Shown here: positions 1-64,000 of the stretch, piece after piece
Layout of the letters: every line of letters begins with the position of its first letter
How positions within the stretch are numbered: the first letter of the stretch is position 1
Assembly: GCF_001445655.1 (NCBI RefSeq)
Contig: NZ_LNBE01000004.1
Span: forward strand, 930,001-994,000
Reading direction: 5' to 3'
Length of the DNA: 64,000 nt
Origin: Streptomyces roseifaciens
Lineage (GTDB): Bacteria > Actinomycetota > Actinomycetes > Streptomycetales > Streptomycetaceae
The notes under the pieces: model-generated
Databases searched by the model: none
What the model saw: only the letters and a program-made list of their open reading frames with translations
Told to the model about the DNA's origin: nothing
Made by a program: the position numbers and the translations under genes

Positions 1-587
<587 letters not shown>

Positions 588-593
588 CGACCG

Positions 594-632
594 GCCTGCC
601 CGGCGGATCCCGCCACGTCCCGCCGGGCAGGC
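594..632 (+). terminator. Stem-loop terminator after the protease gene
   Basis: GCCTGCCCGGCGG at 594-606 pairs perfectly with CCGCCGGGCAGGC at 620-632 across a 13-base loop, seven bases after the protease stop. No T-tract follows, which is usual for high-GC actinomycete terminators. Confidence 0.75.
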
Positions 633-915
633 CCCGCCCCCCCGGCCCGCTGGGCCGTCCGGATGGTCCCGCGAACCCGTACGGACCAGTCCCGGTACGG
701 CCCTCCCCGGCCCGCCCGCCCGACTCCGGTATGACGTGGGCGGGCCTCCGTCATCCTTTCGGCCGAGGCGGGAATGGTCGGACAGTCGAGGTGTGGGCGC
801 GATAAAGGCCCGTAACGTGAGGAGCGTGGCCCGCCGGCCCCGGAGGACGACACGAATCCGGGGCGCCCGCGGCGGCCGCAGACCGAGCCGTCCGTTACGG
901 AAAGGGACCACCTCC
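633..915. other. Intergenic stretch without a supported gene
   Basis: About 280 bases between the protease terminator and the next start. Open frames here are extensions of neighbouring frames and lack ribosome binding sites. It presumably holds the promoter of the next gene, but I cannot point to a convincing -35/-10 pair. Confidence 0.5.
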
Positions 916-1650
916 GTGTCCGCCAAGACCCGCATCGCCGCCGCCACCGTCCTCGCCGCAGCCGTCGGCGCGGTGGCCTGGCCCACGGCGAGCGCGTTCG
1001 CCGCGGACCTGCGCACCGCCGGCGACACGGACGGCGGCAGCGGCCGCCCCACCCGCCCGGACCGCCCCGTCGTCGTGCAGCAGGTCCAGCTGCCCGACGG
1101 CAGCCGGGCCCGGCTGACCTCCGGCGAGCGCGGCACGACCGTCACCGTGACCAAGCACGGCAAGCAGCGCCACACCTTCGACACCGCCCGCCCCACGGCC
1201 GACCTCGACCGGCTCCACCTGCGCATCCTCGGCGGCGACACGCACAAGCCCACCCTGCGCGCCTCCCTCGACGGCACCGGGCTGACGAACTACTACGACT
1301 TCGCCTCCGGCACGCTGCGGCACACCCCCGACGGGGCCGAGGGCACCACGGTCACGAGCAGCGGCGCCGGCCACGACAAGGGCGCCAAGCACGCCCGCGG
1401 CGTGGTCACCGTGCGCAACGGCTCCGCGGAGGGCCACGAGCAGCAGGCCACGCCCCCCGCGCGCACCCTCCACGCGGCCTCCAGCAACCCCGTCAAGCGC
1501 GTCGTCGAGGCCGGCGAGGTCATCAAGGTCCGCCACGACATCGGCACCCCCGCCCTCGCGGGCGGCGCCGGGCTGCTCGCCCTCGGCGGCGGCGCCTACG
1601 GCATGCGCCGCCTCGCCGCCCGGCGCGCCGCCGCCCGCACCGGAGCCTGA
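916..1650 (+). CDS. Exported hypothetical protein with C-terminal membrane anchor
   Basis: The protein has 244 residues from a GTG start placed 7-8 bases after a GGAAAGGGA ribosome binding site. Upstream in-frame codons give an Arg-rich, implausible N-terminus. Residues 1-31 form a signal peptide (K-R, an Ala/Val-rich core, then ASAFAA). The middle is hydrophilic and Thr/Arg/His-rich. Near the C-terminus a Gly/Ala/Leu hydrophobic stretch (about 215-232) is followed by an Arg-rich tail (RRLAARRAAAR), the layout of a membrane-anchored extracellular protein. No catalytic motif is visible and I do not recognise the family. It lies just upstream of a two-component pair in the same direction, so it could be a surface or sensing partner, but that is only positional. 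Confidence 0.7.
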   Translation: MSAKTRIAAATVLAAAVGAVAWPTASAFAADLRTAGDTDGGSGRPTRPDRPVVVQQVQLPDGSRARLTSGERGTTVTVTKHGKQRHTFDTARPTADLDRLHLRILGGDTHKPTLRASLDGTGLTNYYDFASGTLRHTPDGAEGTTVTSSGAGHDKGAKHARGVVTVRNGSAEGHEQQATPPARTLHAASSNPVKRVVEAGEVIKVRHDIGTPALAGGAGLLALGGGAYGMRRLAARRAAARTGA

Positions 1651-1768
1651 CCCGCGGTTGCGGCGGCCCAGCGGCCCCGCTGACATGGAGGGGCGGCCGG
1701 AGGCGGCACCGGCCCGTCACCCGCACACACCAGGCCCCCGCACGGCCGGCACAGCGCAAGGAACGAGT

Positions 1769-2446
1769 ATGGCGATCACCGTGGTCATCGCGGACGACCA
1801 GGAGATGGTCCGCACCGGCTTCCGCATGATCCTGGAGAGCCAGCCCGACATCGAGGTCGTCGCCGACGTCGTGGACGGCGAGGCCGCCCTCACCGCCGTC
1901 GAGCAGTACGAGCCCGACGTGCTCCTCCTCGACATCCGCATGCCCAAGCTCGACGGCCTGGAGGTCACCCGCCGCCTCTCCGAACGCGCCGCCGACCGCC
2001 CCGGCACCGGACGGCGCCCCCGCATCGTCATCGTCACCACCTTCGACCTCGACGAGTACGTGCACACCGCGCTCCGCAACGGCGCCTCCGGCTTCCTGCT
2101 CAAGGACGCGAGCCCCGCCATGCTCGTCGAGGCCGTGCACGCCGCCGCCGTCGGCGACTCCCTCATCTCGCCCGCCATCACCGTCCGCCTCCTGCGCGAC
2201 ATGGCCCCCGCCAACCCGGCGGGCCCCGCCCGGGCCCCCTCCGAGCCGCTCACCGACCGCGAGGCCGACGTCGTGCGCTGCCTGGCCCGCGGCGCCACCA
2301 ACGCCGAGATCGCCGCCGAGCTCTTCGTCTCGCTGTCCACGGTCAAGACCCACCTGGCCAACGTGCAGCTGAAGCTCGACGCCCGTAACCGCGTCGAGAT
2401 CGCGGCGTGGGCCTGGGAGAGCGGACTGGCCACGGGCAGCGCATGA
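1769..2446 (+). CDS. NarL/FixJ-family response regulator
   Basis: 225 residues. The start ATG follows AAGGAAC with 5-base spacing. An N-terminal receiver domain (about 3-125) has the acidic pair D9-D10 and the phosphoacceptor D55 in LLLDIRMP; the conserved Thr and Lys lie in VTTFD and LLKDAS. A C-terminal LuxR-type helix-turn-helix (about 155-218) starts at LTDREADVV and includes the ATNAEIAAEL and STVKTHL helices. It should bind DNA as a dimer after phosphorylation by the kinase encoded next: the stop overlaps that gene's start (ATGA), so the two are translationally coupled. Target genes are unknown; the adjacent exported protein is one candidate. Confidence 0.93.
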   Translation: MAITVVIADDQEMVRTGFRMILESQPDIEVVADVVDGEAALTAVEQYEPDVLLLDIRMPKLDGLEVTRRLSERAADRPGTGRRPRIVIVTTFDLDEYVHTALRNGASGFLLKDASPAMLVEAVHAAAVGDSLISPAITVRLLRDMAPANPAGPARAPSEPLTDREADVVRCLARGATNAEIAAELFVSLSTVKTHLANVQLKLDARNRVEIAAWAWESGLATGSA

Positions 2447-3594
2447 ACAGAGTGGCCGGATGGGCCGCCCGGCACCCCCGGCGCGCCGCCGCCGCGAAGG
2501 TCGCCCTCGCGGTCGCCCTGCTCTGCCTGGTCGTCTCCGAGAGCATCGTCCTCGCCCGGCAGCCGAGCCGCCCCCACGCCATGGTGCTGGCCTCGGGCGT
2601 CGCCGTCTGCCTGTGCGCCGTCCCCTACAAGTGGATCCCCCTCACCGTCCGGGCCTCCGCCGCCGTCGCCGTCTCCTGGACCACCAGCCTCGTCCTGATG
2701 ACGGGGCAGCACCCCGAGACCGTGTGGGGCATGGGCGAGGCCATCGCCCTGCTCGCCCTCCTCACCTCCGTCCTCCAGCGCGCCTCCACGCGCGTCGCCG
2801 CGATCCTCGGCCCCACGCTCGCCCTCGCCTGCCTCGCCGCCCCCATGCGCGACCTCGACCCCGGGCCGTTCACCGCCGTCTTCTGCACGCTCACCGTCGT
2901 CGTCACCGCGTACTCGATGCTGCTGCGCAGCCAGTCCGGGCAGCGCGTCCGCGACCTCGCGGCCGTCCGCAACGCCGAGCGCCTCGAACTCGCCCGCGAG
3001 CTCCACGACCTCGTCGCCCACCACGTCACCGGCATCGTCGTCCAGGCCCAGGCCGCCCGCTTCACCGCCCTCGACGGGCCCGCCGCGGCGGCCGCCTTCG
3101 AACGCATCGAGGTCTCGGCCGGCGAATCCCTGAGCTCCATGCGGCGCCTGGTGGGCATCCTGCGCGAGGGCGACGCCGAGACCGAACCGGTGGCGGGCCT
3201 GCCGGAAGTGCGCGCCCTCACCGAGGCCTTCGCCCGCACCGGGCCGCCCGTCACCCTCTACATCGAGAAGGGGATGGAGAACTGGATCCCCGCCGAGGTC
3301 GCCGCCGGCGTCCACCGCGTCGTCCGCGAGGCCCTCACCAACATCCGCAAGCACGCCGCCGACGCCACGGCCGTACGGATCGGGATCCGCGGCGTCCCGG
3401 CCGGCGTCGAGCTGCGCATCGCCGACGACGGCAAGCACGCGGCCGTCCTCTCCGACAAGGCCCGCGGCGGCGGCTTCGGGCTCGTCGGCCTCAGCGAGCG
3501 CGCCAAGGCCATGGGCGGCATCCTGCGCGCGGGCCCCGCACCGGAGGGCGGCTGGGAGGTCACGGCGCTCTTCCCGGCGGACCGCAGGCGGTAG
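2443..3594 (+). CDS. Sensor histidine kinase (HisKA_3 type)
   Basis: 383 residues, ATG overlapping the regulator stop. The N-terminal ~155 residues contain four to five hydrophobic segments with very short loops and no sizeable extracellular domain, so sensing is probably within the membrane. The dimerisation/phosphoacceptor helix carries H188 in RELHDLVAHHV, the HisKA_3 signature that pairs with LuxR-type regulators. A GHKL ATPase domain follows (about 275-383) with the N-box REALTNIRKHA, the G1 motif IADDGK and the G2-like GGGFGLVGLSERA. It is the cognate partner of the preceding regulator by overlap and family. The stimulus cannot be read from the sequence. Confidence 0.93.
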   Translation: MNRVAGWAARHPRRAAAAKVALAVALLCLVVSESIVLARQPSRPHAMVLASGVAVCLCAVPYKWIPLTVRASAAVAVSWTTSLVLMTGQHPETVWGMGEAIALLALLTSVLQRASTRVAAILGPTLALACLAAPMRDLDPGPFTAVFCTLTVVVTAYSMLLRSQSGQRVRDLAAVRNAERLELARELHDLVAHHVTGIVVQAQAARFTALDGPAAAAAFERIEVSAGESLSSMRRLVGILREGDAETEPVAGLPEVRALTEAFARTGPPVTLYIEKGMENWIPAEVAAGVHRVVREALTNIRKHAADATAVRIGIRGVPAGVELRIADDGKHAAVLSDKARGGGFGLVGLSERAKAMGGILRAGPAPEGGWEVTALFPADRRR

Positions 3595-3718
3595 GGCGGG
3601 CCCGGGACCACGGGCGGTACCGCCCGCGGCAGGCACGACGCCGTCGCCCGGCGGCCCGTTCGCCCCGCGCTCAATCCGCCACGGGCGCAAAACCCCGGGC
3701 GCGCGCCCTCCGCGTGCC

Positions 3719-3724
3719 TACGGT
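3719..3724 (+). promoter_or_regulatory. -10 hexamer of a leaderless promoter
   Basis: TACGGT stands seven bases before the ATG at 3732, so transcription should begin at or next to the start codon of the hydrolase gene. Confidence 0.55.
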
Positions 3725-3731
3725 GGGCGTC

Positions 3732-4472
3732 ATGAAGATCAGCAAGGAAGCCGCCATGGAGACCTCCCAAGTCACCGACCGCATATGGATGTTCCGCTTC
3801 CCCGTCGGGCAGGCCTACGCCCTCCGCCTGCCCGACGAAAGCTGGACCCTCGTCGACACGGGCCTGCCCGGGTACGCGCAGCAGATCCTCGCCGCCCTGC
3901 GCGGTCTCGGCGCCGCTCCCGGAGACCTCCGCGAGATCGTCCTCACCCACTCCCACGGCGACCACACCGGCTCCGCCGCCGCCCTCGCGGCCGCCACCGG
4001 CGCGCGCGTCCTGGCGGGTGCCGGCGACGCCCCGGTGATCCGCGGCGACGTCCCCGAGCCGCCGCCCGCCTTCCTCGACTGGGAGGTGCCGCTCTTCGAG
4101 TCCGTGCACGAGCTCGTCCCGGAGCTCGCGCACACCACGGTCACCTGCCCCGTCGACGGCGAACTCGCCGACGGCGACACCCTCGACTGGGGCGAGGCGG
4201 CCACGGTCGTCCACGTGCCCGGGCACACCGCCGGCGGGATCGCGCTCCACCTGCCAGCCTCCGGCGTGCTGTTCACGGGCGACACCATCGCCAACGTGCA
4301 GCAGCTGATGCCGGGCGTGTTCAACACCGACCGGCCGCAGCTGTTCGACTCCTTCCGTCGCCAGGCCGCCCTCGACGTCGAAACGGCGTGCTTCGGCCAC
4401 GGCGACCCCCTGGTCGGGGGAGCGGGGAAGGCGTTGCGCGCGGTGGCGGCGGGTCTGGACCGACAGGTGTAG
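3732..4472 (+). CDS. Metallo-beta-lactamase-fold hydrolase
   Basis: 246 residues. The metal-binding signature HSHGDH lies at residues 73-78, with further ligands in the PGHTAGG and FTGDT stretches and a late FGHGD. This is the glyoxalase II-like branch of the fold, normally a binuclear zinc hydrolase in the cytoplasm. There is no signal peptide. Two starts are possible: ATG 3732, supported by a -10 hexamer for leaderless transcription, and ATG 3756, which has AAGGAAG five bases upstream and would give 238 residues. The gene stands alone between the kinase and an opposite-strand VOC gene. The substrate (thioester, lactone or quorum signal) cannot be assigned. Confidence 0.88.
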   Translation: MKISKEAAMETSQVTDRIWMFRFPVGQAYALRLPDESWTLVDTGLPGYAQQILAALRGLGAAPGDLREIVLTHSHGDHTGSAAALAAATGARVLAGAGDAPVIRGDVPEPPPAFLDWEVPLFESVHELVPELAHTTVTCPVDGELADGDTLDWGEAATVVHVPGHTAGGIALHLPASGVLFTGDTIANVQQLMPGVFNTDRPQLFDSFRRQAALDVETACFGHGDPLVGGAGKALRAVAAGLDRQV

Positions 4473-4494
4473 GGCTACGGGTAAGGGACAAGTC

Positions 4495-4875
4495 CTAGAG
4501 CGACTGCCCGTAGCAGAGGCAGAAGGGGTGCCCCGCAGGGTCGTTGAACACCCGGAACCCCTTCCGCTCGCCGCCGCTGTCGTGGAGGAAGGTGGCCCCC
4601 AGTGCGATCACCTCGCGCTGGGCCCGCTCCACGTCCTCGATCGTGTCGACCTCGAAGTCCAGGTGGAACTGCTGCGGGAACTCCGGGTCCGGCCAGCGCG
4701 GCGGGCGGTGGTCCTTCGCCTCCTGGAAGGCGATCTGCTGCCCCGTGGAGGACGTCAGCCACACCCACTCCGGGTCGGAGGCGTCCACCTCCCAGTCCAG
4801 GATCCGGGCGTAGAAACCGGCCAGGGCGGCGGGATCCGGGCAGTCGACGACGGGATACATCAGTTTTGCGATCAT
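4495..4875 (-). CDS. VOC-family (glyoxalase/bleomycin-resistance fold) protein
   Basis: 126 residues from ATG (MIAKLMYPVV). The beta-alpha-beta-beta-beta repeats of a vicinal-oxygen-chelate protein are recognisable: VVDCPDPAALAGFYARIL at the start of the first half, DFEVDTIEDVERA in the second, and the closing FNDPAGHPFCLCYG typical of the DUF/Glyoxalase_6 subgroup in Streptomyces. Such proteins are small cytoplasmic dimers with varied roles, including metal-dependent isomerases and antibiotic binding. It is convergent with the preceding hydrolase (22 bases between stops) and divergent from the GH101 gene. No specific substrate is suggested. Confidence 0.88.
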   Translation of the reverse strand: MIAKLMYPVVDCPDPAALAGFYARILDWEVDASDPEWVWLTSSTGQQIAFQEAKDHRPPRWPDPEFPQQFHLDFEVDTIEDVERAQREVIALGATFLHDSGGERKGFRVFNDPAGHPFCLCYGQSL

Positions 4876-5005
4876 GAAACGATCCTGCCCTCTTCCGGAC
4901 AGGAGTCCAAGAGCCGCCGCACTTTTGTCCATGGGCGTCGCAGCCCGCGCCCTCCACTGTGAGCCGTGACCACAGGTACGGAGGGGTACGGAGGAGGAGC
5001 ACGGC

Positions 5006-8000
5006 GTGGATGTCGACCCAGGGACGCGGCAGCAGCCCCCGCACGGCGGCAGCGGAGCGCCCACCCGGCGCACCGTGGTCACCGCCGGCACCCTCGCAGG
5101 AATCGCAGGCATCACCGGCATCGCCGGAGCGGCCGGTGCCACCGCACTCGCCGGGACGGCCGCGGCCGCCACCCCCACCCGGCCCGCCGCCGAAGCCGTC
5201 CTGCGCTCCGCCGACCTCGACGTCCGCATCGACACCGCCTTCCCCCGCATCATCGCCTACACCCACCGCCCCACCGGAGACGTCGTCCACGCCCAGGAGG
5301 ACCCCGTCACCTCCCTGCTCGTGGACGAGAAGGAACACACCCCCCACGTCACCTCCACCGTCCGCGGCGACCGCGCCGCCTACGCCCTCACCCTCGACGG
5401 CGGCACCCGCATCGACGCCGAGATCCACGTCGACGGCCTGCTCGTCCACTGGCGGATCACCCGCATCGCCGACACCCCCGCCCTGCGCGTCGGCACCCTG
5501 CGCATCCCCGGACTCGCCCTGCTCAGCGTCCGCAGCAGTCAGCCCGGAGCCGCACTCCTCGCCGCCCGCATCCAGCTCGACAAGGCCAAGAACGGCGACA
5601 CCCTCGTCCGCCCCGGCCCGGACACGCCCGCCGACGAGGCGCCCATCGGCTGCGCCTACGCCGTCGTCAGCACCGGCCGGCTCGCCGCCGCCGCCGACAC
5701 CAACACCGTCCAGGACCGGCCCGACGCCGCCACCGCCTGGGAGAACGGCCGCTTCCGCCGCCAGACCCTCACCCGCACCGGCTACACCAAGACCCAGCTC
5801 ACCTGCGGCCAGTGGACCCACCGGGCCGCGGGAGCCGCCCCCACCGACACCGAACCCCTGCCCCGCGCCACCGTCATCCTCACCCGCGACCGCAACGGCG
5901 ACGGCGACGCCGACTGGCAGGACGCGGCCATCGCCCTGCGGGACATCACCCCCGAGCCCCTCGGAGCCGCCGAACAACACCTGCGCGTCGTCCCCCACAT
6001 AGCGTTCAACTTCGCCAGCCAGGCCACCAACCCGTTCCTCGCCACCCTCGACGACGTCAAACGGATCGCCCTGGCCACGGACGGACTGCGGCAGTTCACC
6101 CTCCTCAAGGGCTACCAGTCCGAAGGCCACGACTCGGCCCACCCCGACTACGGCGGCAACTACAACACCCGCGCCGGCGGCCTCGCCGACCTCAACACCC
6201 TGCTGCGCGCCGGAAAACGCTGGAACAGCGACTTCGCCGTGCACGTCAACACCACCGAGTCCTACCCGGTGGCCCACGCCTTCTCCGAGACCCTCGTCGA
6301 CAAGAACGACAGACAGTGGGACTGGCTCGACCAGTCCTACAAGATCGACGCTCGGCGCGACCTCCTCTCCGGCGACGTCGTCCGCCGCTTCCGGCAGCTG
6401 CGCGACGAGACCGACCCCGCCCTGACCACCCTCTACATCGACGTCTTCCGCGAGTCCGGCTGGAACTCCGACCGGCTCCAGCGCGCCCTGCGCGAGCAGG
6501 GCTGGCAGATCACCACCGAATGGGGCCACGGCCTGGAGCGCTCCAGCCTCTGGGCGCACTGGGCGAGCGAGACCGACTACGGGCCCGACACCTCGCGCGG
6601 CATCAACTCCCGGCTCATCCGCTTCGTCCACCACCACCGCAAGGACGTCTTCGCCGACAAGTGGCCGCTCCTCGGCACCGCGAAGCTCGGCACGTTCTCG
6701 GGGTGGCAGGGCAAGACCGGCTGGGAGCCCTTCCATCGCCTGCTGTGGACCGAGAACCTCCCGGCCAAATACCTCCAGGCGTACCCCGTCCGCACCTGGG
6801 GCGAGCACGAGATCACCTTCGAAGGGCCGACACGGACCGCCGTCGCCGACGCCGACGGCACGCGGACCATCACCACGGACGGGCGCGTGGTCTACCGCGG
6901 CGGCACGTACCTCCTGCCCTGGGAACCGCGCGAGGCCCGCGACCCCGCCAAGCTCTACCACTACAACCCGCAGGGCGGCACCACCCGCTGGCGCCTGCCG
7001 CGCGGCTGGGCCGGGCGGCGCACGGTCGTCCTCCACCGGCTCACCGACCAGGGCCGCGCCGACGCCCTCGAACTGCCGGTCAGCGGCGGCGAGGTCACGA
7101 TCGGGGCCGCGGCCGGGCAGCCGTACGTCCTCACCCGCGGCCACGGCCGCTCGCCGGACCCCGCCTGGGGCGAGGGCACCCCCCTGTACGACCCCGGCTT
7201 CCACTCGGGTGGCCTCGGTGGCCTCGGTGGCCTCGGCGGGTGGCAGGTCACCGGGCCCGCGGCCATCGAACGCAGCCCCCTGGGCGACTGGGAGCTCGTC
7301 GTCCGCGCCGGGGGAGCGGCCACGGCCGGCCAGCGGCTCGCCCGCCTCAGGCCCGGCACCTACGCGGCGTCCGTACAGGTCGAAGTCGGCGACACCGCGG
7401 GGGAGCGGCGCCGGGCCGGCCTGGAGATCCGCACCGCCGACGGCGTCACCGCCGCCAACTGGACGGACACCTCGACCGCCGTCAATCACGTGGCCGCCGA
7501 CCGCAAGCACGGCACCCGCTTCCAGCGGATGTTCACCCGGTTCACCGTGCCGCCGGGCGGCGGTCCCGTCACCCTGACGCTGACCGCCGCCGAGGGCGGC
7601 GCGCGCGTCCGCTTCGACGCGCTGCGGGTCGTCGCCACGGAAGCGCCGGCCACTCGTGCCGGCGCGCTCGTCTTCGAGGACTTCGAGCACGTCCCCCAGG
7701 GGTGGGGCCCCTTCGTCAAGGGCGACGCGGGCGGCGCGACCGACCCCCGTACCCACATCGCCCAGCGGCACGCGCCCTTCACCCGGCGCGGCTGGAACGG
7801 CAAGGCCGTCGACGACGTCATCGACGGCACCCAGTCCCTCAAGTCGCGCGGCGAGAACACCGGCGTCGTCTACCGCACCGTGCCGCACACCGTCCGCTTC
7901 CGGCCCGGGCACCGCTACCGCGTCTCCTTCCGCTACGAGAACGAGACCGCCGGGCAGTACGCCTGGATCACCGCCGTCGACACGCCGGAGACCCGCGAGC

Positions 8001-8179
8001 TGCACCGCACCCCGCTGCCCGCCGCCCACGCGCCCGCCACGCACACGTACGAGTTCACCGCGCCGGAGGCGGGGGAGGCGTGGGTGGGGCTGCGCAAGAC
8101 GGGCGACGGCAGCACGGCGGAATTCGTCCTCGACGGCTTCACGGTGCACGAAGCGGACGGGGCGGACGGGGCGGCGTAG
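5006..8179 (+). CDS. Tat-exported endo-alpha-N-acetylgalactosaminidase (GH101)
   Basis: 1057 residues from GTG, with a strong GGAGGAGG site upstream. Residues 20-52 are a Tat signal (TRRTVVTAG, then an Ala/Gly/Ile-rich core). The catalytic barrel is recognisable as GH101: the strand LYIDV with nucleophile candidate D479 and ITTEWGHG with acid/base candidate E505 match the arrangement in pneumococcal enzymes. The family releases the core-1 disaccharide (Gal-beta-1,3-GalNAc) from Ser/Thr of mucin-type glycoproteins. After a short Gly-Leu-Gly repeat linker near residue 735, the C-terminal ~310 residues look like two beta-sandwich carbohydrate-binding modules. No cell-wall anchor is present, so the enzyme is presumably secreted. 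The AraC gene just downstream could control it. Confidence 0.88.
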   Translation: MDVDPGTRQQPPHGGSGAPTRRTVVTAGTLAGIAGITGIAGAAGATALAGTAAAATPTRPAAEAVLRSADLDVRIDTAFPRIIAYTHRPTGDVVHAQEDPVTSLLVDEKEHTPHVTSTVRGDRAAYALTLDGGTRIDAEIHVDGLLVHWRITRIADTPALRVGTLRIPGLALLSVRSSQPGAALLAARIQLDKAKNGDTLVRPGPDTPADEAPIGCAYAVVSTGRLAAAADTNTVQDRPDAATAWENGRFRRQTLTRTGYTKTQLTCGQWTHRAAGAAPTDTEPLPRATVILTRDRNGDGDADWQDAAIALRDITPEPLGAAEQHLRVVPHIAFNFASQATNPFLATLDDVKRIALATDGLRQFTLLKGYQSEGHDSAHPDYGGNYNTRAGGLADLNTLLRAGKRWNSDFAVHVNTTESYPVAHAFSETLVDKNDRQWDWLDQSYKIDARRDLLSGDVVRRFRQLRDETDPALTTLYIDVFRESGWNSDRLQRALREQGWQITTEWGHGLERSSLWAHWASETDYGPDTSRGINSRLIRFVHHHRKDVFADKWPLLGTAKLGTFSGWQGKTGWEPFHRLLWTENLPAKYLQAYPVRTWGEHEITFEGPTRTAVADADGTRTITTDGRVVYRGGTYLLPWEPREARDPAKLYHYNPQGGTTRWRLPRGWAGRRTVVLHRLTDQGRADALELPVSGGEVTIGAAAGQPYVLTRGHGRSPDPAWGEGTPLYDPGFHSGGLGGLGGLGGWQVTGPAAIERSPLGDWELVVRAGGAATAGQRLARLRPGTYAASVQVEVGDTAGERRRAGLEIRTADGVTAANWTDTSTAVNHVAADRKHGTRFQRMFTRFTVPPGGGPVTLTLTAAEGGARVRFDALRVVATEAPATRAGALVFEDFEHVPQGWGPFVKGDAGGATDPRTHIAQRHAPFTRRGWNGKAVDDVIDGTQSLKSRGENTGVVYRTVPHTVRFRPGHRYRVSFRYENETAGQYAWITAVDTPETRELHRTPLPAAHAPATHTYEFTAPEAGEAWVGLRKTGDGSTAEFVLDGFTVHEADGADGAA

Positions 8180-8224
8180 GGGCCGCCGATGCGGCCGTCG
8201 GTGGGGCCGTCGATGGGGCTGTAG

Positions 8225-8242
8225 AGGGGGCCGCCGCCCCCT
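8225..8242 (+). terminator. Short GC hairpin between GH101 and araC-type genes
   Basis: AGGGGGC at 8225-8231 pairs with GCCCCCT at 8236-8242 across a four-base loop, 45 bases after the glycosidase stop. It is compact and lacks a T-tract, so its effect on transcription is uncertain. Confidence 0.45.
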
Positions 8243-8308
8243 GGTGAAAGCGCGTCGCCATGCGCGAAGATCGGCACACGGGGCCGACACCGCGGGAGGC
8301 CGGGACCC

Positions 8309-9199
8309 ATGTACCAGACATGGATGCGCTACTTCACCCCCGGCCCCGTCCACCACCGCCTCGGCCTCGTCTGCCTCGGCGTCGGCCTGCAGCACGGGGC
8401 GCTCCCCGCGGTCGGCCCCCGCACCCTCGACCACCACGTCGCCGTCGTCGTCCACGCCGGCAGCGGCTGGCTGCGCACGCCCGACGGGCGCACCCGCACC
8501 GTCACCGGCCCCGCGCTCCTGTGGCTCGCCCCCGGGGTCCCCCACCACTACGGGGCCGCGGGCGGGACCGGCTGGGACGAGAGCTTCGTCGACTTCACCG
8601 GCCCGGCCGTCGCCGCCTATACGGAACTGGGCTGCATCGAGCCCCACCGGCCCCTCGTGCCCCTCACGGACACCACCGCCGTCCGCGCCGTCGTCCACCG
8701 CATCGCCCGCGCCGCCCGGCGCGCCAATCCGCTCCTGGAGGTCGAGACCTCCGCGGCCGTGCACGAACTCCTGGTCGCCCTGCGCCGGGCGCGGGCCGAC
8801 ACCACGCGTGGCGGAGAACCGATTCTCCAGGCGCTCGCCCGGGACGCCTTCCTGCCCCTGTCCGTCGCCCAGCACGCCGCCCGGCACGGCATGACCACCG
8901 CCGAACTGCGCGCCGCCGTACGCCGCGGGGCCGGCTGCAGCCCCAAGGACTACCTGCTGACCATCCGCCTCGGCCGCGCCAAGGAACTCCTCGCCGCCAC
9001 GGAACTGCCCGTCGCCGCCGTCGCCCGCCGCGTCGGGTACGCCGACCCCGCCTACTTCAGCCGCCTCTTCACCCGCCGCGTCGGCACCGCGCCCGTCCGC
9101 TTCCGCGCCCGCCAAGGGCGCGCCGTGCCCGGCGGATGGAGCGCGCGCATCCCCGACCCGGACCACCCACCGGTGATCGCACCCCGCCCCTCCGCATAG
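8309..9199 (+). CDS. AraC-family transcriptional regulator
   Basis: 296 residues, ATG preceded by a GGGAGG-like site. The N-terminal half resembles the cupin-like ligand-binding domain of AraC proteins (VVHAGSGWLRTPDG, then LLWLAPGVPHHYG). The C-terminal half has the paired helix-turn-helix domain: a first helix-turn-helix around VAQHAARHGMTTAELRAAVRR and a second ending in VAAVARRVGYADPAYFSRLFTRR with the family signature. It binds DNA as a sugar- or metabolite-responsive activator in most relatives. Its position 129 bases downstream of the GH101 gene, in the same direction, makes mucin-type glycan degradation the obvious candidate process, though this is inferred from context only. Confidence 0.9.
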   Translation: MYQTWMRYFTPGPVHHRLGLVCLGVGLQHGALPAVGPRTLDHHVAVVVHAGSGWLRTPDGRTRTVTGPALLWLAPGVPHHYGAAGGTGWDESFVDFTGPAVAAYTELGCIEPHRPLVPLTDTTAVRAVVHRIARAARRANPLLEVETSAAVHELLVALRRARADTTRGGEPILQALARDAFLPLSVAQHAARHGMTTAELRAAVRRGAGCSPKDYLLTIRLGRAKELLAATELPVAAVARRVGYADPAYFSRLFTRRVGTAPVRFRARQGRAVPGGWSARIPDPDHPPVIAPRPSA

Positions 9200-9202
9200 G
9201 CT
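9197..9202 (+). promoter_or_regulatory. -10 hexamer of a leaderless promoter inside the araC-type stop
   Basis: TAGGCT begins at the TAG stop of the AraC gene and lies eight bases before the chorismate mutase ATG, so the mutase message is probably leaderless and separately initiated. Confidence 0.6.
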
Positions 9203-9210
9203 CGGTGACC

Positions 9211-9516
9211 ATGAGCAACAGTTCCATGGACGAATCCGTACGGGCCGAGCTGGGCCGGCTGCGCGACAGCATCGACAACATCGACGCAGCGGTGATCCAC
9301 ATGCTCGCCGAGCGCTTCAAGGCCACCCAGCAGGTCGGCCACCTCAAGGCGGCCCACAAACTGCCCCCCGCCGACCCGGCCCGCGAGGCCCGCCAGATCG
9401 CCCGCCTCCGCGAACTGGCCGAGAACGCCAAACTCGACCCCGCCTTCGCGGAGAAGTTCCTGAACTTCATCGTCGCCGAGGTCATCCGCCACCACGAAAC
9501 CATCGCCCGCGCGTAG
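9211..9516 (+). CDS. Chorismate mutase (AroQ type)
   Basis: 101 residues, all-helical AroQ fold. The typical first helix (LRDSIDNIDAAVIHMLAERF) supplies the active-site Arg and Asp, followed by KATQQVGHLKA with the catalytic Lys, then DPAREARQIARLRELA, and a final helix FLNFIVAEVIRHHE. It converts chorismate to prephenate, the branch point to phenylalanine and tyrosine. The length is that of a single-domain enzyme with no DAHP synthase or prephenate dehydratase fused, so in Streptomyces it functions as a free cytoplasmic dimer. No ribosome binding site is visible; the upstream TAGGCT supports leaderless expression. It is followed by a repeat block, not by other shikimate genes. Confidence 0.93.
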   Translation: MSNSSMDESVRAELGRLRDSIDNIDAAVIHMLAERFKATQQVGHLKAAHKLPPADPAREARQIARLRELAENAKLDPAFAEKFLNFIVAEVIRHHETIARA

Positions 9517-9590
9517 CGCTTCCAGCGCGTGCAGCACGACGCGCACGGACCCGGCCCACCCCTGGGCCGGCACCGCGGCTGCCGCACGCC

Positions 9591-10225
9591 CCTTCCACCG
9601 CAGCAGCACCCAGCCGCAATGACGCGGCCCGGCGGCGCCGTACTCACCTCCAGGCCGGCTCGGCACCGCCGGTCTCCGCCGCGGGGGTTGGTCGCCGTGG
9701 CGGCGGGGGCGTGGTGCGTGGCACGGGCCCCGGAGCGGAACCCTGTCCGGGCGAGACAGCCGCTGCCCTCTCCCGCCGCAGCGGCGCCCAGCCGCAATGG
9801 CGCGGCCCGGCGGTGCCGTGCTCGCCTGCCGGCCGGCTCGGCACCGCCGTTCTCCCCTGTGGGGATTGTCCGCCGTCGCGGCAGGGGCGTGGTGCGTGGC
9901 ACGGGCCCGGAGTGGAGCCCTGTCCGGGCGGGGCAGCCCGCTGCCTTCTCCCGCCGCGGCGGCGCTCAGCCGCGATGGCGCGGCCCGGCGGTGCCGTGCT
10001 CACCTCCAGGTCGGCTTGGCACCGCCGGTTTCCGCCGCGGGGGTTGTCCGCCGTCGCGGCGGGGGAGAGGCTGCAGGGCACCCTCATGCGTAAGCCGCGA
10101 GTCTTCTCCCGCCGCGGCGGCGCTCAGCCGCGATGGCGCGGCCCGGCGGTGCCGTGCTCACCTGCTGGCGGCTCGGCGCCGCCGGTCTCCGCCGTGCGGG
10201 CCGCCCGTCGCCGCGGCGGAGAGGA
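9591..10225. repeat. Tandem block of a ~178-bp hairpin-forming unit (three good copies, one decayed)
   Basis: The 782 bases between chorismate mutase and pepN hold no credible gene. A 49-base core repeats at 9769-9817, 9947-9995 and 10105-10153, with a degenerate copy at 9591-9639; the spacing is 178, 178 and 158 bases. Each core starts with TCTCCCGCCGC-GCGGCG and ends with CCGGCGGTGCC. The end pairs with CGGCACCGCCGG about 20 bases downstream, and the outer CCCGCCGCGGCGGCG pairs with CGCCGTCGCGGCGGGG, giving a long imperfect hairpin per unit. Between hairpins is a 60-base spacer. The same core recurs near 36.9 kb. Short frames inside lack ribosome binding sites and shift between copies. Confidence 0.85.
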
Positions 10226-10298
10226 GCCCACCCCGCACCGCGCCCGAACCCCCAATTCCCGCCTCGGCACAGCGCCAGCGATACGGCAGCATGGACCC

Positions 10299-12833
10299 AT
10301 GCCCGTACTCACACGCGATGAAGCCCAGGCCCGCGCCCGTCTCCTCGACGTTCACCGGTACACCGTCGACCTCGATCTCACCCGTGGCGACGAGCTCTTC
10401 GGATCCACGACCCGTATCCGGTTCACCGCGCGCCACGCGGGCGACACCTTCGTCGAGCTCCGGCCGGCCGCCCTGCACCGCGCCGTCCTCGACGGCCGGC
10501 CCCTCGACACGGCCGCGCTCGACGACAACCGGCTCGCCCTCGCCCTGACCCCGGGCGAGCACGAGCTGCTGATAGAGGCCGACATGCGCTACTCCCGTAC
10601 GGGCGAGGGCATGCACCGTTTCACCGATCCCGCCGACGGCGAGACCTACCTCTACACCCAGACCTTCATCGACGACGTCCAGCGCGTCTTCGCCGCGTTC
10701 GACCAGCCCGACCTCAAGGCGGTCTTCGACGCGACGGTGACCGCCCCGCCGCACTGGACCGTCCTCGGCAACGCCGTGGCCACCCGCACCGGCGACCCGG
10801 CCGAGGGCCGCTGGACGCTCGCCACCACGCAGCCCCTGAGCACGTACTTCGTCGCCTTCGCCGCCGGCCCCTGGCACTCCGTCCGCACCGAGCACGCCGG
10901 CCTGCCCTTCGCCCTGCACTGCCGCCGTTCCCTCGCGCCTCACCTGGACGCCGACGCCGAGGAGCTCTTCGACATCACGCGCCGCTGCTTCGACCGCTTC
11001 CACGAGATCTTCGACGAGCCCTACCCCTTCGACTCCTACGACCAGGCGTTCGTCCCCGAGTTCAACGCCGCCGCGATGGAGAACCCGGGACTGGTCACCT
11101 TCCGCGACGAGTACATCTTCCGTTCGGCGGTCACCGACACCGAGCGCGAGACCCGCGGCGTGACGGTCGCCCACGAGATGGCCCACATGTGGTTCGGCGA
11201 CCTGGTCACCCTCCGCTGGTGGGACGACATCTGGCTCAACGAGTCGTTCGCGGAGTACATGGGCTACCAGATCCTCGCCGAGGCCACCCGCTTCGACGGC
11301 ACCTGGACCGACTTCGCCTGCGCCCGCAAGGGCTGGGGCTACGACGCCGACCAGCGCCCCTCGACCCACCCCGTCGCCCCCGACGCGGAGGCCGTCCGGG
11401 ACACCGCCTCCGCACTGCTGAACTTCGACGGCATCTCCTACGCGAAGGGCGCCTCCGCCCTGCGCCAGCTCGTGGCCTGGCTCGGCGAGAAGGACTTCCT
11501 CGCCGGCATCAACGACCACTTCGCCCGCCACCGCTTCGGCAACGCCGCACTCGCCGACTTCCTCGACTCCCTGGCCCGCAACACCGACCGCGACGTGCAC
11601 GCCTGGGCGGCGACCTGGCTGCGCACCAGCGGCGTCGACACCCTCACCCCCACGGTCGCCGACGACGGCCGCGGCGGCTGGCGCCTGGACGTCCGCCACG
11701 ACGGCACCCGCCCGCACCACCTCGCCGTCGGCCTCTACGACCGCGCCCCGGACGGCTCCGGCGCCCTCGTCGCCCGCGACCGCCTCACGGCCGACCTGCC
11801 CGTGGGCGGCGGCACCCGCACCGTCGAGGGCACCGGCCCCCGCCCGGCCCTCGTCCTGCTCAACGACGGCGACCTCACGTACGCCAAGGTCCGCCTGGAC
11901 GCCACGTCGTGGGAGACCGCCCTCGGCTCGCTGCCGGCGCTGCCCGACCCCCTCACCCGGGCCGTCCTGTGGAACGCCGCCCGCGACATGGTCCGCGACG
12001 GCGAGCTCGCCCCCGCCGCGTACCTGGACGCCGCCCGCGCCCACCTGCCCCACGAGACCGACGTGGCCGTCACCCGGGGCGTCCTCGCGTTCGCCCGCGG
12101 CCAGGTCGCCGACCGCTACGTGACCCCCGCCGACCGCCCCGCGGTCCTGGCGGGCCTCACCGCCCTCGCCCAGGACCTGCTGGACCGCACCCACGACCGG
12201 GAGGAGGACGGCACGGCCCAGGGCCTGCGCCTGACCGCCGTCCGCACCCTGATCGACAGCGCCACGACCCCGGACACGCTCGACGCCTGGCTCCGGGACG
12301 GCACCGTCCCCGGCGGCCCGGCCCTCGACCCCGAACTGCGCTGGCGCGCCCTCGCCCGCCTCGCCGTCCTCGGCGCCACCACGGCCGCGGCCGTCGACGC
12401 CGAGCTAGCCCGCGACCCGAGCGCGACCGGCCAGGAGGGCGCCGCCCGCTGCCGGGCCGCCCTCCCGCACCCGGCGGCCAAGGAAGCCGCCTGGCGGGCC
12501 ATGTACGACGCGGAGCACCGCCCGGAGCTCTCCAACTACCTGTTCACCGCCACCGCCGAAGGCTTCTGGCAGCACGAGCAGCTCGACCTCGTACGCCCCT
12601 ACCTCGACCGCTACCACCCGGCCGCCGTCGCCCTCGCGGCCCGCCGCGGCCCCGCCCTGGCCGCGGCCGCGGGCGCCGCCGGCTTCCCCCGCCCCTTCGT
12701 CGAGCAGCACACCCTCGACCTCGGCGAGGAGTGCCTGCGCACGGACGGCCCGACCCCCGCCCTGCGCCGCCGGCTCGACGACCAGCTCGACGACCTGCGC
12801 CGCGCCCTGCGCATCAGGGAACGCCAGGGGTAA
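10299..12833 (+). CDS. pepN: Aminopeptidase N (M1 zinc metallopeptidase)
   Basis: 844 residues, the usual length for actinomycete PepN. The zinc site is complete: HEMAH at 292-296 and the third ligand E315 in NESFAEY, with the catalytic Glu at 293. The exopeptidase substrate-recognition motif is AAMEN at 258-262, in place of the more common GAMEN. An N-terminal beta-saddle domain and a C-terminal ERAP1-like helical domain (about 520-844) flank the catalytic part. It removes N-terminal residues from peptides in the cytoplasm; there is no signal peptide. ATG 10299 is chosen because the protein aligns from MPVLTRDEA, and an upstream ATG at 10291 is out of frame. A strong hairpin ends the unit. 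Confidence 0.95.
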   Translation: MPVLTRDEAQARARLLDVHRYTVDLDLTRGDELFGSTTRIRFTARHAGDTFVELRPAALHRAVLDGRPLDTAALDDNRLALALTPGEHELLIEADMRYSRTGEGMHRFTDPADGETYLYTQTFIDDVQRVFAAFDQPDLKAVFDATVTAPPHWTVLGNAVATRTGDPAEGRWTLATTQPLSTYFVAFAAGPWHSVRTEHAGLPFALHCRRSLAPHLDADAEELFDITRRCFDRFHEIFDEPYPFDSYDQAFVPEFNAAAMENPGLVTFRDEYIFRSAVTDTERETRGVTVAHEMAHMWFGDLVTLRWWDDIWLNESFAEYMGYQILAEATRFDGTWTDFACARKGWGYDADQRPSTHPVAPDAEAVRDTASALLNFDGISYAKGASALRQLVAWLGEKDFLAGINDHFARHRFGNAALADFLDSLARNTDRDVHAWAATWLRTSGVDTLTPTVADDGRGGWRLDVRHDGTRPHHLAVGLYDRAPDGSGALVARDRLTADLPVGGGTRTVEGTGPRPALVLLNDGDLTYAKVRLDATSWETALGSLPALPDPLTRAVLWNAARDMVRDGELAPAAYLDAARAHLPHETDVAVTRGVLAFARGQVADRYVTPADRPAVLAGLTALAQDLLDRTHDREEDGTAQGLRLTAVRTLIDSATTPDTLDAWLRDGTVPGGPALDPELRWRALARLAVLGATTAAAVDAELARDPSATGQEGAARCRAALPHPAAKEAAWRAMYDAEHRPELSNYLFTATAEGFWQHEQLDLVRPYLDRYHPAAVALAARRGPALAAAAGAAGFPRPFVEQHTLDLGEECLRTDGPTPALRRRLDDQLDDLRRALRIRERQG

Positions 12834-12840
12834 CCGCCCC

Positions 12841-12870
12841 GGGAAGCCGGGAAGCCGGGAAGCCGGGAAG
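12841..12870. repeat. 8-bp tandem repeat, 3.75 copies
   Basis: GGGAAGCC is repeated in tandem directly after the pepN stop and before the terminator hairpin. It is non-coding and potentially variable in copy number. Confidence 0.85.
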
Positions 12871-12888
12871 GCCTGGAACACCCGGGAA

Positions 12889-12932
12889 CGCCGAAGGCTC
12901 CGCACCCGGAAAGGGGTGCGGAGCCTTCGGCG
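12889..12932. terminator. Bidirectional terminator between pepN and the AtpF-like gene
   Basis: CGCCGAAGGCTCCGCACCC (12889-12907) pairs without mismatch with 12914-12932 around a six-base loop, giving a 19-bp stem. It sits between two convergent genes and can serve both. Confidence 0.9.
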
Positions 12933-12965
12933 TCCGAGATGTGTCGCAGCGGCGGCCTGCCGCTG

Positions 12966-13520
12966 TCAGCCGCGCGCCTCGCGGGCGGCGTCGGAGGCCT
13001 GCGCGGTGCGCAGCTCCTCCATGAAGCGGTCCACCGTGCCGTTCTCGCGGGCGGACTGGGCGACGTCCTCACCGACGATGCGGCCGGCCAGCTCCGTGGC
13101 CAGCACGCCGACCTGCTCGCGCAGCTCGGCCTCGGCGACCGCGCGCTCGGCGTCGATCACGGCGTGGCCCGCGGAGATGATCTCCTCGCGCTGGCGCTGG
13201 CCCTCGGCACGCAGCTCGGCGATGATCGCCGTGCCCTGCTCGAGCGACTCCTGGCGCAGGCGCGCGGCCTCGTGCCGGGCCTCGGCCAGCAGCTCCTGGT
13301 ACTCGGTGTGGACCCGGGCGGCCTCCGCGCGGATCTCCTCCGCCTCGTCGAAGCGGCCGTCGGTGGCCTTCTCGCGCTCGACGAGGACCTTGTTGATCCG
13401 GGGCAGCAGCACCTTCGCCATCACGGCGAAGACGATGAAGAACAGCACGGCGCCGAGCACGAGCGGCGCGGGCTCGGGCTTGAGCGGCCCTACGTCGAGA
13501 GCGAGAAAGTTCATGGCCAT
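12966..13520 (-). CDS. Orphan F0F1 ATP synthase subunit b-like protein
   Basis: 184 residues, the length of Streptomyces AtpF. One membrane helix near residues 18-41 is followed by the LLPRINKVLVERE junction and a long charged coiled coil with the AtpF-like stretches AEARHEAARLRQES and AEGQRQREEII, then a delta-binding end (LATELAGRIVGED). In the ATP synthase this subunit forms the peripheral stalk linking a and delta to the F1 head. No other atp gene is nearby, so this is a stand-alone paralogue. MAMNFLALD can begin at 13520 or 13514; the -10 hexamer TAATCT favours 13520. It might replace AtpF in some condition or have taken another scaffold role. Confidence 0.85.
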   Translation of the reverse strand: MAMNFLALDVGPLKPEPAPLVLGAVLFFIVFAVMAKVLLPRINKVLVEREKATDGRFDEAEEIRAEAARVHTEYQELLAEARHEAARLRQESLEQGTAIIAELRAEGQRQREEIISAGHAVIDAERAVAEAELREQVGVLATELAGRIVGEDVAQSARENGTVDRFMEELRTAQASDAAREARG

Positions 13521-13527
13521 GGGGTGC

Positions 13528-13533
13528 AGATTA
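13528..13533 (-). promoter_or_regulatory. -10 hexamer of a leaderless promoter for the AtpF-like gene
   Basis: On the minus strand TAATCT is followed by seven bases and the ATG at 13520. No Shine-Dalgarno sequence precedes that ATG. Confidence 0.6.
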
Positions 13534-13741
13534 GTCGACGGAACGGGGTGCGTCCGCCCCGGACCCCATTAGCAGACACATCTCACCCCGGTTGCACGGC
13601 CTTCCCCCCATCGAGCGAAACCCGCCGCTACGCCGGTCACCGAACGTGCGCCGAACGTAACTTGTTGCAGTTGCCGCTCGTCACAGCCCGGACCGACCCC
13701 ACAGCATGCGCTCGAAGTCAACCCAAAAGGGGCAAAGTTAA

Positions 13742-15271
13742 ATGCCTGCGCCCGCCGGCCCCACCGTCGCCTCCCCCCACGACGCCGCAGACCGCACCCC
13801 AGCCCCCCTCGCCGGCGGCACCCGAGGGCCCGAGGCCCTGCGCCCCCTCCTCGGTACCGTGCTCGACGCCCTCGCCGAAGGCGCCGCCACCCGCCGGGGC
13901 CCCTTCCCGCCCGGCGGCCCCGAAGCCGTCACCGCCCGCGTCCGCGCCCGCGCCGCCCCGGTCCTCCCCGAGACCGGCACCGGGGCCCACGAAGCGCTCC
14001 ACACCCTCGTCGGCGCCCTGGCCGAGGGCGCCGCCGACCCGGCCCACCCCCACTGCGCCGCCCACCTGCACTGCCCGCCCCTCGCGGTGGCCGCCGCAGC
14101 GGACCTCGCCGCCGCCGCCCTCAACCCCTCCCTCGACTCCTGGGACCAGGCCCCGGCCGCCACCGCCCTCGAAACCCTCACCACCCGGGCCCTGGCAGCC
14201 CTCGCCTACCCCCGGCACCCGGCCCCGGACGCCTTGGTCACCACCGGCGGCACCGAGTCCAACCAGCTGGCCCTCCTCCTGGCCAGGGAGACGGCCGGAG
14301 AGACGGCCCGGGCAGCAACCGGAGACGCGCCCCGGGGGCCGTCAAGGCAGCCGGCTCCCGAATCCGCCACACAACCCCCCGGGCGAGCCGCCCACCCGCT
14401 CCGCATCATCTGCGGAGCCAACGCCCACCACAGCATCCACCGCGCCGCCTGGCTCCTCGGACTGCCCGCCCCCCTCACCCTCCCCACCCCCGCCGGCATC
14501 CTCGACCCCACCCTCCTCCACACAGCCCTCACCGACCCCGCCACCACCGGCACCCCCACCCTCGTCGTCGCCACCGCCGGCACCACCGACACCGGCCGCA
14601 TCGACCCCCTCCCCGCCATCGCCGACCTCTGCCACACCCACGGCGCCCGCCTCCACATCGACGCCTCCTACGGCGGCCCCCTCCTCTTCAGCGACACCCT
14701 CCGCCCCGCCCTCGACGGCCTCGACCGCGCCCACACCATCGCCGTCGACCTCCACAAACTCGGCTGGCAGCCCGTCGCCGCAGGCCTCCTCGCCGTCCCC
14801 GACAGCGCCGCCCTCCACCCCCTCGCCCACCACGCCGACTACCTCAACGCCCCCGACGACACCCGGGCCGGCCTCCCCGACCTCCTCGGCCGCTCCCTGC
14901 GCACCACCCGCCGCCCCGACATCCTCAAGATCGCCGTCACACTCCGGGCCCTGGGCCGCCGCGGCCTCGGCGACCTCGCCGAACGGGTCTGCACCGCCGC
15001 CCGGCACTTCGCCGACCTCATCGACGCCCACCCCGGCTTCGACCTCTACGCGCGCCCCACCCTCAGCACCGTCCTCTTCCGCCCCACCCCCACCGACGAC
15101 CGCACCACCGCCGCACTCCGGCGCACCCTCCTCCACCACGGCCACGCCGTCCTCGGCCGCACCACCACCCCCGAGGGCCTCTGGCTCAAAGCCACCCTCC
15201 TCAACCCCCACACGACACCCGACGACCTCCGCACACTCCTCACCCTCGTGGAAGGCCAGGTACGCCGATGA
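13742..15271 (+). CDS. PLP-dependent decarboxylase (DesA / diaminobutyrate decarboxylase group)
   Basis: 509 residues, group II amino-acid decarboxylase fold. Recognisable landmarks are HLHCPPLAVAAAAD with NPSLDSWDQAP near the N-terminus, TTGGTESNQLALLLAR for cofactor phosphate binding, HIDASYGGP, and the PLP lysine K339 in VDLHKLGWQP. The closest match I know by pattern is DesA, the lysine decarboxylase that makes cadaverine for desferrioxamine. The next gene overlaps by ATGA and encodes an N-hydroxylase, which supports a diamine-to-hydroxylamine route. I see no Streptomyces DmdR-type iron box in the 220 bases upstream. An insert of about 30 residues near 185-215 (Arg/Ala/Pro-rich) is unlike the family core. 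Substrate (lysine, ornithine or other) is not proven. Confidence 0.85.
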   Translation: MPAPAGPTVASPHDAADRTPAPLAGGTRGPEALRPLLGTVLDALAEGAATRRGPFPPGGPEAVTARVRARAAPVLPETGTGAHEALHTLVGALAEGAADPAHPHCAAHLHCPPLAVAAAADLAAAALNPSLDSWDQAPAATALETLTTRALAALAYPRHPAPDALVTTGGTESNQLALLLARETAGETARAATGDAPRGPSRQPAPESATQPPGRAAHPLRIICGANAHHSIHRAAWLLGLPAPLTLPTPAGILDPTLLHTALTDPATTGTPTLVVATAGTTDTGRIDPLPAIADLCHTHGARLHIDASYGGPLLFSDTLRPALDGLDRAHTIAVDLHKLGWQPVAAGLLAVPDSAALHPLAHHADYLNAPDDTRAGLPDLLGRSLRTTRRPDILKIAVTLRALGRRGLGDLAERVCTAARHFADLIDAHPGFDLYARPTLSTVLFRPTPTDDRTTAALRRTLLHHGHAVLGRTTTPEGLWLKATLLNPHTTPDDLRTLLTLVEGQVRR

Positions 15272-16773
15272 AAACCCCGCCACCCCCGAAGAACCCCCCG
15301 CAGAACACCCCCGACACCCCGCCGCCCCCCAAGCCCGAAACAGCCCCCGAAACACCGGCCTCCCCCCAGACCACACCCGACCGCCCACTCGACATCGCCG
15401 GCATCGGCATCGGCCCCTTCAACCTCTCCCTCGCCGCCCTCGCCCACGGCATCCCCGGCCTCCGCACCGCCTGCTACGACCAGAACCACACCTTCCGCTG
15501 GCACGCGGGCCTGCTCATCGACGGCACCACCCTCCAGGTCCCCTTCCTCGCCGACCTCGTCACCCTCGCCGACCCCACCAGCCCCTGGAGCTTCCTCAAC
15601 TACCTCAAGTCCCGCGAACGGCTCTACCCCTTCTACTTCGCCGAGCGCTTCCACATCCAGCGCGCCGAATACGACGCCTACTGCCGCTGGGTCAGCCAAT
15701 CCCTCCCCGGCCTCCACTTCGGCCACCAGATCGACGCGATCCGCTGGAACCCCGAACGCAACCTCTTCGAAATCGACTTCACCCAGCTCGACACCGACGG
15801 CGAAGCCGAAGCCCTCGGCCGCACCTACACCCGCAACCTCGTCCTCGGCGTCGGCACCGCCCCCTACGTCCCCGACCCCCTACGCCCCCTCGTCGACGCC
15901 CCCGCCGTCCCCGTCATCCACTCCGCCGACTACCTCGACCACCGCGAACGCATCCTCGCCGCCGAACACATCACCGTCATCGGATCGGGCCAGTCCGGCG
16001 CCGAAGTCTTCCTCGACCTCCTCCGCAACCGCCCCGCCGGCCGCGAAAAACTCCACTGGCTCGCCCGCACCCCCGCCTTCGCCCCCATGGAATACAGCAA
16101 ACTCGGCCTCGAACAATTCACACCGGACTACACCCGCTACTTCCACGCCCTCCCCGAAGCCGTACGCAACCAACTCCTGCCCCAGCAATGGCAACTCCAC
16201 AAGGGCATCGCCGCCGACACCCTCGCCGCCATCCACGACGAGCTCTACCGCCGCAGCCTCCACGGCGGCTGGCCCGACACCGTCCTCACCCCCGGCGTCT
16301 TCGTCCGCACCGCCGGCCGCGTCGGCACCACCCGCGTCGAACTCCACCTCGAACACGCCCAGCAAGGCACCCGCTCCCGCGTCACCACCGACGCCGTCAT
16401 CCTCGCCACCGGCTACCGCGAACGCCCCGTCGACACCCTCCTCGCCGCCCTCGACCCCTACATCCGCCGCGACCACAGCGAACGCCCCCGCATCGACGAG
16501 AACCACCGCCTCGTCCTCGACCCCCTGGTCCGCGGCGCCATCCACGTCCAGAACGCCGAACGCCACACCCACGGCATCGGCACCCCCGACCTCGGCCTCG
16601 CCGCCTGGCGCAGCGCCACCATCCTCAACGCGATCACGGAAAAGGCGGCCTACCCCCTGCCGGAGCGGACCGCCTTCACCACCTTCGGCCTGGAGCCACG
16701 GCCTCAGCCACGACCCCGCGCCACCGCATCAGAAGACCGGCGCACCATCCCGCGTCAGCTTCCAGTCCACTGA
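15268..16773 (+). CDS. Lysine/ornithine N-hydroxylase (DesB/IucD-like flavoprotein)
   Basis: 501 residues. After a Pro-rich N-terminal extension of about 40 residues comes the FAD motif GIGIGPFNLSL, then the substrate region with LPFLADLVTLADPTSPWSF-type residues, an NADPH-binding GSGQSG near 238-243, and the family ATGYRERP near 380. These enzymes use FAD, NADPH and oxygen to hydroxylate the terminal amine of lysine, ornithine or a diamine during hydroxamate siderophore synthesis. Coupled by ATGA to the decarboxylase, it probably acts on that enzyme's product. The acyltransferase and NIS synthetase that complete desferrioxamine clusters are not here. Its last 45 bases overlap the convergent nucleotidase gene. 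Confidence 0.88.
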   Translation: MKTPPPPKNPPQNTPDTPPPPKPETAPETPASPQTTPDRPLDIAGIGIGPFNLSLAALAHGIPGLRTACYDQNHTFRWHAGLLIDGTTLQVPFLADLVTLADPTSPWSFLNYLKSRERLYPFYFAERFHIQRAEYDAYCRWVSQSLPGLHFGHQIDAIRWNPERNLFEIDFTQLDTDGEAEALGRTYTRNLVLGVGTAPYVPDPLRPLVDAPAVPVIHSADYLDHRERILAAEHITVIGSGQSGAEVFLDLLRNRPAGREKLHWLARTPAFAPMEYSKLGLEQFTPDYTRYFHALPEAVRNQLLPQQWQLHKGIAADTLAAIHDELYRRSLHGGWPDTVLTPGVFVRTAGRVGTTRVELHLEHAQQGTRSRVTTDAVILATGYRERPVDTLLAALDPYIRRDHSERPRIDENHRLVLDPLVRGAIHVQNAERHTHGIGTPDLGLAAWRSATILNAITEKAAYPLPERTAFTTFGLEPRPQPRPRATASEDRRTIPRQLPVH

Positions 16774-18543
16774 GGCGAACTTCGCCACATCGATCGTCCC
16801 CTGAGCCTTCACCCAAGAAATGATCGTGTTACGGATCTCCTCCGGATTCGCCCACACCTGCTTCGCCCGAGCCACGTGCGGGAAATTCCCCCCACCACTC
16901 GCCCGGTAATTGTTCACCGCCAGCACGAACTGCGCCGCGTCGTCCAGCGGCTTCCCGTCGAACATCAGCTTCGCGATCCGCGACCCCGGCGCCTTCGCGA
17001 TGTCGATCTCGTACGAGAGGCCGCTGACCGCGTCATAGTTGTAATCCGGAATGCTCTCCGCATTCGTCAGCCTCGCCGGATCCACCGGCGCACCCGCAGC
17101 CGTCCGGACGAAATACCGCGCCGAGAACTCCAGATACTCCCGCAGCTGCGCACCCGTCAGCACCCGGGCCTCCAGCGTGTTCTCGAACGGATACAACCCG
17201 GCGACCTCACGGATCGTCACCTTCCCCGCCGGCACCGCCGCCGTCCGCGAGAAACACGACGCCTGCGACAACACCGGCAACGCCGCATGAGCCGTCCCGG
17301 CCAGCGCCGCCTTCACCGTCTCCTTCTGCACATGATTGATGAAGTCGATGATCGGCGTGTCCTTGTACGCCGCCTCGGCCGCGCTCATCGCCCCCGTCGA
17401 CGTACCGATCACCTGGTTCACGTACGCCACGACCTTCTCGTGCTCGTCGCGCAGCAACCGGGTGATCTTCTTGTCCTCGGCCACCGTGTTCGAATTCAGC
17501 ACCTTCGCCGAAACCGACTCCACCTGCCAGCGACCCCGCTCCCACACCAGACCGAAGTCGAAGAGCGTCAGCCGCTGACCCCACTTCAGCGGCTCCGACA
17601 GCACGACCTGCTTGCCCGTCTTCTTGTTCGCCACCCGGTACTCCGGGATCTCCGTGTGCGCATGGCCCACCAGGATCGCGTCGATCCCCGGCACCTGCTC
17701 CGCAACCAGCGCAGCCGCATTCTCGATGTGCGGCAGCTGGTCACCGTACGAAGAGGTCCCGCTCGAACCCGAGTGCGCCGAGACGATCACCACGTCCGCA
17801 CCCATCGAACGCAGCCGCGGCACCCACTTCGCCGCCTGCTCCTCCAGACCCGGGAACACCATCTTCCCCTGGACATTCGCCTTGTCCCAGATCGCGATAC
17901 CCGGATTCGTCAGCCCCAGGATCGCCACCTTCACATCACGCCCGAAAGGCGTGCACACCCGCTTCATCACATAAGGCGCAAAAGCCGGCCGCAGCGACTT
18001 CGCATCGAGCGCATTCGCCCCCAACAGCGGGAAGTCGCACTGCTCCTCGAACTTCCGCAGCACCGGGATGCCGTAATTGAACTCGTGATTCCCGAGCGCC
18101 GCGGCGTCGTAGCCGATGGCATTCATCGCCTGGGCCATCGGATGCACCGGACCGTGCGCCTTGGTGATCGGGTCCACCTTGGCGTAGTAGTACGACAACT
18201 GGGTGCCCTGGATCGTGTCACCCGCGTCGATCAGCAGGGTGTTGCGGCGCCCCTTCTCCGCACGGACCTGATTCACGAGCGTCGAGATCTTCGCCAGACC
18301 CACGTCATTGTGCGCCTTGTCGTCGAACTCGGCGTCCGTGAAATAGTCCCAGTTGAAGACGTTCCCGTGCAGGTCCGTCGTCCCCATGACAGTGAACGAG
18401 TACTTCCGCTTCCCCCGGCCGCCCGTCAGGCCCCCATCCACCTCCCGCGCCTCGGCCGACCCGGCACCCACCGCCCCCACGAGCGCGACCCCCGCGCCCG
18501 TCGCGGCAGTACGCCCCAGAAAGTTCCTCCGGTTCAGCGGCAC
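16729..18543 (-). CDS. Tat-exported bifunctional metallophosphatase/5'-nucleotidase
   Basis: 604 residues from a GTG preceded by GGGGAG with suitable spacing. The N-terminus NRRNFLGRTAATGAG is a Tat signal. The metallophosphatase domain (about 50-330) shows the metal ligands in TTDLHGN, IDAGDT, LGNHEFNYG, SAHSG and GHAHTEIP. The C-terminal 5'-nucleotidase domain (about 370-600) includes FENTLEARVLTG and the substrate-stacking region near DYNYDAVSGLSYEID. It hydrolyses nucleotides or 2',3'-cyclic nucleotides outside the cell to recover nucleoside and phosphate. I see no clear PHO box, though 12-bp repeats lie just upstream. It converges on, and overlaps, the N-hydroxylase gene. Confidence 0.93.
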   Translation of the reverse strand: MPLNRRNFLGRTAATGAGVALVGAVGAGSAEAREVDGGLTGGRGKRKYSFTVMGTTDLHGNVFNWDYFTDAEFDDKAHNDVGLAKISTLVNQVRAEKGRRNTLLIDAGDTIQGTQLSYYYAKVDPITKAHGPVHPMAQAMNAIGYDAAALGNHEFNYGIPVLRKFEEQCDFPLLGANALDAKSLRPAFAPYVMKRVCTPFGRDVKVAILGLTNPGIAIWDKANVQGKMVFPGLEEQAAKWVPRLRSMGADVVIVSAHSGSSGTSSYGDQLPHIENAAALVAEQVPGIDAILVGHAHTEIPEYRVANKKTGKQVVLSEPLKWGQRLTLFDFGLVWERGRWQVESVSAKVLNSNTVAEDKKITRLLRDEHEKVVAYVNQVIGTSTGAMSAAEAAYKDTPIIDFINHVQKETVKAALAGTAHAALPVLSQASCFSRTAAVPAGKVTIREVAGLYPFENTLEARVLTGAQLREYLEFSARYFVRTAAGAPVDPARLTNAESIPDYNYDAVSGLSYEIDIAKAPGSRIAKLMFDGKPLDDAAQFVLAVNNYRASGGGNFPHVARAKQVWANPEEIRNTIISWVKAQGTIDVAKFASVDWKLTRDGAPVF

Positions 18544-18553
18544 TTCTTCTCCC

Positions 18554-18589
18554 CAAGTCACAGTGCAAGTCACAGCGCAAGTCACAATG
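18554..18589. repeat. Three 12-bp direct repeats in the 5' region of the nucleotidase gene
   Basis: CAAGTCACAGTG-like units occupy 18554-18565, 18566-18577 and 18578-18589, ending about 10 bases upstream of the GTG start of the minus-strand nucleotidase. The spacing of about one helical turn suggests a protein-binding array or a PHO-like operator, but the sequence differs from the PhoP consensus I know. Confidence 0.7.
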
Positions 18590-18676
18590 CTGACAACGCG
18601 CGTAGATTCTGACCCGGGCCACCCCGCCCGCGACACCCTCCCAAGGTTGCGATCCGGTGACTCCCCGGTAACTTCG

Positions 18677-18712
18677 CCCGGAGAGCCCGGAGAGCCCGGA
18701 GAGCCCGGAGAA
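18677..18712. repeat. 9-bp tandem repeat, four copies
   Basis: CCCGGAGAG is repeated four times in the divergent promoter region, just upstream of the ribosome binding site of the SIMPL-domain gene. The last copy ends GAA. Confidence 0.85.
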
Positions 18713-18733
18713 CCGGGAGGTCACACTGATCAC

Positions 18734-19438
18734 ATGACCGCACCCACACCCCTGCCCTACGGCACCCCCGAAACCCCCCGCGTCTCCGTCCGCGGCGAAG
18801 CCCGCCTCGAAGCCGACCCCGAAATCGCCCGGCTCCGCATCACCGTCACCGCCCGCGGCACCGACCGCACCACCACCCTCCACGACCTCACCCAGCGCAA
18901 CTCCCGGGCCCTCGACCTCCTGAAGTCCTATGGCGAAGCCGTCGAAAAGACAGAGACCGGATACATCAGCATCACCCCCCAGCTCACCGAAAAGGGACGC
19001 GGCGAACGCATCAGCGCCTACAACGGCAGCATCCACCTCACCGCCACCGTCAACGACTTCACCGTCCTCGGCGAACTCACCACCCGCCTCGCCGACCTCC
19101 CCCTCACCCGCATCGGCGGCCCCTGGTGGGCCCTCCGTCCCGACTCGCCCGCCCACGCCGAAGTCCGCCGCAAGGCCGTCCGCGAAGCCGTCCAGCGCGC
19201 CCGCGAATACGCCGCCGCCCTCGGCGCCGACCTCACGGCCCTCCTCGAACTCGCCGACGACGGCGCCGAGCACACCGGCTTCTCGGGCCCCGGCGGCGCC
19301 ATGCCCCGCCGGCCCCGCGCCGCCGCCGGCGCCGCGGGAGCCGCCGCCTCCGCGCCCGAACTGGATCTCGAACCCCAGCGACAGACCCTCCGCGCCCAGG
19401 TCAGCGCCCGCTTCACCATGACCCCGCCCCGACTCTGA
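18734..19438 (+). CDS. SIMPL-domain (DUF541) protein
   Basis: 234 residues from ATG with GGAGGT 11 bases upstream. The SIMPL pattern is clear: VSVRGEARLEADPEIARLRITV at the start, ERISAYNGSIHLTATVNDF in the middle, and RRKAVREAVQRAREYAAALG near residue 150. Relatives are periplasmic or outer-surface proteins (for instance the BP26/OMP28 group); their biochemical role is poorly defined and linked to stress or signalling. No signal peptide is visible here, so this copy should be cytoplasmic. The C-terminal third is Ala/Pro/Arg-rich. It is divergent from the nucleotidase gene and shares a repeat-containing promoter region with it. Confidence 0.87.
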   Translation: MTAPTPLPYGTPETPRVSVRGEARLEADPEIARLRITVTARGTDRTTTLHDLTQRNSRALDLLKSYGEAVEKTETGYISITPQLTEKGRGERISAYNGSIHLTATVNDFTVLGELTTRLADLPLTRIGGPWWALRPDSPAHAEVRRKAVREAVQRAREYAAALGADLTALLELADDGAEHTGFSGPGGAMPRRPRAAAGAAGAAASAPELDLEPQRQTLRAQVSARFTMTPPRL

Positions 19439-19569
19439 CCCCGCCGGGCGAGGACCCCGAGGGTGCTCATCGGAGCGCGCGCACGCACATTCACTCGTTG
19501 TCAAAAACCTTTTACCGAAAGGCCGTTGGGCTGTCACGGCCGACGGATTCGCTACCCACTGGTAGGTCG

Positions 19570-19575
19570 TAAGGT
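19570..19575 (+). promoter_or_regulatory. -10 hexamer of a leaderless promoter for pyk
   Basis: TAAGGT lies six bases before the pyruvate kinase ATG; no ribosome binding site is present in the gap. Confidence 0.6.
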
Positions 19576-19581
19576 CGAGAC

Positions 19582-21003
19582 ATGCGCCGAGCAAAAATCG
19601 TCTGCACCCTCGGGCCCGCCACCGACTCGTACGAGCAGATCAAGGCACTCGTCGACGCCGGCATGGACGTCGCCCGCTTCAACCTCAGCCACGGCACCTA
19701 CGCCGACCACGAGGCCCGGTACCAGCGCGTACGCAAGGCCGCCGAAGAAGCCGGCCGCAGCGTCGGCGTCCTCGCCGACCTTCAAGGCCCGAAGATCCGC
19801 CTCGGCCGGTTCCACGAGGGCCCCGTACTCCTTGAACGCGGCGACGAATTCACCATCACCGTCGAGCCCGTCGAAGGCGACCGCCACACCTGCGGCACCA
19901 CCTACGACGGCCTCGCCGCCGACGTCAGCAAGGGCGAACGCATCCTCGTGGACGACGGCCGCGTCACCCTCGAGGTGACCGAGGTCGACGGCCCGCGCGT
20001 ACGGACCATCGTCATCGAAGGCGGCATGGTCTCCGACCACAAGGGCCTCAACCTCCCCGGCGTCGCCGTCTCCGTCCCGGCCCTCTCCGACAAGGACGTC
20101 GAAGACCTGCGCTGGGCCCTGGACATCGGCGCCGACATCATCGCCCTGTCGTTCGTCCGCAGCGCGGACGACGTCGTGGACGTCCACCGCGTCATGGACG
20201 AGGAAGGCCGCCGCCTCCCCGTCATCGCCAAGATCGAGAAGCCGCAGGCCGTCGAGAACCTCGACGGCATCGTCGCCGCCTTCGACGGCATCATGGTCGC
20301 CCGCGGCGACCTCGGCGTCGAAATGCCCCTGGAAACCGTCCCGATCGTGCAGAAGCGGGCCATCAAGCTCGCCAAGCGCAACGCCAAGCCCGTGATCGTG
20401 GCGACGCAGATGCTCGACTCGATGATCGACGCGTCCCGCCCCACCCGCGCGGAGGCCTCGGACGTCGCGAACGCCGTCATCGACGGCACGGACGCGGTGA
20501 TGCTCAGCGGCGAGACGAGCGTGGGCAAGTATCCCGTGGAGACGGTCAAGACCATGGGCCGCATCGTGGCCGCCGCGGAGGAGGACCTCCTGGCGAAGGG
20601 TCTGCCGCCGCTCACCGAGCGGAGCAAGCCCCGCACCCAGGGCGGCTCGGTGGCGCGCGCGGCCGCCGAGATGGGTGACTTCCTGGAGGCGAAGTTCCTG
20701 GTCGCCTTCACCCAATCCGGCGACACGGTCCGAAGGCTGTCGCGCTACCGCTCCCCGATCCCGCTGCTGGCGTTCACGCCGGAGGCGGCGACGGCGGCCC
20801 AACTGAGCCTGACGTGGGGAGTGGAGACGTTCCTGGGGCCGATGGTGCAGACGACGGACGAGATGGTCGACCAGGTGGATGAGTACCTGCTGCGGATCGG
20901 GCGGTGCCGGCGGGGGGATCGGGTGATCATCACGGCGGGTTCGCCGCCGGCGACGCCCGGCACGACGAATATGGTGCGGGTGCACCACATCGGGGAGGAG
21001 TAG
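19582..21003 (+). CDS. pyk: Pyruvate kinase
   Basis: 473 residues, complete. The enzyme transfers phosphate from phosphoenolpyruvate to ADP, the last step of glycolysis. Seen in order: KIVCTLGPAT, RFNLSHG, the B domain (about 70-165) starting at DLQGPKIRLG, and the signature IAKIEKPQAVEN with the catalytic Lys. MVARGDLGVEMP, TQMLDSM and the C-terminal allosteric domain (about 345-473) follow. Position 117 of the cation-dependence region was not examined in structural detail, so K+ dependence is left open. Streptomyces carry two pyk genes; this one, next to the ANTAR regulator and liv operon, is the copy in that neighbourhood. The gene ends 12 bases from a convergent gene with no hairpin between. 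Confidence 0.97.
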   Translation: MRRAKIVCTLGPATDSYEQIKALVDAGMDVARFNLSHGTYADHEARYQRVRKAAEEAGRSVGVLADLQGPKIRLGRFHEGPVLLERGDEFTITVEPVEGDRHTCGTTYDGLAADVSKGERILVDDGRVTLEVTEVDGPRVRTIVIEGGMVSDHKGLNLPGVAVSVPALSDKDVEDLRWALDIGADIIALSFVRSADDVVDVHRVMDEEGRRLPVIAKIEKPQAVENLDGIVAAFDGIMVARGDLGVEMPLETVPIVQKRAIKLAKRNAKPVIVATQMLDSMIDASRPTRAEASDVANAVIDGTDAVMLSGETSVGKYPVETVKTMGRIVAAAEEDLLAKGLPPLTERSKPRTQGGSVARAAAEMGDFLEAKFLVAFTQSGDTVRRLSRYRSPIPLLAFTPEAATAAQLSLTWGVETFLGPMVQTTDEMVDQVDEYLLRIGRCRRGDRVIITAGSPPATPGTTNMVRVHHIGEE

Positions 21004-21014
21004 CCGCACTCCGG

Positions 21015-21785
21015 TCAGTACTTGGGGCCTATGTAGGCGTCCATGAGGGCGACGGATGCTTTGCGGGCTACGGAGATGCTCTGAGCTCTTCGGCTCTGGC
21101 GAGTGGACTTCCAGTCGACGCCGACCCTGTCGAGGGTGTCGGTGAAGAGCTTCAAGATGTCTGTAGACGCGTTGGTGAAGAAGTACCGCGGGTATTCGTA
21201 GCGCTTGGGCTGGCCGTTGATGATGCGGGACGTCCAGTTGGTGATGCGTGAGCCGTCCGAGTGGATGAGCCCGCGGATGAACGGCCAGGGATGCGCCTCT
21301 ACGAGCTCCTGCTGCCACGGCTCCAGCCTGATGGGGCGCTCATGCTTCTTTCCGGGGCCGTGCTGCGGAAAGAGACAGGGCCAGTGCTTGCTGGAGCTGG
21401 TGACTGCGACACAACCCTGCTTGCGGACGATGCAGACGCTGTTCGTCGGGCGAACCCTCGCCATGGCATCCCGGCAGGACTCGATGAGGCCGGGCCACGC
21501 ATCCGCGCAGGCAATGCGTAAGGCGTAGACGCCGCGTCGACCGGCGCTCAGGCAGCCGTCGCCGAGGTATAGGCCGAGCAGGTAGCAGTAGGTGGCGTGA
21601 TCCGCTGGTGGCTGGGGATCGCCGTCACACATGGAGCACTCGGTCGTGCGTGGGAGGGGTTCGGTCCCGGCTTGCCATCCGCGTATCGCGGACCGGGATA
21701 CCCCGGTCTGTTTACTCACCGAGTTAAGGCTGCGGCCCTGGTTGACGAGTGTGAGCGCGTACCGACGCGTTCGGATGTCGTACAT
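21015..21785 (-). CDS. LAGLIDADG-like protein with N-terminal helix-turn-helix
   Basis: 256 residues. Residues 10-38 form a resolvase-like helix-turn-helix (SLNSVSKQTGVSRSAIRGW). A CSMC pair at 50-53 could bind metal. Two sequences resemble paired LAGLIDADG motifs, each ending in the acidic residue expected for metal binding: LLGLYLGDG at 69-77 and IRGLIHSDG at 170-178. A single-chain LAGLIDADG homing-endonuclease fold is the natural reading. Codon use is visibly less GC3-biased than in neighbours, and no ribosome binding site precedes the ATG, both consistent with acquisition. There is no intron or intein around it; it stands free beside a tRNA gene. Whether it still cleaves DNA or acts as a regulator is open. 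Confidence 0.75.
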   Translation of the reverse strand: MYDIRTRRYALTLVNQGRSLNSVSKQTGVSRSAIRGWQAGTEPLPRTTECSMCDGDPQPPADHATYCYLLGLYLGDGCLSAGRRGVYALRIACADAWPGLIESCRDAMARVRPTNSVCIVRKQGCVAVTSSSKHWPCLFPQHGPGKKHERPIRLEPWQQELVEAHPWPFIRGLIHSDGSRITNWTSRIINGQPKRYEYPRYFFTNASTDILKLFTDTLDRVGVDWKSTRQSRRAQSISVARKASVALMDAYIGPKY

Positions 21786-21904
21786 GCCAACGAGCCTGGT
21801 CGAGCGGTCGCGTCTCGCAGGCTAATTCGAAGCAATGTTCACCATGGCGAGTGAAGATCGCCAACGGTTTAGAGCTTCGGCTGACCTTCGAATCGAAGGT
21901 GAAG

Positions 21905-21979
21905 TGCCCCGGGTCGGACTCGAACCGACACTGGATGGGTTTTGAATCCATGGCCTCTAACCAATTGGGCTACCGGGGC
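21905..21979 (-). tRNA. tRNA with CAA anticodon (Leu by anticodon), short variable arm
   Basis: The 75-nt cloverleaf has a perfect 7-bp acceptor stem (GCCCCGG/CCGGGGC), a D arm starting GCCC with GG at the usual loop position, and anticodon loop TTCAAAA. The T arm GTCGG-TTCGAGT-CCGAC is perfect and the discriminator is A. CCA is not encoded. The anticodon CAA would read TTG (Leu), but the variable region is only about five bases, whereas Leu tRNAs normally have a long class II arm, and the last anticodon-stem pair is A-C. Identity as a working tRNA-Leu is therefore uncertain, though the fold is sound. Confidence 0.85.
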
Positions 21980-22074
21980 CTTGCAATCTAAGGGAAGTGT
22001 ATACCCCCTCGGTGCTCAAAACTACATGACGTAGGTAGGCTCGTGCAGCAGCACCTGCCCTAACGAGGAGACCC

Positions 22075-22725
22075 GTGACCGCCGCCGAGCCCACGCCGCC
22101 CGTCGACGACGAGCCGCAGCACACCCCTCCGCATGTCACCCGTGTCGTGATCGCCGAGGACGAGGCCCTGATCCGTCTCGACCTCAAAGAGATGCTCGAG
22201 GAAGAGGGCTACTCCGTCGTGGGCGAGGCGGGCGACGGCGAGACCGCGGTCGCGCTGGCCCGGGAGCACCGTCCCGACCTGGTGATCCTCGATGTGAAGA
22301 TGCCCGTCCTGGACGGGATCTCCGCCGCCGAGCAGATCGCCCGCGATTCGATCGCGCCCGTGCTGATGCTGACCGCGTTCTCCCAGCGCGAGCTGGTGGA
22401 GCGGGCCCGGGACGCCGGGGCCATGGCCTATCTGGTGAAGCCCTTCAGCAAGAGCGACGTCGTCCCGGCCATCGAGATGGCCGTCTCCCGCTTCACGGAG
22501 CTGAAGGCTCTGGAGAAGGAGGTCGCGGATCTCTCCCAGCGGCTGGAGACGCGCAAGCTGGTCGATCGTGCGAAGAGCATTCTGCAGACGCAGTACGGGC
22601 TGACGGAGCCGGCCGCTTTCCGCTGGATCCAGAAGACGTCCATGGACCGCCGTCTGTCGATGCAGCAGGTGGCCGAGGCCGTCATCGAGGACGCCGAGGA
22701 GAAGAAGGCGGCGAAGGGGCAGTAG
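22075..22725 (+). CDS. ANTAR-domain response regulator
   Basis: 216 residues from GTG with GAGGAG six bases upstream. The N-terminal receiver domain (about 22-140) has the acidic pair in IAEDEAL, the phosphoacceptor Asp in VILDVKMP, and the conserved Thr/Lys in MLTAF and LVKPF. The C-terminal ANTAR domain (about 150-210) shows RKLVDRAKSIL and the conserved AFRWIQKTSMDRR followed by MQQVAEAVI. ANTAR proteins bind paired hairpins in nascent RNA and block terminators; the actinobacterial homologue PdtaR pairs with the kinase PdtaS encoded elsewhere. Its partner is not in the window. It is followed by a strong terminator shared with the convergent liv operon. Confidence 0.95.
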   Translation: MTAAEPTPPVDDEPQHTPPHVTRVVIAEDEALIRLDLKEMLEEEGYSVVGEAGDGETAVALAREHRPDLVILDVKMPVLDGISAAEQIARDSIAPVLMLTAFSQRELVERARDAGAMAYLVKPFSKSDVVPAIEMAVSRFTELKALEKEVADLSQRLETRKLVDRAKSILQTQYGLTEPAAFRWIQKTSMDRRLSMQQVAEAVIEDAEEKKAAKGQ

Positions 22726-22744
22726 CCCGGCCGTGATGTGAGAG

Positions 22745-22779
22745 CGAGGGCCCGTGTCCGTACCGGACACGGGCCCTCG
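22745..22779. terminator. Bidirectional terminator between the ANTAR regulator and livF
   Basis: A perfect 16-bp stem (22745-22760 with 22764-22779) closes a TAC loop. It lies between two convergent stops, one base before the livF stop codon. Confidence 0.92.
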
Positions 22780-23496
22780 TCAGTCCTCGCCGAGGTACGC
22801 CTTGCGTACCGACTCGTCGTGGAGGAGGTCCGCCCCCGTCCCGGAGAGGACGATCTTCCCGATCTCCATGACGTGCGCGCGGTCGGCGAGGGAGAGCGCG
22901 GCCCGGGCGTTCTGCTCGACGAGCAGGATCGTGGTGCCGGAGGCCCTGAGCTCGGTGATCGTGGCCATGATCCGCTGCATCATGATGGGCGAGAGGCCCA
23001 TGGAGGGCTCGTCCAGCATGAGGAGCTTGGGGCGGGACATGAGGGCCCGGCCCATGGCGAGCATCTGCTGTTCGCCGCCGGACAGGGTGCCGGCGGCCTG
23101 GCGGGCGCGTTCGCCGAGGATGGGGAAGAGGTCGTAGACGCGGCGTACGTCCTGCGCGATTCCGGTCGTGTCCTTGCGGAGGAACGCTCCGAGCTGGAGG
23201 TTCTCGGCGATGGTGAGGCGGGGGAAGATGTGCCGGCCTTCGGGGGAGTGGGCGAGGCCGAGGGCGACGACGCGGTGGGCGGGGACTCCGGTGAGCGGCC
23301 GGCCTTCGAAGCGGATGGTGCCGTCGAGGGGTTTGAGGAGGCCGGAGAGGGTGCGCAGGGTGGTGGTCTTGCCGGCGCCGTTGGTGCCGATGAGGGTGAC
23401 GACCTGGCCGGCTTCGACGGTGAACGAGATGCCTTTGACGGCTTCGATCTTGCCGTAGGCGACGCGGAGGTTCTGGACTTCGAGGAGGGCGGTCAT
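22780..23496 (-). CDS. livF: Branched-chain amino acid ABC transporter, ATPase LivF
   Basis: 238 residues, cytoplasmic. Walker A is GTNGAGKTT near residue 37, the signature LSGGEQQML near 140, Walker B LLMLDEPSMGL, and the H-loop falls in the ILLVEQN region, the form typical of LivF. It forms a heterodimer with LivG to power amino acid import. The ATG overlaps the livG stop (ATGA). It is the last gene of a five-gene transcription unit ending at a 16-bp hairpin. Confidence 0.96.
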   Translation of the reverse strand: MTALLEVQNLRVAYGKIEAVKGISFTVEAGQVVTLIGTNGAGKTTTLRTLSGLLKPLDGTIRFEGRPLTGVPAHRVVALGLAHSPEGRHIFPRLTIAENLQLGAFLRKDTTGIAQDVRRVYDLFPILGERARQAAGTLSGGEQQMLAMGRALMSRPKLLMLDEPSMGLSPIMMQRIMATITELRASGTTILLVEQNARAALSLADRAHVMEIGKIVLSGTGADLLHDESVRKAYLGED

Positions 23497-24359
23497 TGCT
23501 CGTCCCCTTCCTCCGTGCGGGCTTCGGCGGCGGCCACTTCGGCCGCTTCTTCCTGTCCCGGGGCGCCTTCGAAGGGGGTGCCGAGGTAGGCGGCGATGAC
23601 GCGTTCGTCGGCTTGGACGGCTTCGGAGGTGCCTTCGGTGAGTTTTTCGCCTTGGACGAGGACGGCGACGCGGTCGCAGAGGTTGAAGATGAACCGCATG
23701 TCGTGCTCGATGACGAGGACGGCGGTGTCCTGGGCGCGGATGGCGCGGACGAGGGTCTCGGTGGCGCGGGTTTCCTGGGGGTTCATTCCGGCGGTGGGTT
23801 CGTCGAGGAGCAGGAGGCCGGGGTCGCTGGCGAGGGCGCGTGCGATTTCCAGCTTGCGTTGTTCGCCGTAGGGGAGGTTGCGGGCGAGGTGGTCGCGTTT
23901 GGCGGCGAGTCCGGTGAAGGCGAGGAGTTCCATGGCGCGGTTTTCGGAGGCTTGTTCGGCGCGGCGGAATCCGGGGCCTCGTAGGAGGGCGGAGAAGAGG
24001 CCTTCTTTGGTGCGGGTGTGGCGGCCGACGAGGACGTTTTCCAGGACGGTCATGTTGGCGAAGAGCCGGATGTTCTGGAAGGTGCGTGCGATGCCGGCTT
24101 TGGTGACGAGGTGGGGTTTGGGCGGGAGGGTGGTGCCTTTGTAGGCGACGGTGCCTTCGGTGGGGATGTAGAGGCCGGTGAGGCAGTTGAAGAAGGTGGT
24201 CTTTCCTGCGCCGTTGGGTCCGATGAGGCCGACGATTTCGTTGCGGTGGACGGTGAGGTGGACGTCGCGTACGGCGGTGAGGCCGCCGAAGCGCATGGTG
24301 ACGCCGGTGGCGGTGAGGGCGGGTGTGTCGGCGGGGGCGGGGGCGGCGGTGGTGGTCAT
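23493..24359 (-). CDS. livG: Branched-chain amino acid ABC transporter, ATPase LivG
   Basis: 288 residues. Walker A GPNGAGKTTFFN, the LivG-specific Q-loop context ARTFQNIRLF, an atypical signature LPYGEQRKLEIA, Walker B LLLLDEPTAGMNP, and the switch VIEHDM identify it. The C-terminal tail (last ~25 residues) is rich in Ala and Glu, an extension not needed for ATPase function. The start ATG overlaps the livM stop, and its own stop overlaps livF, so all three are translationally coupled. Together with LivF it drives the LivH/LivM channel. Confidence 0.96.
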   Translation of the reverse strand: MTTTAAPAPADTPALTATGVTMRFGGLTAVRDVHLTVHRNEIVGLIGPNGAGKTTFFNCLTGLYIPTEGTVAYKGTTLPPKPHLVTKAGIARTFQNIRLFANMTVLENVLVGRHTRTKEGLFSALLRGPGFRRAEQASENRAMELLAFTGLAAKRDHLARNLPYGEQRKLEIARALASDPGLLLLDEPTAGMNPQETRATETLVRAIRAQDTAVLVIEHDMRFIFNLCDRVAVLVQGEKLTEGTSEAVQADERVIAAYLGTPFEGAPGQEEAAEVAAAEARTEEGDEQ

Positions 24360-26245
24360 GGTGTGGACGCCTCCGCGTGCGTGAGGGTGCTGCTGCCGGT
24401 GGTGCCCTCGTGGAATTCGAGTTGTCGGCGGCGGTCGGGGATGAGTCCTTCGGGGCGGAAGCGCATGAGGAGGATGAGGGCGGCGCCGAAGGCGAGCAGT
24501 TGGTAGTCGTGGAGGAACTGGAGTTTGGCGGGGATGAGGTAGAGGAGGGCGGCGCCGAGGAGGGGGCCGCTGATGGTGCCCATGCCGCCGAGGATGACGG
24601 CGGCGAGGAGGAAGGCGGAGTTGGGTGGTACGGGGCCTGCGAAGACGTATTGCTCGGGGACGACGGTGTAGGCGACGTGGGCTTGGACGGTGCCGGCGAG
24701 TCCGGCGAGGGTGGCGCCGAGGGCGAAGGCGAGGAGTTTGAGGCGGAAGCCGTTGATGCCCATGGCGGTGGCGGCGGTTTCGTCCTCGCGGATGGCGATC
24801 CAGGCGCGTCCGATGCGGGAGTCGCCGGCGCGGCTGAAGACGAGGACGACGAGGACGGTGAAGAGGAGCATCAGGAGGTAGTAGTTGGCGAAGGGGTTGA
24901 GGGTGATGCCGCCCAGGGTGTGGGTTTCGCCGAAGTTGTAGCCGAAGAGGGCGAGGTCGGGGATGTTGGGGATGCCGTTGGGTCCGTTGGTGAGGGAGGG
25001 GCCGGATTCGCCGTTGAGGTTGCCGACGGTGATGCGGAAGATTTCTCCGAATCCGAGGGTGACGATGGCGAGGTAGTCGCCGCGCAGGCGCAGGGTGGGG
25101 GCGCCGATGACGACGCCGAAGACGAGTGAGGCGGCGGCTCCGGTGAGGACGGCGGCCCAGAAGGGGAAGCGGATGTCGAGGGTGGATGCGGTGGTGCCGG
25201 AGACGAGGGCGGCGGTGTAGGCGCCGACGCCGAGGAAGGCGACGTAGCCGAGGTCGAGGAGGCCGGCGAGGCCGACGACGACGTTGAGGCCGAGGGCGAC
25301 GGTCGAGAAGATCAGGATGTTGACGGCGATGAGTGTGTACTGGTCGGTGTCCTGGGTGAGTGGGAAGAGGGCCGCGGCGACGAAGGCGGCGGTGACGGTG
25401 GGGGTGCGGTGCCTGGCGGTGAGGGCGGTGAGCCGCCCGATGAGCCCGGCCCGGGCGAGGGCTGCGGCGCCGAGGCCGGCCAGGAGCAGGAATCCGGTGA
25501 AGAGCTCTCCGTAGGCGGTGCCGATGCCGTAGGTGACGAGGCCCAGGGCGAGGCCGAAGGATGCGGCGATGATGAGGATCTCGGCCCAGGCGGGCAGGGG
25601 CCGGGCGGGTGGTGTTCGCCGGTCGGGGCGGCCGGGGCGGATGGTGCGCAGTACGGAGCGGAGGGCGGTTCCGGTGCGGGTGGTGCTGAGGCGGCTGGTG
25701 GGTGGGAAGGAGGTGGTGGTGCGTCGGTCGAGGGGGAGGGCGAGGGTGCCCAGGAGGGTGGTGAGGGTGGTGAGGGCGGCGGCGTATCCGCCGGGTTCGA
25801 GGTTGACGATGCCGCCGAGTTGTACGGCGATGGCGATGAGTGTGTACCAGGTGGTGGCGAGGGTGGCGGTGGCCAGGAGTGCGGTGGCGTTGTGGCTGCC
25901 GGCGGGGTTGAGCCAGCGGAGGCCTGGGAGGTTCCAGGTGGTGAGGGCGTAGAGGAGGGTGAGGAGGGCGCCGGTGAGGGTGAGGAGTTGGAGGCCGCCG
26001 GGGTAGCCGGTGACGGTGAGGTTGCCGGGGAAGGCGGTGGTCCAGGTCCAGGGGAGGAAGGTGGAGGCGGCGCTGAGGGCGGCTCCGGTGGCGGTGAGGG
26101 TGCGGGCGGTGCCGAGGGGGAGGGGGATGACGGGGGTGGTTTCGGTGGTGGGTGCTGCCGTCCCGTTCCCGTTCCCGTTCCTGTTCCCGGGTCCGTTGCT
26201 GTTCGCGTCGTCGCCTGCGGTCTTCTGTGGGTTCATCGCGTTCAC
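24356..26245 (-). CDS. livM: Branched-chain amino acid ABC transporter, permease LivM, long form
   Basis: 629 residues from a GTG whose bases overlap the livH stop (GTGA); an internal ATG at 26236 is an alternative. The C-terminal ~310 residues are a normal LivM permease (LNVVVGLAGLLDLGYVAFLGVGAY at its start, and the coupling helix with RIGRAWIAIREDE). The N-terminal ~300 residues are unusual: a Asn/Gly-rich start, about six extra hydrophobic segments, and a basic, Thr/Arg-rich loop. This roughly doubles the length of enterobacterial LivM. Long LivM forms occur in Streptomyces, but the function of the extra half is not known to me. Confidence 0.93.
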   Translation of the reverse strand: MNAMNPQKTAGDDANSNGPGNRNGNGNGTAAPTTETTPVIPLPLGTARTLTATGAALSAASTFLPWTWTTAFPGNLTVTGYPGGLQLLTLTGALLTLLYALTTWNLPGLRWLNPAGSHNATALLATATLATTWYTLIAIAVQLGGIVNLEPGGYAAALTTLTTLLGTLALPLDRRTTTSFPPTSRLSTTRTGTALRSVLRTIRPGRPDRRTPPARPLPAWAEILIIAASFGLALGLVTYGIGTAYGELFTGFLLLAGLGAAALARAGLIGRLTALTARHRTPTVTAAFVAAALFPLTQDTDQYTLIAVNILIFSTVALGLNVVVGLAGLLDLGYVAFLGVGAYTAALVSGTTASTLDIRFPFWAAVLTGAAASLVFGVVIGAPTLRLRGDYLAIVTLGFGEIFRITVGNLNGESGPSLTNGPNGIPNIPDLALFGYNFGETHTLGGITLNPFANYYLLMLLFTVLVVLVFSRAGDSRIGRAWIAIREDETAATAMGINGFRLKLLAFALGATLAGLAGTVQAHVAYTVVPEQYVFAGPVPPNSAFLLAAVILGGMGTISGPLLGAALLYLIPAKLQFLHDYQLLAFGAALILLMRFRPEGLIPDRRRQLEFHEGTTGSSTLTHAEASTP

Positions 26246-27174
26246 GCCCGATCCGCGACACGTTCGCCGAGCAGGCCTTGGGGCCTGATGAGGAGGACGA
26301 GGATGAGGAGGGCGAAGGCCCATACGTCCTTCCAGCCGCCTCCGCCGAGTTGTTGCATTCCGGGGATGTGCTGGATGTAGGTGGAGGCGGCGGCTTCGGC
26401 TATGCCGAGGACGACTCCGCCGAGCATGGCTCCGTAGATGTTGCCGATGCCGCCGAGGACGGCGGCGGTGAAGGCTTTGAGGCCGAGGATGAAGCCCATT
26501 TCGAAGTTGATCTGTCCGGCGCGGAGGCCTGCGGCGACTGCGGCGACGGCGGCGAAGGCGCCGCCGATGGCGAAGGCCAGGACGATGATGCGGTCGGTGT
26601 TGATGCCCATGAGTTTTGCGGTGTCGGGGTCCTGGGCGGTGGCCTGCATGGCGCGGCCGGTGCGGCTTCTGGCGACGAAGAAGCCGAGGGCGAGCATGCA
26701 CAGGGGTGCGGCGATGAGGACGAAGACGTCGTCGCGCTGGATGTGGAGGTTGCCGGCGAGTTCGAATGCGTCGCCTTGGAACTGGGGGAAGCCGCGGGAT
26801 TTCTTGGCGTCGGGGTAGAAGGCCCAGACGAGTTGCTGGAGGGCGATGGACAGGCCGATGGCGGTGATGAGGGGGGCGAGCCTGGGGGCGTCGCGCAGTG
26901 GCCGGTAGGCGAAGCGTTCGGCTGCGGTGGCGACGGCGACGGAGGCGAGGGCGCCGCCGATGAGCATGAGGGGGAGGGCGGCGGAGAGGGGTGTGCCGGC
27001 GGGAAGCCACAGGTGGACGCTGAGGGCGCCGAAGCCCCCGATCATGACGATCTCGCCGTGGGCGAAGTTGATGAGCTGGACGATGCCGTAGACCATGGTG
27101 TACCCGATGGCGATGAGGCCGTAGAGGGCACCGAGGGCGAGACCGTTGACCAGCGTTTGCGGCAGTTGGTGCAC
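26242..27174 (-). CDS. livH: Branched-chain amino acid ABC transporter, permease LivH
   Basis: 310 residues from GTG with GGAGG eight bases upstream. Eight or so membrane segments are evident, and the family motifs ALGALYGLIAIGYTMVYGIVQLINFAHGE-like start, GRAMQATAQD coupling region, and LGGIGNIYGAMLGG are all present. It pairs with LivM to form the membrane channel for leucine, isoleucine and valine or related substrates. It follows livK after 161 bases that contain a hairpin and a 10-bp repeat, so translation of this gene may be set lower than that of the binding protein. Confidence 0.95.
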   Translation of the reverse strand: MHQLPQTLVNGLALGALYGLIAIGYTMVYGIVQLINFAHGEIVMIGGFGALSVHLWLPAGTPLSAALPLMLIGGALASVAVATAAERFAYRPLRDAPRLAPLITAIGLSIALQQLVWAFYPDAKKSRGFPQFQGDAFELAGNLHIQRDDVFVLIAAPLCMLALGFFVARSRTGRAMQATAQDPDTAKLMGINTDRIIVLAFAIGGAFAAVAAVAAGLRAGQINFEMGFILGLKAFTAAVLGGIGNIYGAMLGGVVLGIAEAAASTYIQHIPGMQQLGGGGWKDVWAFALLILVLLIRPQGLLGERVADRA

Positions 27175-27208
27175 CGCTGGGCCTCCGATGCGGGTGTCGG
27201 ATGTGGGT

Positions 27209-27241
27209 CCGCGCGAGGGCGTGGGTTGCGTCCTCGCGCGG
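27209..27241 (-). terminator. Hairpin in the livK-livH gap, possible partial terminator
   Basis: CCGCGCGAGG (27209-27218) pairs perfectly with CCTCGCGCGG (27232-27241). It lies 35 bases before livH in the transcribed region and could stop part of transcription or protect the livK 3' end, giving more binding protein than permease. Confidence 0.6.
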
Positions 27242-27281
27242 TGGGTGCGGTTTCCGCGGGGCCTGTTGCGGGCCCTTCGTT

Positions 27282-27321
27282 CTTTGCGGTCCTGCTCAGT
27301 CCTCTTCGGTCCTCTTCAGTC
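27282..27321 (-). repeat. Degenerate 10-bp tandem repeat, four copies, after livK
   Basis: On the coding strand units of GACTGAAGAG, GACCGAAGAG, GACTGAGCAG and GACCGCAAAG follow one another directly after the livK stop. The role is unknown. Confidence 0.65.
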
Positions 27322-27335
27322 CCTGGGAGGGCTGT

Positions 27336-28574
27336 TCAGTCCTTGAAGGTGGCGCTCTTGAGGGACTGCCAGGTGTCGCCCTTGACCTGGTAGACGGTCA
27401 GTTGTTTGTTGGTGGTGTCCCCGTATTCGTCGAAGGAGACTTTTCCGGTCACGCCTTCGAAGGAGACCTTGCCCATGGCTTCGGTGACCTTGGCGCGGGC
27501 GTCGGCGGGGAGTTTTCCGTTGTTGTCGGCGACGACTTTCTTGACGGCTTGGACGATGGCCCAGGCGGCGTCGTAGGAGTAGCCGCCGTAGGCCGCGTAG
27601 GGGTCTTTGTAGGCGGCGTCCTTGTAGTTCTGGACGAAGGCCTTGGCGGAGTCGAGGCCTTCGACGGGGTAGCCGACGGAGGTGCCGAGGTCGCCGTCGT
27701 TGTTCTCGCTGGAGGCTTTGATGAAGGCGGGGTCGTAGACGCCGTCGCCGCCCATCAGGGGGATGCGGGCTCCGGTCTTCTTCACCTGGTCGGAGAGGAG
27801 GCCGCCTTCGGGGTACTGGCCGCCGTAGTAGACGATGTCCGCGCCGCTGGTCTTGACTTTGTTGGCGACGCTGGAGAAGTCGGTCTCCTTGACGGTGATG
27901 TGGTCGGTGCCGACGACTTCGCCGCCGAGGCGTTTGAATTCCTGGGCGAAGATGGAGGCGAGGCCGACGCCGTAGGTCTGTTTGTCGTCGACGACGAAGA
28001 CTTTCTTCTTCTTGGCGTCCTTGTAGGCGTATTGCGCGGCGAAGCGGCCTTGGATGATGTCGGTGGTGGCGGTGCGGAAGTAGGTTTTGAAGGGGCGTTT
28101 CTTCTCTCCCTTGAGCCAGTTGTCGCCCTGGCTGAGCTCGGGGCTGGTGTTGGCGGGGGAGACCTGTGTGAGGTCGGCTCGGGCGAAGACGCCCTGCATG
28201 GACTGGGACACGCCGGAGTTGAGGGGGCCGACGACGCCGAGGACGGTCTTGTCGGCGACGAGTTTGGTGGCGTTCTGCTGGCCGGAGGCCGGAACGGCCT
28301 GGTCGTCCAGGGCTTCGGTCTTGAAGGTGATGCCCTGGACCTCTTTGTTCTTGTTGGCGGTGCGGGCGGCGAGGTCGACGGAGTTCTTGATGCCCTGGCC
28401 GAGGGCGGACAGGGAGCCGGTCAGCGGGGCGTCGACACCGATCACCACGGTGGTCTGCTTGCCGCTGCCCTCGTTGTCGTCGCTCTTGCCGCCGTCGCGT
28501 GAGCCGCAGGCGCTCAGGGCGAGTGTGCCGGCGGCGAGGGTGCTGGTGAGGATGAGCAGGGGACGGTGGCGCAC
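27336..28574 (-). CDS. livK: Branched-chain amino acid-binding lipoprotein LivK
   Basis: 412 residues from GTG, with AAAGGA eight bases upstream. The signal peptide ends in a lipobox LSAC, so the mature protein is attached to the outer face of the membrane by its Cys. The rest is a type I periplasmic-binding fold: VVIGVDAPLTGSLSALGQG binds ligand at the start, with VLGVVGPLNSG, YFRTATTD and YGGYSYDAAW later. It captures branched-chain or related amino acids and delivers them to LivH/LivM. As first gene of the unit it is separated from livH by an attenuator-like region. The exact ligand cannot be read from sequence. Confidence 0.94.
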   Translation of the reverse strand: MRHRPLLILTSTLAAGTLALSACGSRDGGKSDDNEGSGKQTTVVIGVDAPLTGSLSALGQGIKNSVDLAARTANKNKEVQGITFKTEALDDQAVPASGQQNATKLVADKTVLGVVGPLNSGVSQSMQGVFARADLTQVSPANTSPELSQGDNWLKGEKKRPFKTYFRTATTDIIQGRFAAQYAYKDAKKKKVFVVDDKQTYGVGLASIFAQEFKRLGGEVVGTDHITVKETDFSSVANKVKTSGADIVYYGGQYPEGGLLSDQVKKTGARIPLMGGDGVYDPAFIKASSENNDGDLGTSVGYPVEGLDSAKAFVQNYKDAAYKDPYAAYGGYSYDAAWAIVQAVKKVVADNNGKLPADARAKVTEAMGKVSFEGVTGKVSFDEYGDTTNKQLTVYQVKGDTWQSLKSATFKD

Positions 28575-28876
28575 GGTGTGTCCTTTCCCCGGCGGGGTGG
28601 TGACTGGCCGTGACTCTAAGGGGGTGCGGCTGCGGGGGGCAGAGGTGCTGGCCATGATGTGACTGTCTTGTTATGACGCAGATCACTTCTGGGGAGTTTT
28701 GTGTAGCAGCCGTGAGCGAATGATCTTCGCGGATGGGGATTTGTCCCCCGAGTGCGGAGCCAGAAAGTGCAGTTCCGCTAAGCAGTCGGGGGCGCGGGAA
28801 GGGATGGACGGGCCGCGAGGAGCGCGGTCCTGCCGACGGTGCTACGTTTCCCGTCCTACGTGACGATTACACACGG
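28575..28876. other. Intergenic region upstream of livK with a candidate structured RNA
   Basis: About 300 bases without a supported gene. The left part must hold the livK promoter; no clear -35/-10 pair is visible. The right part holds a nested stem-loop at 28745-28792, listed separately, and a second short inverted repeat (GGGCCGCGAGGAGCGCGGTCC). Confidence 0.5.
28745..28792. ncRNA. Candidate structured RNA, two nested stems
   Basis: CCCCCGA (28745-28751) pairs with TCGGGGG (28786-28792), and inside it GCGGA (28754-28758) pairs with TCCGC (28774-28778), leaving a 15-base purine-rich apical loop and a TAAGCAG bulge on one side. The fold is possible on either strand. It matches no riboswitch or sRNA I can name, and the base of the stem is followed by a purine stretch, not a T-tract. 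Confidence 0.3.
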
Positions 28877-29263
28877 TCACGTGGGAGGCCGCCAGTTCTC
28901 CGAGCTGCGGGTGGCCCCGCCCGCGGCCTCGCAGCGCTGCCGCGCCTGGCGGCGGGCCAGTTCGAGGGCCGCGGCGGTCCCGTGTCTGCGCTGTTCGCCG
29001 CGGGCCGCCTGCACGATGTCGTCGTAGAGGGCGAACTGCTCGTTGGACAGGCCTTTCTGCTCCCAGTCGAGCCCGGCCCACTTGCTGCCGATGAGGTCCT
29101 GCTCGGCCCAGTAGGAGATGAGCTTGGTGCACAGCTGCACGGGGGAGTCGGGTGTGGGGGAGCGCGGGGCCGGGCCGGCCGCGGAGTCCCCGCAGCCGGC
29201 CAGGAGCGCGGCCGTCAGAAGCAGCGATGCGCCGGCCGGCCGGCGGCGCGAAGGTGCCCGCAT
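28877..29263 (-). CDS. Small hypothetical lipoprotein
   Basis: 128 residues. A basic start (MRAPSRRRPAG) is followed by a short hydrophobic core and the lipobox LLAGC at about 20-24, so the protein is predicted to be lipidated and exposed outside. The mature part has VQLCTKLISYWAEQDLIG, an amphipathic helical stretch, and a late conserved-looking RRQARQRCEAAG; two Cys could form a disulfide. I do not recognise a domain. ATG 29263 follows a -10 hexamer by six bases, indicating leaderless expression independent of livK. Confidence 0.75.
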   Translation of the reverse strand: MRAPSRRRPAGASLLLTAALLAGCGDSAAGPAPRSPTPDSPVQLCTKLISYWAEQDLIGSKWAGLDWEQKGLSNEQFALYDDIVQAARGEQRRHGTAAALELARRQARQRCEAAGGATRSSENWRPPT

Positions 29264-29269
29264 GCGGGC

Positions 29270-29275
29270 ACGGTA
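29270..29275 (-). promoter_or_regulatory. -10 hexamer of a leaderless promoter for the small lipoprotein
   Basis: On the minus strand TACCGT is separated from the ATG at 29263 by six bases. Confidence 0.55.
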
Positions 29276-29345
29276 GAGCGCCCCGGCGGGCGCGGGAAGG
29301 TGCTGCGGGACGCGGAGGCGGTTGTCAGGACCGCTCCGGCGTCGG

Positions 29346-29807
29346 TCAGGCCGCTTCGGCGTCGCGCAGGACGCAGGTCAGACGCGCGGAGCACACGCGC
29401 TTGTCGTTCTCGTCGGTCACGACGATCTCGTAGGTGGCGGTGGTGCGCCCGCGGTGGACGGGGGTGGCGACGCCGGTCACCATTCCGGAGCGGACGCCCC
29501 GGTGGTGGGTGCAGTTGAGGTCGACGCCGACGGCGATCCGGGAGGGACCGCCGTGCAGCATGGCGCCGATGGAGCCGAGGGTCTCGGCGAGCACGGCGGA
29601 GGCGCCGCCGTGCAGCAGGCCGTACGGCTGGGTGTTGCCCTCGACGGGCATGGTGCCGACCACGCGCTCCGGGGAGGCCTCGACGACCCGTACGCTCATG
29701 CGCTCGCCGAGGTGCCCGGCGGAGAAGAGGGCGGGCAGGTCGAGCCCGCTGCCGGACCACTGGTCCAGGACCTCCTGCGGAAACGTGGTCTTGCCGTGCT
29801 CGCCCAT
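29346..29807 (-). CDS. PaaI-type hotdog-fold thioesterase
   Basis: 153 residues from ATG 29807, which has GGAG nine bases upstream; a GTG 18 bases earlier lacks such a site. The hotdog-fold pattern of the PaaI family is clear: NTQPYGLLHGGASAVLAE with the catalytic HGG and Glu/Asp helix, AVGVDLNCTHHRGVRSG, and the late TATYEIVVTDENDKRVCSARLTC. Members hydrolyse acyl-CoA thioesters (phenylacetyl- or hydroxybenzoyl-CoA types) in the cytoplasm as tetramers. It lies just downstream of an FdhF-like gene but 66 bases separate them and no metabolic link is obvious. Confidence 0.92.
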   Translation of the reverse strand: MGEHGKTTFPQEVLDQWSGSGLDLPALFSAGHLGERMSVRVVEASPERVVGTMPVEGNTQPYGLLHGGASAVLAETLGSIGAMLHGGPSRIAVGVDLNCTHHRGVRSGMVTGVATPVHRGRTTATYEIVVTDENDKRVCSARLTCVLRDAEAA

Positions 29808-29873
29808 GCGTCGTGCTCCGATCACCCTCGGCCGTTGTGGTGTGAACGTTTTTTCAGTTCAACGGCCTTGCCG

Positions 29874-32189
29874 TCAACCGGTCCGGTCGTCCTTCCGCCC
29901 GGTCCGTGCCGCCTGCTCCGCCTTTTCGATCCTGATGACCAGGGACTTGCTGGCGGGGGTGTTGCTGATGTCGGCGGTGTGGTCGAGCGGGACCAGGACG
30001 TTGGTCTCCGGGTAGTAGGCGGCGGCGCAGCCGCGGGCGGTCGGGTAGTGGACGACGCGGAAGCCGGCGGCGCGGCGTTCGGTGCCGTCGGTCCACTCGC
30101 TGACGAGGTCGGCGTAGGAGCCGTCGGCGAGGTCGAGCTCGCGGGCGTCCTCGGGGCTGACGAGGACGACGCGCCGGCCGTTCTTGATGCCGCGGTAGCG
30201 GTCGTCGAGGCCGTAGATCGTGGTGTTGTACTGGTCGTGCGAGCGGAGCGTCTGCAGCAGCAGGCGGCCTTCCGGGAGGCGGGGGTACTCGACCGGGGCG
30301 GCGGTGAAGTTGGCCTTGCCGGTGGCGGTGGGGAAGCGGCGCTCGTCGCGGGGCGCGTGGGGCAGGGTGAAGCCGCCGGGGTGGGCGACGCGGGCGTTGA
30401 AGTCCTCGAAGCCGGGGACGACGCGCGCGATGCGGTCGCGGATCGTGGCGTAGTCCCGTTCGAAGGCCTCCCACGGGGTGGCGGAGGCCGCGCCGAGCAC
30501 GCGCCGGGCCAGGCGGCAGACGATGGCGGGCTCGGACAGGAGGTGGGGGCTCGCGGGCTTCAGGCCGCCGCGGGAGGCGTGGACCATGCCCATCGAGTCC
30601 TCGACGGTGACGAACTGTTCGCCGCCGGCCTGCCGGTCGCGTTCGGTGCGGCCGAGGGTGGGCAGGATGAGGGCGCGGGCGCCCGTGACGACGTGGGAGC
30701 GGTTGAGCTTGGTCGACACGTGCACGGTGAGGCGGGCGCGGCGCACGGCGGCTTCGGTGACGTCGGTGTCGGGGGTGGCGGAGACGAAGTTGCCGCCCAT
30801 GGCGAAGAAGACCTTGGCCTGTCCGTCGCGGAGCGCACGGATGGCGCGGACGACGTCAAGGCCGTGCTCGCGCGGCGGGGTGAAGCCGAATTCCTTTTCC
30901 AGGGCGTCGAGGAATGCCGGTGCGGGGCGCTCGAAGATGCCCATGGTGCGGTCGCCCTGGACGTTGCTGTGGCCGCGGACGGGGCAGACGCCGGCGCCGG
31001 GGCGGCCGATGTCCCCGCGCAGCAGCAGGAGGTTGACGACCTCCTTGATGGTGGGCACGGCGTGCTTGTGCTGGGTGAGGCCCATGGCCCAGCAGACGAT
31101 GGTGCGCTTCGAGGCCAGGACCATGCCGAGCGCCTGCTCGATCTCCGCCCGGCTCAGGCCGGTGGCCCGCAGGGTCTCGTCCCAGTCGGCGGCGAGTGCG
31201 GCGTCGCGGAAGTCCTCGAAGCCGTGGGTGTGTTCGCGGACGAACTCCGTGTCGACGGCGCCCTCGGTCTCCAGGACGAGCTTGTTGAGGATGCGGAAGA
31301 GCGCCTGGTCGCCGCCGAGGCGGATCTGCAGGAACAGGTCGGTCAGGGCGGTGCCGCCGCCTGCGAGGCCGCGGGCGTTCTGCGGGTTCTTGAAGCGTTC
31401 CAGGCCCGCTTCGGGGAGCGGGTTGACCGTGATGATCTTCGTCCCGCCGCGCTTGGCCTTCTCCAGGGCGCTGAGCATGCGGGGGTGGTTGGTGCCCGGG
31501 TTCTGCCCGGCGACGATGATCAGGTCGGCTTTGTAGAGGTCCTCCAGGAGGACGCTGCCCTTGCCGATGCCGATGGTCTCCGACAGCGCCGAGCCGGAGG
31601 ACTCGTGGCACATGTTGGAGCAGTCGGGCAGGTTGTTGGTGCCGAATTCGCGGGCGAAGAGCTGGTAGAGGAAGGCGGCTTCGTTGCTGGTGCGGCCGGA
31701 GGTGTAGAAGACGGCCTCGTCGGGGGAGCCGAGGGCCGCCAGCTCCTCGCCGATGATGTCGAAGGCGCGCTCCCAGCTGACCGGCTCGTAGGCGTCGGAC
31801 CCCTCGGCCAGGTACATGGGGGTGGTCAGGCGGCCCTGCTGGCCGAGCCAGTAGCCGCTGCGCCCGGCGAGGTCGGGGACCGGGTGCCGGGCGAAGAAGT
31901 CGGGGGTGACGCGGCGCAGCGTGGCCTCTTCGGCGACGGCCTTGGCGCCGTTCTCGCAGAATTCGGCGGCGTGGCGCTTGTCCGGCTCGGGCCAGGCGCA
32001 GCCGGGGCAGTCGAAGCCGTCCTTCTGGTTGACCTTGAGCAGGGTGAGGGCGGTGCGGCGCGCGCCCATCTGCTGGTGGGCCATGCGCAGGGAGTGGGCG
32101 ACGGCGGGCAGCCCGGCGGCGGCGTGTTGCGGGGCCGTGACGTCCGGTGCGTCCTGGACGGGATCGCCGGTGGGTGGCCTGCCTGCCAT
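29874..32189 (-). CDS. FdhF/YdeP-family molybdopterin oxidoreductase
   Basis: 771 residues from ATG with GGGGGAG five bases upstream. A CPGCAWP motif near residue 60 fits the single iron-sulfur binding of YdeP-type proteins. The molybdopterin domains follow: the GRTSNEAAFLYQLFAR helix, NMCHESSG at the usual active-site position, LIIVAGQNPGTNHPRML, and the C-terminal dinucleotide-binding domain (about 640-771) with LRSHDQYNTTIYG. Relatives include E. coli YdeP, linked to acid resistance, and formate-dehydrogenase-like enzymes; the physiological electron donor of the family is unknown. No FdhD sulfurtransferase gene is nearby. It is divergent from polA. Confidence 0.92.
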   Translation of the reverse strand: MAGRPPTGDPVQDAPDVTAPQHAAAGLPAVAHSLRMAHQQMGARRTALTLLKVNQKDGFDCPGCAWPEPDKRHAAEFCENGAKAVAEEATLRRVTPDFFARHPVPDLAGRSGYWLGQQGRLTTPMYLAEGSDAYEPVSWERAFDIIGEELAALGSPDEAVFYTSGRTSNEAAFLYQLFAREFGTNNLPDCSNMCHESSGSALSETIGIGKGSVLLEDLYKADLIIVAGQNPGTNHPRMLSALEKAKRGGTKIITVNPLPEAGLERFKNPQNARGLAGGGTALTDLFLQIRLGGDQALFRILNKLVLETEGAVDTEFVREHTHGFEDFRDAALAADWDETLRATGLSRAEIEQALGMVLASKRTIVCWAMGLTQHKHAVPTIKEVVNLLLLRGDIGRPGAGVCPVRGHSNVQGDRTMGIFERPAPAFLDALEKEFGFTPPREHGLDVVRAIRALRDGQAKVFFAMGGNFVSATPDTDVTEAAVRRARLTVHVSTKLNRSHVVTGARALILPTLGRTERDRQAGGEQFVTVEDSMGMVHASRGGLKPASPHLLSEPAIVCRLARRVLGAASATPWEAFERDYATIRDRIARVVPGFEDFNARVAHPGGFTLPHAPRDERRFPTATGKANFTAAPVEYPRLPEGRLLLQTLRSHDQYNTTIYGLDDRYRGIKNGRRVVLVSPEDARELDLADGSYADLVSEWTDGTERRAAGFRVVHYPTARGCAAAYYPETNVLVPLDHTADISNTPASKSLVIRIEKAEQAARTGRKDDRTG

Positions 32190-32329
32190 GTCGCTCCCCC
32201 TTGAGCGGTCGGTGGTGCGCTGTCGCGTACGGGTCTCCCGTACGGATCTCCACGTCGGATCTCTGCGTACGGCTCCGATCCTGTCACGGGGCGGCGGGGG
32301 GCGCCGGGGCGAGGTCGCCGTGGCCGGGA

Positions 32330-32352
32330 TTGTCAGTGGGCCGTGGCAGGAT
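32330..32352 (+). promoter_or_regulatory. RecA-NDp/PafBC-type DNA-damage promoter of polA
   Basis: TTGTCAGTG (32330-32338), an 8-base spacer and the -10 hexamer CAGGAT (32347-32352), followed by seven bases and the GTG start. The box matches the mycobacterial consensus TTGTCRGTG-N8-TAnnnT except for the first -10 base. Confidence 0.75.
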
Positions 32353-32359
32353 CGGGGGC

Positions 32360-35095
32360 GTGGCAGCAAAGGCAGTGAAGACGAACGAACCGACCGGCAC
32401 CGAGGCAGCGGAGGGAGGTCGCCCCCGCCTGCTCCTGATGGACGGGCACTCGATGGCGTACCGGGCGTTCTTCGCGCTGCCCGCGGAGAATTTCACGACG
32501 GCCGCCGGTCAGACGACGAATGCGGTGTACGGCTTCGCGTCCATGCTGGCGAACACCCTCCGTGACGAGCAGCCCACGCACTTCGCCGTGGCGTTCGACG
32601 TGTCGCGCAAGACGTGGCGCTCCGAGGAGTTCCCGGAGTACAAGGCGACGCGCTCCAAGACGCCGGACGACTTCAAGGGCCAGGTGGAGCTGATCGGCGA
32701 CATGCTGGACGCGATGAGCGTGCCGCGGTTCGCGGTCGACGGCTTCGAGGCCGACGACGTGATCGCCACGCTTGCCACGCAGGCGGAGGCCGAGGGTTTC
32801 CACGTCTCGATCGTCACCGGCGACCGCGATTCCTTCCAGCTCGTCTCCGACGACGTCACGGTGCTGTATCCGACGAAGGGCGTCTCGGAGCTCACCCGCT
32901 TCACTCCGGAGAAGGTGCAGGAGAAGTACGGCCTGACCCCCTCGCAGTACCCGGACTTCGCGGCCCTGCGCGGCGACCCGTCGGACAACCTGCCGGGCAT
33001 CCCGGGCGTGGGCGAGAAGACCGCCGCGAAGTGGATCAACCAGTTCGGTTCCTTCGCCGATCTCGTGGAGCGCGTCGAGGAGGTCAAGGGCAAGGCCGGG
33101 CAGAACCTCCGCGATCACCTGGAGGCCGTCAAGCTCAACCGCCGCCTGACGGAGATGGTGCGTGACGTCGAGCTGCCCGTGCGCCCGGAGGGGCTGCGCC
33201 GCGCGGCGTACGACCGCAAGGCGCTGATCGCGTTCCTGGAGGGTCTGGAGATCCGCAACCAGGGCCTGCGGGACCGGCTGCTGGCCGCCGACCCGGGTGC
33301 GGAGGCCGCGGAGGAGATCGTCCCCGAGGCCGGTGCGGAGGTGGACGGCTCGGTGCTGGGCGCCGGCGAGCTCGCGCCGTGGCTGGCCGGGCACGGCTCG
33401 GTTCCGCTCGGTGTGGCCGTGGTCGACTCGTGGTCGCTGGGCAGTGGCCGGGTCGCGGAGATCGCGCTGGCGACGGGTGAGGGCCCGGCCGCCTGGTTCG
33501 ATCCCGCCGAGCTGGACGAGGCCGACGAGCGGGCGTTCGCCGCGTGGAGCGCGGATGCGGGTGCGCCGAAGGTCATGCACGACGCCAAGTCCGCGATGCG
33601 GGTCTTCGCCGAGCACGGCTGGACCGTCGAGGGCGTCAGCATGGACACGGCGCTGGCCGCGTATCTCGTGAAGCCCGGGCGTCGCTCCTTCGCGCTGGAC
33701 GCGCTGTCCGTGGAGTACCTGGGCCGCGAGCTGGCCACGGCCGCCGCGGGCGACGGTCAGCTGGCCTTCGGCGCGGACGAGCAGGCCGAGGCCGATGCGC
33801 TGATGGGCCGGGCCCGTACGGTCCTGGACCTGGGCGCGGCGTTCACCACGCGCCTGGAGGAGGTCGGCGCGGCGGAGCTGATGCGCGACGTGGAGCTGCC
33901 GACGAGCGCGCTGCTGGCCCGTATGGAGCGGGCGGGCATCGCCGCCGACCGCGGCTGGCTGGAGCGCATGGAGCAGCAGTTCGCGGCCGCGGTGCAGCAG
34001 GCCGTGCAGGAGGCGCACGCCGCGGCGGGCCGCGAGTTCAACCTGGGCTCCCCGAAGCAGCTGCAGGAGGTGCTCTTCGGCGAGCTGGGCCTGCCCAGGA
34101 CCAAGAAGACCAAGACCGGGTACACCACGGACGCCGACGCCCTGGCCTGGCTCGCGGCGCAGACGGAGAACGAGCTCCCGGTGATCATGCTGCGGCACCG
34201 TGAGCAGTCGAAGCTGCGCTCCACGGTCGAGGGGCTGATCAAGGCGATCGCGCCCGGCGGCCGTATCCACACCACCTTCAACCAGACGGTGGCGGCCACG
34301 GGCCGGCTCTCCTCCACCGACCCCAATCTGCAGAACATCCCGGTGCGGACGGACGAGGGCCGGGCCATTCGCCGCGGTTTCGTCGTCGGCGAGGGCTTCG
34401 AGTCCCTGATGACGGCCGACTACAGCCAGATCGAGCTGCGCGTGATGGCCCACCTGTCGGAGGACGAGGGCCTGATCGAGGCGTTCAACTCCGGCGAGGA
34501 CCTGCACACCACCGTCGCCTCCCAGGTCTTCGGCGTGGCCAAGTCCGAGGTCGACCCGGAGATGCGCCGGAAGATCAAGGCGATGTCGTACGGCCTCGCG
34601 TACGGGCTGTCGGCCTTCGGCCTGTCCCAGCAGCTGAACATCGCCCCGGGCGAGGCCGGCAAGCTGATGGACACCTTCTTCGAGCGTTTCGGCGGCGTGC
34701 GGGACTACCTCCAGCGGGTCGTCGTCGAGGCCCGCGCCACGGGCTACACCGAGACGATGCTCGGCCGCCGCCGCTACCTCCCGGACCTCAACAGCGACAA
34801 CCGCCAGCGCCGCGAGATGGCCGAGCGGATGGCGCTGAACGCCCCGATCCAGGGCACGGCCGCCGACATCGTCAAGATCGCGATGCTGCGGGTGGGCGAG
34901 GCGCTGGAGGCGGAGGAGCTCTCGTCCCGGATGCTCCTGCAGGTCCACGACGAAATCGTGCTGGAGATCGCGCCGGGCGAGCGGGAGGCCGTCGAGGCGC
35001 TGGTCCGCCGCGAGATGGCGGGGGCGGTGTCGCTGAGCGCTCCGCTGGACGTGTCGGTCGGCGTGGGCCGGGACTGGGAGTCCGCCGCGCACTGA
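32360..35095 (+). CDS. polA: DNA polymerase I
   Basis: 911 residues from GTG; the upstream frame is unsupported. Residues ~20-300 are the 5'-3' exonuclease/flap domain (LLLMDGHSMAYRAFFA, FEADDVIATL, TGDRDSFQL, RGDPSDNLPG). Residues ~320-500 hold the 3'-5' exonuclease fold, but the catalytic acidic residues are not recognisable, as in other actinobacterial Pol I, so no proofreading is expected. The polymerase domain shows motif A MTADYSQIELR, the O-helix with RRKIKAMSYGLAYG, and motif C QVHDEIVLE. It fills gaps in excision repair and removes RNA primers. The damage-type promoter upstream predicts induction by DNA damage. Confidence 0.97.
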   Translation: MAAKAVKTNEPTGTEAAEGGRPRLLLMDGHSMAYRAFFALPAENFTTAAGQTTNAVYGFASMLANTLRDEQPTHFAVAFDVSRKTWRSEEFPEYKATRSKTPDDFKGQVELIGDMLDAMSVPRFAVDGFEADDVIATLATQAEAEGFHVSIVTGDRDSFQLVSDDVTVLYPTKGVSELTRFTPEKVQEKYGLTPSQYPDFAALRGDPSDNLPGIPGVGEKTAAKWINQFGSFADLVERVEEVKGKAGQNLRDHLEAVKLNRRLTEMVRDVELPVRPEGLRRAAYDRKALIAFLEGLEIRNQGLRDRLLAADPGAEAAEEIVPEAGAEVDGSVLGAGELAPWLAGHGSVPLGVAVVDSWSLGSGRVAEIALATGEGPAAWFDPAELDEADERAFAAWSADAGAPKVMHDAKSAMRVFAEHGWTVEGVSMDTALAAYLVKPGRRSFALDALSVEYLGRELATAAAGDGQLAFGADEQAEADALMGRARTVLDLGAAFTTRLEEVGAAELMRDVELPTSALLARMERAGIAADRGWLERMEQQFAAAVQQAVQEAHAAAGREFNLGSPKQLQEVLFGELGLPRTKKTKTGYTTDADALAWLAAQTENELPVIMLRHREQSKLRSTVEGLIKAIAPGGRIHTTFNQTVAATGRLSSTDPNLQNIPVRTDEGRAIRRGFVVGEGFESLMTADYSQIELRVMAHLSEDEGLIEAFNSGEDLHTTVASQVFGVAKSEVDPEMRRKIKAMSYGLAYGLSAFGLSQQLNIAPGEAGKLMDTFFERFGGVRDYLQRVVVEARATGYTETMLGRRRYLPDLNSDNRQRREMAERMALNAPIQGTAADIVKIAMLRVGEALEAEELSSRMLLQVHDEIVLEIAPGEREAVEALVRREMAGAVSLSAPLDVSVGVGRDWESAAH

Positions 35096-35111
35096 GTGCG
35101 TCCGCGTGTGT

Positions 35112-35152
35112 GCGTACGGCCCTTCTCCTTTCACGGGAGAGGGGCCGTACGC
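35112..35152 (+). terminator. Terminator after polA
   Basis: A long stem formed by GCGTACGGCCCTTCTCC (35112-35128) and its complement ending at 35152, with one G-T pair and a six-base loop. Confidence 0.85.
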
Positions 35153-35237
35153 GTGGTTCTCATCTGCCGCGTGCGTTGCTACCGTGCCCACTCCTGACGC
35201 CTCGTCAGGTCCGGGTGATCCCGCCGGGAGGCTTCGC

Positions 35238-35372
35238 ATGCGCGCACTGGCCGCCGCGGCCGTCGGACTGGCCGCCGCCCTCGCCCTGGTCCTCGCCGTC
35301 ACCGGGATCGGCCCGCCCGAGGGGACGACCTCCCCCGGGCCCCTGCTCACCTCCGCACCCGCGCACCCCTGA
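35238..35372 (+). CDS. Small single-span membrane protein, 44 residues
   Basis: ATG 35238 has GGGAGG six bases upstream, a good site. The product starts MRALAAAAV, has one hydrophobic segment to about residue 24, and ends in a short Pro/Thr/Ser-rich tail (PLLTSAPAHP). It looks like a small membrane or signal-anchored protein and resembles the short family annotated SPW_0924 in Streptomyces, as far as I recall. The DUF3068 gene follows 15 bases after the stop in the same direction, suggesting a common transcript. Its function is unknown. Confidence 0.65.
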   Translation: MRALAAAAVGLAAALALVLAVTGIGPPEGTTSPGPLLTSAPAHP

Positions 35373-35387
35373 CGGGCCGGCCGCGCC

Positions 35388-36419
35388 GTGCGCCGCAGAG
35401 CGAGCCTCGTCCTTCTCGCGGTGGCCGTGTTCCTCGCGGCCCTCGCCCCGCTGCTGCGCTGGTACGCCTTCCCCCGCCTGGCCAAGGTCCCGGCGGGCAG
35501 CTACCAGACCGCCGTCCTGGAGGCGAAGGACGCGACCCTCCTCGACTACGCCCGTATGGAGCCGCGGACCGTCCCCAAGGTGACCCTCGTCCAGACCCTC
35601 AAGGGCAACGCCGAAGAGGCCCGCAAGGTCCGCCGCGAGACCGGCCGCGACGTCGTCGTCTGGGACACCCTCACCCACATGGCCGGGCCCGACGGCGCGA
35701 TGATCTCCCAGATACCCGAGCGCTACGTCTTCGACGCCCACAGCCAGCAGCCCGTGCACGCCGGCGGCGAGCACGTCGACGACACCCCCGTACGGCGCGA
35801 CGGCATCGCGTACAAGTGGCCCTTCCTCGCGGAGAAGCGCGACTACCGCTACTTCGACATGCAGACCCGCACCTCCGCACCCATCCACTACCGGGGCACC
35901 CGCTCCTTCCACGGCCTCGACGTCTACTACTTCGAGCAGACCGTCCCCTGGACCCGCGTCCCCCTGCCCCGGCGGATGCCCCTCGGTGTGACGCCCGAGA
36001 CCGTCCGGCAGCTGGGGCTGGAGCGCTGGTACACCACCCGGCGCATGTTCTGGGTCGACCCCGTCACCGGCGCCCCCGTCAACGGCGAGGAGATCCACCG
36101 CGAGGAGCTGCGCTGGACCGGGCACCCGGAGAAGAAGCCGATCACGGCCTTCGCCGGGCACGTGAAGATGCGCGCCGACTACATCGACTCCACCGTCGCC
36201 CTCGTGACCTCCCAGCGGCGGCTCGTGCTCCTGCTGACCTCGTGGCTGCCGTGGGGGAGCGCGGTCCTGGGCGGCGCCCTGCTGACCCTCGCCCTGTTCC
36301 TGGAGGCCCGCGCCCGCCCTCGTCGTGCATTTACCGGACAAAAGGAACACGATGGAGGGAAAACCGAGCGGCAGGCCCCGGGGAAAAGGGCCGCATGGAG
36401 CAGAGGAGGCTCGCCGTGA
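35388..36419 (+). CDS. DUF3068 family membrane protein
   Basis: 343 residues from GTG. A first membrane helix at about 6-24 and a second at about 285-308 enclose a large extracytoplasmic domain of roughly 260 residues containing DVVVWDTLTHM, YKWPFLAEKRDYRYFD and VDPVTGAPVNGEE, the DUF3068 (PorA-like) pattern of actinobacteria. The C-terminal 35 residues are basic and cytoplasmic. Family members are surface or secretion-related proteins of unknown function. Its stop overlaps the GTG of the following small gene (GTGA), so the two are coupled. Confidence 0.88.
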   Translation: MRRRASLVLLAVAVFLAALAPLLRWYAFPRLAKVPAGSYQTAVLEAKDATLLDYARMEPRTVPKVTLVQTLKGNAEEARKVRRETGRDVVVWDTLTHMAGPDGAMISQIPERYVFDAHSQQPVHAGGEHVDDTPVRRDGIAYKWPFLAEKRDYRYFDMQTRTSAPIHYRGTRSFHGLDVYYFEQTVPWTRVPLPRRMPLGVTPETVRQLGLERWYTTRRMFWVDPVTGAPVNGEEIHREELRWTGHPEKKPITAFAGHVKMRADYIDSTVALVTSQRRLVLLLTSWLPWGSAVLGGALLTLALFLEARARPRRAFTGQKEHDGGKTERQAPGKRAAWSRGGSP

Positions 36420-36622
36420 AGGAGAAGACGACGAAGGAGAAGACCGAGGACGGATCCACCGCGTCCCGGCCCAGGCGGCTGTACACCGGGGGCGAACGGC
36501 CGTTCGACCCCGAGGACCTCGTCATGGCGTCCGGCCGGGACGTGACACCGAAGCGGGTGGAGCGGGCGAAGCGGCTCATCGAGGAGAAGGGCCCGGCGGC
36601 GGTCGAGCGCTACCTCCCCTGA
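36416..36622 (+). CDS. Small conserved-looking cytoplasmic protein, 68 residues
   Basis: GTG 36416 overlaps the DUF3068 stop and has GGAGG upstream. The product is charged (KEKTTKEKTEDG at the start), followed by RRLYTGGERPFDPEDLVMASGRDVTPKRVERAKRLIEEK, which reads as a short domain with two helices. It has no membrane segment. I do not recognise the family. The coupling suggests a role with the membrane protein. A perfect 13-bp hairpin begins seven bases after the stop. Confidence 0.7.
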   Translation: MKEKTTKEKTEDGSTASRPRRLYTGGERPFDPEDLVMASGRDVTPKRVERAKRLIEEKGPAAVERYLP

Positions 36623-36628
36623 GACGCC

Positions 36629-36659
36629 GTCGCCCTCCGGGCCGCTCCCGGAGGGCGAC
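36629..36659 (+). terminator. Terminator of the DUF3068 unit
   Basis: GTCGCCCTCCGGG (36629-36641) pairs perfectly with 36647-36659 around a five-base loop. Confidence 0.88.
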
Positions 36660-36782
36660 ACCGGGGCCCGCCGTCCCGGCGGAGGAGAAAGGTGCGCGGG
36701 GCCTTCTTCCACCGGGACGGCGGGCCGCGGTGCTGTCGGCGGCGCCGACCGCCCACTGCCGGTGGCGAGCCGACTGCCAGGC

Positions 36783-37009
36783 GCCGGGTGTCCCGGCCGG
36801 GCCAGGCACCTCTTTCGGCCCGGCCGAATTCTTCCGCCGCAGCGGCGGGTAACCGGATACGGGCTGTCCGGCGGTGCCGACGGGCCTCTTCCGGCAGGGG
36901 CGAGTGCGCAGGTGCCGGGTGTCCCGGCCGGGCCAGGCACCCGTTTCGGCCCCGCCGAAATCTTCCGCCGCGACGGCGAGCAACCGGATACGGGCTGTCC
37001 GGCGGTGCC
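36783..37009. repeat. Second block of the 49-base repeat element (two copies)
   Basis: The gap from 36660 to 37089 holds no credible gene. A ~131-bp unit is repeated (copies of GCCGGGTGTCCCGG at 36783 and 36914). Each unit contains a 49-base core at 36830-36878 and 36961-37009 that begins TCTTCCGCCGC-G-CGGCG, has 20 different internal bases, and ends CCGGCGGTGCC. The two ends match those of the cores near 9.8-10.1 kb at the same spacing, so both blocks belong to one dispersed family. Confidence 0.8.
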
Positions 37010-37089
37010 TCGCCGGGCCCGGCCGGTGAAGTCTGGGGCGTGGGGCGCCGTGGCCGAGCCGTGCCGGACCGCGGCGTATCCCGTACCCC

Positions 37090-39636
37090 CTAGTGACCCC
37101 CCGTCGCCCGCCGCGTAGGCGGCGCCGTCGTCGGGTCCTCCGGCCAGGGGTGGCGGGGGTAGCGGCCGCGGAGTTCGGCGCGTACCGAGCGGTAGCCGTC
37201 GCGCCAGAACGACGCCAGGTCCGCCGTGACGGCCGCAGGCCGCCCCGCGGGGGACAGTAGGTGGACGAGCAGCGGGACCCGGCCGCCCGCGAGCCGCGGC
37301 GTCTCCTGCCAGCCGAACAGTTCCTGCAGCTTCACGGCCAGCACCGGCTGCCCGCCGCCGTAGTCCACGCGGATCCGCGAACCGCTGGGCACCTGGATCC
37401 GCTCGGGCGCCAGCTCGTCCAGGCGTGCCGCGTCCCCGGACGCCCATGGCAGGAGCCGCTGCAGCGCCTTGCCGCCGTCCGCCCGTTCCAGGTCCGACCG
37501 CCGGCGGGCGCGGGCCAGCTCCCAGCCGAGCCAGTCGTCCAGGCGCTCCAGCAGAGCGGCGTCGGACACGTCGGGCCACGGCTCGCCCAGCTCCCCGTGC
37601 AGGAACGCCAGCCGCTGCCGCAGCCCCGCCGCCTCGGCCGTCCAGCGCAGCAGGCCCGGGCCCTCCCGCCGCAGCCCCTCCTCCAGCGCGGCCCGCAGGA
37701 GCTCCGGTCCGGGCTCCGGCAGCGGACGGGACGCCAGCTCGACGGCGCCGAGCCGCTCGACGCGCCGCGCCACCACGTCCCGCCGCTCCTCCGACCAGCG
37801 GACCTCCTCGCCCTCCGCGTGCAGGGCCCCGGCGGCGGCCCGCGCAGTGTCCTCGTCGATCACCGCACCGAGCAGCACCCGCGCCGAGGCCGCCGTGACC
37901 GGCCGGTCGGCGACGGCGATCGCGAGCCAGGGCGCGCTGCGCAGCCGGGACCCGTCGCCGAGCTGAGCCCCCGTGCCGGACACCATGAGGTACGAGCCCT
38001 CGCCGCGCAGCCTGGCCACCCGCTCGGGGTAGGCGAGCGCGGTGACGAGCCCGGCCACGGCGTCGTCCGACAGCGCACAGGGACCGGGCGACCCGGCCGA
38101 GCCGGTCGCGCCTTCCTCCGCCACCCCCTTCAGCGCTCCTTCGAGCCTGCGTGCCTCCGCGCGCCACCGCGCCCCGTACGCGTCGCCGCCGCGCCGCGCC
38201 GTACGCCAGGCGGCCGCCAGGTCGTCGCCGTACTCCCGGGGCGGTTCCTCGCTCAGGAGGGCCACCACCTCGGCCGCGCGGCGCGCACCGGCCTCCCGGG
38301 CCCCGTCGAGGAGGGCGCGCGCGAGGCGGGGGTGGACGCCGAGGCGGGCCATGCGCCGGCCCCGGTCCGTGGGCCGGCCGTCGGCCGAGACGGCGCCCGT
38401 GGCCGTCAGGACCTCGCGGGCGGCGGCCATCGCCCCGGACGGCGGCGGGTCGAGCAGGGCGAGCCCGGACGCGTCGGGATCGCCCCAGCACGCCGCCTGC
38501 AGGGCGAAGGCCGTCAGGTCGGCCACCGTGATCTCCGCCGCCGGAAACGCCGGCAGCCGTACGTCGTCGGCCTCCGACCAGCAGCGGTACACCGTCCCCG
38601 GCGCCTCGCGCCCCGCACGCCCGGCGCGCTGCCTGGCCGAGGCCCGCGAGGCCCGTACGGTCGTGAGCGCGCTCAGCCCGCGCGCGTGGTCGGTACGGGG
38701 CTCCCGGGCCAGGCCCGCGTCCACCACGACCCGCACCCCGGGGACCGTCAGGCTGGACTCGGCCACGGACGTCGCGAGGACGACCCGCCGGCCCCCGCTC
38801 GCCCCGGCCAGCACCGCGTCCTGCACCGCGGCCGGGGCCCGCCCGTGCACCTGCAGCACCTCGGCCCCCAGCGCCTCCCGGCCGCCCAGCCGGCCCGCCA
38901 CGCGCGCGATCTCCCCGACGCCGGGCAGGAAGCACAGGACGTCGCCCTCCCGCTCCCGCAGCGCCCGCCGCACGACCCCGGCGACGTGCTCCAGCAGGGC
39001 GGGGTCCACCCGCATCCCGTGCGGCGGCCGCACCGGCCGCTCCGGCGGCGTCCACACCGCCTCCACCGGGTGCGAGACGTCCTCGGCCGTGATCACGGGC
39101 GCGTCGCCGAGCAGCCGGGCCCAGCCCTCGGCGTCCGTCGTCGCGGACGCCGCCACCAGGCGCAGCTCGGGGCGGAGCGCGGCCCGTACGTCCAGGAGGA
39201 AGGCGGCGGCGGTGTCCGCGTCGAGGTGGCGTTCGTGGCACTCGTCCAGCACGACCGTGCTCACGCCCGCGAGCTCGGGGTCGCGCTGGAGCCGCTGCAG
39301 CAGCACGCCGGTGGTGACGACCTCGACCACGGTGCGGGGCCCGGCCCGCCGCTCCCCGCGCACGGTGAAGCCGACCTGCTCGCCCACGCTCTCGCCCAGC
39401 AGCCACGCCATGCGGCGGGCGGCGGCCCGCGCGGCGATCCGGCGCGGCTCGGCGACCACGACGCGCCGGCGCGGGCCGCCCCCGGTGAGCCCGGCGAGGA
39501 CCAGCGGCACGAGGGTGGTCTTGCCGGTGCCGGGGGGCGCGCACAGCACGGCCGCGCCGTGCGCGTCGAGCGCGCGCGTCAGGGCGGGGAGGGCGGAGCG
39601 GACGGGCAGCCGGTCGAGGGCGTCGCTGTGGATCAC
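37090..39636 (-). CDS. hrpB: ATP-dependent helicase HrpB
   Basis: 848 residues from GTG. A DEAH/RHA helicase core is visible: Walker A APPGTGKTT near residue 35, motif II DECHER, motif III SATTDAEGW, and motif VI QRAGRAGR. It is followed by the HA2 and HrpB C-terminal domains with FGWQETPRLAGGRVPLLVHLLSPAGRP. Family members are RNA-type helicases of uncertain substrate. In bacteria HrpB is not essential, and in some species is linked to virulence or mRNA processing. The hexamer GAGACT six bases before the GTG suggests leaderless transcription. It lies in an unlinked position next to a methyltransferase. Confidence 0.93.
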   Translation of the reverse strand: MIHSDALDRLPVRSALPALTRALDAHGAAVLCAPPGTGKTTLVPLVLAGLTGGGPRRRVVVAEPRRIAARAAARRMAWLLGESVGEQVGFTVRGERRAGPRTVVEVVTTGVLLQRLQRDPELAGVSTVVLDECHERHLDADTAAAFLLDVRAALRPELRLVAASATTDAEGWARLLGDAPVITAEDVSHPVEAVWTPPERPVRPPHGMRVDPALLEHVAGVVRRALREREGDVLCFLPGVGEIARVAGRLGGREALGAEVLQVHGRAPAAVQDAVLAGASGGRRVVLATSVAESSLTVPGVRVVVDAGLAREPRTDHARGLSALTTVRASRASARQRAGRAGREAPGTVYRCWSEADDVRLPAFPAAEITVADLTAFALQAACWGDPDASGLALLDPPPSGAMAAAREVLTATGAVSADGRPTDRGRRMARLGVHPRLARALLDGAREAGARRAAEVVALLSEEPPREYGDDLAAAWRTARRGGDAYGARWRAEARRLEGALKGVAEEGATGSAGSPGPCALSDDAVAGLVTALAYPERVARLRGEGSYLMVSGTGAQLGDGSRLRSAPWLAIAVADRPVTAASARVLLGAVIDEDTARAAAGALHAEGEEVRWSEERRDVVARRVERLGAVELASRPLPEPGPELLRAALEEGLRREGPGLLRWTAEAAGLRQRLAFLHGELGEPWPDVSDAALLERLDDWLGWELARARRRSDLERADGGKALQRLLPWASGDAARLDELAPERIQVPSGSRIRVDYGGGQPVLAVKLQELFGWQETPRLAGGRVPLLVHLLSPAGRPAAVTADLASFWRDGYRSVRAELRGRYPRHPWPEDPTTAPPTRRATGGH

Positions 39637-39681
39637 ACGCCCAGTCTCGCCCAGGGGCCCGCGGGCCCCCGAACGGTCCTG

Positions 39682-40485
39682 CTAGTCCCGCTCGCAGACG
39701 AAGATCGCCGTGCCGGGGATGAGGTTCCCGCGCAGCGGGGACCAGCCGCCCCACTCCTGCTGGTTCCAGGCGGGCCACTCGGGCTCGACGAGGCCGGTCA
39801 GCCGGAAGCCGGCGGTGACGACGTCCTGCACGCGGTCGCCGAGCGTGCGGTGGTGCTCCACGTAGACGGCGCGGCCCTGGTCGTCCTGCTCCACGTAAGG
39901 GGTGCGGTCGAAGTAGGAGGCCGCGACGGAGAGGCCCTCGGGGCCCGGCTCGTCGGGGAACGCCCAGCGGATGGGGTGGGTGACGGAGAAGACCCAGCGG
40001 CCGCCGGGCCGCAGCACGCGCCGGACCTCGCGCATCACCTGCACCGGGTCCGCGACGAAGGGGACGGCCCCGTAGGCCGAGCACGCCAGGTCGAAGGAGC
40101 CGTCGGCGAAGGGCAGGGCGCACGCGTCGGCCTCGACCAGCGGAACGTCACCGCCGATGCGCAGGGCGTGCTGGAGCTGGCGGTGGGAGAGGTCCAGGGC
40201 CACCGGGCGGGCGCCCTGCGCGGCGAGCCAGCGCGAGCACTGGGCCGCGCCGGCGCCGATCTCCAGCACGTCGAGCCCCTTGAGGCCGCTCGCCGGGCCC
40301 AGCAGGGCGGCCTCGGCCTCGTCCAGCCCCTCGGGGCCCCAGACGAAGCGGTCGTCGCCGAGGAAGGCGCCGTGCTCGGTCTGGTACTCGTCGGCGTTGC
40401 GGTCCCACCAGCCGCGGCTCGCCCGGCTGCTCTCGGCGCCGCCCGTGGTCCGCCGGACCGCTTCCGGCTCGTGCTCTTCGATCAT
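39682..40485 (-). CDS. Class I SAM-dependent methyltransferase
   Basis: 267 residues from ATG 40485; an upstream TTG would add 17 residues. After a first region RGWWDRNADEYQTEHG typical of the methyltransferase type 11 group, SAM motif I is VLEIGAGAAQCSRWL, motif II VALDLS, and the post-motifs are EADACALPFADGSFDLACSAYG and RVLRPGGRWVFSVTH. The C-terminal part with GWSPLRGNLIPGTAIFVC is conserved among Streptomyces homologues by pattern. It is cytoplasmic; the methyl acceptor is unknown. It is divergent from rpsA with 341 bases between, most of which belong to the rpsA promoter and leader. Confidence 0.9.
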   Translation of the reverse strand: MIEEHEPEAVRRTTGGAESSRASRGWWDRNADEYQTEHGAFLGDDRFVWGPEGLDEAEAALLGPASGLKGLDVLEIGAGAAQCSRWLAAQGARPVALDLSHRQLQHALRIGGDVPLVEADACALPFADGSFDLACSAYGAVPFVADPVQVMREVRRVLRPGGRWVFSVTHPIRWAFPDEPGPEGLSVAASYFDRTPYVEQDDQGRAVYVEHHRTLGDRVQDVVTAGFRLTGLVEPEWPAWNQQEWGGWSPLRGNLIPGTAIFVCERD

Positions 40486-40513
40486 CGGCGGCGTGCCCCC
40501 CGCGGTAGTGTGC

Positions 40514-40534
40514 GCGAGGCCCTCGTGGCCTCGC
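40514..40534. other. 8-bp hairpin in the methyltransferase/rpsA divergent region
   Basis: GCGAGGCC (40514-40521) pairs with GGCCTCGC (40527-40534) around a five-base loop, upstream of the methyltransferase start. Function unknown. Confidence 0.4.
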
Positions 40535-40591
40535 AAAACATAAGTTGTGCCCGGTATGGGGAGATTCGTCCCGGGTGTGCGCCTTCGCGCA

Positions 40592-40620
40592 TTGACCGTG
40601 CCCGGCTGCCCCCGTATGCT
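40592..40620 (+). promoter_or_regulatory. Vegetative promoter of rpsA
   Basis: TTGACC (40592-40597) and TATGCT (40615-40620) with exactly 17 bases between: a near-consensus promoter for the principal sigma factor HrdB. Transcription should begin near 40627, giving a leader of about 200 nt. Confidence 0.85.
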
Positions 40621-40626
40621 ACAAGT

Positions 40627-40826
40627 TGCGCTGCGGGCCTGCGCGCCTCAGACGGAGCAGGCCGCGCTCGCACTTGTTGTATGTCCCCTCGGTTGCCGAG
40701 GCGTGAGCGGTGATCTTCGGATCCCAGAGCCTGCGCCTCCAAGGCTGTCCGGCTTCGGCAGTGCGATACGGGCTCTCGGCGTAGCAGTACCTACGACTCA
40801 ATGTCCGTACCGGAGCCCTTTCCCAC
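40627..40826 (+). promoter_or_regulatory. Long 5' leader of rpsA with stem-loop
   Basis: The leader contains a stem of GCGGGCCTGC with GCAGGCCGC (one bulged base) around a 13-base loop and no strong Shine-Dalgarno before the rpsA ATG. Ribosomal protein S1 represses its own mRNA in other bacteria; this leader is a candidate for the same control, by analogy only. Confidence 0.5.
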
Positions 40827-42329
40827 ATGACGAGCAGCACCGAGACCACCGCCACCACCCCGCAGGTTGCGGTCAACGACATCGGTAACGAGGAAGCCTT
40901 CCTCGCCGCGATCGACGAGACGATCAAGTACTTCAACGACGGCGACATCGTCGACGGCGTCATCGTGAAGGTCGACCGGGACGAGGTCCTGCTCGACATC
41001 GGTTACAAGACCGAGGGTGTGATCCCCTCCCGCGAGCTCTCGATCAAGCACGACGTCGACCCGAACGAGGTCGTCAAGGTCGGCGACGAGATCGAGGCCC
41101 TGGTTCTCCAGAAGGAGGACAAGGAAGGCCGCCTGATCCTCTCGAAGAAGCGCGCCCAGTACGAGCGCGCCTGGGGCACCATCGAGAAGATCAAGGAAGA
41201 GGACGGGATCGTCACCGGTACCGTCATCGAGGTCGTCAAGGGTGGTCTCATCCTCGACATCGGCCTCCGTGGCTTCCTCCCGGCCTCCCTGGTCGAGATG
41301 CGCCGCGTCCGCGACCTCCAGCCCTACGTGGGCAAGGAGCTCGAGGCCAAGATCATCGAGCTGGACAAGAACCGCAACAACGTGGTCCTGTCCCGCCGTG
41401 CCTGGCTGGAGCAGACCCAGAGCGAGGTCCGCCAGACCTTCCTCACCACCCTCCAGAAGGGTCAGGTGCGCTCCGGCGTCGTCTCCTCCATCGTCAACTT
41501 CGGTGCCTTCGTGGACCTGGGCGGCGTCGACGGTCTCGTCCACGTCTCCGAGCTGTCCTGGAAGCACATCGACCACCCGTCCGAGGTTGTCGAGGTCGGC
41601 CAGGAAGTCACCGTCGAGGTCCTCGACGTCGACATGGACCGCGAGCGCGTCTCCCTGTCGCTCAAGGCCACCCAGGAAGACCCGTGGCAGCAGTTCGCCC
41701 GGACCCACCAGATCGGTCAGGTCGTCCCGGGTAAGGTCACCAAGCTCGTTCCCTTCGGTGCGTTCGTGCGCGTCGACGAGGGCATCGAGGGCCTGGTCCA
41801 CATCTCCGAGCTGGCCGAGCGCCACGTGGAGATCCCGGAGCAGGTCGTCCAGGTCAACGACGAGATCTTCGTCAAGGTCATCGACATCGACCTCGAGCGC
41901 CGTCGCATCAGCCTCTCGCTGAAGCAGGCCAACGAGTCCTTCGGTGCCGACCCGTCCGTGGTCGAGTTCGACCCGACCCTGTACGGCATGGCCGCGTCCT
42001 ACGACGACCAGGGCAACTACATCTACCCCGAGGGCTTCGACCCCGAGGCCAACGACTGGCTGCCGGGTTACGAGAAGCAGCGCGAGGAGTGGGAGCGCCA
42101 GTACGCCGAGGCGCAGCAGCGCTTCGAGCAGCACCAGGCGCAGGTCATCAAGTCCCGCGAGGCGGACGCCGAGGCTGCGGCCGAGGGCGCCCAGGCTGCC
42201 CCGCAGGCCGGTGGCGCCCAGGTCTCCGGCGGCTCGTACTCCTCGGAGTCGGCCGACAACTCCGGCGCCCTGGCGTCGGACGAGGCGCTCGCCGCCCTCC
42301 GCGAGAAGCTCGCCGGCGGCCAGAGCTGA
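40827..42329 (+). CDS. rpsA: 30S ribosomal protein S1
   Basis: 500 residues with four S1 RNA-binding domains at about 36-105, 122-190, 205-275 and 290-360, fewer than the six of E. coli. Each has the expected repeats, for example GDIVDGVIVKVDRDEVLLDIG and SIVNFGAFVDLGGVDGLVHVSEL. A long acidic, Gln/Ala-rich C-terminal tail (about 400-500) follows, as in other actinobacteria. S1 assists binding of mRNA to the 30S subunit, mainly on leadered messages; this matters here because many genes in the window appear leaderless. Codon use is more optimal than in neighbours (many GTC/CTC/AAG), consistent with high expression. A perfect hairpin ends the unit. Confidence 0.97.
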   Translation: MTSSTETTATTPQVAVNDIGNEEAFLAAIDETIKYFNDGDIVDGVIVKVDRDEVLLDIGYKTEGVIPSRELSIKHDVDPNEVVKVGDEIEALVLQKEDKEGRLILSKKRAQYERAWGTIEKIKEEDGIVTGTVIEVVKGGLILDIGLRGFLPASLVEMRRVRDLQPYVGKELEAKIIELDKNRNNVVLSRRAWLEQTQSEVRQTFLTTLQKGQVRSGVVSSIVNFGAFVDLGGVDGLVHVSELSWKHIDHPSEVVEVGQEVTVEVLDVDMDRERVSLSLKATQEDPWQQFARTHQIGQVVPGKVTKLVPFGAFVRVDEGIEGLVHISELAERHVEIPEQVVQVNDEIFVKVIDIDLERRRISLSLKQANESFGADPSVVEFDPTLYGMAASYDDQGNYIYPEGFDPEANDWLPGYEKQREEWERQYAEAQQRFEQHQAQVIKSREADAEAAAEGAQAAPQAGGAQVSGGSYSSESADNSGALASDEALAALREKLAGGQS

Positions 42330-42360
42330 GGCTCTGCACCACGGCAGCTGACAGCTGACT

Positions 42361-42398
42361 GAGTAAGGCCCGTTCCCCTTGGGGAGCGGGCCTTACTC
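42361..42398 (+). terminator. Terminator after rpsA
   Basis: GAGTAAGGCCCGTTCCCC (42361-42378) pairs with 42381-42398 with one G-T pair, a TT loop and 18-bp stem. Confidence 0.92.
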
Positions 42399-42536
42399 GT
42401 GTTCTGCTGACAGCCGTTCGTTTCCGCCGGGCGCCCCTTCCGTGATGTGAGATGCGCCGGCGTGATCCGGAAGGCGGGAATGGCGGGGCCCTCCAGGCGC
42501 GTTCCCCCGTACGGAACATGAGGAGGAGCGGTCACT

Positions 42537-43481
42537 GTGTTGGATCCGCAGGGTTTGTACGAATGGGAGCCCAAGGGGCTCGCCGTGGCCGACCTGGCCT
42601 TGGCCCAGGACACGGCCGGCCTGGTCATGCTCTATCACTTCGACGGCTACATCGACGCGGGGGAGACCGGCGAGCAGATCGTCTCGCGACTCCTGGACAC
42701 CCTGCCCCACCAGGTCGTGGCCCGCTTCGACCACGACCGGCTCATCGACTACCGCGCCCGCCGCCCGCTGCTGACCTTCCAGCGGAACCGCTGGAGCGCC
42801 TACGAGACCCCGGCGATCGAGCTGCGCATCGTGCAGGACGCGACGGGCGCCCCCTTCCTGCTGCTGTCCGGCCCCGAGCCGGACGTCGAGTGGGAGCGGT
42901 TCGCCGCCGCCGTGCGGCAGCTGGTCGAGCGCCTCGGCGTGCGGCTGTCCGTCAACTTCCACGGCATCCCCATGGGCGTGCCGCACACCCGCCCCGTGGG
43001 CATGACCCCGCACGGCAACCGCACCGACCTGATGCCCGGTCACCGCAGCTTCTTCGACGAGGCGCAGGTGCCGGGGAGCGCCGAGGCCCTCGTCGAGTAC
43101 CGCCTCGCGGAGGCCGGTCACGACGTGCTCGGCGTCGCCGCCCACGTCCCGCACTACATCGCCCGCTCCGCCTACCCGGACGCGGCCCTCACCGCCCTCG
43201 AAGCGGTCACGGCCGCCACGGGCCTGGTGCTGCCCAACGCCGCCCACGCCCTGCGGTCCGAGGCGCTGCGCACCCAGGAGGAGATCGAGCGTCAGATCGC
43301 CGAGGGGGACGAGGAGCTCGTCTCCCTGGTGCGCGGCCTCGAGCACCAGTACGACGCCGTGTCCGGTGCCGAGACCCGCGGCAACCTGGTCGCCGAGCCG
43401 GTCGAGCTGCCCTCCGCCGACGAACTGGGCGCCGAATTCGAGCGCTTCCTCGCCGACAGGGAGGGCGACAGCGGTCACTGA
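42537..43481 (+). CDS. PAC2-family protein (proteasome assembly chaperone fold)
   Basis: 314 residues from GTG with AGGAGGAG upstream. The PAC2 pattern is present: [21 protein letters not shown] near the N-terminus, [11 protein letters not shown], the mid-domain [22 protein letters not shown], and [19 protein letters not shown]. The C-terminal part is a charged helix ([26 protein letters not shown]). In actinobacteria this family is encoded between rpsA and coaE; archaeal and eukaryotic homologues help assemble the 20S proteasome, and a link to the actinobacterial proteasome is possible but not shown. It is cytoplasmic. It ends 25 bases before coaE, which has its own promoter. Confidence 0.9.
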
Positions 43482-43493
43482 CCGCACGCCCGC

Positions 43494-43499
43494 TACCGT
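43494..43499 (+). promoter_or_regulatory. -10 hexamer of a leaderless promoter for coaE
   Basis: TACCGT lies seven bases before the ATG of coaE. Confidence 0.6.
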
Positions 43500-43506
43500 G
43501 GGGCCC

Positions 43507-44109
43507 ATGCTGAGAGTGGGCCTCACGGGCGGAATCGGTGCCGGCAAGAGCGAGGTGTCGCGGCTGCTGGCTTCGTACGGAGCGGTGATCGTCGATTCCG
43601 ACAGGATCGCCCGCGAAGTGGTCGAGCCGGGAACGCCCGGACTGGCCGCGGTCGTCGCCGAGTTCGGCGAGGCGGTCCTCACGCCCGAGGGCGCGCTCGA
43701 CCGCCCCCGGCTGGGCGCCGTCGTCTTCGCCGACCCGGACCGGCTGGCCGCCCTCAACGCCATCGTGCACCCCCTCGTCCGGGCCCGCTCCGCCGAACTG
43801 GAGGCGGCCGCCGCCCCGGACGCGGTCGTCGTCCACGACGTCCCCCTCCTCGCCGAGAACGGCCTGGCCCCCCTCTACGACCTGGTCCTCGTGGTCGACG
43901 CAGGTACCGGAACCCGCCTGGACCGCCTGGTCCGCCTCCGCGGCATGACCCCGGACGAGGCCCGCGCCCGCATGGCGGCCCAGGCCACCCGCGAGGACCG
44001 GCTCGCGGTGGCCGACTTCGTCATCGACAACGACGGCCCGATCGAGGCGCTCCGGCGCCAGGTCGAGAAGGTCTGGGACGAGCTGCGCGAGCGCAGCGCC
44101 CGGCGTTAG
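43507..44109 (+). CDS. coaE: Dephospho-CoA kinase
   Basis: 200 residues, cytoplasmic. It phosphorylates the ribose 3'-hydroxyl of dephospho-CoA, the last step of coenzyme A synthesis. P-loop [13 protein letters not shown] at residues 6-18, the acceptor-site [25 protein letters not shown], the lid-like [12 protein letters not shown], and the late [18 protein letters not shown] are all in the expected order. It has the single-domain length; the fused GrpB-like extension seen in mycobacteria is absent. The start is supported by the TACCGT hexamer and no ribosome binding site. Confidence 0.96.
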
Positions 44110-44280
44110 TCATATCGGGTGAGGGCCCGCCGGCCCGGTGCGCGGGCGGCGGACAGGCGGGGCAAGGGCGCGGGGCCTGCGACCGGTGTCCCGTGCCGGC
44201 TTCGCCCGCCGTCGACGCCGTTGCCGCGTGCATAAGGTTTCCGCGATTCCGCTCGCCGAGCCGTTTCGAGGAGACCTTGC

Positions 44281-44874
44281 GTGGCCGTGCCCGAGTTAGC
44301 CGCGACGAGCCCGTTCTGCCCGCTGCCCGCACCACGGCCCCTGCCGCGACTGTTCGGTGTCGGCGTCGTCGTGTTGTCGTTGACCTGCATGGGGGTGATG
44401 GTCCGGCAGGCCGAGAAGGCCGCCGGGCTCGTGGCCGGCAAGGGCACGCTGACGGTGGAGAGATGCGAGCAACGCCGCGAGGGCGGCCAAGGGAGAGGCG
44501 CCTCGCGTTCGCACACCCTGTGCTTCGGCTCCTTCCGCGCCGACAGCGGCCGGGTCGTGCGCGACGGCTCCGCTCTCCGGGGCTGGTACGTGACGGGCGA
44601 GAAGGTGCGCGTCTACCGCGAGGGCCACGGCTACCACCCGGTCGGCCTGCGGTACTTCTGGGGCGGACTGGCCTTCTTCTTCGCCGGGCTGGCGGGGGTC
44701 GCCGTCGGAGTGATGACCGCGGTGGTCGGGTACCGCGTGAGGACCGTCGGGGAGAGCAGGGCCGCTTGGGCGATGCTGCGCCGGACCTCCGTGGCGCCCT
44801 ACGTCACGTGGCTGTTCCGTGCCGCCGGAGCCGGAACAGCCGTGTGCGTCCTGCTGCTCCTCGTCTCGCCGTAG
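44281..44874 (+). CDS. Hypothetical membrane protein upstream of WXG100-like genes
   Basis: 197 residues from GTG with GAGGAG upstream. Three hydrophobic segments are visible, near 23-43, 127-150 and 172-196. Between the first two lies a hydrophilic stretch with Cys-containing ERCEQRR and TLCFGSF, which would be outside. I know no domain for it. It starts an operon: the WXG100-like gene begins 12 bases after its stop. The pattern of a membrane protein plus small helical proteins is typical of ESX-associated cassettes in Streptomyces, but that is inferred from arrangement. Confidence 0.7.
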   Translation: MAVPELAATSPFCPLPAPRPLPRLFGVGVVVLSLTCMGVMVRQAEKAAGLVAGKGTLTVERCEQRREGGQGRGASRSHTLCFGSFRADSGRVVRDGSALRGWYVTGEKVRVYREGHGYHPVGLRYFWGGLAFFFAGLAGVAVGVMTAVVGYRVRTVGESRAAWAMLRRTSVAPYVTWLFRAAGAGTAVCVLLLLVSP

Positions 44875-44886
44875 GAGGGGAAAGAC

Positions 44887-45207
44887 ATGGTCCTGAGGGT
44901 CGACCCCGGACAGCTCGAGGCGTTCGCGCGGCAGGTCGGCAGGGGCGCCGAGGACATGCGGGCGGTCCTGGCGTACGTCCGGCGGCACACTGCCCTGCCT
45001 CCGGGAGCGGGCGGGCTGTTCGAGGAGGCGTGCCGGCGGCACGGCTCCCTGCGCAGCGACGTCCTGAGCGCCGTGCAGCGCGTGGCCGAACTCCTGCAGA
45101 GCTCCTCGGAGGAACTCGCCACGGCGGCTTCCTATTACCGCCGTACCGACCGTGGTGCCGCCGCCCAGTTCGATGCGGCGGCCCGGGGACGGGGCGGGGA
45201 ACGGTGA
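44887..45207 (+). CDS. WXG100-like small protein
   Basis: 106 residues, ATG with GGAGGGG upstream. The start LRVDPGQLEAFARQVGRGAEDMRAVLAYVR is the first helix of the type VII (ESX) secretion family as it appears in Streptomyces, and AVQRVAELLQSSSEELATAASYYRRTD is the second, including the YxxxD-like secretion signal (YYRRTD). The turn lacks an obvious WxG; it has PPGAGG. The product may be secreted through an ESX system or bind the next protein. The stop overlaps the next start (GTGA). Confidence 0.75.
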   Translation: MVLRVDPGQLEAFARQVGRGAEDMRAVLAYVRRHTALPPGAGGLFEEACRRHGSLRSDVLSAVQRVAELLQSSSEELATAASYYRRTDRGAAAQFDAAARGRGGER

Positions 45208-45935
45208 CGCACTTCGCCGATGTGACGGATCCGGCGGCGTACCTCGTCCCGCCCGGGGAACCGGAGGACTTCCTCGATCCGATGAAGCCGCTCAACGAAG
45301 TGGCGGAATTCCTCAGCGCGTCCGGCTGGCTGTTCAAACTGGCGGAGCTGTACCTGCCGAAGGATCCCGTGAAGTGGGCCAAGGAGAGCTTCGCCGGTGA
45401 CTGGAAGGCCTATGCCAGGTGTGTCTCGGCATGGCAGGAGACGGGGCGGGCCTGCGACGGCGTCGCGCGCAACCTCCGGTCCGGGAGCGCGCGCATCGAC
45501 GCGACCTGGGACGGCAACGCCGCCGAGGCGGCCGCGCACTACTTCTCCGATCTCGCCGGAAATCTCGCGGACTTCCGCACCGCCCTCGACGCGATGGGCG
45601 TGGAATACCTCGGCATCGCCCAGTCGGTCTCCTCTGCCGGGGAAGCCGTCGGCGACTGCCTCGGGGCGATCGTGGACGCGCTGATCACCCTGGCTCTCGC
45701 GGCTGCGGTCGAAGCGGCCAGCGGCGGAACCGCCGCAGTCGCGGCCGCCGCGCTGGGCACCGAGGAACTGCTGACCATCCTGAGGGAGTGGGAGCGCATG
45801 GTCCGGTTCGTCGCCGCGGCCCAGGCGGCGATGCACGCCGGCCACGGCACGCTGGTCCGTCTCGGCACCGAGGCCCTGGCCGGGCTCAACGCCTTGCCGC
45901 TGCCCGGCGCGAGCTACGACCACCCCGCGGTCTGA
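45204..45935 (+). CDS. WXG100-domain protein with membrane-associating C-terminus
   Basis: 243 residues from GTG. Residues ~60-140 are a WXG100-like helical hairpin with TWDGNAAEAAAHYFSDLAGN, including the W-x-G turn. The C-terminal half (about 150-215) is rich in Ala and hydrophobic (DALITLALAAAVEAASGGTAAVAAAALG), likely a membrane-inserting or pore-like helix. No toxin domain is recognisable. In large ESX substrates an N-terminal domain of this type leads a C-terminal effector; here the C-terminal part is short. Coupled to the preceding gene. Confidence 0.75.
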   Translation: MTHFADVTDPAAYLVPPGEPEDFLDPMKPLNEVAEFLSASGWLFKLAELYLPKDPVKWAKESFAGDWKAYARCVSAWQETGRACDGVARNLRSGSARIDATWDGNAAEAAAHYFSDLAGNLADFRTALDAMGVEYLGIAQSVSSAGEAVGDCLGAIVDALITLALAAAVEAASGGTAAVAAAALGTEELLTILREWERMVRFVAAAQAAMHAGHGTLVRLGTEALAGLNALPLPGASYDHPAV

Positions 45936-45952
45936 GAGGAGAGGAGGACGAC

Positions 45953-46288
45953 GTGACCGAACAGCACGTGGGATTCGAGGAGTTCGTGACGCCGGGGCGC
46001 AGCGCCGACCGGGCGCGGGCCCTCCACGGGGTGCTGCAGCGGCTCGCCGCCGGAAGCGCCGGGGGCGCGCTCCAGGAGATGGCCCGCGAGGTCCTCACGG
46101 GCCGCATCGGCCTGAGGGACGCCGTGCGGGTCGGGACGTACGCCGAGGCCCTGGGCGAGGGGACGCGGGCCCTGTGCGCGGCATGGCGGGCCCTGCCGGA
46201 AGAGGAACGCGCGCGGTACGCGGACGAGGCCCGGCGCACGCTCGGCGCGCCCAGGGGCGACGGGACCGTGCCCCCGTACCTGTGCTGA
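45953..46288 (+). CDS. Hypothetical protein closing the WXG100 cassette
   Basis: 111 residues from GTG with GAGGAGG upstream, 17 bases after the previous stop. It is all-helical in appearance (ADRARALHGVLQRLAAGSAGGALQEMAREVLTG and a middle LRDAVRVGTYAEALGEGTRAL) and has neither signal nor membrane segment. The position after the WXG proteins suggests an immunity or chaperone-like partner. I do not recognise it. Confidence 0.65.
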   Translation: MTEQHVGFEEFVTPGRSADRARALHGVLQRLAAGSAGGALQEMAREVLTGRIGLRDAVRVGTYAEALGEGTRALCAAWRALPEEERARYADEARRTLGAPRGDGTVPPYLC

Positions 46289-46327
46289 CCGCGGCCTCCC
46301 CACGGGCCGGGTGGCCGGGCTGGGGGC

Positions 46328-46618
46328 CTACGGGCCGCGCCGGCCCTCCCCGGGGTCGCGGCGCTCGCTGACGGGCCGGTACGGCGGGACGTCCCGGCCC
46401 GGCTGGTAGTGCGGGCCCTGCCGGATGTGCCGGATCACCAGCGACAGGTCGACGGCGGTGACGGCGGTCAGGACGCCGCAGGCGACGGCCCAGCCGGGGT
46501 GGCCGGTGATCGCGAAGAGCACGGTGCCCGCGACGGCCCAGGCCAGGCCCCAGGCGGCCAGCCCGCAGCGCAGCCGCAGGGGGCTGCGGGCCGTGGCGGG
46601 TTCGTTGCCGGTGCGCAT
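46328..46618 (-). CDS. Small two-span membrane protein (DUF6343-like)
   Basis: 96 residues from ATG 46618 with GGAGG eight bases upstream. A basic N-terminus (MRTGNEPATARSPLRLR) precedes two hydrophobic segments near 20-40 and 45-65, then a hydrophilic Pro/Arg-rich tail. The arrangement and the opening RTGNEPATARS are those of a Streptomyces-only family that I recall as DUF6343. Function unknown. It lies downstream of the WGR gene with a 27-bp repeat array in between. Confidence 0.7.
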   Translation of the reverse strand: MRTGNEPATARSPLRLRCGLAAWGLAWAVAGTVLFAITGHPGWAVACGVLTAVTAVDLSLVIRHIRQGPHYQPGRDVPPYRPVSERRDPGEGRRGP

Positions 46619-46653
46619 GGCGGTGCCTCCACCTCCAGCATCCACCCGGAAGG

Positions 46654-46734
46654 CGCCTTCGGCGTCCGCCAGGAAGGGGCGGCCTTCGGTGTCCGCCAGG
46701 AAGGGGCGGCCTTCGGTGTCCGCCAGGAAGGGGC
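46654..46734. repeat. 27-bp tandem repeat, three copies
   Basis: Copies at 46654-46680, 46681-46707 and 46708-46734; the second and third are identical, the first differs at two positions. They lie between the DUF6343-like start and the WGR gene stop, outside supported coding sequence. The length is a multiple of three, so frames stay open through it. Confidence 0.9.
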
Positions 46735-46768
46735 GGAGGGCGCCGCCGGGCCCGGACCCCGCCGGGGA

Positions 46769-48199
46769 TCAGACCAGGCGCCGGATCTCGCCCCGTACGC
46801 GGTAGAAGCCGCCGGCGGCGGGGGAGAGGGCGTCGATGACGTAACGGGCGCCGGGCTCGCGTATGTGACGCGGGAACTGAACGTTCCAGGTGGGGTCGTA
46901 GCCCTCGGAGACGACGTGCACGCGCAGCCGGCCGGCGTCCTGCACGCACTCGACCACGATGCCCGAGGCGGGCGCCGCGCTCACCGTGGAGAGCGTGCGG
47001 GCCGGGGTGTACGTGGGCACGGCGGCGGCCGACTTGACGTCCACCGGCACGGGGACGCTGCCCGCCTGCGCGGCGGAGACCGCGCCCTCACTGGCGTCGA
47101 CGCAGACCAGCGAGCCGTCCGTGGTGACCATGTACAGCTTCTCGTTCAGGTACTGCATGGACAGCGCCGAACCGCTGCCCGTGCCGAGCTTCCACAGGCG
47201 GGTGCCGTCCGCCGCGAAGCAGTACACCGAGGAGGCGGAGTCGCCCGCGAAGACATAGCGGCCGCCGGGCGCGGTGGCGCAGGAGTAGACCACGGTGTCG
47301 CACTGGTAGGTGGCCTCGACGGCGCCCGTGGCCTTCGACAGGCGCTGGACGACGCGGCGGTTGGTGCCGGCGTAGACCGCGTGGTCCTCCTGCCAGCCGA
47401 ACAGCACCGAGCCGGAGGTGGGGGTGTGCCACAGCTCGCCGGTGCCTTCGGGGGCGTAGGCGGTCACCCCGCGCGCGTGCCCGTGGTAGACGGCGTGCTC
47501 GTCGCGCCGGACCATCCAGGCGTGGTCGCCGCTGCTGCGGCGCGACCACTGGTGCTCGTCCTCGTGGTCGATGACGGTCAGTCCGCCGTTGCGGTCGGCG
47601 ACGTCGAGGACGCCCTCGCGGATGTCGAGCCAGAAGATGTCGACGTCGGAGGCGATCTGGTAGGCGGCGAAGGGGAGCTTGGAGGACAGGTCGTAGACCG
47701 TGCCGTCGTCGCAGCCGGCGTAGATCCAGAAGTCGTCCGCCACCAGGCACTTGACGCCGGCGGGCAGCTGGTAGCGGGCCAGCACCTCGCCGTCGTGGCC
47801 GAGGGTGTGGACGTGGCCGGCCTGGTTGCCGACCCAGCAGCGGTCCTCGTCCACGTGGATGCCGAACGCGGAGGAGCCGGTGGCGAAACGCCACAGCACC
47901 GGGGCAACGGCCCGCGCGGTCGACGGCGCGGACGTCACCTCGCGGCGCGTCACGGGCCGGGCCGCCCGCTGCCCCGCCACCGCCGGGGCGTAGCCCTTGC
48001 GGACCTTCTCGCCCACCTTCTTCGCCGCCGCGGCCCGGGCCTTCTCCACGCTGGGGAACGACGAGGTCTGGACCTGGCCCGCGGCGCCGATCCGGCCGTA
48101 GCGCACCGTGACCGCCGTGCCGGCGACCGTGACCTCGTAGAACTTGTGCGCCCCGCCGCCGTCCTGCGACAGCTCCAGGTACGTCGTCTCTCCCGCCAT
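46769..48199 (-). CDS. WGR-domain protein fused to a beta-propeller
   Basis: 476 residues, ATG with GAGAGGGG seven bases upstream, no signal peptide. Residues 1-80 are a WGR domain: TTYLELSQDGGGAHKFYEV, YGRIGAAGQ in place of W-G-R, and SVEKARAAAAKKVGEKVRKGY. WGR domains occur next to PARP catalytic domains and in bacterial DNA-end or molybdate-associated proteins, and in PARPs they contact damaged DNA. Residues ~100-420 form a six- or seven-bladed propeller with PQQ/WD-like repeats (CWVGNQAGHVHTLGHDGEV, WIYAGCDDGTVYDL, YVFAGDSASSVYCFAADG). No catalytic PARP domain is present. A damage-type promoter stands 52 bases upstream. It may sense or scaffold at damaged DNA; this is inference. Confidence 0.85.
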   Translation of the reverse strand: MAGETTYLELSQDGGGAHKFYEVTVAGTAVTVRYGRIGAAGQVQTSSFPSVEKARAAAAKKVGEKVRKGYAPAVAGQRAARPVTRREVTSAPSTARAVAPVLWRFATGSSAFGIHVDEDRCWVGNQAGHVHTLGHDGEVLARYQLPAGVKCLVADDFWIYAGCDDGTVYDLSSKLPFAAYQIASDVDIFWLDIREGVLDVADRNGGLTVIDHEDEHQWSRRSSGDHAWMVRRDEHAVYHGHARGVTAYAPEGTGELWHTPTSGSVLFGWQEDHAVYAGTNRRVVQRLSKATGAVEATYQCDTVVYSCATAPGGRYVFAGDSASSVYCFAADGTRLWKLGTGSGSALSMQYLNEKLYMVTTDGSLVCVDASEGAVSAAQAGSVPVPVDVKSAAAVPTYTPARTLSTVSAAPASGIVVECVQDAGRLRVHVVSEGYDPTWNVQFPRHIREPGARYVIDALSPAAGGFYRVRGEIRRLV

Positions 48200-48250
48200 G
48201 GCAAAGCCCCTCTCCCCGTCGGCCGCGCCGGCCGATCTCCGGTGCGCAGC

Positions 48251-48273
48251 ACGCTAGGGGCAGCCACTGACAA
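48251..48273 (-). promoter_or_regulatory. RecA-NDp/PafBC-type DNA-damage promoter of the WGR gene
   Basis: On the minus strand TTGTCAGTG (48265-48273), 8 bases, TAGCGT (48251-48256): a full match to the mycobacterial consensus TTGTCRGTG-N8-TAnnnT. Expected transcription start near 48244, 45 nt before the ATG. Confidence 0.82.
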
Positions 48274-48315
48274 TGGGTCTCCGGGCCGCCTGCGCGAACG
48301 CCGGCGGGGCGGCGG

Positions 48316-48909
48316 TCAGAAGAGAGGCTCGGGAAGCACCCCTTCGAGGGACAGGAGCGAGCGCTTGATCTCCAGGCCGCTGCCGAACCCGCCCAGGCCG
48401 CCGTTGCTCTCGATGACGCGGTGACAGGGCACCACGACCGGCAGCGGATTGCTCCCCATGGCCACGCCCACGGCGCGGGCGGCGCCGCGCTCGCCGACGC
48501 GGTCGGCCAGGTCCTGGTAGCTGACCACCGTGCCGTAGGGGACGCCGCCGGCCAGCTCGCGCAGCACCTGGCGGTTGAAGCCCGAGATCAGCGACCAGTC
48601 CAGCGGGACGGAGAAGGTCTCCCGGCGGCCCGCGAAGTAGTCCTCGAGCTCGGCCGCCGTCTCGGTGAGGATCTCGCGCGAGGCGCAGGGCCCGGACACC
48701 GGGCCGGTCCCCATGCGGCGGGTGAGGGCGGCCACGGCCTCGGCGGACACCGCCTCGTCCGCACGGAAGGCGACCTGCAGCAGACCCTTGGGCGTCGCCG
48801 CGAGCCCCAGCGGTCCGATGGAGGTGCCGACCGTCGTCCACGCCCACTCCTGCGGGCGGGGCGACGGGGCCGGGGCAGCCGCCGGGGCGGTCGGTTCCAG
48901 GTCCGTCAT
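48316..48909 (-). CDS. ogt: Methylated-DNA-protein-cysteine methyltransferase
   Basis: 197 residues. The C-terminal domain has the HTH region GTVVSYQDLADRVGERGAARAVG and the active site PVVVPCHRVI with the alkyl-accepting Cys, then GGLGGFGSGLEIKRSLL. The N-terminal domain lacks Ada's zinc-binding Cys, so it is a stand-alone Ogt/MGMT type that transfers the O6-alkyl group of guanine to itself in one irreversible step. A Pro/Ala-rich N-terminus of about 20 residues is unremarkable. ATG 48909 lies seven bases after a -10 hexamer. It shares its direction with the WGR gene but that gene has its own promoter. Confidence 0.93.
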   Translation of the reverse strand: MTDLEPTAPAAAPAPSPRPQEWAWTTVGTSIGPLGLAATPKGLLQVAFRADEAVSAEAVAALTRRMGTGPVSGPCASREILTETAAELEDYFAGRRETFSVPLDWSLISGFNRQVLRELAGGVPYGTVVSYQDLADRVGERGAARAVGVAMGSNPLPVVVPCHRVIESNGGLGGFGSGLEIKRSLLSLEGVLPEPLF

Positions 48910-48916
48910 GAGGCCC

Positions 48917-48922
48917 AGCGTA
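48917..48922 (-). promoter_or_regulatory. -10 hexamer of a leaderless promoter for ogt
   Basis: On the minus strand TACGCT is separated from the ATG at 48909 by seven bases. Confidence 0.55.
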
Positions 48923-49011
48923 GGCCGTCCGGGGCCCCGCCGGACCCCGGACCGGACAAGTGATCCACGATCAAGTGATCCCCGGCCCCCGCGGGCTGCG
49001 GGGGTGCCGGT

Positions 49012-49983
49012 CTACAGGCCCAGGAAGCCCAGGATCGACAGGCCGTCGTCCTCTTCCTCGTCCTGCTCGTCCTGCTCGTTCTGCTCGTCGAGGTCCTCCT
49101 CCAGGGCGTCCTCGATCTCGTGCGGGGCGTTGCTGATGATGCCGTCGACCCCCATGCGCGCCAGGGCGACGGCCCGGTCGCCGTTGTCCACGGTCCACGC
49201 CGAGACCTCGAGCATCCGCCCGTGCGGCCCCCGCAGGGCGTGCACCGCCCGCACCCATGCCGCGGTGACGCTCCGGTGGTGCGGGTTGATCTGGTCGGCG
49301 AAGGCGGCGTACGAGCGCAGCTCCGAGGGCTTCGGGGCCCCGAGGAACCCCGTCTTCACGTCCGGCCGCACGCGGTGGAAGGCCTTGAGGGAGGCCGCGC
49401 TGAAGGACTGCACCACCAGGGAGCTCCGCACGTGGCGCGCGTTGAGCCACCCGGCGCGCTGCAGCTCGCTCGCCAGCTGCCGCTCGATGCCCGGGTAGAG
49501 CTCGGGGGCCTTGACCTCCAGCAGCAGCTTCTGCCGGTTGCGGTCGACGCGCTGCAGATAGCTGCGCAGCGTGGGCACCCGTTCCCCGGCGAACCTGCGG
49601 TCGTACCAGCTGCCCGCGTCGAGCTTGCGGATCTCGGCGAGGGTGAAGTCGGCGATCTTCCAGGGGGCGCGGCCGGGGAAGCGCCGCTTGACGTCGGTCG
49701 TCCGCTCCAGGGTGGTGTCGTGCATGACGATCAGGGCACCGTCCTTGGTGCGCTGCACGTCGTTCTCCACCCAGGTGATCCCCAGTTCGGCGGCTCTGTC
49801 GACGGAGGCCAGCGTGTTCTCCGGGGCCTGCACGGGCACACCGCGGTGGCCGATCGCGAGCGGCACGCGCGTGTGCGCGGCGGCCCGCACGGGGGCGGCC
49901 GCCCGGGCGTGGGGGGCGGCGAGGACGAGCGTGGACAGGACGAGCAGCGCGCTGGTCACGGCGGAGACGGGGCGGATGCGCAT
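49012..49983 (-). CDS. Secreted glycerophosphodiester phosphodiesterase
   Basis: 323 residues from ATG 49983 with GAGGAG six bases upstream; earlier in-frame codons are not supported. A Sec signal peptide of about 28 residues ends in AARAAA-like sequence. The GDPD barrel follows: [15 protein letters not shown] with the catalytic His and Arg, [33 protein letters not shown] and AWTVDN. The enzyme hydrolyses glycerophosphodiesters to glycerol-3-phosphate and alcohol, for example to recycle lipids. The C-terminus ends in an acidic Glu/Asp/Gln stretch (about 295-313) then [10 protein letters not shown], an unusual tail with no clear role. Confidence 0.92.
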
Positions 49984-50184
49984 ACGGGCTCCTCGCGGCG
50001 TCTGGACACGGACGGGCACGTACATCGGGGACCGGGCGTCCCCGGCCCTTGGTGTACGGGATGGGCGTACCTCAGACAAGTACGCGACGGGGGCGGGGGA
50101 AGGGAACGGGAACGGCTGTTCTTCGCCGGATCGACGCCACCCGTTCGCCCCGGGAACGGGGGCCGGACGCCGGGTGTCCGGCCG

Positions 50185-50207
50185 TTGTCAGTGGGGGGCC
50201 GTACCGT
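50185..50207 (+). promoter_or_regulatory. RecA-NDp/PafBC-type DNA-damage promoter of uvrB
   Basis: TTGTCAGTG (50185-50193), 8 bases, TACCGT (50202-50207), then six bases to the uvrB ATG. Full consensus match; the transcript would be leaderless. Confidence 0.85.
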
Positions 50208-50213
50208 GGTCTC

Positions 50214-52355
50214 ATGCGGCCCGTATCGAAGATCGAACGCAAGGTGGCGCCTTTCGAGGTCGTCAGCCCCTTCCAGCCCAGCGGTGACCAGCCGACGGCC
50301 ATCGCCGAGCTGGAGCGACGTATCCGCGCAGGTGAGAAGGATGTCGTACTCCTCGGTGCGACCGGCACCGGCAAGTCCGCGACCACCGCGTGGATGATCG
50401 AGAAGCTCCAGCGGCCGACGCTCGTCATGGCGCCGAACAAGACCCTGGCGGCCCAGCTCGCCAATGAGTTCCGCGAGCTCCTGCCCAACAACGCCGTCGA
50501 ATACTTCGTCTCGTACTACGACTACTACCAGCCCGAGGCCTACGTACCGCAGTCGGACACGTACATCGAGAAGGATTCCTCGATCAATGAGGAGGTGGAG
50601 CGGCTGCGCCACTCCGCCACCAACTCCCTGCTCACCCGGCGTGACGTCGTGGTGGTGGCCTCGGTGTCCTGCATCTACGGCCTGGGCACCCCCCAGGAGT
50701 ACGTCGACCGCATGGTGCCGCTGAAGGTCGGCGAGGAGATCGACCGCGACGAGCTGCTGCGCCGCTTCGTGGAGATCCAGTACACCCGCAACGACGTCGC
50801 GTTCACCCGCGGCACCTTCCGCGTCCGCGGCGACACCATCGAGATCTTCCCGGTCTACGAGGAGCTCGCGGTCCGCATCGAGATGTTCGGCGACGAGATC
50901 GAGGCGCTCTCGACGCTCCACCCGCTCACCGGCGAGGTCCTCTCCGACGACCGGGAGCTGTACGTCTTCCCCGCCAGCCACTACATCGCCGGTGCCGAGC
51001 GGATGGAGAAGGCCGTCGCCGGCATCGAGGCGGAGCTGGAGGAGACCCTCGCCCGCATGGAGAAGCAGGGCAAGCTCCTGGAGGCGCAGCGCCTGCGCAT
51101 GCGCACCACGTACGACATCGAGATGATGCGCCAGATCGGCTCCTGCTCCGGCATCGAGAACTACTCGCTGCACATGGACGACCGCGAGCCCGGCTCCCCG
51201 CCCAACACCCTCCTCGACTACTTCCCGGAGGACTTCCTCCTCGTCATCGACGAGTCGCACGTCACCGTCCCCCAGATCGGCGCCATGTACGAGGGCGACG
51301 CCTCCCGCAAGCGCACGCTCGTGGAGCACGGCTTCCGGCTGCCCTCGGCCATGGACAACCGCCCGCTGAAGTGGGAGGAGTTCACCGAGCGCATCGGCCA
51401 GACGGTCTACCTCTCGGCGACCCCCGGAAAGTACGAGCTCTCGCGCTCGGACGGCTTCGTCGAGCAGATCATCCGCCCCACCGGCCTGGTCGACCCCGAG
51501 GTCGTCGTCAAGCCGACCGAGGGTCAGATCGACGACCTGGTGCACGAGATCCGCACGCGCACCGAGAAGGACGAGCGCGTCCTCGTCACCACCCTCACCA
51601 AGAAGATGGCCGAGGACCTCACGGACTACTTCCTGGAGCTCGGCATCCAGGTCCGCTACCTGCACAGCGACGTCGACACGCTGCGCCGCGTGGAGCTGCT
51701 GCGCGAGCTGCGGGCCGGCGAGTACGACGTCCTGGTCGGCATCAACCTGCTGCGCGAGGGCCTCGACCTGCCCGAGGTGTCCCTGGTCGCCATCCTGGAC
51801 GCCGACAAGGAGGGCTTCCTGCGCTCGGGCACCTCCCTGATCCAGACCATCGGTCGTGCCGCGCGCAACGTCTCCGGCCAGGTCCACATGTACGCCGACA
51901 AGGTCACCCCGGCGATGGAGAAGGCCATCGACGAGACCAACCGCCGCCGGGCCAAGCAGATCGCGTACAACAAGGAGCGGGGCATCGACCCCCAGCCCCT
52001 GCGCAAGAAGATCGGCGACATCGTCGCCACCCTGGCCCGCGAGGAGATCGACACCCAGGAGCTCCTGGGCTCCGGCTACCGCGAGAAGGGCGCCAAGGGC
52101 AAGGCCCCGGTGCCCACCGCGCAGGCCGGGAAGGCGGCGGGCAAGGGTGCCAAGGCCGCCAAGGGCAAGGCGAAGGCCGCCGTCGCGGTGACGGACCGTC
52201 CCGCCGCCGAACTGGCTCAGCAGATCGAGGACATGACCGACCGTATGCGGGCCGCGGCCGCGGAGCTGCAGTTCGAGGTCGCCGCCCGGCTGCGCGACGA
52301 GGTGAGCGAGCTGAAGAAGGAGCTGCGGCAGATGAAGGAGGCCGGGCTCGCCTGA
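50214..52355 (+). CDS. uvrB: Excinuclease ABC subunit B
   Basis: 713 residues from ATG 50214 ([10 protein letters not shown]). P-loop [11 protein letters not shown] near 50, the beta-hairpin with [23 protein letters not shown]-box VIDESHV, helicase motif V/VI with [16 protein letters not shown] and TIGRAARN, and the C-terminal UvrC-binding UVR domain (about 675-710). Before that domain is a Lys/Ala-rich linker (about 620-660), an actinomycete feature. UvrB verifies the lesion loaded by UvrA and recruits UvrC. Upstream is a PafBC-type box, so DNA damage induction without LexA is expected. uvrA is 7 kb downstream in the same direction; uvrC is outside the window. Confidence 0.97.
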
Positions 52356-52490
52356 GGTACGGGCGGGGATGTTGCAAGACCGCCACAAATCCCGTTCGGA
52401 TTCGTGCGGGGTCGGGGTCCGTGCGTAGGGTCGGGGCGGAGGCCGTGCGGACGCCCGGCCCACGGGGATTAGAACGAGAAGGGACTGCGC

Positions 52491-53069
52491 GTGACGGTCA
52501 ACTTGTCCAAGGGTCAGGGCATCAGCCTGCAGAAGGCAGACGGAGGCACCCTGACCGCCGTGCGGATGGGGCTTGGCTGGCAGGCCGCCCCCCGCCGCGG
52601 ACTGTTCGGGTCGCGCACGAGGGAGGTCGACCTCGACGCCTCGGCGGTGCTCTTCGCCGGGGGCCAGCCGGTGGACGTGGTCTTCTTCCGCCACCTGGTC
52701 AGCGACGACGGCTCGGTGCGGCACACCGGTGACAACCTGGTCGGCGGCGCCGGCACGGGCGGCGACGACGAGGCCATCCTCGTCGACCTGCAGCGCGTCC
52801 CCGTGCACATCGACCAGATCGTCTTCACGGTGAACTCCTTCACCGGCCAGACGTTCTCCGAGGTGCAGAACGCCTTCTGCCGCCTGGTCGACGAGACCAA
52901 CGGCCAGGAGCTCGCCCGCTACACCCTCGACGGCGGCGGCGCGTACACCGCGCAGATCATGGCGAAGGTGCACCGCTCCGGCAACGGCTGGGCGATGACC
53001 GCCATCGGCAACCCGGCCAACGGCAAGACCTTCCAGGACCTCATGCCGGCGATCCTGCCGAGCCTGTAG
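52491..53069 (+). CDS. TerD-family protein
   Basis: 192 residues from GTG, with AAGGGA upstream. TerD fold with VTVNLSKGQGISLQKADG at the start, MGLGWQ, DLDASAVLF and NSFTGQTFSEVQNAFCRLVD and AMTAIGNPANGKTFQDLMP at the end; acidic positions bind Ca2+ in relatives. TerD proteins belong to tellurite/stress-response systems and are cytoplasmic. Upstream TAGGGT (52426-52431) is a -10 candidate. The gene is followed by a terminator and then a second, larger TerD-domain gene and a TerC gene in the same direction. Confidence 0.92.
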   Translation: MTVNLSKGQGISLQKADGGTLTAVRMGLGWQAAPRRGLFGSRTREVDLDASAVLFAGGQPVDVVFFRHLVSDDGSVRHTGDNLVGGAGTGGDDEAILVDLQRVPVHIDQIVFTVNSFTGQTFSEVQNAFCRLVDETNGQELARYTLDGGGAYTAQIMAKVHRSGNGWAMTAIGNPANGKTFQDLMPAILPSL

Positions 53070-53093
53070 GCGTACGCATCCTGAGAACATCCC

Positions 53094-53124
53094 GGGCCCG
53101 GCGGAGAGCGTTTCCGCCGGGCCC
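53094..53124 (+). terminator. Terminator after the first TerD gene
   Basis: GGGCCCGGCGGA (53094-53105) pairs perfectly with TCCGCCGGGCCC (53113-53124). Confidence 0.85.
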
Positions 53125-53143
53125 GCGGGCACGACAAGCGCAG

Positions 53144-53167
53144 CACGAGCACGAGCACGAGCACGAA
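53144..53167. repeat. 6-bp tandem repeat, four copies
   Basis: CACGAG is repeated three times followed by CACGAA, just upstream of the ribosome binding site of the large TerD gene. Confidence 0.8.
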
Positions 53168-53185
53168 CAACGAGGGGGCGCAGCA

Positions 53186-55051
53186 ATGACGGCCGAGCTG
53201 GTGCGGGGGCAGAACCACCCGCTGTCCGGTACCCGCCTGGAGATCCGGGTCGCGGCGGGAGGCCCCGTCGTCGCGGGCGCCACGCTCGCCGGGGCTGACG
53301 GCAAGGTGGCCGGCGCCGACCGCGTCGCGCACCCCGCCTCCCACCGCCTCCCCGGCCTGGAGGTCTCCCGGCAGGCCGCGGCCGACCACCGGCTCGCCGT
53401 CGACCTGGAGGCCCTCCCCGAGGACGTGCACCGGGTCCACGTGATGCTCGCGCTGCCCACCGGAGCGGGCGGTCCCACGTCCTTCGGCACGCTGGCCGCC
53501 CCGTTCATCGCCGTCACCGAGCTCGACGGGGCCGAGATCGCCTCCTTCACGATCACGGACCTCGGCGAGGAGTCCGCCGTCGTCGCCCTGGAGCTGTACC
53601 GCAGGCAGGGCGCCTGGAAGGTGCGCGCCGTCGGCCAGGGGTACGCGGGCGGGCTCGCCGCGATGCTGCACGACCAGGGGCTGGAGCAGTCCTTCGAGAC
53701 CGCCGCGGCCATCAACGAGGCCGTCACCCGGGGCATGGCCCGCGCGGTCGCACCGCCGCCCCCGCGCCCGGTTGCGGACCCCGCGCCGCAGGCCCCCGCA
53801 CCGCAGGCCCCCGCGCCCGGCGGCGGCCCCGTCGACTACCGCCACCCCCGCCGCGCCACCGCGACGCCCCCGGACCCCGCTCCGGCCGCCGCCCCGCCCG
53901 CAGAGCCGGGGCAGCCGCCCCGCCCCGTCGCGGGCGACGCCAACGGCTGGACCATGAACGAGCGGCTCTACAACCAGGTGTGGGGCATGTTCGAGGACCT
54001 GGCCCGCTCGGCCGCGGCCTACCGCAGCGCCGTCGACTTCGCGGAGTCGCGCCTGGAGCAGGAGCTGGACAAGGTCCTCTCCGACCCGGCCACGCGCGTG
54101 GGTGCCGCGGCCGACGCGGCCCGGGCCGAGGCCCGGGCCCGGCAGGCGAGCCTCGTGGAGCAGGCCCGGGCGGTCCTCGACCGCGACCTCGCCCAGCTCG
54201 CCGCCGAGGCCGAGGTCGTCGAGCACGCACTGCCGCCGGCCTTCGCCCGCTGGGACAGCCCGGTCTGGCAGGGTTTCCAGGTGCCGCTGGAGACCCCGAT
54301 GGCGCTGCGCCTGGGCGAGCTGCACCTGCCGGAGCGCACCGACCTGCGGATCCCCATGCTGGTGCGGCTGCCCCTGGAGCGCGGGCTGTGGATCGACAGC
54401 GGCCGCACCTCCGGCCTGCAGGCGGCGATCGTGGACTCCTCCGAGCTGCGCCGCCTGGCCATGGAGACGGCGGTCGCGCACGCCGCGCGGCTGCTGGCCG
54501 TGCACCCCGTCGGCGACTACACGGTGCACGTGATCGACCCGGCGGGCGCGGCCGGCGGGGCGCTCGCGCCGCTGCTGCAGTCCGGCGCGCTGAAGGAGGC
54601 TCCCGCGGCCGGGGCGCAGGGGGTCTCCGCGCTGCTGGACCGGCTGACGCGCCGCGTCGACCTGGTGCAGATGGCCGCGCGCAGCGGCGCCTCCGACTCC
54701 CTCCCGCCGGATGTGGACACCGCGGAGCAGCTGCTGATCGTCAACGACTTCCCGCACGGCTTCGACGACCGCTCGGTCAACCAGCTGCGGTACATCGCGG
54801 ACGAGGGGCCGTCCGTGGGGGTGCACCTGATGATGGTCGCCGACCGGGAGGACGCCCGGGGGTACGGGCCGGTGCTCGACCCGCTCTGGCGCGCCCTGCT
54901 GCGCATCACGCCGGTCCCCGACGACCACCTCGCCGATCCGTGGGTCGGGCACACCTGGACGTACGAGCCCTCGCTCGTGCCGGTCGGCAGCGATGTGCTG
55001 GGGCAGGTGCTCCGGAGCGTGGGGCAGGCGCGGCAGGCGTATGGCATCTAG
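53186..55051 (+). CDS. Large TerD-family protein with FtsK-like C-terminal region
   Basis: 621 residues, ATG with GAGGGGG upstream. The N-terminal ~165 residues are TerD-like (HPLSGTRLEIRVAAG, HRVHVMLALP, DLGEESAVVALELYRRQGAWKVRAVGQGY). A Pro/Ala-rich linker runs from ~190 to 255. The C-terminal ~330 residues have a coiled section (about 265-335) and then a region reminiscent of the second half of FtsK/SpoIIIE-type ATPases (LRIPMLVRLPLERGLWID, LLIVNDFPHGFDDRSVNQLRYIADEGPSVGVHLMMVADRED). No Walker A is present, so this part is probably not catalytic. Similar fusions occur in Streptomyces tellurium-resistance loci. Confidence 0.85.
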   Translation: MTAELVRGQNHPLSGTRLEIRVAAGGPVVAGATLAGADGKVAGADRVAHPASHRLPGLEVSRQAAADHRLAVDLEALPEDVHRVHVMLALPTGAGGPTSFGTLAAPFIAVTELDGAEIASFTITDLGEESAVVALELYRRQGAWKVRAVGQGYAGGLAAMLHDQGLEQSFETAAAINEAVTRGMARAVAPPPPRPVADPAPQAPAPQAPAPGGGPVDYRHPRRATATPPDPAPAAAPPAEPGQPPRPVAGDANGWTMNERLYNQVWGMFEDLARSAAAYRSAVDFAESRLEQELDKVLSDPATRVGAAADAARAEARARQASLVEQARAVLDRDLAQLAAEAEVVEHALPPAFARWDSPVWQGFQVPLETPMALRLGELHLPERTDLRIPMLVRLPLERGLWIDSGRTSGLQAAIVDSSELRRLAMETAVAHAARLLAVHPVGDYTVHVIDPAGAAGGALAPLLQSGALKEAPAAGAQGVSALLDRLTRRVDLVQMAARSGASDSLPPDVDTAEQLLIVNDFPHGFDDRSVNQLRYIADEGPSVGVHLMMVADREDARGYGPVLDPLWRALLRITPVPDDHLADPWVGHTWTYEPSLVPVGSDVLGQVLRSVGQARQAYGI

Positions 55052-55161
55052 CAGGTAAAGGGCTACCGAGCTGGGGTTTTTGGTCTTTCTTTACTCTTCC
55101 TTGGCCTTTCCTGTACCGTTCTGAGGACTGCCGTACGCCCGTACGACGTACCGGAGGAACA

Positions 55162-56184
55162 GTGGACGTCTCCCTGACCCTGTGGGTGCTGACCATTCTC
55201 GGTCTGTGCGCCCTCGTCACCGCCGACTTCTTCATCGGAGGTCGCAAGCCGCACGAGGTCTCCCTCAAGGAAGCCGGGGTGTGGACCGCGGTCTGGGTCG
55301 CCCTCGCCGGCCTCTTCGGCCTCGGCCTGCTGCTCTTCGGCGGCGGCCAGCCGGCCGGCGAGTTCTTCGCGGGCTTCATCACCGAGAAGTCGCTCAGCGT
55401 CGACAACCTCTTCGTCTTCGTCCTGATCATGGCGAAGTTCGCGGTCCCGTCGGTGTACCAGCAGCGCGTCCTGATGGTCGGCGTGCTCATCGCCCTGGTC
55501 CTGCGGGCCGTGTTCATCGGCGCGGGCGCGGCGATCATCGCCAACTTCTCCTGGGTCTTCTACATCTTCGGCGCCTTCCTCATCTGGACGGCCTGGAAGC
55601 TCATCCAGGAGGCGCGCGCCGACGAGGAGGACGAGGAGTTCGAGGAGAATCGTTTCCTCAAGCTGGTCGAGAAGCGCTTCCCCTCCACGGACCGCTACCA
55701 CGGCACCAAGCTCTTCATCGTGGAGAACGGCAAGCGTCTGATGACGCCGATGCTGATCGTCATGCTGGCGATCGGCACCACCGACGTCCTCTTCGCCCTG
55801 GACTCGATCCCCGCGATCTTCGGCCTGACCCAGGACCCGTACATCGTCTTCACGGCGAACGCCTTCGCCCTCATGGGTCTGCGCCAGCTGTACTTCCTGA
55901 TCGGCGGACTGCTGAAGAAGCTCGTCCACCTCTCGTACGGCCTGTCGGTCATCCTGGGCTTCATCGGCGTCAAGCTCGTCCTGCACGCCCTCCACGAGAA
56001 CGGCGTGGGCGTCCCCGAGATCAGCATCCCGGTGTCCCTCGGCGTCATCTGCGCGGTGCTGGTCGTCACCACGATCACCAGCCTGCGCGCCTCCCGGAAG
56101 CAGGAGCAGGAAGCCGCCCTGGAGGGCATGGCCGCTGCGGAGGCCGAGGAGGCCCCGGAGGGCAAGGACGAGGTCCGCGTCTGA
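55162..56184 (+). CDS. TerC-family integral membrane protein
   Basis: 340 residues from GTG with GGAGGA three bases upstream. About eight membrane segments, with the TerC signature EKSLSVDNLFVFVLI and the second pair DVLFALDSIPAIFGLT; both put acidic residues in the membrane, as expected for metal (Mn2+) export or metalation of exported proteins. A charged cytoplasmic loop (EEDEEFEEN) lies near 155 and the tail is Glu/Ala-rich. The upstream gap is more AT-rich than the surroundings and pyrimidine-rich; I found no yybP-ykoY riboswitch core in it. The gene ends at a strong hairpin. Confidence 0.93.
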   Translation: MDVSLTLWVLTILGLCALVTADFFIGGRKPHEVSLKEAGVWTAVWVALAGLFGLGLLLFGGGQPAGEFFAGFITEKSLSVDNLFVFVLIMAKFAVPSVYQQRVLMVGVLIALVLRAVFIGAGAAIIANFSWVFYIFGAFLIWTAWKLIQEARADEEDEEFEENRFLKLVEKRFPSTDRYHGTKLFIVENGKRLMTPMLIVMLAIGTTDVLFALDSIPAIFGLTQDPYIVFTANAFALMGLRQLYFLIGGLLKKLVHLSYGLSVILGFIGVKLVLHALHENGVGVPEISIPVSLGVICAVLVVTTITSLRASRKQEQEAALEGMAAAEAEEAPEGKDEVRV

Positions 56185-56217
56185 CGCAGGTCCCGCCCCT
56201 GCCGCCCGCGCTTCACC

Positions 56218-56251
56218 GGAGGCCGTCCCCGCTCAGGCGGGGGCGGCCTCC
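56218..56251. terminator. Bidirectional terminator between terC and the MFS gene
   Basis: GGAGGCCG (56218-56225) and CCCCGC pair with GCGGGG and CGGCCTCC on the other side of a TCAG loop, with one unpaired base per arm. The stop codon of the MFS gene is in the loop. Confidence 0.85.
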
Positions 56252-57555
56252 GCCGCGGTTGCGGGCGCCGCGGCCGGCCGGGTCTCGGGCAGCAGGGCGA
56301 AGCAGCCCAGGCTGACGAGGGCGACGACCCCGAGGTAGCCGGCGACCGCCCAGGGCGGACCGGAGCCCTGCGCCAGCGCCGTCGCCGCGACCGGGGTGAG
56401 GCCGCCGCCCACCACCCCGGCCAGGTTGTAGCCGACCGCCGCCCCCGTGCAGCGCACCCGGGTCTCGAACAGCTCCGGGAGATAGGCGGCGACGACGCCG
56501 ACCACCGCCGAGAAGGGCACCGCCGCCCCCGCGAAGCCCAGCAGCATCCAGGCGGGCCGCCCGGTGTGCAGCAGGCCCATCAGCGGGACCATCCACAGGC
56601 CGAGGCCGGCGCTGCCGGCCAGGCACAGGGAGCGCCGCCCGTAGCGGTCGCCCAGCACGGCGAAGAACGGGGTGAGCAGGCTGGAGACGACGACGCCCGC
56701 CATGATGCAGCCGAGCATGGCCGTGCGGCCGACCTCCAGCTGCTCGGTGCCGTAGGCCAGGGCCCACGTGCTGATCGCGTAGTGGGTGGCGAAGACGAGG
56801 GAGAGCCCGCCCGCAGTGAGCAGGACCGGCCGCCAGTGCCCGCGCAGGAGCTCGGCGAAGGGCAGGGCGGCCCGGGTGTCCGTGGCCTCCAGCGCGCGGA
56901 ACTGCGGCGTCTCCGGGAGCCGGGAGCGCAGCAGCAGGCCCACCGCCGCCATGAGGCCCGCGCCCCAGAACGGCACCCGCCAGCCCCAGGCCAGGTAGTC
57001 CGCCTCGGAGAGCCCCGCCGACAGGACGAGGGCGAGACCGTTGGCCAGCAGGAACCCCGTCGGCGCGCCGAGCTGCGGGAGGCTGGTCCACAGGGCGCGG
57101 CGGTGCGCCGGGGCGTGCTCCGCGGTCAGCAGCACCGCCCCGCCCCACTCCCCGCCGAGCCCCAGCCCCTGCGCGAACCGCAGGACGAGCAGGAGCAGCG
57201 GCGCGGCGATGCCGATGCTGTCGTAGGTGGGGACGAACCCCACCGCGACCGTGGCCAGGCCCGTCAGCAGCAGGGACGCCATGAGGACGGGCCGCCGGCC
57301 GTGCCGGTCGCCGATGTGGCCGAAGAGCACCGCGCCCAGCGGGCGGGCGAGGAAGCCGATCCCGAAGGTGCCGAAGGCGGCGAGGGTGCCGAGCAGCGGG
57401 GAGACGGTGGGGAAGTACAGCGGCCCGAGGACGAGGGCCGCCGCGGTGCCGTAGACGTAGAAGTCGTAGAACTCGACGGCGGTGCCGGCCATGGCGGCGA
57501 GCGCCAGGCGCAGCATGGACGGCCGGCGAGGGGGCGGGGTGCTGTGCGGTTGCAT
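56233..57555 (-). CDS. MFS transporter, metabolite:H+ symporter (MHS) type
   Basis: 440 residues from ATG. Twelve membrane segments; the MHS/ShiA-KgtP hallmarks are AGTAVEFYDFYVYGTAA in helix 1, ARPLGAVLFGHIGDRHGRRPVL between helices 2 and 3, and QGLGLGGEWGGAVLL in helix 5. Such carriers import organic acids or related metabolites with protons. A Pro/His-rich N-terminus of 15 residues is cytoplasmic. The start has only a weak Shine-Dalgarno; upstream codons are not starts. Substrate (for instance alpha-ketoglutarate, shikimate or proline) is not determinable. Its mRNA begins after a terminator of the upstream hydrolase gene. Confidence 0.9.
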   Translation of the reverse strand: MQPHSTPPPRRPSMLRLALAAMAGTAVEFYDFYVYGTAAALVLGPLYFPTVSPLLGTLAAFGTFGIGFLARPLGAVLFGHIGDRHGRRPVLMASLLLTGLATVAVGFVPTYDSIGIAAPLLLLVLRFAQGLGLGGEWGGAVLLTAEHAPAHRRALWTSLPQLGAPTGFLLANGLALVLSAGLSEADYLAWGWRVPFWGAGLMAAVGLLLRSRLPETPQFRALEATDTRAALPFAELLRGHWRPVLLTAGGLSLVFATHYAISTWALAYGTEQLEVGRTAMLGCIMAGVVVSSLLTPFFAVLGDRYGRRSLCLAGSAGLGLWMVPLMGLLHTGRPAWMLLGFAGAAVPFSAVVGVVAAYLPELFETRVRCTGAAVGYNLAGVVGGGLTPVAATALAQGSGPPWAVAGYLGVVALVSLGCFALLPETRPAAAPATAAEAAPA

Positions 57556-57702
57556 GTACTGCCCAACAGCCAGTCGGCAGGGAGGCAACGGGCGTGCGGT
57601 GGCGCAGCGGGGGGCGCGCGGGGCCGTGAAGGCCGCAGAATATTTTTCGTCCGGATTTGCGTAGATGTGGCCATCCGGCGCGAGGGGGAGTACCTTAAGA
57701 AA

Positions 57703-57743
57703 TGAGGCCGCCGCATCCGGAGTGATTTGGATGGACGGCCTCA
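57703..57743 (-). terminator. Intrinsic terminator after the hydrolase gene
   Basis: TGAGGCCG (57703-57710) pairs with CGGCCTCA (57736-57743) and CATCC with GGATG inside. On the minus strand the stem is followed by TTTCTT, so this is one of the few terminators here with a U-rich tail. Confidence 0.75.
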
Positions 57744-57776
57744 CTGCATGCCCGGAGCATTCCGGTGCGGGGAGTG

Positions 57777-58433
57777 TCACCAGCCGCGTTCGCGCCATTC
57801 GGCGAGGTGGGGGCGCTCGGCGCCCAGCGTGGTGTCCGCGCCGTGGCCCGGGTAGACCCACGTCTCGTCCGGGAGCTCCCCGAAGAGCTTCGTCTCCACG
57901 TCGTGGAGGAGGCTCGCGAAGGCCTCGGGGTCGTCGTGGGTGTTGCCGACGCCTCCCGGGAACAGGCAGTCGCCGGTGAACACGTGCGGGTGGCCGTGCG
58001 GGTCGTCGTAGACCAGCGCGATGCTGCCCGGGGTGTGCCCCACCAGGTGCCGTGCGGTCAGCTCCACGCGGCCTACGCGGATGACGTCGCCGTCGGCCAC
58101 GGGCACGGCGGTCGGCACGGGGATGCCCTCGGCGTCCTCGCGGCCCGCGTACGTGGTGGCGCCGGTGGCGTCGGCCACCTCCTGCAGGGCTCCCCAGTGG
58201 TCGCCGTGGCGGTGCGTGGTGACCACGGAGGCGATGCCGCTGTCCCCGATCAGGGAGAGCAGGGTGTGCGGCTCGGCGGCGGCATCGATCAGCAACTGCT
58301 CGTCCGTCGCGCGGCAGCGCAGCAGATAGGCGTTGTTGTCCATCGGGCCGACCGCGACTTTCGAGATCATCAGGTCGGTCAGCTCGTGCACGTCCGCCGG
58401 TCCGCCGACCTTCACCGCTCCGCTGTACGTCAT
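57777..58433 (-). CDS. Metallo-beta-lactamase-fold hydrolase, glyoxalase II-like
   Basis: 218 residues, ATG 58433. The metal site THRHGDH is at about 73-79, with further ligands in ARHLVGHTPGS, FTGDCLFPGGVG and YPGHG. DNNAYLLRCR at the N-terminus and FTGDCLF are typical of the glyoxalase II/persulfide-dioxygenase-like branch. This branch hydrolyses thioesters such as lactoyl-glutathione; in mycothiol-using actinomycetes the thiol may be mycothiol. The next gene upstream encodes a mycothiol-dependent-isomerase-type protein, which fits. Expression is predicted leaderless. Confidence 0.9.
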   Translation of the reverse strand: MTYSGAVKVGGPADVHELTDLMISKVAVGPMDNNAYLLRCRATDEQLLIDAAAEPHTLLSLIGDSGIASVVTTHRHGDHWGALQEVADATGATTYAGREDAEGIPVPTAVPVADGDVIRVGRVELTARHLVGHTPGSIALVYDDPHGHPHVFTGDCLFPGGVGNTHDDPEAFASLLHDVETKLFGELPDETWVYPGHGADTTLGAERPHLAEWRERGW

Positions 58434-58439
58434 GAAGCC

Positions 58440-58445
58440 AGCCTA
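58440..58445 (-). promoter_or_regulatory. -10 hexamer of a leaderless promoter
   Basis: On the minus strand TAGGCT is six bases from the ATG at 58433 and overlaps the gap after the stop of the gene upstream. Confidence 0.6.
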
Positions 58446-58459
58446 TTCCTTCGGGTCGT

Positions 58460-59152
58460 TCACAGCGGGGGGAGGGCGGGGAGCGGTGCGCCCGAAGTGC
58501 CGAGCGCCGCGCCCTTGTCGCCGCGGCCCGCGAGCCAGCCCAGGAGGTCCGCGGGCGCGCCGCTGACGGTGACCGGGGCGCCCTCCGCGGTGCCGCCCGT
58601 GTGCCAGCGCCTGCCGTCGTCGGCGACGACCGTGACGGCGGGGATGCCGGGCCGGGTCGACCAGCGCTCGGCGAGGAACTCGATCTCCCGTCCGGTGAAC
58701 TCCTCCGGCAGGTCCTGCAGCTCGTAGCCGACGCCCAGGTCGACGAGGTGCAGTTCGAGCTCGATCCAGCGGCGGAAGGGGACGCGGGCGGCCCGGTCGG
58801 TCACGCCGTTGCGCATGGTGATCGTGCGGTCCCAGTCGGCGGGGACGGCGGCCTGGGCCCGCAGGCGCGCGGCGCTGTCGCGCAGGTCGGCGAGGTGCTC
58901 CGCCAGGGAGCGGCCCGCGCCCTTCTCGATGTCCTCGTCCCGGGCCTCGGCGGTCACGTACATCGGGCGGCCGGCCAGGACGTTGACGAGGGCGTCCGCG
59001 TTGCGCGCGACGTGCGCCATCACGTGCCCGCGGGTCCAGCCCGGGAGCCGGGACGGGGCGGTCACGGCGGCGTCGTCGAGGGCGCCGGCCGCGCTCAGGA
59101 ACCGCTCGGTCGCTCGGTGTACAGAGGCCAGGTCGCGCACGTGGTCGATCAT
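58460..59152 (-). CDS. Maleylpyruvate isomerase-like, DinB-fold mycothiol-dependent family protein
   Basis: 230 residues. The N-terminal DinB/MDMPI domain (about 1-155) has RLPGWTRGHVMAHVARNADAL with the first metal-binding His residues, and RWIELELHLVDLG with the others. The C-terminal domain (about 165-225) with VTVSGAPADLLGWLAGRGD is the SCP2-like part. The family includes the mycothiol-dependent maleylpyruvate isomerase; most Streptomyces paralogues have unknown thiol-dependent roles. It lies directly upstream of the glyoxalase II-like gene in the same direction, but each has its own leaderless-type -10 element. Confidence 0.88.
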   Translation of the reverse strand: MIDHVRDLASVHRATERFLSAAGALDDAAVTAPSRLPGWTRGHVMAHVARNADALVNVLAGRPMYVTAEARDEDIEKGAGRSLAEHLADLRDSAARLRAQAAVPADWDRTITMRNGVTDRAARVPFRRWIELELHLVDLGVGYELQDLPEEFTGREIEFLAERWSTRPGIPAVTVVADDGRRWHTGGTAEGAPVTVSGAPADLLGWLAGRGDKGAALGTSGAPLPALPPL

Positions 59153-59159
59153 GCGGCCG

Positions 59160-59165
59160 ACGATA
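59160..59165 (-). promoter_or_regulatory. -10 hexamer of a leaderless promoter
   Basis: On the minus strand TATCGT is seven bases from the ATG at 59152. Confidence 0.55.
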
Positions 59166-59226
59166 GCGCCGCCACTCGTCCGGGTGAAGGTGTCCGGCTC
59201 CGGCCGTAAATCGAATGTGCGTGCTA

Positions 59227-59354
59227 TAGGCTCGATGAGGCATCGGATCCGACATCCGCGCGGCGACCCCCATACCCTGGGTCGGGGGTGCGCGCCCCAT
59301 TGCTCTCAAGAACCACTCTCAGGAACCACCCCCCTTCTTCGTTCTCAAGAAAGG
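59227..59354 (+). promoter_or_regulatory. uvrA promoter candidate and repeat-containing leader
   Basis: TAGGCT (59227-59232) is the best -10 candidate; no TTGTCRGTG box precedes it and no clear -35. The leader contains a 13-bp direct repeat (TCTCAAGAACCAC at 59304 and TCTCAGGAACCAC at 59317) and a partial third copy at 59343 running into the ribosome binding site. Confidence 0.5.
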
Positions 59355-59365
59355 TGCCGACCGGC

Positions 59366-62302
59366 GTGGCTGACCGTCTCATCGTCCGTGGCGCTCGCGA
59401 GCACAACCTCAAGAACGTCTCGCTCGACCTCCCCCGCGACTCCCTCATCGTCTTCACGGGGCTCTCCGGCTCGGGCAAGTCGTCCCTCGCGTTCGACACG
59501 ATCTTCGCCGAGGGGCAGCGCCGCTACGTCGAGTCGCTCTCCTCCTACGCCCGGCAGTTCCTCGGGCAGATGGACAAGCCCGATGTGGACTTCATCGAGG
59601 GCCTGTCCCCGGCCGTCTCCATCGACCAGAAGTCGACCTCGCGCAACCCGCGCTCGACGGTCGGCACGATCACCGAGGTCTACGACTACCTCCGGCTGCT
59701 CTTCGCCCGCATCGGCAAGCCGCACTGCCCCGAGTGCAGCCGCCCCATCACCCGCCAGTCGCCGCAGGCGATCGTGGACAAGGTGCTGGAGCTCCCCGAG
59801 GGCAGCCGCTTCCAGGTGCTCTCGCCGCTGGTGCGCGAGCGCAAGGGCGAGTTCGTCGACCTCTTCTCCGACCTGCAGACCAAGGGCTACAGCCGGGCCC
59901 GGGTGGACGGCGAGACCGTCCAGCTCTCCGATCCGCCCAAGCTCAAGAAGCAGGAGAAGCACACCATCGAGGTGGTCGTCGACCGCCTCACCGTCAAGGA
60001 CGGCGCCAAGCGCCGGCTGACCGACTCGGTCGAGACCGCGCTGGGCCTCTCCGGCGGCATGGTCATCCTCGACTTCGTCGACCTCCCCGAGGACGACCCC
60101 GAGCGCGAGCGGATGTACTCCGAGCACCTCTACTGCCCCTACGACGACCTGTCGTTCGAGGAGCTGGAGCCCCGCTCGTTCTCCTTCAACTCGCCCTTCG
60201 GCGCCTGCCCGGAGTGCACGGGCATCGGCACCCGCATGGAGGTCGACCCCGAGCTGATCATCCCGGACCCGGAGAAGTCCCTGGACGAGGGTGCGATCAG
60301 CCCCTGGTCGCACGGCCACACCAAGGACTACTTCGGCCGCCTGGTCGGCGCCCTCGCCGACGCCCTCGGCTTCCGCACGGACATCCCCTGGGCCGGCCTG
60401 CCCGCGCGCGCCAAGAAGGCCCTGCTCAACGGCCACAAGACCCAGATCGAGGTGCGCTACCGCAACCGCTACGGGCGCGAGCGCGCGTACACCACCGCCT
60501 TCGAGGGTGCGGTGCCCTTCGTCAAGCGCCGCCACTCCGAGGCCGAGAGCGACGCCAGCCGCGAGCGCTTCGAGGGCTACATGCGCGAGGTGAACTGCCC
60601 CACCTGCGAGGGCACGCGCCTGAAGCCGATCGTGCTCGCCGTCACCGTCCAGGGCCGGTCCATCGCGGAGGTCTCCGCGATGTCGATCAGCGAATGCGCC
60701 GACTTCCTGCGGGACATGAAGCTCACCGGCCGCGAGAAGAAGATCGCCGAGCGGGTCCTCAAGGAGGTCAACGAGCGCCTGAAGTTCCTCGTCGACGTCG
60801 GCCTGGACTACCTCTCGCTCAACCGCGCCGCGGGTACCCTCTCCGGCGGCGAGGCCCAGCGCATCCGCCTCGCCACGCAGATCGGCTCCGGCCTCGTCGG
60901 CGTGCTCTACGTTCTGGACGAGCCCTCCATCGGCCTCCACCAGCGCGACAACCACCGCCTCATCGAGACCCTCGTCCGCCTGCGCGACATGGGCAACACC
61001 CTCATCGTCGTCGAGCACGACGAGGACACCATCAAGGTCGCCGACTGGGTCGTGGACATCGGCCCCGGCGCCGGCGAGCACGGCGGCAAGGTCGTGCACA
61101 GCGGCCCCTTGAAGGAGCTCCTGCGCAACAAGGAGTCGATGACCGGGCACTACCTGTCCGGCAAGAAGGCCATCGCCATACCGGACGCCCGCCGGCCCGT
61201 CGACCCCGAGCGCCGGATCACCGTCCGCGGCGCCCGCGAGAACAACCTGCGGGACATCGACGTCTCCTTCCCGCTCGGCGTGCTCACGGCCGTCACCGGC
61301 GTCTCGGGCTCCGGCAAGTCGACCCTGGTCAACGACATCCTGTACACGCACCTGGCCCGCGAGCTGAACGGCGCCCGGGCCGTGCCCGGCCGTCACACGC
61401 GCGTCGACGGCGACGACCTGGTCGACAAGGTCGTCCACGTCGACCAGTCGCCCATCGGCCGGACGCCGCGCTCCAACCCCGCCACGTACACCGGCGTCTT
61501 CGACCACGTCCGCAAGCTCTTCGCGGAGACGATGGAGGCCAAGGTCCGCGGCTATCTGCCCGGCCGCTTCTCCTTCAACGTCAAGGGCGGCCGCTGCGAG
61601 AACTGCTCCGGCGACGGCACCATCAAGATCGAGATGAACTTCCTGCCGGACGTGTACGTGCCGTGCGAGGTCTGCCACGGTGCGCGCTACAACCGGGAGA
61701 CCCTGGAGGTGCACTACAAGGGCAAGTCCATCGCCGAGGTGCTGGACATGCCCATCGAGGAGGCGCTCTCCTTCTTCGAGGCCGTGCCCACCATCGCCCG
61801 CCACCTGCGCACGCTCCACGAGGTCGGCCTCGGCTACGTCCGCCTCGGGCAGTCCGCGCCGACGCTCTCCGGCGGCGAGGCCCAGCGCGTGAAGCTCGCC
61901 AGCGAGCTGCAGAAGCGCTCCACGGGCCGTACGGTCTACGTCCTGGACGAGCCCACCACGGGCCTGCACTTCGAGGACATCAACAAGCTCATCTCGGTGC
62001 TGGCCGGCCTGGTCGACAAGGGCAACAGCGTCATCGTCATCGAGCACAACCTCGACGTGATCAAGACCGCCGACTGGGTCGTGGACATGGGCCCCGAGGG
62101 CGGCAACGGCGGCGGCCTGGTCATCGCCGAGGGCACGCCCGAGGACGTCGCGTCCGTGCCGTCCAGCCACACCGGCAAGTTCCTGCGGGAGCTGCTGGGG
62201 GACCGGGTGAGCGATGCGCCTGCGGTCTCCGCTCCGAAGGCACGGAAGAAGGCCGCGGCCAAGAAGGCGCCGGCCAAGAAGGCCGCTGCCGGGAAGGCGT
62301 GA
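59366..62302 (+). CDS. uvrA: Excinuclease ABC subunit A
   Basis: 978 residues from GTG 59366; a GTG at 59354 would add four residues. Two ABC ATPase modules are visible: P-loops [12 protein letters not shown] and [12 protein letters not shown], signatures [10 protein letters not shown] and [13 protein letters not shown], and two Walker B sequences LDEPSIGLH and LDEPTTGLH. Zinc modules appear at CPEC/CPTC and CENC/CEVC. UvrA dimers find DNA lesions and load UvrB. The C-terminus ends in a Lys/Ala-rich tail of about 25 residues, probably a non-specific DNA-binding extension, as in actinobacteria. No damage box is visible upstream, in contrast to uvrB. Confidence 0.97.
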
Positions 62303-62323
62303 CCACGCCCTCCCGGGCGGAGG

Positions 62324-63250
62324 TCATGACGACAGCTCGGCGCCGTACGGCGGCTCCGCACCGGCCCTCGTGCAGGTGAGGGCCGCCGCGCGGGCCGCGA
62401 AGGACAGCGCGTCGCGCCAGGCGGGGCCGTCGAGCCGGGCGGGCCCGTCCAGCGCGCCCGGCAGCGCCGCGAGGCGGTGGAGCAGCGCGGCGTTCACCGT
62501 GTCCCCCGCGCCGATCGTGTCGGTGACCGCCACGCGGGGCGCGGGCACGCCGATCCGCTCGCCGGAGCGCGTGTGGACGGCGAGCCCCTCGCCGCCGTGC
62601 GTGATGACCACCGCGGCCGGGCCGGCCGCCAGCCACTCCTCCGGGGAGCCGCCCAGCCAGCGGGCGTCCTCGGCGGAGAGCTTCAGCACCGACACGTACG
62701 GCAGCCAGGAGCGGAAGCGGGCCCGGTAGGAGTCCGCGTCGGGGATCAGCCCCGGGCGCACGTTCGGGTCGAGCAGGGTGAAGACCCCGCGCTCCGCCTC
62801 GCGCCGCAGCAGGGCCTCGTACGCGCTCGCCCCCGGCTCCAGCACCAGCGAGCACGTGCCCAGGCACAGCGCCCGTGCCGGGCCCGGCAGCGGCCCGGGC
62901 AGCTCGAAGAGCCGGTCGGCGGTGCCCTGCGCGTAGAAGCCGTAGCCCGCGGAGCCGTCCGCGCCGATGTCGGCCACCGCCAGGGTCGTCGGCTCGGGCC
63001 CCCGCTGCACCAGCGCCGTGTCCACCCCCGCGGCCCGAAGGCCGGCCAGCAGCGCCTCCCCGAAGCCGTCCGTGGAGACCCGCGAGCAGAACGCGGCCGC
63101 CGTCCCCAGTCGCCCCAGGGCGACGGCGGTGTTGTACGGGCCGCCGCCGCGCCGCGGCAGCAGGGCCGGCAGGTCGCCGGCGGGGTCCCCGTCCGGCGCC
63201 TTGCCGGCCGGCACGAGGTCGATCAGGGCTTCTCCGGCTACGACGATCAC
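62324..63250 (-). CDS. PfkB-family sugar kinase (fructokinase-like)
   Basis: 308 residues from GTG with GAGAGGA eight bases upstream. PfkB signature 1 is GGGPYNTAVALGRLG; signature 2 is DTIGAGDTVNAALL with the catalytic Asp. VIVVAGEALIDLVP at the start and LLDPNVRPGL are further landmarks of the fructokinase/ribokinase-like subgroup. It would phosphorylate fructose or a similar sugar with ATP in the cytoplasm. It is convergent with uvrA (21 bases between stops) and no transporter is linked, so the sugar is not certain. Confidence 0.9.
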   Translation of the reverse strand: MIVVAGEALIDLVPAGKAPDGDPAGDLPALLPRRGGGPYNTAVALGRLGTAAAFCSRVSTDGFGEALLAGLRAAGVDTALVQRGPEPTTLAVADIGADGSAGYGFYAQGTADRLFELPGPLPGPARALCLGTCSLVLEPGASAYEALLRREAERGVFTLLDPNVRPGLIPDADSYRARFRSWLPYVSVLKLSAEDARWLGGSPEEWLAAGPAAVVITHGGEGLAVHTRSGERIGVPAPRVAVTDTIGAGDTVNAALLHRLAALPGALDGPARLDGPAWRDALSFAARAAALTCTRAGAEPPYGAELSS

Positions 63251-63370
63251 GAAGCGGGTCCTCTCTGGCCGTGGCTCCTGCGGCTCAGCCTGCCAGGCGC
63301 AGGGCGGTCCCGGGGGCCGGGTAAGGTCGACGATCGGCAGTTCACCGTGAGTCCAGCGCTGGAGCCCCCC

Positions 63371-63826
63371 ATGACCACCCCCTCGTGCCCGCAGAGCCCC
63401 GCCGAGCCCCCTTGTGCGTCGCGGCGCACCGTGCTGCTCCGGGGCGCCGCGCTCGCGGGCGCCGCCGGGCTGGGGGCCGCCGCCTGCGACGGCAAGACGG
63501 GCCCCAAGGCGTCCGCCACGCCCACCGCTCCGGTGGATCTCGGTGCGGCGGACGGCGTGCCCGTCGGCCAGGCGCGGCTCTTCCGGGAGGAGCGGCTGGT
63601 CGTCTCGCAGACCGCTCCGGGCGAGTACAAGGCCTTCAGCGCGGTGTGCACGCACGCGGGCTGCGTGGCCGACAAGGTGGAGAACGGCAAGGTCCGCTGC
63701 CCCTGTCACGGCAGCGAGTTCGACGCGAACACCGGCAAGGTCCTCCAGGGCCCGGCCGGCGCCCCGCTGCCGGCCGTGCCGGTCAAGGCGGTCGGCGGCA
63801 AGCTGATCGCGGGCCCGGAGGCCTGA
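63371..63826 (+). CDS. Tat-exported Rieske [2Fe-2S] lipoprotein
   Basis: 151 residues. The N-terminus has a Tat motif SRRTVLLRG and a lipobox-like GAAAC at about 35-39, so the protein is probably exported folded and lipidated. The Rieske cluster motifs are CTHAGC and CPCHGS, separated by 15 residues (two Cys, two His ligands). The remaining part is a compact beta domain ending VKAVGGKLIAG. Streptomyces commonly encode this small Rieske protein beside uvrA; its electron partner is unknown. A TAAGGT hexamer at 63322-63327 is a likely -10 for a ~40-nt leader. Confidence 0.92.
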   Translation: MTTPSCPQSPAEPPCASRRTVLLRGAALAGAAGLGAAACDGKTGPKASATPTAPVDLGAADGVPVGQARLFREERLVVSQTAPGEYKAFSAVCTHAGCVADKVENGKVRCPCHGSEFDANTGKVLQGPAGAPLPAVPVKAVGGKLIAGPEA

Positions 63827-63890
63827 GCCGCCGCCGGGCACGCCCTCCGGCCCCGGCCGGCCCTCGGGCGTCACCCCGGTCGTCCGGTCC

Positions 63891-64000
63891 TCAGGACCAG
63901 TCCCAGGCGATCCCCACGATCCCCGGGCGCACCGTCTGCTCCACCAGGTGCACCATGCGGTGGCGCCCCGCGAGCGTCAGCTCCTGCTGCCCGCCGCGGG
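63891..64000 (-). CDS. C-terminal end of an unidentified gene, 5' part outside window
   Basis: The minus strand is open from the window edge to a TGA at 63891-63893, encoding at least 36 residues that end RPGIVGIAWDWS. Codon third positions are G/C-rich as in true genes of this genome. The fragment is too short to identify. It converges on the Rieske gene. Confidence 0.6.
   Translation of the reverse strand, partial: RGGQQELTLAGRHRMVHLVEQTVRPGIVGIAWDWS

Follow-up and report, generated by a model that had tools for sequence, protein, structure and literature searches.

A PafBC-type promoter box conserved upstream of a WGR/beta-propeller gene in Streptomyces and shared with other WGR genes and a MoxR/VWA/SWIM cluster

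In mycobacteria, PafBC was reported to bind and activate at the RecA-NDp promoter motif (PMC6789036, PMC8223512, PMC11804915). PMC5656591 gives the consensus as tTGTCRgtg-8nt-TannnT, and the core is TGTCGG in M. smegmatis, while TGTCAG or TGTCAC is allowed in M. tuberculosis (PMC8151990). Besides repair genes, the mycobacterial regulon takes in non-repair genes too (PMC8223512). In S. coelicolor, the gene SCO6735 has a RecA-NDp promoter and was induced 5-fold by UV, and its product is a macrodomain hydrolase without WGR domain or propeller (PMC5087735). For S. venezuelae, an initial search in a 2022 paper suggested that the M. smegmatis motif was not conserved there (PMC9380542). Among the matches listed, no paper described PafBC control of a WGR/propeller locus or of a MoxR/VWA/SWIM locus, with most subscription journals lying outside the coverage of the search.

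WGR genes are reported under other damage regulators. The cluster yehF-yehI-yehL-yehM-yehP-yehQ of E. coli K-12, the counterpart of the MoxR/VWA/SWIM machine described below, includes a WGR protein (YehF), followed by members of the DUF4132 (YehI), AAA_5, DUF5682, VWA_CoxE and SWIM families. WGR and DUF4132 are separate proteins there, and no propeller was detected in the six proteins scanned. We take molR to be yehF and its neighbours. An SOS-type sequence CTGGATAAAATTACAG stands 9 nt upstream of the yehF ATG, which is weak alone because matches to the loose pattern CTG-N10-CAG abound in the yeh stretch (16, shuffled mean 5.7). Among the known LexA-regulated genes molR is given (PMC11039860), and during an SOS time course the yehF transcript row rises from -0.12 to between 0.8 and 1.14 (table of PMC11002266, no unit shown). 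In Deinococcus radiodurans (loci DR2173 and DRA0165-DRA0166), depletion of the damage repressor DdrO, a regulator other than PafBC, was reported to raise DR2173 (WGR) and DRA0166 (DUF4132) strongly (PMC8533742).

In S. roseifaciens, a WGR/beta-propeller gene was identified in the window, which is the whole stretch of 64,000 nucleotides analysed here, and its features are collected in Table 1. The promoter box reads TTGTCAGTGGCTGCCCCTAGCGT and has no mismatch to tTGTCRgtg-N8-TAnnnT, as proposed by an earlier reading made from the sequence alone, with 51 nt between box end and ATG where that reading had counted 52. Motif and spacing are as in the mycobacterial PafBC/RecA-NDp regulon.

Table 1. 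Coordinates of the WGR/propeller locus and of related sites in the window
Feature	Position	Strand	Basis or remark
WGR/beta-propeller gene, 476 aa (P0001)	46769..48199	-	
WGR domain, aa 5-74, signature YGR	47978..48187	-	Pfam PF05406, E 5.4e-18
PQQ/BamB-type beta-propeller region, about aa 102-390 (approximate limits)	47030..47896	-	Pfam PQQ_2, PDB sequence search
C-terminal module, aa 410-476 (last 67 aa)	46772..46972	-	no Pfam family
PafBC/RecA-NDp-type promoter box TTGTCAGTG-N8-TAGCGT of the WGR/propeller gene	48251..48273	-	scan, orthologue conservation
Upstream element TTGTCAGTG, the -26 element of PafBC promoters	48265..48273	-	
-10 hexamer TAGCGT of the WGR/propeller box	48251..48256	-	
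Perfect PafBC box of uvrB	50185..50207	+	6 nt before ATG at 50214
One-mismatch PafBC box of polA (-10 CAGGAT)	32330..32352	+	7 nt before GTG at 32360
Exact LexA-type site GAACGGCTGTTC upstream of uvrB	50110..50121	+	consensus as assumed by us

The whole box occurred three times in the window at up to one mismatch (shuffled mean 0.03), heading the WGR gene, uvrB and polA. The nine upstream bases were said in the sequence-only reading to recur before polA and uvrB; three copies of the 9-mer TTGTCRGTG were indeed found, while the polA box is not a full match owing to its -10 hexamer. The 9-mer alone (shuffled mean 0.37) is weaker evidence than the whole box, since three copies were also reached in 1 of 100 shuffles. 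For the SOS/LexA box, GAAC-N4-GTTC was presumed to be the consensus. No such site was found near the WGR promoter, the nearest one at up to one mismatch lying at 49591, more than 1.3 kb off, and the 19 sites counted at this threshold were in no excess over chance (mean 17.97). A structured 5' leader of the WGR/propeller gene gave no signal (z-score +0.6).

Conservation of the box was followed in 110 Streptomyces orthologue loci, consisting of the 80 best-ranked of 410 relatives together with the 30 best-ranked among the 55 of 150 genomes that had a match, own locus included. The box was present within 400 bp upstream in all 110, perfect in 89 and with one mismatch in 21. Across 100 distinct windows, 11 of the 12 defined positions were invariant (the last eight of the upstream element and T, A and final T of the -10 hexamer), the first T was kept in 80%, and the spacer drifted. 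Outside Streptomyces, the form NTGTC-N12-TAnnnT was found within 200 bp upstream in 17/17 actinobacterial loci (shuffled mean 0.02, largest 1), which were taken from 19 such matches, one of the two left out being broken; the GTG part was mostly lost there.

Since uvrB is near in only 22 of 80 orthologue loci, the box follows the WGR gene itself; an ogt-type gene was seen in 21 of 80, and some contigs end inside the fetched flank in both counts. A tie to uvrB or ogt through neighbourhood was thus rejected as a general feature, and the link to excision repair suggested in the early reading gains no support from the neighbourhood. No widely shared neighbour of the WGR/propeller gene was found in the 80 loci, the commonest standing in 22, and no MoxR, DUF5682, VWA or SWIM neighbour recurred in them. 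The gene is accessory, since it was present in only 55 of the 150 Streptomyces genomes. Among the matches listed, the nearest named relative is S. hiroshimensis (97% identity), and 1509 of 7995 scored candidate proteins reached E <= 0.001.

In the whole genome of S. roseifaciens (8.64 Mb), the motif scan gave 16 exact sites and none for the reversed pattern, or 64 sites against one when a single mismatch was allowed. In the 150 Streptomyces genomes 2999 exact sites were found against seven for the reversed control (counted by eye), every genome having some, with a median of 18 and a range of 3-40. At 30 of the 64 S. roseifaciens sites, a start codon (ATG or GTG) is found 6 or 7 nt past the box, while the remaining 48 offsets (0 to 49) average 1.9 start codons (averaged by hand); this peak fits leaderless transcripts beginning about 7 nt after the -10 element, as promoters predict. 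Start-codon placement is evidence independent of the motif itself. The WGR gene, with its 51-nt spacer, differs from the +6/+7 peak of the 64 sites.

PafB and PafC homologues are encoded in tandem in S. roseifaciens; judged by eye, one flank of the pair holds pafA-like and FKBP-like ORFs, and the opposite flank a tatC-like ORF. Their best solved-structure matches were mycobacterial PafB (7p5x, E 2e-46) and PafC (7p5x, E 2.7e-53), respectively. All 16 exact S. roseifaciens sites read TGTCAG, which differs from the TGTCGG of M. smegmatis (PMC8151990), and this Streptomyces form may account for the statement on non-conservation in S. venezuelae (PMC9380542). A PafBC-type promoter on the WGR/propeller gene is strongly supported by the conserved box, the counts over whole genomes, the position of start codons and the pafB and pafC homologues, so that this part of the sequence-only reading is very probably right.

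The other boxes give a testable map of a candidate RecA/LexA-independent damage regulon in Streptomyces. An ORF start lies downstream of 15 of the 16 exact sites in S. roseifaciens, and one exact site (L003) is likely a chance occurrence because it lies inside a long ORF read in the opposite direction (NRPS-like by eye). By Pfam, the exact-site genes encode uracil-DNA glycosylase (ung), a macrodomain protein, an AlkZ-like glycosylase, a mycothiol-dependent MDMPI protein, MgsA/RarA, DnaX and the SWIM, UvrB and WGR proteins, with ruvC, rpsF-ssb and recA recognised by eye alone; no Pfam family was found for the products of L006, L013 and L015. The macrodomain gene (L002) has an exact box, and the S. 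coelicolor macrodomain gene SCO6735 has the same promoter type. Boxes on recA, uvr and ruvC genes are common to mycobacteria (PMC8223512) and S. roseifaciens, where recA and ruvC were assigned by eye and uvrB and uvrC by Pfam.

There were 48 one-mismatch sites, and the products of 25 were scanned by Pfam. Repair and replication products were DinB, UvrC, HhH-GPD glycosylase, PolA-type polymerase, RadA-like protein, two UvrD-type helicases, DEAD helicase (DinG by eye), RecQ, PriA, PolA, Lhr, ThyX and gyrase/topoisomerase IV subunit A. Non-repair products were two ABC transporters, DUF1963, DUF6891, YunG, SUKH and pentapeptide proteins, and a glycosyltransferase gene and the MoxR operon are also headed by such sites. 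For L207 and L242 no Pfam family was found, and several of the 48 sites sit within ORFs or have no clear gene. Two assignments made by eye, L227 as dnaB and L221 as dksA, were replaced after the Pfam scan by UvrD and HhH-GPD glycosylase, respectively.

WGR was found in 64 of the 150 Streptomyces genomes. A long WGR ORF of 1208-1290 aa exists in nine of them, one of which (G100) also carries the propeller type; G098 has a further WGR ORF of 358 aa, and G090 a weak WGR match. Mutual exclusion of the propeller and long types was considered and dropped (one genome has both, Fisher p 0.16, not significant). In the upstream DNA of ten other WGR loci, i.e. the nine long ORFs and the 358-aa ORF, a perfect and correctly oriented box was present 55-84 nt before the start in seven. 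In G063 the gap does hold a perfect box, but this one is directed away from the WGR gene and adjoins an inverse ORF starting with the same 17 residues, the long WGR gene of G100 has a box at two mismatches, and no box was found upstream of the 358-aa ORF. The two long proteins scanned by Pfam, from G104 (perfect box) and G100, are WGR-DUF4132 proteins. Downstream of the long WGR gene, a MoxR-type AAA_5 gene and then a DUF5682 gene follow in G104, and DUF5682 and VWA_CoxE genes are present in G075 (Pfam); a MoxR-like gene was also recognised by eye in G075 and G063, while none directly follows in G100. SWIM was not found in the long-WGR operons, and in G104 no Pfam match was obtained for the ORF that comes next after the VWA position. 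Where it was read, the gene order equals the E. coli order yehI-L-M-P.

The S. roseifaciens genome also holds a divergent cluster, SWIM-DUF5691 // AAA_5-DUF5682-VWA_CoxE. The yeh-type parts lie apart in this species, and the damage regulator differs from that of E. coli. The SWIM protein of this divergon was found in 141 of the 150 Streptomyces genomes, and seven of the nine genomes without it are assemblies of at least 630 contigs. In the best 30 of the SWIM loci, the SWIM-side box was perfect in 30/30, and the divergent MoxR-side box had one mismatch in 29 and two in one. Given a median of 18 exact sites per genome, it is unlikely that three related kinds of locus carry boxes by accident, although the loci were grouped after inspection. 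The second, long WGR type (seven of ten loci) and the divergon (30/30) under the same box are new here. All 55 genomes with the WGR/propeller gene also have SWIM, but this co-occurrence is uninformative, since SWIM is in 141 of 150 anyway and most of its absences fall in fragmented assemblies; the wide distribution of SWIM also means that the machine does not need the WGR/propeller protein.

The architecture given in the sequence-only reading, an N-terminal WGR domain joined to a beta-propeller without a PARP catalytic domain, agrees with the Pfam scan of P0001. WGR scored 65.3 bits (cut-off 22) and PQQ_2 36.6 bits (cut-off 27.6), a Beta-prop_ACSF4 match of 53.3 bits stayed below its own cut-off of 133, and no Pfam match to the PARP catalytic (ADP-ribosyltransferase) domain was obtained. 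The propeller region matched designed 'Cake' propellers and pieces of BamB in the PDB sequence search. The WGR domain of P0001, of a kind that reads DNA breaks, belongs to the same family as that of PARPs, and P0001 differs from them in having a propeller in place of the catalytic domain and Tyr in place of the usual signature Trp. In an alignment of 55 proteins, the others being 55-93% identical to P0001, G35 and R36 were invariant and Y34 was kept in at least 90%. A four-sequence WGR profile matched the solved WGR of a Bacteroides protein (E 1.8e-22) as well as the WGR of PARP3 (E 5.7e-4), the match to PARP1 being not significant (E 0.63).

The explanation that we rate best overall, and somewhat favour, is that in Streptomyces the WGR/propeller gene is controlled by PafBC, as part of a DNA-damage regulon independent of RecA/LexA, and encodes a non-catalytic lesion reader, perhaps working with the MoxR/VWA/SWIM machine. 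On damage, transcription from the box would be started by PafBC together with the housekeeping holoenzyme, giving a non-enzymatic protein whose WGR domain could recognise a lesion such as a DNA end, nick or gap while the propeller and C-terminal module served as a docking platform, most likely for the co-induced MoxR ATPase/VWA/SWIM machine. The protein probably takes part in the damage response, which gains support because the boxes are also present on other WGR genes. For DNA binding by its WGR domain the chances look about even, and a partnership with the MoxR/VWA/SWIM machine is put forward tentatively. Counting against this explanation are the Trp to Tyr change, the accessory nature of the gene, the want of a common neighbour, the D. 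deserti homologue without a DdrO motif (see below), and the three of ten other WGR loci without a correctly placed perfect box.

That the box is a chance match or belongs to a neighbouring gene has a negligible probability: the 9-mer alone is reproduced in triplicate by one window shuffle in a hundred, but the box stands in 110/110 orthologue loci, the reversed controls over whole genomes are almost empty, and the box is oriented toward the WGR gene and kept where uvrB is not near. A main reader of the box other than PafBC is also very improbable, for example ClgR, for which recognition of the recA P1 region was reported in M. smegmatis (quoted in PMC5656591), since PafBC binding and activation at the motif are described in mycobacteria (PMC6789036, PMC8223512, PMC11804915) and both pafB and pafC homologues exist in S. 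roseifaciens. It seems unlikely that the protein, instead of being a repair factor, is an accessory of a biological-conflict (anti-phage) system that damage would switch on as a sign of infection. Its patchy distribution (55/150 genomes), the homologues on records of a plasmid collection, a weak PADLOC match to WGR_XIII (E 1.6e-4) and weak, below-cut-off bpMoxR matches in the MoxR proteins would fit such a role, but nine other proteins scanned had no PADLOC match, the phage collection gave no match, and widely shared neighbours were absent from the 80 loci. The words WGR, SWIM, DUF5682, PafBC and molR did not occur in the available part of a paper on conflict systems (eLife 2020, PMC7159879).

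More weight, though still clearly less than to a lesion reader, can be given to a PafBC-induced protein that does not touch DNA, in which WGR would be a protein- or nucleotide-binding module serving general stress, such as proteostasis or a MolR-like metabolic regulator. Some homologues are annotated as molybdenum metabolism regulator, the signature Trp is replaced by Tyr, and non-repair genes occur in the mycobacterial PafBC regulon (PMC8223512) and under the sites found here. Against it, the molybdate genes were unaffected by DdrO depletion (PMC8533742), WGR genes recur under LexA, DdrO and PafBC-type control, and the WGR profile still matches PARP3.

Returning to the lesion reader, we consider it possible, though doubtful, that WGR and the MoxR ATPase/DUF5682/VWA/SWIM proteins form one damage machine across phyla, which would be wired to the damage regulator of each lineage, i.e. 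LexA in E. coli, DdrO in Deinococcus and PafBC in Streptomyces, with the WGR/propeller protein as a detached lesion reader recruiting the AAA+/VWA remodeller. In Deinococcus deserti, upstream of the WGR/propeller homologue (54%), no DdrO-type motif, in the form that we assumed for the scan, was found at up to three mismatches, and a looser form was at chance level. A damage-related role for this architecture had been called new; it is not wholly so, with WGR genes already under LexA (molR) and DdrO (DR2173), whereas the propeller-type locus was not among the PafBC papers listed. The boxes on the WGR/propeller gene, the second kind of WGR gene and the related cluster suggest an unstudied DNA-damage machine. 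The damage-type promoter that the uncharacterised MoxR/VWA/SWIM cluster shares with both kinds of WGR gene gives a functional handle on families annotated as unknown.

For the C-terminal module of P0001, neither a Pfam family nor, at the limits used, a solved chain was matched, and it occurs a single time in the S. roseifaciens genome. A stretch like it stands twice (by eye) near the end of a VWA protein of Deinococcus ficus, which may be a loose tie to VWA proteins.

The genome of S. roseifaciens contains 16 exact and 48 one-mismatch sites of the PafBC-type promoter box (tTGTCRgtg-N8-TAnnnT), distributed over loci L001-L015, L158 and L199-L243 and the window, and these sites make up a predicted PafBC regulon of Streptomyces, in which many repair genes are apparently leaderless. 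A 2022 paper (PMC9380542) suggested a lack of conservation of the mycobacterial motif in S. venezuelae. Three open reading frames headed by an exact box are candidate new damage-response genes (table below). The ORF at L207:2031-2525 has its ATG 7 nt behind a one-mismatch box; its product, without a Pfam match, looks by eye like a second macrodomain protein.

Upstream of uvrB (window 50110-50207), a perfect PafBC box is accompanied by a LexA-type site that is likewise exact, and this gene may thus respond to two damage regulators. An ORF of 621 aa just past uvrB (window 53186-55051) contains a partial TerD domain.

Coordinates of box-headed ORFs and of the unnamed C-terminal stretch of the WGR/beta-propeller protein P0001
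Feature	Location	Remark
ORF, 87 aa	L006:3069-3332	exact box; no Pfam or NCBIfam family
ORF, 103 aa	L013:3682-3993	exact box; no Pfam or NCBIfam family
ORF, 355 aa	L015:2691-3758	exact box; no Pfam or NCBIfam family
Unnamed C-terminal stretch, ~67 aa	window 46772-46972	P0001 aa 410-476

The C-terminal stretch of P0001 matched no Pfam family, nor did a relative of solved structure turn up, and it was seen again, twice by eye, in P0242, a VWA protein of Deinococcus ficus (L293:3426-5285).

In one species, the Streptomyces genome G063, the box (6805-6827 of L260, G063:C137:375500-386200) does not face the long WGR gene but points the other way, and a second, inversely oriented ORF has the same first 17 residues as that gene; either the DNA is locally inverted here or the assembly is at fault. 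On a mobilizable plasmid of Calothrix brevissima (L292), a tandem pair of genes annotated as WGR proteins (6001-8721) adjoins a RecD/TraA helicase gene, with the propeller as the sole Pfam match of the second.
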